From the NCBI GenBank assembly GCA_035578175.1, contig JAQMRL010000002.1, forward strand, positions 130,140,171 through 130,204,170: 64,000 nt of DNA, read 5' to 3'. Position numbers and translations under genes: made by a program. Below, one piece after another: positions 1 to 64,000 of the stretch. The notes below the pieces were generated by a model. That model had not been told where the DNA came from. It ran no database searches and saw only the letters and a list, made by a program, of their open reading frames with translations. Each line of letters opens with the position of its first letter. The stretch's first letter is position 1. The DNA is from Catonia carolina (Eukaryota > Arthropoda > Insecta > Hemiptera > Achilidae).

Positions 1-36062
<36,062 letters not shown>

Positions 36063-36604
36063 CTGAAAACAAGAAAATAATTCTGGTTAGCGAGTTAAAA
36101 CGAGCAGACATGTTTACAAGCGACAACTCGTAAACAACACTACATTTAAAATCAATATTTACTTATCAATTTAATACGAATAAATGTCACATTCCAAACA
36201 ATCCTATACAAAGATAACCGAAATCACTGCCGCCAAACAAACTTTAAACAAAGTACACTAAAACCTCTCAAATTCTAACTAGGTCCACAAGAACAAAAAT
36301 CAGAACAGATATTAAAAAAAATAAAAATTGATCACATACTTTCTTATTGCATATCAATAACAATATTATTACTATGTAAGTGTATATTCCTCTATTGTCA
36401 TAACCATACAAAAAAACGAATAAATAGTAGGAGTTGGGGTAGAGATTAGAGGAAGCTAGTATTAATAAAATTTTATGAAAAAAGTAGATGTTAACGGGTT
36501 ATAGCTCTGTTAGCAAAGTGAGTTGCTCTACACAACAGACAAATTAAAATATATCTAACCAACATATTGTTTTATTTTCTTACACACCCACTTCATTTGT
36601 CAAT

Positions 36605-37420
36605 TTTACTTCCTCTTGCTCTACATGAATATATAAGCAAGGAAAGTTTTGTTTCATATAGATTTTTTGAAATAAGAGTTTTCACCGGATTTACACGTTT
36701 TCACACACCCTGAATCCAATAACAAAAACATGTTTTTAGCGATTGGTCTGTGTGTATGAACAAAATATCTGAAAAGAACGGAATAGCGTAAAAAGTTGAA
36801 ACTTGGAACTCGAGTTAGGTACCGTAAGGGGATCCGACACTAACATTTTCATGAAAATCAACCAGCCAGAAGTATACTAAAAGTTTATTCATGCAATTTT
36901 TTTACTTTTTTCAAATTTTCTCAAAAACACCTAAGATTTAAAAAAAAAATCGCCTCATTTACTAAATTTTTATGCTCTACAAAATAAGTCTGCTGAAATC
37001 CTTGGGGGGGGGGCCTGTGCTCTTGTAGAAAAAATTATTTTTTTAAGATTACGGGTTTAATACGCATTTTAAGGCAAAATTATACAATCAAAGTTGTAGA
37101 ATATCAAAAAACCTACAACTATTTAACATTTTTTTTGTACAACGCTTATTTTAATGTCAATTATTGATTTTCTGAATTTTTTAATAAAAATCTGTAAAAG
37201 AAAAATACTATTTTTTAATATTGCGGCTTTAATATGTATTTTACGACAAGTGTGTAAAGAGAATTATAAGAAATTTTAAAAAATTTACAACTTTTATTTG
37301 AACTATTTTTAAGTCAAAGGCTGATTTCAATTTCAAATTGTTTACCAATGATTAAACATAGGTTATGTTTATTATTTACAATGGCAAGAGAAAGTAGTGC
37401 GAGTGTTTCACACCAGATTT
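36605..37420 (+). repeat. repeat family 1 (ACTTTCTCTTGCC termini), copy
   Basis: About 0.8 kb, from a TTACTTCCTCTTGC left end to GGCAAGAGAAAGTAGTGCGA...TTTCACACCAGATT at the right. Interior landmarks are ggtctgtgtg, gaacaaaatatct, aacattttcatg and repeated ctacaactttta/agtttagcg modules. It contains a run of 10 G at 37004-37013. No ORF; class unknown. The two ends share a 13-bp inverted motif. Confidence 0.75.
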
Positions 37421-37983
37421 TTACTATTTCACAGATACAATTATAAAAGTACTGCACACATTCAGCAACATAATATTAACAGGTTATTATCATCTTTCTA
37501 TAACGAAAAAATTCACTACTTCTCTCTCTCTATAAAATAAATGGAGAAAATTTGTAAGGCATTTTAAATTTCACAAAATGGTCGTTTCCTACACATAAAA
37601 ACGATAATTAATCCTGCTTTTTGTAAATTAACATTTTATGGCAATTTCTTTCTTAACAGTAGATTAATTATTAATAAATACTATTAGCTATCGATAACAA
37701 TAAAAACTATTAAAATGACTATAAAACAGACCGATAAAAACAAACGGTACTATACATACTTGACTAATAAGAATTTCTTAAATACGTTAAAAATACATAA
37801 TAATCCAACCTCGATATAAAATATAACTCCTCTTACATTTCGACGTACTAATAAAATGTACTAATAACGTACTAACGTACTAATAAAATGACTAGAGGAA
37901 ATAATGTTCAAACAGACGTTAAAAAACTCACAAAATACAAGAGTTCTCTTTGGAACTTGATTTCATAGTATTTGATACCTATA

Positions 37984-38541
37984 CGAGGTGTGTTCAAAAA
38001 GTAACGGGAACTTTTAAATTTCGTGGGTTTGGATAGTCAGATTGTAAAAATTTTTTTAAGGTCAAACAATCAATAAGGGGTACTACCTACAAGTTCAACA
38101 CCGTTTGCGTGAAGCAATCCGCAAAAAACGCCCGGATTTGTGGCAAAACAATTCATGGCTTTTGCACCACGATAATGCACCTGCTCACACTTCATTGCTT
38201 GTTCGTGAATTTTTGGCCAAAAACAAAACTATAACGATGCCCCAGCCTCCATATTCGCCAGACATGCCTCCATGTGACTTTTTTCTATTTCCAAAAATAA
38301 AGAGAACATTAAAAGGCCGTCGTTTTACAAGCATAGATGACATTAAAAGCGAATGGTGAAAGAGCTAAAAGCTATCACAAAGATAGAGTTTCAGAAGTGT
38401 TTCGAGGATTGGAAAAAGCGTTGGCACAAGTGTATTGCATGCGAAGGGGACTACTTTGAAGGCGACAATATTAATGTAGATGAATAAATAAATATTTTTT
38501 TCAAAAAACGAAAATTCCCGTTATTTTTTGAACAAACCTCG
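37984..38541 (+). mobile_element. internally deleted mariner (558 bp)
   Basis: Flanked by TA, with terminal inverted repeats CGAGGTGTGTTCAAAAAGTA and its complement (CGAGGTTTGTTCAAAAAATA). The interior jumps from about 60 bp of 5' sequence into the transposase at the GQTINKGYY region, so the helix-turn-helix and first catalytic Asp are missing. It could be moved only by transposase supplied elsewhere. Confidence 0.88.
38071..38486 (+). pseudogene. mariner transposase C-terminal half
   Basis: Reads GQTINKGYYLQV, LREAIRKKRPDLWQ, HHDNAPAHTS and YSPDMPPCDFFLFP with the DD34D spacing kept, then a frameshift near 38355 (KSEW then stop) and a C-terminus ending CEGDYFEGDN in another frame. It is a different family from the 4.1- and 21.1-kb mariners. 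Confidence 0.85.
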
Positions 38542-38570
38542 TACAAACCCAACAAACATAAAAAAAAAAC

Positions 38571-39503
38571 AGGTGTGAAACACTCACACGACTTTCTCTT
38601 GCCAATGCAAATAATGACCAATATAACCTAACATTAGTAATAAAACATTAGAAATAAACAAATAACTAACCTCAAAAAACATAACCTTATTTTAATCATG
38701 AGTGAAAGACACAAAATAAAAATCAATCTCAATTTGGCTTAAAAATATGGAAAATCACACTTTCACGCTAAACTAGGCTCTGTAGAGAACAATGCTTTAA
38801 TTAGAAGTTGTAGATCTTTTAATTTCCTATAAATTTGATTATACACACTGTCATAAAATGCATACTAAGGCTGAAATCTTAAAAAAAATCGATTTTTCAC
38901 GTTTTCATGAGAAAAAACAGAAAATCGCTAATTACCGCTAAACTAGGCGTTATACAAAAAAATGTTAGAAATAAAAGTTGTAGAATTTTAAATTCTCTAC
39001 AACTTTAGCCATATACATTTTTGCGCTAAAATGTATATTAAAGCCGCAATCTTAAAAAAACAGTTTACGTGAAAACGGCCTCACCAAGAATTTTAGCAAG
39101 CATGACACCTACCCTATCATGTAGAGCATAAAAAAATTTCATAAACCAGGCGATTTTTAAATAAAATTGTAGGACCAGTTTTTGAGAAAATTGCAAAAAA
39201 GTGAAAAATTACACGAATAAACGACTACTTCAGGAAGAAAGATTTTGGTGAAAATGTTCATGTCGGGTAGGGTAGTGGTATGTAACTTAAGTTTCAGTTT
39301 CAAGTTCGTACGATGTTCCGTTCTTAAGATATTCTGTATACACACATACACGCGCGCGCACACACAGATCAATTGCTAAAACCAAGTTTTTTTAGTTCAG
39401 GGGTGTGAAAACTTGTAGATCCGGTGAAAACTCAATTTCGAAAAATCGACATGAAAACAATACTTTCCTTCCTATATATTCATATAGGCAAGAGAAAGTA
39501 AAA
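38571..39503 (-). repeat. repeat family 1, copy
   Basis: Complete copy in reverse: it begins GGTGTGAAACACTCACACGA at the left and ends TATAGGCAAGAGAAAGTAAA at the right. It faces the 36.6-kb copy tail to tail. Includes a CA/CG-rich microsatellite near 39338-39366. Confidence 0.75.
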
Positions 39504-39775
39504 ACACCAAAACACTGTTATGGGATTAAAAATAACAAGATACGAGAGTTCTCTTTGGAACTTTAGAATCCATGGTAGATTATACCATAAACCCAACAAA
39601 TGTCAAAAAAACCATATAGGATTAAAAACGTAAGATACAAAAGTTCTCTTTGGAAACTTCAGATTTTAAGGTAGTTTATAAAACCCCTATTGCATCTGTC
39701 TTCAAAAATACTCAAAAGCATTTCCAAAAAATTTCACAACCCTGAACACTAGATGCAAGATATCAAAAAAAAATA
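39504..39775. repeat. short direct repeats around 'gttctctttggaa'
   Basis: The block 'aagagttctctttggaac' or close variants occurs at about 37939, 39546 and 39640, twice followed by 'aaacccaacaaa', indicating a locally duplicated unknown repeat that the 558-bp mariner also interrupts (38543 onward). Confidence 0.5.
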
Positions 39776-39979
39776 TTGCCAATAAAACATCATTCTAAAA
39801 AAAACCAGCAAAACTATTTGGCAAGGAATCACCTAAACAAAAAGACACATCAAGATTCCCACAACATAACAGGTGACATCATAACGAGAAGATTGAGATT
39901 TTACAGACATCTGATAAAGATGAATCAAGAAATACTTACTAAACAAATACCTGAAAATCTGAGGAAATACAAAAACTAA
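39776..39979 (+). pseudogene. LINE C-terminal coding remnant
   Basis: Open for 67 codons; contains ITGDIITRRLRFYRHLIKMN followed by ILTKQIPENLRKYKN, the RLRFYGHxxRM-N-x-x-x-LTKKI motif at the end of some insect non-LTR polyproteins. The SINE-like/LINE-tail repeat begins within two bases of its stop. Confidence 0.55.
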
Positions 39980-39980
39980 C

Positions 39981-40262
39981 TTGTTGTTGTTTAGGTCAAC
40001 AGCCGAAAGGCTGGTTTGAACCTCTAGAGGTTTTACTAAGTAAAACAAGGAGTGAGGTGGTTTACCATTGCCTTCCTCACTGAGTGGAAAAGTACGCTAA
40101 TCAGCATGCCGGGCCCTCTGAAAAGCACATATTTTCCACTCTGTATATGGTAACTTCACTTCATTCACCACAGGGTCTGGCTGTACAATGAAATTCATTA
40201 CTTTCAGAGAAGATAACTCTGATTAGTGTCTTTTACACCTCTACCTCTTCTCTTCTTAAATG
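39981..40262 (+). repeat. SINE-like / LINE-tail repeat, copy 2
   Basis: Begins TTGTTGTTTAGGTCAACAGC, has GGCTGGTTTGAACCTC, GAGTGAGGTGGTTTACC and TTCCTCACTGAGTGG, and ends near CACCTCTACCTCTTCTCTTC. Collinear with 2822-3100 in reverse. Confidence 0.65.
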
Positions 40263-41714
40263 ATTCAGTCATTTAATTGACTGACCATGTGATAAGAAAC
40301 AGAACTATTTATTTTAGCCCTGCAACGAACAGATTGAGTGTAAATGATTTGACACTCCACCTGTCTGTTATGAGCAGAAAAAAAATAACTACAACGATTC
40401 AAAGAAACTGCAAAATACCTGATAATACTACATAAAATTTGTGAGAAGATAAAATAAATTCTGAAAACTGCAACACACCAGAATAGTGATGAAAAAAGAA
40501 AGCATTTTGGAAGAAAAACCTTTGCAGAAGAAAATTCCAAAATAAGAATTCAAGCAAGAAAATTTACTTTCTTAGTACTAAATGAAACAAAAGCAAACAA
40601 AATGGACCAATAAAATTAAATAATACAGTAAGTACCCTAATACCTTATTAACAAGAATCTGGTATCCCAAAGACATTTTATAACAATTTTAAAAAAAAGT
40701 TGTTTTTACAGTAAATCAATATAAAACAAAAACTGCCTACACAACACATCAACATGCCCACAACTCTGAAACTTATATTCAGAAAGAAGGCAATACAAAA
40801 GTTTGTTACATCTACTGCCCAGGAAAAAAAATTTAATATTTTCATTATACAGAGGGAATCTACCTTCGAAAAGTAGACTAATTGTATTTTGAAATAATTT
40901 TACACTATTTTTAAAAAACAAATGATTCCAAACAAAACTGTATGTTTATTTATTAATAATGCTTGGATGGTCTTAAGTCAGAAAACCTACCAAATTTACA
41001 GGAATTTTTATTACATTCCTTGCGGAAAACAAGGAAAACCATTAGAGTAAATTAAGTAAATTTCTTTTTCTTAAATTGTGAATATCAGGTAGCTTTAAAT
41101 TCATAAAATTATAAATAACATAGTAAACATGTCAAGTGTTTATGAATACCATACTTTTGAATTTTAGTCAGCTACAATTAATACAACTTATAAATTGACA
41201 AAAGGCTGATTTCCTGAAAACTAGAATTTTCACTTTGTTCAATTTGACATATAAGACCATCCATTCATTTAATGTCAATAAATTAAATAAAAATGAAAGT
41301 AATGACACGGAAAAATCAAAAATTTTATTTATGAAAACTTCAAACTTTAAATATCTCACTTATGAGAAATATAGCGCCTATTGCATTTCAAAGATATCAT
41401 ACGTTTTGACCCATTCAACCCACTCATTCAAAGATTTTTTTCTAATTACTCACAATTTTTTTCTCTATGGCTTATAAGGGGTTTAATGTAAAAGGAATCC
41501 TGTGTTATGAATATTTTAAAGAAAATTATTTTATTAATTTTTTGATCAAAATTTTTGGTATTGTTAGAATAATCTTATAAAATACAAAGGAAATTGCAAC
41601 CATACATGGCAAGTCTATAAAATTGTAATTAATTGCTTCCAATTAAGAAACCAATTTTGTGTTAAATGACCAACACAATTTAACCAAAATACAATACCTA
41701 TACTAAAATCATAT
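40263..41714. other. no feature recognised
   Basis: AT-rich DNA without coding potential or repeats shared in the window. Confidence 0.5.
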
Positions 41715-41812
41715 CATCCTCCATTGTACAATAGTTACACCCCAACGTCGTCGCTAATGACCGTTGTAGTTGATGCGACGTTAAATAAATAAAAAAAAAA
41801 TTAAAAAAAATA
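41715..41812 (+). repeat. tRNA-SINE, 5'-truncated copy with A-rich tail
   Basis: Shares GTTACACCCCAAC, CTAATGACCGTTG and GTTGATGCGACGTTAAATAA with the full SINE at 53786-53975, followed by an A-rich tail. The tRNA head is missing. Confidence 0.7.
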
Positions 41813-41832
41813 CCTGTACTTTTTTTCACTAA

Positions 41833-42181
41833 GTTGATGAGCTCTGAATGTACGCATTGCCCCCTACCCACTTCATAGCTAGCCAATGACTTGCCAGCAA
41901 CATCGCCAATACTTACTCTCATAGCTCTGTTATATTTTTTCAACCATTTTTTTTGGTCTTTAATTTACAATTATAACATATACCATCTGATTTTTATATA
42001 AAGCATGTTAACACGCTCTATAATCAATGTGTTCACTAAAAGATGCAAGATATGAGTGAACTATTGCGACTCTTACGCATGCGCTCGTAATGTTTGTCTA
42101 AACTGATTCGTTCATACAATCTGACAACGCTGTCAAATGTTCTGATTGGTCTAAACGAGTGGAACAGCAGAGCTTATCAAC
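41833..42181. mobile_element. MITE with GTTGATGAGCTCTG termini, copy 1
   Basis: Terminal inverted repeats are GTTGATGAGCTCTG and its complement (CAGAGCTTATCAAC here). About 349 bp, collinear with 47112-47476. No coding capacity. Confidence 0.75.
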
Positions 42182-42289
42182 TGTGAAAAACTTACAGTTA
42201 TAATTTCTAAAACTAGTGGCAGACGAGTGAAACAGCAGAGCTTATCAACTGTGAAAAACTTACAGTTATAATTTCTAAAACTAGTGGCA
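42155..42289. repeat. 68-bp tandem duplication across the MITE end
   Basis: Bases 42155-42222 and 42223-42289 are near-identical; the unit includes the MITE right terminus plus about 40 bp of flank, so the terminus is present twice. Confidence 0.88.
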
Positions 42290-42606
42290 CATTTCAACCT
42301 CCATGTTAATTTCCGTTAATAGCTACATGAGTAATACCTTCAAGCTTATCAATGACATATGTATTTTTTTTGAGTTCAAAATAACATTTTTGAGATTTTA
42401 CCGTATACATACAGGCTATACAAACTATAAAATTCTCATAAAAATAACAATTTTTTTAAAATCATAAATATAAGTTAATAACGTTATGAAAAATAAACTA
42501 AACAGTTATGCAAAACCTATTTTAACTAATCCTCATCATTGAACACTAAAAGTTAATAAATAAAACATTTACAAAAATAAATTTTTATAGATTAATATCT
42601 TCTTAA

Positions 42607-43198
42607 CCAGAGATTCATAAACATTCGTCTGACAGACAACAACGCCGCGAGATAATACCCGAAGCGAATTTTTGAGTCTGAGGGAGCAACTGTTCTTTAC
42701 AGTATTCCCCTTTTTTGTCTTTTAGTTAGTGCTCTTCTTGCCCTCACACGTGCAGCTTGCTTTGGTTCGGAGATAATTTCCGTCGCCTATCAGACGAGTG
42801 TTATGTGTAATGTATATTGAAATATTAGGCAAAAAAAAGGAAAATAGCTGAAATATTAGGTGAATCAACGTTTTCTACTGAAGTTCAACCACAACCTGCT
42901 CAGGGAAGAAAGATTTGTGCCTATTGCCCTTTAAAAAAAAAAGAATGACTCTCTATCAATGACTGCAAAAATTATATGTGTATGGAACATTTTGGAAAAA
43001 TTTGTTTTCAGTATTGTAAATAACAAAATCAATTTCCTTTTTTGTCAAATCATGTGAAAAATGTATAAAATAAAGATGAGCACAGAAATTTTTCTTTAAT
43101 ATTAATTTATCTATTTATTTTTCCGATTTTTTTGAAGTAGTCTGAGAGACGAATGTTTATGAATGCTGCTTCTGTGATGGATGTTTATGAATCTAGGG
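42607..43198 (+). mobile_element. internally deleted piggyBac-like element (592 bp)
   Basis: Flanked by TTAA at both ends. The termini are CCAGAGATTCATAAACAT (left) and CCCTAGATTCATAAACAT (right, complement), with a second internal copy of the ATTCATAAACATTCGTCT motif near the right end. It retains only the transposase C-terminus. Confidence 0.8.
42826..43022 (+). pseudogene. piggyBac transposase cysteine-rich C-terminus, frameshifted
   Basis: Reads KIAEILGESTFSTEVQPQ, then GRKICAYCPLKKKRMTLY, and after a frame change INDCKNYMCMEHFGKICFQYCK and stop. The C-x2-C ... C-x-x-x-x-C-x2-H-x4-C-x3-C arrangement is the cysteine-rich DNA-binding domain at the end of piggyBac transposases. The catalytic domain is missing. 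Confidence 0.7.
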
Positions 43199-43680
43199 TT
43201 AATGGTGATTCTTCTTCTTCTTTTTCTTCTTCAGAACAATCTTCTCTCAAGAAATAATGTGTGAATTGATTAAAACAGAAGGGGAAAAGCTATACGCTTA
43301 TGACTTAAAAACACATAAAGCAATATAACTTTTCCTGCTCTGTAGAAATCATCCAAATCAAGAACACCGATGATATCCATCCAAAACGTATTTCATAACT
43401 GTGGCCATCATAAAATTGTAAACTTCCTATTAAGATATAATTACAAATAGAACAACACTGATAATAATTTGTTTTACGGGTAGACATTTATGTCGGCACA
43501 GAGTATTAAAGAGAACACAGGCCTCTTTTATGAACACATTACTTATTTCAATATATCATTTTTTTAAATTTTGTTTGTTTATTGATGCATGTAAAAATCC
43601 ATAGTACTAAACACAGTTATTTTTATTTTTTATCAAACATCCTAAGTAGGATTTTAAACAGCCATATTATTTAAAATTCA

Positions 43681-43960
43681 AATATATATTTCTAACCACA
43701 AGAATACGGTAACATAAAACACTTAGCAATGTTGAGGCGCTTTGTATCCTGTACACATCTTCAGTAATCAAAATTCATTAAATTTTTTTCTTAAACGTCA
43801 AAATTTAAAACTTCCTACTCCTACCATGGTACATAAGAATCCAAAAAAAAATTTAATGAATATACATTTACGGAAGATGTGTACAAGATACACGAAAGCG
43901 TTAACATTGGCAAGTGTTTTATGTTACCGTATTCTGGTGGTTAGAAATATATATTCCAAG
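43681..43960. repeat. fold-back element with hammerhead-like remnants
   Basis: Arms 43681-43790 and 43851-43960 are inverted copies sharing TCTAACCAC, GAATACGGTAACATAAAACA, CAATGTT and GTACACATCTTC. The left arm (minus strand) keeps CTGAAGA then U and a GUGU/AUAC hairpin but has lost the G of GAAA. The right arm keeps GAAA but has CGGAAGA. Related to the repeat broken by the mariner at 4.1 kb. Confidence 0.65.
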
Positions 43961-45339
43961 TAAATGTAGTACATAAACTACGCTATAAAACCACTAAGCT
44001 ATCATACAGAACAACACCATCATAAACAATGAGAACAGAAATAATGTAAGTGCAGCAGAAATGGAGTAAAAAATTGATGAGATTACACTCACAAAGCTAC
44101 GATAGTAATTACTGCAATCATAAGTCTGGCAATGACAGCTGCTACACAGAAGCTCGCAATTCCATGAATCTCGTTATAGCAGGTAATGTTTTCAATCGTT
44201 AAGTACTGCATCAAATATTTCTTGTAGTTGTTAATGTTAACATACACATGCCTACCCCTCTATTCTCAAGACCAAGACTGAAGGATTACAAAAATTACTG
44301 AATTCTATTAGTATTAGAATTATTATTTTAATAATAAAAATAAGGTTTTATTACTAGGTAACAAAAATTATGTGAAGCTGTTATCCAAGTAATCAGCAAA
44401 ACACATGTCTTCAAAGGAGAGACTCAGACCAAAATAAAAAAAACTTTTTGCTTTTAAGGAGTAGGAAGGTTATATTTTACTAACTACATGCAAAGGAGAA
44501 TGTATACCTAAATTTTAATTTTTATCATGACTAAAGTCCCTTTAATAAAGGGGCAGATTGAAAACAATTTGTATTAAATTAACAATATAATTAGAAATAA
44601 AACTGGCTTATAAATTTCAACACATTGGAACCTACGGGTGAGTCCAGCTTGTCCACCGCAAATGGTTCTAATATCCTAACAACAATTGATGCTCATCCTC
44701 ACAAACTGTGTTGTTTTAAATGGAATATAACAGGGCTATTTAATTTTGTATATAGGTAATTATCAGCTCTTTTTATAACTTAAGGTTCTGAAATTTGTCA
44801 CTAGAACCGTTAACTATTTATATAATAGTTTCTACAACTATAAAATCAAAATCTATTAAGTTGTGTAGTGGCATTTTATTTACAAGTTTTGCGTTATATG
44901 TCATTTTTGTGTTCATGTTTCTTGCATTGTTCTTGGAATTTAGTTCCATGATTCTGTTTTGGTTTTAAGTGAATAAATTGTTTATAATATATAAAATTAT
45001 TGGCATTTAATTTAGTGTTTAATGTGATCATTTAGAGTTACTTTACAAAAAAATCTTTTACTCAAAAAGTGGTGTTATTTACAAATGATTTAATTTTCCG
45101 ATTACTTTTAATTATTAATACTTAAAATTTTATGAAAAAGGACATTTCAAGGTTTAAATATCAGCATTAAGATGTAAATTGTGTATTTAGTTTACACTAA
45201 TCTTATTAAAAAAGCTGAAAATGGTAAGTATCTGGTGTCTTTACTTAAAAAAATATAGGCTCCAACGTGTTAAATAATTCACTGAAATATCTTACTCTGA
45301 AATACTGTATTAAAGTTTAAATGTAACAGAGATTTTTGA
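43961..45339. other. no feature recognised
   Basis: AT-rich DNA without coding potential or recognised repeats. Confidence 0.45.
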
Positions 45340-45500
45340 GAAGAAAATCGTGGTAACACATTAATTATCAATATTTTAAAATACTTTAAGATGACATAGA
45401 AACAAAGTAATTGTACTGCAGTATTTTATTCAGAACAAATTGGACTACATATTAAGCCAGAAAAGTAAATTTGTTAAAGAAAATGTTTTTTCGATGCAGA
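45340..45500 (-). repeat. repeat family 2, partial copy
   Basis: The reverse strand matches the first part of the 52.6-kb copy (TATGTAGTCCAATTTGTTCTG, TGTTACCACG blocks). Confidence 0.45.
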
Positions 45501-45786
45501 CTCTCTACAAATAAATGATCCAGCATAATTTAAATATTACTAAAACAAGCAAAGTATTTAATCATTAGCAACACCATTTTGTTTTCAAAAAAAAAAATTA
45601 AGTTCAGCAGCTGTTGTACCACATGACTGTACACAAATATAGTTCCTAATTCTGCCGATTAAATATTTCACTTGCTTTAGTTATGCTTTATTTTTCATGA
45701 ATAAGCTCACATCATTTATTATAAATATTAGACAATAATCCAATGTATTAAATAAAATATTTATGAAATACTAAAACATACATATA

Positions 45787-47095
45787 CGAGGGGGTACCCA
45801 AAAGTATCCGGAATAGCTCTGCTGTGGGCGGAGCTTGTGCAGTACAAATTCCCGCCACTAGGCTGCTTGTAGCGCTACTCATTGCCAGTTCAATGCCATT
45901 TTGTTCGTTGATCTAGCTTGTTCTGTTCTCGTGCAGTGATTGTTCTCGCTAGTGCTGTTTTGTGCTCGTGTCGTTTTTCATGATGGCAAGTTTTAATGAA
46001 CAACGTGCGGCTGTGAAATTTTGCTTCTTGCTCGGTAAAAACACCGCGGAAACAGTTGTAATGTTGAACACAGCTTACAAAGATGACGCTATTGGAAAAA
46101 CCCAAGTGTACGAGTGGTTTTTGCGCTTTAAAAATGGCGACATGTCGATTGAGAACAAACCTCGTTCTGGACGACCGTCGACTTCCCGAACAGACGAAAA
46201 TGTTGTGAAAGTGAAAGAAATTGTACGAACAGACCGACGACAGACCATTGACCAAATATCACAGGTTAGTGGGTTATCTTGGACCTCAGTCCAACGCATT
46301 TTAACAGAAGACTTGACAATGAAAAGAGTCGCTGCCAAGTTTGTGCCTCGGGTTCTGACAGACACTCAAAAGAACGTCGAATTGAAACGTGTAGTGATTT
46401 GAAACAACAGCTTGAAACTGATCCAGATTTCATGTCAAAGATCATTACGGGTGACGAGTCTTGGTGCTATGGGTACGACCCAGAAACCAAACAACAATCC
46501 AGTCAATGGAAGACTTCATTATCACCCCGACCAAAAAAAAGTCGTCAAGTCAGATCGAACATCAAAACAATGCTGATTTGTTTTTTTGATGTAAGGGGAA
46601 TTGTCCATTCAGAGTTCGTTCCACCAGGCCAGACGGTAAATCAAGCTTTTTATCTTGAGTGTTAAGAAGACTACGAAACAGCATTCGTCGTAAAAGACCT
46701 AATTTGTGGCAGACATGGGACTGGTTTTTCCACCACGACAACGCGCCTGCACACACGGCAATCTCGGTTACCCAGTTTTTGGCGAAAAACGGCATGGTTT
46801 TGCTACCACACGCACCGTACTCACCCGATCTGGCTCCGTGTGATTTTTTCTTGTTCCCACGCATGAAAGGTCTCCGATTTAACAACGTTGATGATGTCAA
46901 GAAAAAAACGACGGATGAGCTGGCAGCCACCACTGAAGAGGAGTACAAAAAATGTTTTGAACAGTGGAAACACCGCTGGGACAAATGTATTAGTTGTAAT
47001 GGAGAGTATTTTGAAGGGGATAAGGTTCTTTTGTAAAAAAATTAAAAATAAATAGTTTTAAAAAATAATTCCGGTTTCTTTTGGGTACCCCCTCG
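45787..47095 (+). mobile_element. mariner-like element, copy 2 (1309 bp)
   Basis: Same family as 4114-5426: identical CGAGGGGGTACCCAAAAG termini, TA on both sides. It sits 16 bp from the MITE at 47112. Confidence 0.95.
45980..47036 (+). pseudogene. mariner DD34D transposase, broken (copy 2)
   Basis: The N-terminal half is open for 141 codons from the paired Met at 45980 and stops at 46402 at the family-wide -1 break. The catalytic half is then open until a one-base loss near 46658 (FYLEC stop), and a third frame carries the second and third Asp blocks to a normal end (EYFEGDKVLL). A 12-base in-frame loss removes RGMK near 46866. Inactive. Confidence 0.93.
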
Positions 47096-47111
47096 TATAT
47101 TATTTTTAATG

Positions 47112-47476
47112 GCTGATGAGCTCTGAACGTACGCATTCCCCCTTACTCACTTTATAACTAGCCAATGACTTGCCAGCAACGTTGCCAACACTTGCTTTCG
47201 TAGCTATGTTATATAATTCGTCAGCCATTTTTTCTGTCTTTTAAAAACAATTTATAACCAATGAACATACAATCAGCTGATTATATTATAAAGTATTGCA
47301 TGATAACGCGCTCTACAATCGATGTGTTCAGTACGAGAAGCAAGACACGAGTGAACTACTGCGGCTCTTACACGGATACGCACGTAATGTTGTCATGCTG
47401 AAATATTCGTACAAACTGACAACGCTGGCAAACATTCTGATTTGTCTAAACACTTTGAACAGCAGAGCTCATCAAC
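47112..47476. mobile_element. MITE with GTTGATGAGCTCTG termini, copy 2
   Basis: 365 bp from GCTGATGAGCTCTG to CAGAGCTCATCAAC, collinear with 41833-42181 at roughly 75-80% by eye. Confidence 0.72.
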
Positions 47477-48500
47477 CACAAAAAGCATTATAGTTTGTCC
47501 AACCCTGAATTGACACGCATAGCTATAGAGTTGTGATCTTACCTCTCTTCATCCCTCGCCTACATGTACAAGTTAACTCACAAACATGACAGAAAATTAA
47601 TGAATTATTTTATTTTTTCTCGATTAGAAGGATAAAATGTTCAAACAGTCCACGGTCTTAGCAAACACCCTGTACTTATATAGCTGTTCAAATTGATGCA
47701 CCAATTCAGTTTGGACATACTGTACAACAAATAGTATTTTCTTAACACATTATAAATCTAAAGAAAATTTAAATACGACAAATTATTGGAAATTACGAAT
47801 TCATTGGCTACAAATTATCAAATTTTATACTATTGTTAAATGTGACAAATAAAAGACAAAACCTCACTTACTTTATAACAATTTATTAAATAACGCTTAA
47901 GAGAGAACAGAGATGAAAATTAAACCTTCATAACAATACCCAAAGTGACTGATTTTTTTTTTTACATAGCGCAAACTAATAATACAATATTACTGATATT
48001 TAAAAATAGCTTGGTATCACGACAAAAAATTCACAAACTTAAAAAATTGTCAATTTTTTTTATTCTTCCCATACCTTGAAACAAAATGTATTCATCAAAA
48101 GATTGTCATATAGTAAACTGCATACAAAGTTCTGATAATATTCTGTTGAACTTGCACAGAAAATTTAAAAAAAGATTAAACAGTTTTTGTAGGAGTAAAT
48201 TATGCAGACAATTCAAATACTGCTTACTGTAAACATGAAAAACTTAAAGCATCCTTGTACAAGAAAATATTAACTTATTACTTATTACTGTCTGTAATAG
48301 AATATTACTGACAGTATAAAGCTCTGTAATAGAGCTTATTACTGTCTGTAGAAGCATCAAAATTTTTAAGAATCTACAAATGACATTCTTATGTTGGGAA
48401 CTTTTTATGAAAAATTGTCCTCTTCACAGTAGTGGTTTCCTGTACCCTATTCAGTAGAGTGCAGCAGTAGTACACCCAGTAGTTTATAACACATAAAAAA
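47477..48500. other. no feature recognised
   Basis: AT-rich DNA. A local near-repeat of the 'ttactgtctgtaatag' type occurs near 48285-48345. Confidence 0.45.
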
Positions 48501-49192
48501 ATCTGGTGTGAAACACTCACACAACTTTCTCTTGCCAATACAAAAATTGAACAATATAATCTAACATTAGTAATAAAACATTAAAAGATCTTAAAAATCG
48601 ATTTTTTTACACGTTTTTGTGAGAAAACAGAAAATCGCTAATTACCGCTAAACTAAGCGTTATACAAAAAAGTGTTTGAAATAAAAGTTATAGGTTTTTA
48701 AATTCTCTACAATTTTTAAATTATATACATTTTTGCACGAAAATGCATATGAAAGCCGCAATCTTATGAAACAATTTTTTACGAGAAAACAGCATTCTGA
48801 AGAATTTCAGTAAACATGGCGCGCTTATCCTATCTTGTAGAGCATAAAAAATTTAGTAAATGAAGGAGATTTTTAAAAAAATCTTAGCAGTTTTTCAGAA
48901 AATCGCAAAAAAGTGAAAAATGACACAAATAAACTGCTACTTCCGGTTGACAGATTTTGATGAAAATTTTCATACCGGGTCCTCTAGTGAAATCTAACTA
49001 AAGTTTCAAGTTTGTACGATGTTTCGTCCTTGAGATATTCTGTTCACATACAGACCAATCGCTAAAAACATGTATTTTTGGGTTCAGGAGGTCTGAAAAC
49101 GTGTAGAACCGGTAAAAACTCGATTTAGAAAATTCAACATGAAAACAATACTTTCCTACCTATATATTCATATAGGCAAGAGAGAGTAAAAA
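48501..49192 (-). repeat. repeat family 1, copy
   Basis: Reverse copy from ATCTGGTGTGAAACACTCAC to TATAGGCAAGAGAGAGTAAA; shortened inside relative to 38571-39503. Confidence 0.75.
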
Positions 49193-49499
49193 TTATCTCA
49201 AAGTTAATTACAACGCCAACGATAGGATATGAAAAAAGAGTTTTCGTAGAAAGTTCATATCTTTGTACTTTAAACTTACAATCTGAAATCGGATACCACA
49301 TTAACAGTGGTAAAAAGTATGTTTTTAAATATTTTAAATAGAACAATTACATTTTGTGACTAATAAATTAGTTACTCTCTTAATTATTACTCAAAGAGAA
49401 GTAAAAATAAATCAGCAACATTTTATGAAAAAACTTTAGCACTTAATAATAAAACAAACAGTAAATACAAATTCAGTAGAAACTAATAGTAAATTACAA

Positions 49500-49760
49500 A
49501 CACTTCAGTAAAAACATTTTTGATTAATCTATCACAGAACTGAAGTTACGATTTTTCTCTTGTATTACAAGATACACAAAATTGTAATTTACGGGAAACA
49601 TTTACAAAATATTTTAGAGGCGTTTTCATAACACTTAATTTTACTTTTTTAATACTTCCAGATGCCATAGAAACAAAGTAATTAGCCTACATTGTTTTAT
49701 TCAAAACAATTTGGACTATTAAATTTAGCCAAAAAAAATTTGGTTAATTTTTTTTAAAGA
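49500..49760 (-). repeat. repeat family 2, partial copy
   Basis: Reverse strand blocks GTCCAAATTGTTTTGAATAA, TTACTTTGTTTCTATGGCAT and AACTTCAGTTCTGTGAT match the start of the 30.5- and 52.6-kb copies. Confidence 0.5.
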
Positions 49761-50671
49761 CATGTAAACAAAATATTTAATTACATATTTTTAGCCAAAA
49801 TGACCCAAATTTTCACCTCCAGTGTTCCCTTAAAAATATAAAATAATGATAGACTTAGGCCTTAAATCACCGATTGGCAGGTGTATTGTCACCATGGACT
49901 TCCACATTCTTAAAGAGTTAACATTGATTTATTTTAAAGAAAATTGATATTTTTCATATGTGTTTCAATAAATTATTCATGTTAATATCTGCATACTTGT
50001 TTCCTGACAAATGATTTTTTTTTAAATCAATGAAAAATAATACATTTTCAAATACACAAAACCAAAAATCAATTTTTAGCCAAAATTTTGACCTCAATTC
50101 TCCCTTACTGATTACAGTTTTTTTGAAAACTGATAATAAAACCATAACACAATTTTTTATAAACAAAATTGTATAACACTGATTTTAAAAAGTAACAAAC
50201 AACTGCCTTATGGGGGTGGGAGCATGAAAATCGAGTAACAAACATCACTTATGTCTACATCAGTGATTTACAATGACGGTACAAAACGCTTCATCAATAA
50301 ACTGGTACACATTCATGTAATACGTACAAAACTGACACAGAAAATAAAATGTAAATTAGTTAATAACCACAAAATACTAATCATACAAAAATAACATGTT
50401 AATTTAGGTAATAACACGTTATCAACTCACATACATGACTAAAAATATTATTTAATAAGCAAAGTTACAAACAAAAAAAATGTAAAAGTAATTTTCCCAT
50501 CTTAATTTTTGACAGTTTCTGAATAAATATCACAACGCTAACAGAATGAACCCTTTATTAAAACATAATATGAAATTAATAACAAATAGTATTTTTGGCT
50601 TAGGGCTTGAACCAAAGATTAGGTTGTAACATTTCCATTGTTTAAAATTGAGAAACTATGACGAAACTATT
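49761..50671. other. no feature recognised
   Basis: AT-rich DNA. A nearly repeated segment (ttttagccaaaat, caccattt/tcaattctccctta) suggests more old repeats, unclassified. Confidence 0.4.
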
Positions 50672-50850
50672 TTTTTTTTTTTTTGGTTTAACATCCAACT
50701 GTTCTGCAATTACTGCTAATGCAGATGGTGAAAGATGTAATGAGTTTTTTGTAACGTATGAAAACATGCCATGCCTGAATGGGATTCGAACCAAAGACCG
50801 TATGGTGAGAGGTGAGCACGTTACCAACTACCCCATGACGAAGCTTCATT
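50672..50850 (-). repeat. tRNA-derived SINE, near complete
   Basis: On the minus strand: a head with A box GGGTAGTTGGTAACG and B box GGTTCGAATCCC, CATTCAGGCATGG, then a body with a TCTGCATTAGCAG motif and a poly-A tail of 15 (T-run at 50672-50686). Confidence 0.8.
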
Positions 50851-51221
50851 TAATTAAGAGTTGGTCACAAAAAAACTGCGTTGATACACTGTGTAGCTGC
50901 TTAAAGATGACAATACCCCTTAGGAATCCTAAATTTCCTAGTCCTAAGTGGATTGCAACAAAGTACACCAAGAAAAACTAAGATTTTTATCTTTCAAGAT
51001 TTGTGGCTCCTGGGGTTGTATAGTAAATGTACAGTATTCAGATGAACTACGAGGCGTATTTTTAAAGTAAGTACCGTTTGAAAATAAAAAATAAATAAAA
51101 GGAAATTTGCAAAAACTAATTTTATTTTCGGAATCTACATACTTTTATCTATTTTTCTACATAGTTTCCAAGTTTTTGTAAACACTTATCATATCGCACA
51201 ACTAAATTTTGGAAACCTTCT

Positions 51222-51420
51222 TCATAAAAACTTGCCGCCTGCTGTGATTTGACCTTTGGCTTTGACCTTTACGGGAGAGTGCGTGTGTCTCCAATCCATG
51301 CTTTGTTGTTTCGATTCGGGAGTGAAATGCGAAATCCACGTTTCGTCTCCAGTTACGATCCGACTCAGCATATCGTCACCGTTTTCGTCATAACGTGTCA
51401 GAAAATTCAAGGAACTGTCG
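51222..51420 (-). pseudogene. mariner transposase fragment (first catalytic block)
   Basis: Reads MNFLTRYDENGDDMLSRIV, then TGDETWISHFTPESKQQSMDW and SPVKVKAKG, then jumps directly into the C-terminal tail in another register. The second and third Asp blocks are deleted on this strand. Confidence 0.85.
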
Positions 51421-51426
51421 AGTCTT

Positions 51427-51729
51427 TTGAACTCTCTCGAGCGGCCTCACACTGCCGCTCAGACCCGAGCTGCATTGGACTCTTTTGGCTGGGAAGTTTT
51501 GGACCACCCACCCTACAGCCCTGACCTTGCGCCGAGCGACTTTCATCTCTTCCGTCATCTGAAACATCACTTGGGCGGCAGCCGTTATGACGATGACGAC
51601 GAATTGAAAACGGCCGTGAATTCTTGGTTATCACAGCAGGCGGCAAGTTTTTATGAAGAAGGTTTCCAAAATTTAGTTGTGCGATATTATAAGTGTTTAC
51701 AAAAACTTGGAAACTATGTAGAAAAATAG
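51427..51729 (+). pseudogene. mariner transposase fragment (second/third catalytic blocks)
   Basis: Open to its natural stop: ERPHTAAQTRAALDSFGW, LDHPPYSPDLAPSDFHLFR, then the C-terminal tail LVVRYYKCLQKLGNYVEK. The segment starts just at the second catalytic block, whose expected HDN has been lost (reads SLERPHT). Fourth distinct mariner lineage in the window. Confidence 0.85.
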
Positions 51730-52180
51730 ATAAAAGTACGTAGATTCCGAAAATAAAATTAGTTTTTGCAAATTTCCTTTTATTTTTTTTTTATTTTCAA
51801 ACGGTACTTACTTTAAAAATACGCCTCGTAATATCCCCTAGCCGTGGGAGTGAGAGAATGCATAACGCTCTCACTCGCACAAGCCATACGCGCTGTTCCA
51901 ATAACATTGTCTTTAATTTTACTCATTGTTGTGAGCAAGCATTTATGCATGCAGTAAACTAACAACAAGATAACGACTGTAGTATGTTTTCAGATCTGGA
52001 TTATAACGGTAAAGACCTTTGAGCGCATGCGTAGTTATGCCACATATCTCCCTCTCAGTCGCTCAGCTATGGGACATTAGTTCGTCTGATACCTATAAAT
52101 GAGTAAGTGTATTGACTGTCATATATATACATCTAACCCTTTGAAATACACAGAATTGTTGACAAATGATTGACTAAACA

Positions 52181-52510
52181 TATTCTCTGAAGATGTTCCA
52201 AAAAGTCCAAAAGGACCACAAAATAAAATTTGAATAAACTGCAACAAAAAATTTAAAACAGGTTGAACCTAGTACAGTTTACTCACTTTAAGATTTTTTA
52301 TGAAGATAATATGAACTGATAAAAACAAAAAAGCTTGGATTGGCGAGTATATTCTCTGAAAATGTTCCAAAAAGTCCAAAAGGACAACAAAATAAAATCT
52401 GAAGAAACTACAACCAAAAATTTAAAACAGGTTGAACCTAGTACAGTTTACTCACTTAAAATTTTTTTATAAAGATAATATGAACTGATAAAAACAGAAA
52501 AGCTTGCAAT
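52181..52510. repeat. 170-bp tandem duplication
   Basis: Units 52181-52350 and 52351-52510 share TATTCTCTGAA.ATGTTCC, AAAGTCCAAAAGGAC, GGTTGAACCTAGTACAGTTT and aagcttg. The CTGAAGATG...GTCCAAAAGGACC stretch resembles the arm of the 19.3-kb fold-back. Confidence 0.88.
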
Positions 52511-52609
52511 AAAATAATGAAGACAATTATTTTGGCTACAAAAAGTGTTTCTAGAAATGTTTAAAATAGCTCGACATTGTTTAAAAACGCTTCCAGATTA
52601 CAAACAAAA

Positions 52610-53400
52610 GAACCTATTGAGAACTACTAACATTTAATAGTTCACTTTACGCAGAAGTCTACTTTGAAAAACAAAAAAAGATTTTGCATCAAATTTTGTT
52701 TATTTTGACTAAATATATAGCCCAAATAGTTTTGAATAAAATAAATGGTACATCATTTTCATATTTACAGTACCTGGAAACATTTAAAAAAATTAATTAA
52801 CTGAAGTATTACCATGACAACTTTAGACACCCCTTAAAACTTTATTATATGTTTCCTGTAAATCACAATTTTAAGCGTCTTGAGACTGAAGAAAAATCAA
52901 AACTTCAGTTCTATGATAATTAGTAATATTTTTTAACTTTCTCTTGCTATATATGAACATATTGGTAAGGGAAGTATTGTTTCCATTGTGATTTTAACGT
53001 GTTAGGCAAATATACTATAATGTGTTTTTTCGTAAAAAATAACCCTTCTAGGCCTACTTTTATTCTACCATAAAACAAAAAAAAAATACTTTTATTTCGT
53101 TTTGAATAATTAGTCGCAAAATGAAATTATTTTTTTAAATACTTATTTTAGAAGTATTTAAAAATATTCTGATACATTGTACAGGTAAATTATAAAATGT
53201 TTAATTTGATCTATATAGTAAGCTTAAAGATTATACAGAGATATGATTTTTCTATGAAAATCCTATTTTTTTCCAACCCCTATCATAGGGGTTGTAATTA
53301 TCTTTGAGATAAATTTTTTATGTCATACAATGGGCGTGATGAGTATTGAATAATATATAGAGTAAAAATTTTCATAAAAAGGTAAGACTCCCTCTGCTTG
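52610..53400 (+). repeat. repeat family 2, copy 3 (with a family 1 fragment at 52932-52998)
   Basis: Landmarks are tatagcccaaatag, taccatgacaac, caccccttaaaactttatt, ccaacccctatcataggggttg and gactccctctgc. A ~65-bp piece of repeat family 1 (TTAACTTTCTCTTGCTATA...) is embedded at 52932-52998. Confidence 0.65.
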
Positions 53401-53785
53401 AAAATTATGGTATCGATTCAATAGTTACCCAGAAAGAAAAACAAATTGCTCGACAAAACATTTTCTCAACAAAATATAGATGGCTCAGCACAATAGACAG
53501 TAACTGTTCTTTCACAGAATAATTTTATATTATAATCACTTAAAAGACCGTTTCATAGTTGTTCAATACAAGGTCATTGTCAAAGAACTGCTACATAACA
53601 TAACAGTGAAAATAATACAAACTTTGAGACAATGGGAGTGACATTATAATAAATCCATTATACACAATATTTGGGGAAAAAGAAAAAACTCACTTTAGAA
53701 CAGATAGCTCAGGATAAAAAAAGAAAACTAGTGACAATTATTGGTTAAAAGAAAAATCACACATAAAACAAGTTTAAAAAAGCAA

Positions 53786-53975
53786 TGCTGGCCGCATTGG
53801 TGTAGTTGGTAATGTTCTCGCCTTTCATCATGAGGTTCTGGGTTCGAATCCCACTCAGGTATGGCATATTTTCATACATTACAAAAAATCATTTCCTCCT
53901 ACATTGCATAAAGTTACACCCCAACATAGTCACTAATGACCGTTGCGGTTGATGCGACGTTAAATAAAAAAAGAA
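53786..53975 (+). repeat. tRNA-derived SINE, full length
   Basis: The head has A box TGGTGTAGTTGGTAATG and B box GGTTCGAATCCC with tRNA spacing; the body contains GTTACACCCCAACATAGTCA and GTTGATGCGACGTTAAATAA; then an A-rich tail. The acceptor stem does not close, so I call it a SINE rather than a tRNA gene. Confidence 0.85.
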
Positions 53976-54194
53976 AAAAAAGAAGCAGTATTATGAAGAT
54001 GAAAAGCTTAGGTTTTATGGTGACAACAGAAAAATTACCATAAGAAAATATTCCTAGATCACCCATGAAAACGCATTTCAGCCTTGATAAGGTAACACCA
54101 CAAATTTTAACTAAAATGCAATTGAAGATTTATAATAAATTTAACAATCCATAGAAACACATTCTAATAGAACTAACTGACCAACTGCGTTAGT

Positions 54195-54475
54195 TTCGTG
54201 ATAAATTTGGCTTGATGTACGGAGATAAAGGTTCCTTGGTTTAAATCCTAGTAAAGGTAGTTACTATTATATGGATTTGAATAGTACACAGTGGTTACCA
54301 ATGTAATATGATGGTTGGGGTTCAATTAACCATACTTTCTCAGGAATAGTCAGCCTGAGTCTGTGCAAGACTACACCTCATTTACATGACATATATATCA
54401 TCCTCATCGCCTTGCATCATACGGTTGCTTTTGTTCCACAGTGAACAGATTTCAAAGTACACATATTAGGGGTTA
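54195..54475 (+). repeat. SINE-like repeat, copy 2
   Basis: Collinear with 27345-27545; upstream of the shared body is a degenerate head with GGTTTAAATCC. It ends with ACATATTAGGGGTTAA and an A-rich stretch. Confidence 0.55.
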
Positions 54476-55199
54476 AAAAATAAATAAGATAATTAAACCA
54501 CCATTAAGAAAACTAAGCATATGTTTTCGCTTATATTGATTAAACGCTGCAGGATAAATTTTAAAATATTCATAACAGAATACTAATAACTACATACAAA
54601 AACAACTGTTTACATAAAAATAAATAAAAGAAATATCTACTGCAGTGCATGCACTGGACATGACACCAAATAAAAGAGTACAACAGGACTACTGTTTATA
54701 CCTGTAAAATCATTACAAACAGGCTTACATTTTAATTTCTACAGGAAGTGTAACAGTGTAACACAACAAAAACATAACTTCTAGCCTAGATACTGCTACA
54801 TTCATTTTACTCAATTATGTAGGCAAAAACACAGCCAAACATTAATGACAAGTGACTCATGTCTGTTACTCATAATTAAATTAAATTTTATTGTACGTCT
54901 ACTAAGGGTAGGCCTAAACATATTATATACAATCATTATTTTTCTTAACACCCAATTACAAATCCTTACAACAATATTTGAGTATTCATTCATTCAGTTA
55001 ATCCACTGAGCCTTTACTATGGAGAGGTTCTTTATTGTCGGGAATTTAACAAAATGCCTAACTACGGAAAAGTTTTGTTATCACATTTTAATGACTTCTA
55101 TTGATCTAGTTCATATAAATATATCTTTTTTTTGTACTAATCAGTTATGTAGCTACAACTTACGGTAGCTGTTGTTTTATGGTTCTGTACTAATGAATT
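54476..55199. other. no feature recognised
   Basis: AT-rich DNA between repeats, without coding potential. Confidence 0.45.
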
Positions 55200-55961
55200 T
55201 TTACTTTCTCTTGCCTATATGAATGTATAGGAAAGAAAGTATTGTTTTCATGTCGATTTTCCACCGGACATACAAGTTTTCAGACCCCCCCTTAACCCAA
55301 AAAACATGTTTTTAGCAGTTGGTCTGTGCGTGTGTGAACAAAATATCTCAAAAACATCATTCGAACTTAAAACTTATAATAGGTACCACTAGAGGACCCA
55401 ACACAAACATTTTCAGATAGGGTAAGGGCCACGTCTGCTAAAATTTTTAGGGATAACTGTTTACACTTAAAAAAATTAAAAATTTTTTCAAAGATTACGG
55501 CTTTAATAAGCATTTTAGCACAAAAATGTATATAACAAAAGTTGTAGAAAATTTAAAATCCTACAACTTTTATTTCAAACACTTTTTTGTATACACTTAG
55601 TTTAGCGGTAATTTGCAATTTCCTGTTATTTTTTTTTATTCATGAAAACGTGTAAAAAAAAATTGATATTTATTAAAGATTTCAGCCTTAGAATGTACTT
55701 TATCACAAAAGTGTATATAATCAAATATATAGGAAATTAAAAGATCTACAACTTTTATTTAGAGCATTTTTCTCTACAGAGCCTAGTTTAGCGAGTGTTT
55801 TTCCGTAGTAATAAGCCAAATTCATTTTGCTTCATTCACTCATGATTAAAATAAGGTTGTTTTGTTTTTTGAGGTTAGTTTTTTTATTTCTTAAGTTAGA
55901 TTATACAGTTCATTATTTGTATTGTCAACAGAAAAGTCGTGTGAGTGTTTCAGACCAGATT
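55200..55961 (+). repeat. repeat family 1, copy
   Basis: Best-preserved forward copy, from TTACTTTCTCTTGCCTATAT to AAGTCGTGTGAGTGTTTCAG plus ACCAGATT. It contains a CCCCCCC run at about 55285, the same place where the 58.3-kb copy has 15 C. Confidence 0.78.
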
Positions 55962-56000
55962 ATTTATTTTGTTTGTTTATTACTACAAATGACATTAATA

Positions 56001-57320
56001 CGAGGGGGTACCCAAAAGAAACCGAAATTATTTTTTAAAACTATTTATTTTTAATTTTTTTACAAAAGAACCTTATCCCCTTCAAAATACTCTCCATTAC
56101 AACTAATACATTTGTCCCACCGGTGCTTCCACTGTTCAAAACATTTTTTGTACTCCTCTTCAGTGATGGCTGCCAGCTCATCCGTCGTTTTTTTCTTGAC
56201 ATCATCAACATTGTAAAATCGGAGACCTTTCATGCCCCTTTTCATGCATGGGAACAAGAAAAAAATCACACGGAGCCAGATCGGGTGAGTACGGTGCGTG
56301 TGGTAGCAAAACCATGCCGTTTTTCGCCAAAAACTGGGTAACCGAGATTGCCGTGTGTGCAGGCGCGTTGTCGTGGTGGAAAAACCAGTCCCCTGTCTGC
56401 CACAAATTAGGTCTTTTACGACAAATGCTGTTTCGTAGTCTTCTTAACACTTCAAGATAAAAAGCTTGATTTACCGTCTGGCCTGGTGGAACGAACTCTG
56501 AATGGACAATTCCCCTCACATCAAAAAAACAAATCAGCATTGTTTTGATGTTCGATCTGACTTGACTTTTTTTTGGTCGGGGTGATAATGAAGTCTTCCA
56601 TTGACTGGATTGTTGTTTGGTTTCTGGGTCGTACCCATAGCACCAAGACTCGTCACCCGTAATGATCTTTGACATGAAATCTGGATCAGTTTCAAGCTGT
56701 TGTTTCAAATCACTACACGTTTCAATTCGACGTTCTTTTGAGTGTCTGTCAGAACCCGAGGCACAAACTTGGCAGCGACTCTTTTCATTGTCAAGTCTTC
56801 TGTTAAAATGCGTTGGACTGAGCTCCAAGATAACCCACTAACCTGTGATATTTGGTCAATGGTCCGTCGTCGGTCTGTTTGTACAATTTCTTTCACTTTC
56901 ACAACATTTTCGTCTGTTCGGGAAGTCGACGGTCGTCCAGAACGAGGTTTGTTCTCAATCGACATGTCGCCATTTTTAAAGCGCAAAAACCACTCGTACA
57001 CTTGGGTTTTTCCAATAGCAACGTCTTTGTAAGCTGTGTTCAACATTACAACTGTTTCCGCGGCGTTTTTACCGAGCAAGAAGCAAAATTTCACAGCCGC
57101 ACGTTGTTCATTAAAACTTGCCATCATGAAAAACGACACGAGCACAAAACAGCACTAGCGAGAACAATCACTGCACGAGAACAGAACAAGCTAGATCAAC
57201 GAACAAAATGGCATTGAATTGGCAATGAGTAGCGCTACAAGCAGCCTAGTGGCGGGAATTTGTATTGCACAAGCTCCGCCCACAGCAGAGCTATTCCGGA
57301 TACTTTTGGGTACCCCCTCG
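56001..57320 (-). mobile_element. mariner-like element, copy 3 (1320 bp)
   Basis: Third copy of the 4.1-kb family, in reverse, with the same termini and TA on both sides. Longest of the three: it keeps both the RGMK and GLRF segments lost separately in the others. Confidence 0.95.
56060..57127 (-). pseudogene. mariner DD34D transposase, broken (copy 3)
   Basis: The N-terminal half is open from the paired Met at 57127 to the family-wide -1 break (stop at 56705). The catalytic half is open through TGDESW, HHDNAPAHTA and YSPDLAPCD, then loses frame at a T-run with one extra T near 56270; the C-terminus MKGLRFYNVDDVKKKT to DKVLL follows in the next frame. Closest of the three to intact. Confidence 0.93.
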
Positions 57321-57738
57321 TATACTTTACAATACTTATTTATACAGCCAAGTATCCTTAACCGCCATAATTATAGAATCAAATACAATACCCAGTAAGT
57401 AGCTACACCACCTACTGACACTATTTCAAACGGCCAACACTCACTTTATAATACCTAGTAAAATACTACACAATGAAGAGGTAGATGCCTTTTTATATCC
57501 TAATTTTGATTTTTAAAAAGATGGAGAAAGGGTGTTGTGGTAGAACTCCTAACTCGATAAATAAGTCATAAATACTTATTAAGTATCAAATTGTAATAAC
57601 AATTATTGAAAATACACATGCGCATACTTGACTTGGACCCTGCATACCCCTCCGACCTACAGTTAGATGTACAGTCAAGAGTATTGTTAAAAATTGACAA
57701 CACACATCGTATTTCGTAGGCATGCTGTTCCATTGTTG
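57321..57738. other. no feature recognised
   Basis: AT-rich DNA between the mariner and a palindromic repeat; nothing recognised. Confidence 0.45.
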
Positions 57739-58190
57739 ATTACATACACTGCACTATTCTGCCCTACTAAAAGCCAAAAAGCCGTAACTGCAAAAAAATT
57801 AAATTTGAGTTTTGAATTGATTCTTATGTTTAAAAGTATGTATGAGAAATCCAAAAAACTAAGCCAAAATACCATATCTACAACCTTATACGAGATATAA
57901 AGGTTACCCAAAAAGGGGTAACTGCAGTTACCCCTTTTTGGCTTCTTATAACATGAATGCCTTAACTGTATCTGCATGTGTTAATAAAAAAAACATTTAG
58001 GAAAAACCTCAAGTATTTTTCTGATTCTTTGGTGTAAAATATACATGAAACAATAGGAAGTCGGATAACCTGAATATTTTTAACTAGTGGCTTAGGCCAA
58101 AATGCAAAATCCTCATTTCTCGCATATTATACTCCATGCAGTTACGGCTTTTTGGCTTAGCAGGACGTATTGCAGTACATACAAGACTAT
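57739..58190. repeat. palindromic MITE-like element with central perfect palindrome
   Basis: Outer inverted repeats at 57772-57792 and 58138-58158 are identical (AGCCAAAAAGCCGTAACTGC core) with weaker matches outside them. At the centre-left, 57908-57941 is a perfect 34-bp palindrome of the related AAAAAGGGGTAACTGCAG sequence. No ORF. Confidence 0.75.
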
Positions 58191-58312
58191 ACTAATGCAG
58201 ACGCACGATTTGCCCAGCGCTCTCCGTACGAAAATCAGGCTATAGTTATATAGACAATAACAGTTGCTGACTCACGACGAGATAAACCGAAAAGAACTTT
58301 TTTTTACTTTTT

Positions 58313-58940
58313 CTTGCTCTACGATATAGGGAAGGAAAATATTGTTTTCATATCAATTTTTTGAAATCAAGTTTTCACTGGAAATGCATATTCTGAGGTC
58401 CCCTGAACCCCCCCCCCCCCCCAACCAAGAAAAAACAAGTTTTTACCAATTGGTCTGTGTGTGAACAAAATATCTCAAAAACGGAATATCGTACAAAATT
58501 GAATCTCAAGGAAGATACTATTAGGGGACCCGTATATGAACATTTTCATCTAACTGATTAACCGGAAGTAATAGTTTATTCGTGCGATTCTCTCTACAAC
58601 AGTCACTACATTTTTTGTCCTCTACAAGACAGAGTAAGTGGAACTTCTGCTGAAATTCATGGAGAGGGGCTGCACTCTCATAGTAAAAAATTGTTTATTT
58701 TCAAGATTGCAGACTTAATATGCATTTCAGGGCATAAGTATACATAATTTATTTCAAACTTTATTCTACAAAGCTTAGTTTAGCATCAATTAGAACATTT
58801 TTTTCTGTATATCGCTAAAACAAATCCAATGGAGGTTGATTTTCATTTAGCGTCATTCACTTATGTGCATAATTGGGTTATGTATCATTATTTATATTGG
58901 CAAAAGGAAGTAGTGTGTGTTCCATACACGATAAAGATTT
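58313..58940 (+). repeat. repeat family 1, copy
   Basis: Diverged forward copy from TTTACTTTTTCTTGCTCT to GGCAAAAGGAAGTAGTGTGT. It has 15 consecutive C at 58408-58422. Confidence 0.65.
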
Positions 58941-60564
58941 AAAGATATTAGTACTGTGTTCTAGTATTCACTGTCTGTAAACATTTGAAATTTACATAAT
59001 CTCACTGGTTTGCTTATATAAATTTTACAAACTTTTTCGCACCAAATCCCTAATGTTTTTATGATTACTATTGACATTATTTTTATATAAACTTTTTTAT
59101 GGTTTTTATTAATTATTCTGTATAGTTATGAACAAAATAAATAATAGAACCCAGGTTATTAAGCACTAAATGTTTCTTTTCTTGGTTATGTTAGTTAGTT
59201 GTGCTGTCCCACGTTTGATTTTTTATAGACGTCAGGAGTTATATAGTGGTTAGAACCCGAAGTTTAGCAAAGTTGTAAAAGATTTATTATGTCTAGAATA
59301 AATAGCGATAGTGTAATGCCCAGAAAAAGAGAGCAGAAGTCAGGTGGCAGTGTGAGGAATGGAAAAGTCTTATTTTCATATTTTGGAGAAGTGTTTCAAA
59401 CTCTATTACTCTAAATTTGACTAACCTAAAAATTGACATGTGTTTAAAGAGTGCAAATAATAATGTAAATACCCAAAAATACATTTCATGTTCAAAAGCT
59501 ATCTTCTTCATTACAAGATGTTAATTTTTTACTTTTATACCTACAAGTACGTTAATTTTCAAGCACAAACACAACATTATTTGTAATTATTTTATAAAAT
59601 TTCATAAGAAACCAGTGGATAATTACATGGTATGAGTAACTTAATCGTATTAATGCATAAAAAAATACAGCTTAAAAAATGAAAGCCCTTGGTCGTCATT
59701 GGTACAAGAAAATTAATTGTTCAATTAGTTAAATAGATAAGAATAAACAAATTCTGATAATCATATATGCCGAAACAAATCCCTCCCACATCGGTAACAG
59801 CAAATAATATTGAGTCTTATAAACACAAAACACTTGATTACAACAAACTGAATTGCTTTCTCATATTAATCCATTCCTGATTAGCAACCGAAAACTTTTG
59901 TAGCTCTGTAACTTAGTGACTTTTCTATTTTTAGTGAAATTTGTTGTCCAATGTGTTAAAATTGCTTCAAATATCAGTTAACAGATTTATTAAAAGCGAA
60001 CATATTATACCACGTTTCATTAACTTAAGAACTGGTGTTAACAGATGATCGTATAAATTAAGAAAAGATTTTTAGGTAAATGATTGGAGCAAACCACTTA
60101 ACCTCATGCAGACTACTTTTTAAAAAGCTTCAATTGCTTACATTTCCTTTTTTGTACATTTTTGAAGACATAATATAATGCGAAATACCTTTTTACATAA
60201 TAACAATTTATTTTGTTATTAACAATTAACACAATTAATTTAGTTAGAACAATAACCCACTTATGCAAGTGGAAAATACATCAAAAGGTTTTGGTAATCT
60301 GTATTTATCAAAAAAAGCTAAAGAAAAAAATACTTTATTGACAAAACATTTAATAACAGCATACAAGTTCTTTTTAACAGTTTTTTTGTTTAAAAAACTT
60401 TACAAGTAAAAACTAAGGTAAACTGTAAAATACTTCGTAAAGATTATTAAATAACATGCTTATTGAAGCAAGTAAGTAGCAGTAATAAAAAGGTAATAAA
60501 TGAATTTTGTTAAGTAATGAATGTAACACACAGTGTTATTATTTAATTTATAATTTTTTTAATC
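58941..60564. other. no feature recognised
   Basis: AT-rich, no coding or repeat signal seen. Confidence 0.5.
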
Positions 60565-60610
60565 TTAACATCTCCTCGCTCCTCTTACGGAGGAGCCTCC
60601 TGGATGTTAA
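60565..60610. repeat. GC-rich hairpin in AT-rich DNA
   Basis: TTAACATC (60565-60572) pairs with GATGTTAA (60603-60610). Inside, GCTCCTC (60578-60584) pairs with GAGGAGC (60590-60596) around a 5-base loop, with an unpaired internal loop between the two stems. Function unknown. Confidence 0.6.
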
Positions 60611-61640
60611 AAAAATAATAATAAATTAACACACATTTGAAGGAACAAGAGTGCCTGTATTACACAGCCAGGTGCCACTGGCAAGTCATGTTGATAACTG
60701 TCAATATATAATGTCACGATTGCTTTAAAAATACTTTGGTTTACTTTCCTCAAAAAATGTTCTGCTTTGCAGTTAAATACATATTCAAATTAGATGCGAA
60801 CTGGTTCTCATGGTTAGGATTGTTCATGCCAATCATCTTTTGTAACCACATTTAAGGCATACAACCAACAAGAGAACAGTGTTAGTTTACATTAGTTCCA
60901 TAATGGAACAGACCATAAAAAAAATAAAAATCTTGACAACCTTATTTTAATCTTTACATACAAACTTTTTCGAACCTTTATTTTTCTAATAAAATATCTC
61001 AATTGGTAATACAAATCCAAGCGTTCATCTTATCAGAGAAAGCAAGTGAGATATTTATGCCTTGTTGCACAACTAGGGAAAGAAATATAGGTGTAACCAC
61101 AGTAAAGCACATGCCCCCTGGCTCATTTAGTAAAACAAAAAGATACAGGTCAACAGGAATAGTATTACGCGACAAGAAACCATGATATCGTCATGGTGGA
61201 AAAAACACCATCTTGTTTTTCTGATTTAGTTCCCTACTTACGTGCTGCAATCAGTGCAAGTGAGTCAGTTGTGAAGCTGAACTTTAGTACAACCAATGAA
61301 AAGGAAAAAATGTGCCCAAATGCCATACTAAAGGATAGGATATAACTAGCTGTCTAGTTAAAGAAACGTAACTCAATCGATAAAACAGGCACTACTTATG
61401 TTGTCTCTTGCATAAAAAGAGGGTTTTGTCAAGACAGTCAGAACTCCCACAGGCTGGAGATGAAATAAGATTTAAATAGGTTCGAATAGCATTGCAACTA
61501 ATTACTTTTAGCATTTTCATATATTCAAATAAAAAACATTTTTTAATAAAACTTTTCTTATTTTTGCCCAGAAAATCCTAAATACGCCTATGAAAAGAAT
61601 AATTGCTTTTAAAATTAAGTTTTTCAACGTAAAAACATTA
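60611..61640. other. no feature recognised
   Basis: AT-rich, no coding or repeat signal seen. Confidence 0.5.
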
Positions 61641-61713
61641 CTATTTCATATAATGAATTAATATAATAATTTCACTAACCTTCTTTTTAAACTGCGTCAC
61701 CTTTATTTCAATT

Positions 61714-61757
61714 TTTACTTACACGTGTTTCGGTGGATCCACAATCATCAGAGTAAA
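61714..61757 (-). ncRNA. hammerhead ribozyme, left arm
   Basis: Mirror copy of the right-arm ribozyme on the minus strand: CUGAUGA at 61751-61745, GAAA, ACACGUGU and helix I TTTACT/AGTAAA intact. One base in helix II is changed (UGUG opposite CACC), leaving three pairs, so it is probably weaker. Confidence 0.6.
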
Positions 61758-61954
61758 TGAAAAGTAGAAACTAAAAATTTTTTTCATTTATTTTAAATTT
61801 ACAGAAGATGATACATCTTCAGTCACTTGTATAAAATATATTTATAAATAATATATATAAAATATATAAATAAAATTTTATACAAGTGACTGAAGATGTA
61901 TCATCTTCTGTAAATTTTAAATAAATGAAAAAAATTTTTAGTTTCTACTTTTCA

Positions 61955-61998
61955 TTTACTCTGATGATGGTGGATCCACCGAAACACGTGTAAGTAAA
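61955..61998 (+). ncRNA. hammerhead ribozyme (type I layout), right arm
   Basis: Helix I pairs 61955-61960 with 61993-61998 (six Watson-Crick pairs). CUGAUGA is at 61961-61967, an extra U at 61968, helix II GGUG/CACC with GAUC loop at 61969-61980, and GAAA at 61981-61984. Helix III is the self-complementary ACACGUGU 61984-61991. A at 61992 is position 17, with cleavage predicted between 61992 and 61993. All core positions are canonical except the inserted U before helix II. Dimerisation through helix III would be needed. Confidence 0.75.
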
Positions 61999-62071
61999 AA
62001 TTGAAATAAAGGTGACGCAGTTTAAAAAGAAGGTTAGTGAAATTATTATATTAATTCATTATATGAAATAG

Positions 62072-64000
62072 AAATATTTCAAACTGCAGGATGCATTATA
62101 AAGATTTATTTTTGAGTAAAAACATTATTTATTCAAGTTTTCCAATGCCCTTATACTTCTTTTCGTAAACATTGTAAGTTTCAAGCAAAGTCTCACATTT
62201 ACCTTATTTTCTATTAACTAAATAAATACCACATAATTTATGAACTACAATAAAACAGTAATAATAAATACTTTTATAACACCACTACTTGGTATCCAAA
62301 AATTATTATGTTTAGTAGCACACAAAATGATGTATTACTAGGCATATAACCTAACCATATACATATAACCGTTCAAAACAAACCTACTAAATAAAAAAAT
62401 ATTGTAATTTTGTCCACTAGTACTTAAGAAATCTATTAAACAAAATTAATAAAAATACTATTTATCAACGTTTCTGGGTACTGTATTAAAAAAAATTTCT
62501 GAAGGTGCAAAAAATGTTAAAAACAGTAACAAAAAAATCAATGTTTTGAAAACTACTATTTCTTGCAAGTTACACAAGGCAGCAATAAAATCCGTGTTCA
62601 GTAAATTAGTTCAAAGAACAGCTATCGTTACATGGCTGTTATATTTAACGTAAAAAAGGTTGCCCGTATATAGATGGTTAGATGATTATAAACATGGTTT
62701 AAAATCTAGGGGGAAAGTAATTTCACATTGAAAAATTTAAAAACTATTACATACCTTTATAGGTCAGTTAAATAATTTAAATCATTAACACAATCATAAC
62801 CGTTGTTAATTGTTATATCAGAGAAATTTACCCGATTCGTTTTTAACACTAATTTTACATACTAAATACATCTAGAAAACCATGCATCTGTTTTGTTATG
62901 GTATAATATATGCCAATAAGCATCTTAAAAACTAAATTTTAAATCACTAATTTTTAAAACTTGATAATAAACTGACTTGTAACCAATCAGCCATAAGTCT
63001 AACAGGGAAGTATATTTCAATTAAATTTTTAGTTACAATCGATATAAAAAATTAAATACGTACCTAAAACCATACAAGTTTTTTTCAGAATTTAAATTAT
63101 AAAATAAAAAGTGTTATTAAATGAGAAGTGTAAATATAATGCAAATATAAACCAACATATAAACTCAAATATAAACAAACATTAATAAAAACTATAAAAC
63201 AACAGCTTTAGACATCAGTGGAAATAAGGTACATAAACAGTATAACCTACTCAAACCTGTCTAAATGGCAATAAAAAACCCGATGGTGAAACTATCAAAC
63301 AAAACAAACCAACAATGATAGTAGATATAGCCTATCAACAAATATACAATATTGTCAACATTCAATAATACAATAATATAACCTACCATTAAACCAGAAA
63401 ACTCAGGTTAGTATTGACAAGTATTATGATCAGAACAAATCATTGAAAAATTTTTTTATCTCATTTAACCCATTTTGTCATTTTCTATGGGGTAAAGAGA
63501 ATATGAATATTGTATACTTAATGTAATATATGTCATCCTTTCAGAAAAATGAACGTTTAAAAGTTCTTAGAGAAGTACATTGTAATTAAAAGAATTAATG
63601 AAAATAACCAAATACATCTCACCGATATATAAACAATACAACTTCCATGTAATATTATTAAACTCATTAATTAAAAATTAATTTTCCATATAAAAAACCA
63701 AACATGCAACAAATATGTAAACAAAAACAAAAATATACTCAACTGTAAACAAAGTTGGCTTACATTAGCCAATAACTAAAATATTAAGGTACTAATCTAC
63801 TATAACCTGTTAATTTTTTCCATTCGGAATTTATGAGAAACAGGACATAAATCAGAATTATCAAAATTTTTCAGAAACAAATTCAAATATTTTCTGCAGA
63901 CCAGTTTTTTATTTATTAAATTACCTGCAGACTATACTAAATATATAGCACTCCTAACCAAATGTAAACAATTAACAAGCCAACCATGATAAATAAATAA
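62072..64000. other. no feature recognised
   Basis: Very AT-rich DNA. No exon with coding potential, no promoter and no repeat shared with the rest of the window was recognised. The kis 5' noncoding exon was not located here or elsewhere. Confidence 0.5.

Follow-up and report, generated by a model that had tools for sequence, protein, structure and literature searches.

A hammerhead motif as a regular part of head-to-head Penelope-like retrotransposon ends in Catonia carolina

Results

A palindromic insertion with a hammerhead-type motif

The stretch of Catonia carolina DNA analysed here (the window; 64,000 nt) carries near its right end a 447-bp near-perfect palindrome, whose right arm houses a hammerhead-type motif, with a mirror copy on the minus strand. 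The palindrome lies within an insertion, E2, which we assign below to the Penelope-like retrotransposons (PLEs) and which has the following parts.

61629-61640, no strand: left target-site duplication, 12 bp, GTAAAAACATTA (window letters and copy comparison)
61641-62115, no strand: element E2, two PLE pLTR ends arranged head-to-head, 475 bp
61641-61855, minus: tail-less arm of E2, sense outward (centre approximate)
61714-61757, minus: second hammerhead copy, in this other arm, where a G-to-T change disrupts the first pair of helix II
61856-62071, plus: right arm of E2, up to the endpoint of the other arm (centre approximate)
61955-61960 with 61993-61998, plus: helix I of the hammerhead
61961-61967 and 61968, plus: CUGAUGA and the extra U
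61969-61980, plus: helix II
61981-61983, plus: GAA
61984-61991 and 61992, plus: palindromic helix III and A
61992/61993, plus: predicted cut
62072-62115, plus: PLE 'tail', on the right arm only (copy comparison)
62116-62127, no strand: right target-site duplication, 12 bp (window letters and copy comparison)

From 61955 to 61998 the plus strand reads TTTACT CTGATGA T GGTG GATC CACC GAA ACACGTGT A AGTAAA, that is, a perfect helix I of six pairs, CUGAUGA with one extra U, GGUG/CACC, GAAA, the palindrome ACACGUGU and UA, exactly the letters in which a first-pass annotation of the sequence had seen a hammerhead core with six perfect helix I pairs. This hammerhead-type motif is confirmed as real and far beyond chance, as the annotation had also claimed. 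A strict descriptor (CTGATGA, helix I of at least 6, helix II of at least 4, palindrome of at least 8) finds two sites in the window, the E2 motif and a minus-strand copy in an element at 28.5 kb (E1, see below), but no site in 903 windows of 64 kb that were simulated with a first-order Markov model, which rules out a chance origin. On a looser score, the two intact hammerheads of E2 and E1 reach 18 and 21, against a maximum of 15 in 330 simulated windows. The G-to-T change of the second E2 copy is absent from all other E2-family arms aligned (about 40).

How far does the motif agree with a type I hammerhead? The conserved core and pairing stems I and II recur in unrelated sequences, the strands having been assigned manually and in part chosen by the descriptor. 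There is no match to an Rfam model: no hammerhead was called in the window, neither at gathering scores nor at E up to 5, nor in 61900-62050 alone at E up to 10. Nor is there a stable intramolecular stem III, this being a zero-loop palindrome that pairs fully in a dimer only; as no full hairpin is possible, the fold would need a dimer or the help of a protein. As a single strand, the entire E2 palindrome is predicted to form one long hairpin (-302 kcal/mol), and the isolated 44-nt motif is no more stable than its shuffles (z -0.20). In its canonical fold the motif is predicted at -23.3 kcal/mol as a dimer and at -4.0 as a monomer; the most stable dimer in the prediction (-31.0) is instead held together by helix II of E2, which is self-complementary, and does not form the hammerhead.

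E2 copies share one tail and a 12-bp duplication

In the source genome (assembly of 1.47 Gb), the E2 arm gave 588 first-look candidates; 40 were scored and all 40 matched, yielding 78 matches, many of them inverted pairs. Twenty copies were fetched from the best-scoring list and are not a random sample. Both arms are present in 19 of them, which together with the window makes 20 two-armed copies, and in every one of these one arm continues past the equivalent of 62071 by a constant stretch of about 44 nt and the other arm stops. In 19 of these 20 copies, window included, the two flanks have 12 bp or more in common (mean 12.05, versus 5.9 with a maximum of 12 in 380 mismatched pairings), giving E2 the target-site duplication of a PLE and fixing its limits in the window at 61641-62115. 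The exception, L215, has no duplication, and its tail-less arm ends early. Among the truncated E2 arms, those of L284, L285, L286, L213 and L218 share a start at about 61924-61935, an A/T run.

E2 is the pLTR region of a PLE

Five further E2 copies, those first listed as one-armed, were searched for frames; an opposite-strand hammerhead proved to lie nearby in three of them. Nearly identical 200 nt precede the E2 hammerhead in L276, L277, L279 and L280, and in L278 the match to these 200 nt is limited to their end, next to the pLTR. L276 (97 aa), L277 (57 aa) and L280 (454 aa) have an open frame that terminates 115 nt upstream of the hammerhead, so that this spacing is found in three of the five; no long frame is listed for L279. 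The 454-aa frame of L280 matches RVT_1 (2.6e-10), and hmmscan gave no GIY-YIG match for it. The shared lead-in, the frame 115 nt upstream and the RVT_1 match together identify E2 as the pLTR region of a PLE.

A PLE should carry both a reverse transcriptase and a GIY-YIG domain, and both are found in L244, a third family and the stretch that surrounds the hammerhead of L240 (see below), in pieces matching RVT_1 (PF00078, 1.3e-9) and GIY-YIG (PF01541, 1.1e-7); the E2 family itself shows RVT_1 only (L280). The head-to-head arms of L244 are 99.5% identical over 832 nt, each with a hammerhead after the frame. A genome search with PF01541 gave 904 candidates, 150 of which were scored, all 150 over the cut-off. 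In 20 of the 30 best-scoring of these loci a hammerhead follows 84 to 159 nt past the frame end in the same sense, E1-type in L252, L253 and L261; in the other ten, one of them without an identified frame, no hammerhead reached the score at the expected place. Where GIY-YIG neighbours within 6 kb lie on opposite strands, 19 of 19 are head-to-head (a hand count over the 150 rows); one further neighbour pair is same-strand.

E2 is thus shown to be a short PLE insertion in which the pLTR region is present twice, head-to-head, and its hammerhead to be a regular pLTR part, located after the PLE frame (about 84-159 nt in several families) and before the 'tail'. This link to PLEs rules out a stand-alone or independent ribozyme.

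The same evidence bears on two readings of E2 as another kind of element. A fold-back or MITE DNA transposon would likewise have near-perfect inverted repeats and a target-site duplication, with the motif present by coincidence. However, the arms are unequal, one of them being extended by a tail of about 44 nt, several families have the hammerhead next to a reverse-transcriptase or GIY-YIG frame, and the strict descriptor found nothing in the 903 simulated windows; such a coincidence is exceedingly improbable, and the unequal arms and the link to open frames rule out a fold-back DNA element. A metazoan retrozyme, being a small non-autonomous element that carries type I hammerheads and moves through circular RNA, would agree with the hammerhead type, the low GC content and the arm length of about 200-260 nt, metazoan retrozyme RNAs being reported at about 170-400 nt (PMC7229834). 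Yet the copies are inverted pairs with PLE tails and target-site duplications, rather than direct tandem units without a frame of their own, and longer copies contain PLE frames. We consider a retrozyme very unlikely and reject it on the inverted pairs and the PLE frames.

A second PLE family and further hammerheads

The 28.5-kb element and two older palindromes provide the remaining hammerhead-related features of the window.

28488-28778, no strand: element E1, second PLE family, head-to-head pLTR ends, with the tail on the right arm (about 28743-28778)
28545-28594, minus: intact E1 hammerhead, with 8-bp helix I and helix III AAGGCCUU
28639-28685, plus: hammerhead of the other E1 arm, which lacks 3 nt past helix III
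43681-43955, no strand: P3, older palindrome with decayed hammerhead, 84-89% like the pLTR of the PLE in L244
19189-19377, no strand: P4, older palindrome with hammerhead-like remnant

The core that the first-pass annotation had placed in the 28.5-kb element thus stands for the minus-strand copy, which is intact, and fails for the plus-strand copy, which lacks three bases. Outside the core, the DNA of E1 and E2 has no significant similarity, in line with the annotation, and its palindromic helix III and fold-back setting hold for both. Its description of the two ribozymes as independent does not, both being pLTR ends of PLEs in the same genome, and its interpretation is partly supported overall.

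The E1 arm gave 431 first-look candidates in the genome, of which 40 were scored, yielding 60 matches. The 20 copies fetched came from the best-scoring list, mostly where a pair was visible, and so are not random; 15 of them and the window are two-armed, and all 16 have one tailed and one tail-less arm. Together with the 20 of 20 E2 pairs, this makes a one-tail rule that holds in 36 of the 36 two-armed copies examined, in agreement with the 30-40 bp tail on one arm that is expected of a PLE. The target sites of E1 are TA repeats, and its own flank pairs share no more than mismatched ones.

L275 is an apparently complete E1 copy, consisting of an inverted pLTR, a direct pLTR, an 841-aa frame, a 3' pLTR and a tail, and so has pLTRs around a frame with an inverted pLTR head-to-head, as a PLE should; each pLTR has a hammerhead, and a partial second copy follows. 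The 841-aa protein has no Pfam match over the cut-off in hmmscan. Its best homologue is 52% identical across 99% of its length; among 28 homologues PF00078 is listed for 23 and PF01541 for 2, and in the genome search its locus, C1:61248136, scores over the GIY-YIG cut-off.

In a palindrome scan of the window, the four short-spacer palindromes scoring above 45 are E2, E1, P3 and P4, against a maximum of 33 in four simulated windows; two further palindromes at that level have spacers of more than 300 nt. The hammerheads of E2 and E1 are clear, and both read outward from the palindrome centre. The remnant in P4 ranks fourth in the looser scan with a score of 10, a level at which 0.14 matches are expected per window. 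That in P3 scores 7, behind two unrelated matches (9 and 8), and is credible only through its intact relative in L240. A hammerhead scan of the fetched E2 and E1 loci (104,740 nt) revealed two additional hammerhead families, and the one in L240 is positioned after a GIY-YIG frame.

Three other features were observed in the window. One element is present in three copies (4107-5429, 45783-47098 and 55998-57327) that are mutually 97-98% identical and have transposase-like frames, presumably of mariner type by their look. A mir-965 microRNA precursor, which we take to represent an insect microRNA family, lies on the minus strand at 43274-43344 (Rfam, E 2.5e-12). At 8159-8752, a tandem repeat of about 63 bp retains an open reading frame of 197 aa.

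No PLE hammerhead turned up in viral contigs or bacterial genomes, where pattern scans covered 72 loci and 80 of at least 120 matched stretches; structure filters on these loci left one phage hammerhead in two copies (L111, L112), a weak match (L020) and a few poor ones. Further pattern scans gave three matches without the fold in one case and none in two others. The phage sequence, at 9608-9649 on the minus strand of L111 and in L112 (both IMG/VR viral contigs), is a type I hammerhead of textbook form, in which helices I-III are all perfect and the extra U is present as well, and it apparently lies between two genes; Rfam called no hammerhead in 9400-9900 of L111 at E up to 1.

Hammerhead pairing is retained between families

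Within the E2 family a test for compensatory changes is impossible because the copies are nearly identical, the motif varying at 2 of 44 positions (61969 and 61984) among about 40 arms. We therefore compared families. In six sequences from four families, with four pairs counted per helix and same-family mixes excluded, 47 of 48 pairs of helices I and II form with their own strands, versus 101 of 208 with the partner of another family, and at 6 of the 8 pair positions tested the bases on both sides differ between families. An earlier count (four sequences, five helix I pairs) gave 35 of 36 and 50 of 108, respectively. Pairs were counted by script on hand-set strands, a MAFFT alignment of the family cores not having been useful, and the counts are partly circular, since the further families were found with a descriptor in which pairing in helix II and a palindromic helix III were obligatory and pairing in helix I raised the score. 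The constant position of the hammerhead after the PLE frame is free of this selection bias.

Helix III is a perfect palindrome of 8 or 6 nt in all six sequences: ACACGUGU, AAGGCCUU (twice), AGAUAUCU, AGAUCU and AGCGCU. The extra U is found in the intact hammerheads of every family, the decayed P4 having a C there, and one or two inserted nucleotides beside CUGAnGA occur in known alignments (PMC10085705); it is thus not the unusual base that the first reading had made of it. Together with A9 and the next G, it forms an AUG, which is present in every intact hammerhead listed and in E2, where it starts at 61967, lies 26 nt from the predicted cut. Could it start the PLE frame? In the unspliced DNA of E2, its frame closes after eight codons, and the first ATG of the long frame in L275 lies about 110 nt beyond it, within the stretch that is the tail in short copies, which speaks against such a start. 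Downstream of the hammerhead, at 61990-62089 in E2 and 28689-28753 in E1, are sequences that resemble splice donors (GTAAGT, GTAAGA) and acceptors, which gives the appearance of a small intron separating hammerhead from tail; L244 has a GTAAGT after its hammerhead as well.

Discussion

What can be said about the way in which these insertions arose? Taking the evidence together, we consider it highly probable that E2 is a PLE pLTR pair that arose by two-strand priming, with the hammerhead as a regular pLTR part. The PLE protein would cut both target strands with a stagger of 12 nt, and each cut 3' end would prime reverse transcription at one of two internal RNA starts about 40 nt apart; with one start site per strand, a tailed and a tail-less arm would result. 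The two cDNAs may then stop near the 5' end of the RNA, or at a truncation, and be joined there, creating the palindrome. Transcripts that read outward from it would carry the hammerhead in sense.

The main rival is the formation of the palindrome by snap-back self-priming of a single cDNA instead of priming on two strands, still in the course of a PLE insertion. The palindrome centres, being nested palindromes with variable joints, are consistent with it, and so are the only two non-majority variants common to both arms of one copy (L204 at 61984, the window at 61948), which fit a single source or else a common one; self-priming is also favoured for head-to-head structures in PMC3846280, though there with an antisense template. 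However, a snap-back should copy the tail too, yet the second arm is tail-less in all 36 pairs; the arms may end at different 5' points (L225, L284), and the Anolis PLE protein cuts and extends both strands (PMC11167929). On balance, snap-back seems somewhat unlikely, and we prefer two-strand priming.

For the hammerhead itself, cleavage would need either two RNAs, which share the 8-bp helix III, or the PLE protein, and would most likely serve to separate the units of tandem PLE transcripts. The usual template of reverse transcription is probably the uncut RNA, because nearly all copies examined span the predicted cut site, a template also proposed for the Anolis PLE (PMC11167929). Among the genomic matches listed, nine arms (six of E2, three of E1) are truncated by more than 40 nt at their start, and two of them hint at cleavage, if weakly: that of L208, in E2, begins at the predicted 3' product end (61993) to within one base, and that of L281, in E1, at most 2 nt from the equivalent of the predicted cut. 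In both loci, the arm start is preceded by short filler repeats similar to the bases that immediately follow the cut, as though the enzyme had stuttered on reaching the 5' end of the RNA.

Alternatively, the hammerhead could be a relic without cleavage activity, kept by its overlap with signals for reverse transcription or translation such as the AUG. That nearly all copies span the cut site, that every intact hammerhead listed contains the AUG, and that hammerhead mutants of the Anolis PLE still insert in vitro (PMC11167929) would all agree with a relic. Helices I and II, on the other hand, differ two-sidedly between families and still pair, and helix III is palindromic, subject to the selection noted above, and the arm starts of L208 and L281 lie at or near the point where a cleaved RNA would begin. 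A relic is unlikely in our judgement.

A more speculative possibility, which we view with considerable doubt, is that helix III acts as a tether more than as part of a self-cutter, joining two PLE RNAs in a protein dimer to be reverse-transcribed together. If true, both cut strands of one target would be copied at once, one from each internal start site, which would explain the head-to-head palindrome with exactly one tail as well as the palindromic helix III of each family. Among the titles and abstract openings surveyed, none proposes such a tether between two templates. More generally, the one-tail rule, the 12-bp duplication and the palindromic hammerheads lead to predictions about two target strands, and possibly two RNAs, per insertion, and this one genome holds many similar copies in several PLE families.

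Comparison with known systems

PLE hammerheads, their dimeric stem III and head-to-head pLTRs are already known in print (PMC7761336, PMC6466107, PMC3846280). Minimal dimeric type I hammerheads of PLEs have been published (Cervera and de la Pena, 2014; Lunse et al., 2017; via PMC7761336, PMC6466107 and PMC10085705), and as reported there they resemble those described here in their CUGANGA/GAAA core, in a short or palindromic stem III that needs a dimer, and in their location in the pLTR. They differ in that the short copies are tandem there and head-to-head here, and in that helix III is here a zero-loop palindrome of 8 or 6 nt in six sequences. The dimeric hammerhead of Aedes aegypti (PMC3088659) likewise stems from an insect genome and has a palindromic loop III that pairs fully only in the dimer, while the supplementary legend describing it mentions neither a PLE nor a fold-back setting.

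In Adineta vaga, a typical Penelope insertion is described as having an inverted pLTR, mostly head-to-head, with palindromes at the inverted joint and an optional tail on one pLTR (PMC3846280). The insertions characterized here share the head-to-head inverted pLTR, the joint palindromes, the tail and a short target-site duplication, but among the fetched copies pairs consisting of pLTRs only are common, the E2 duplication is a near-constant 12 bp, and all 36 pairs obey the one-tail rule.

A further parallel is Poseidon_Ac of Anolis carolinensis (PMC11167929), whose protein is reported to cut and extend both strands, reverse transcription starting from two internal RNA sites that bound the tail. 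As in E2, its hammerhead adjoins an AUG that lies 26 nt from the cut; the tail between two internal reverse-transcription starts and the AT-rich targets are further likenesses. In contrast, the first ATG of the long E1 frame is not the hammerhead AUG but lies about 110 nt on, inside the tail. Moreover, no strand difference in start site was seen in vitro in that report, so that the one-tail rule, at 36 of 36 genomic pairs, goes beyond the Anolis result.
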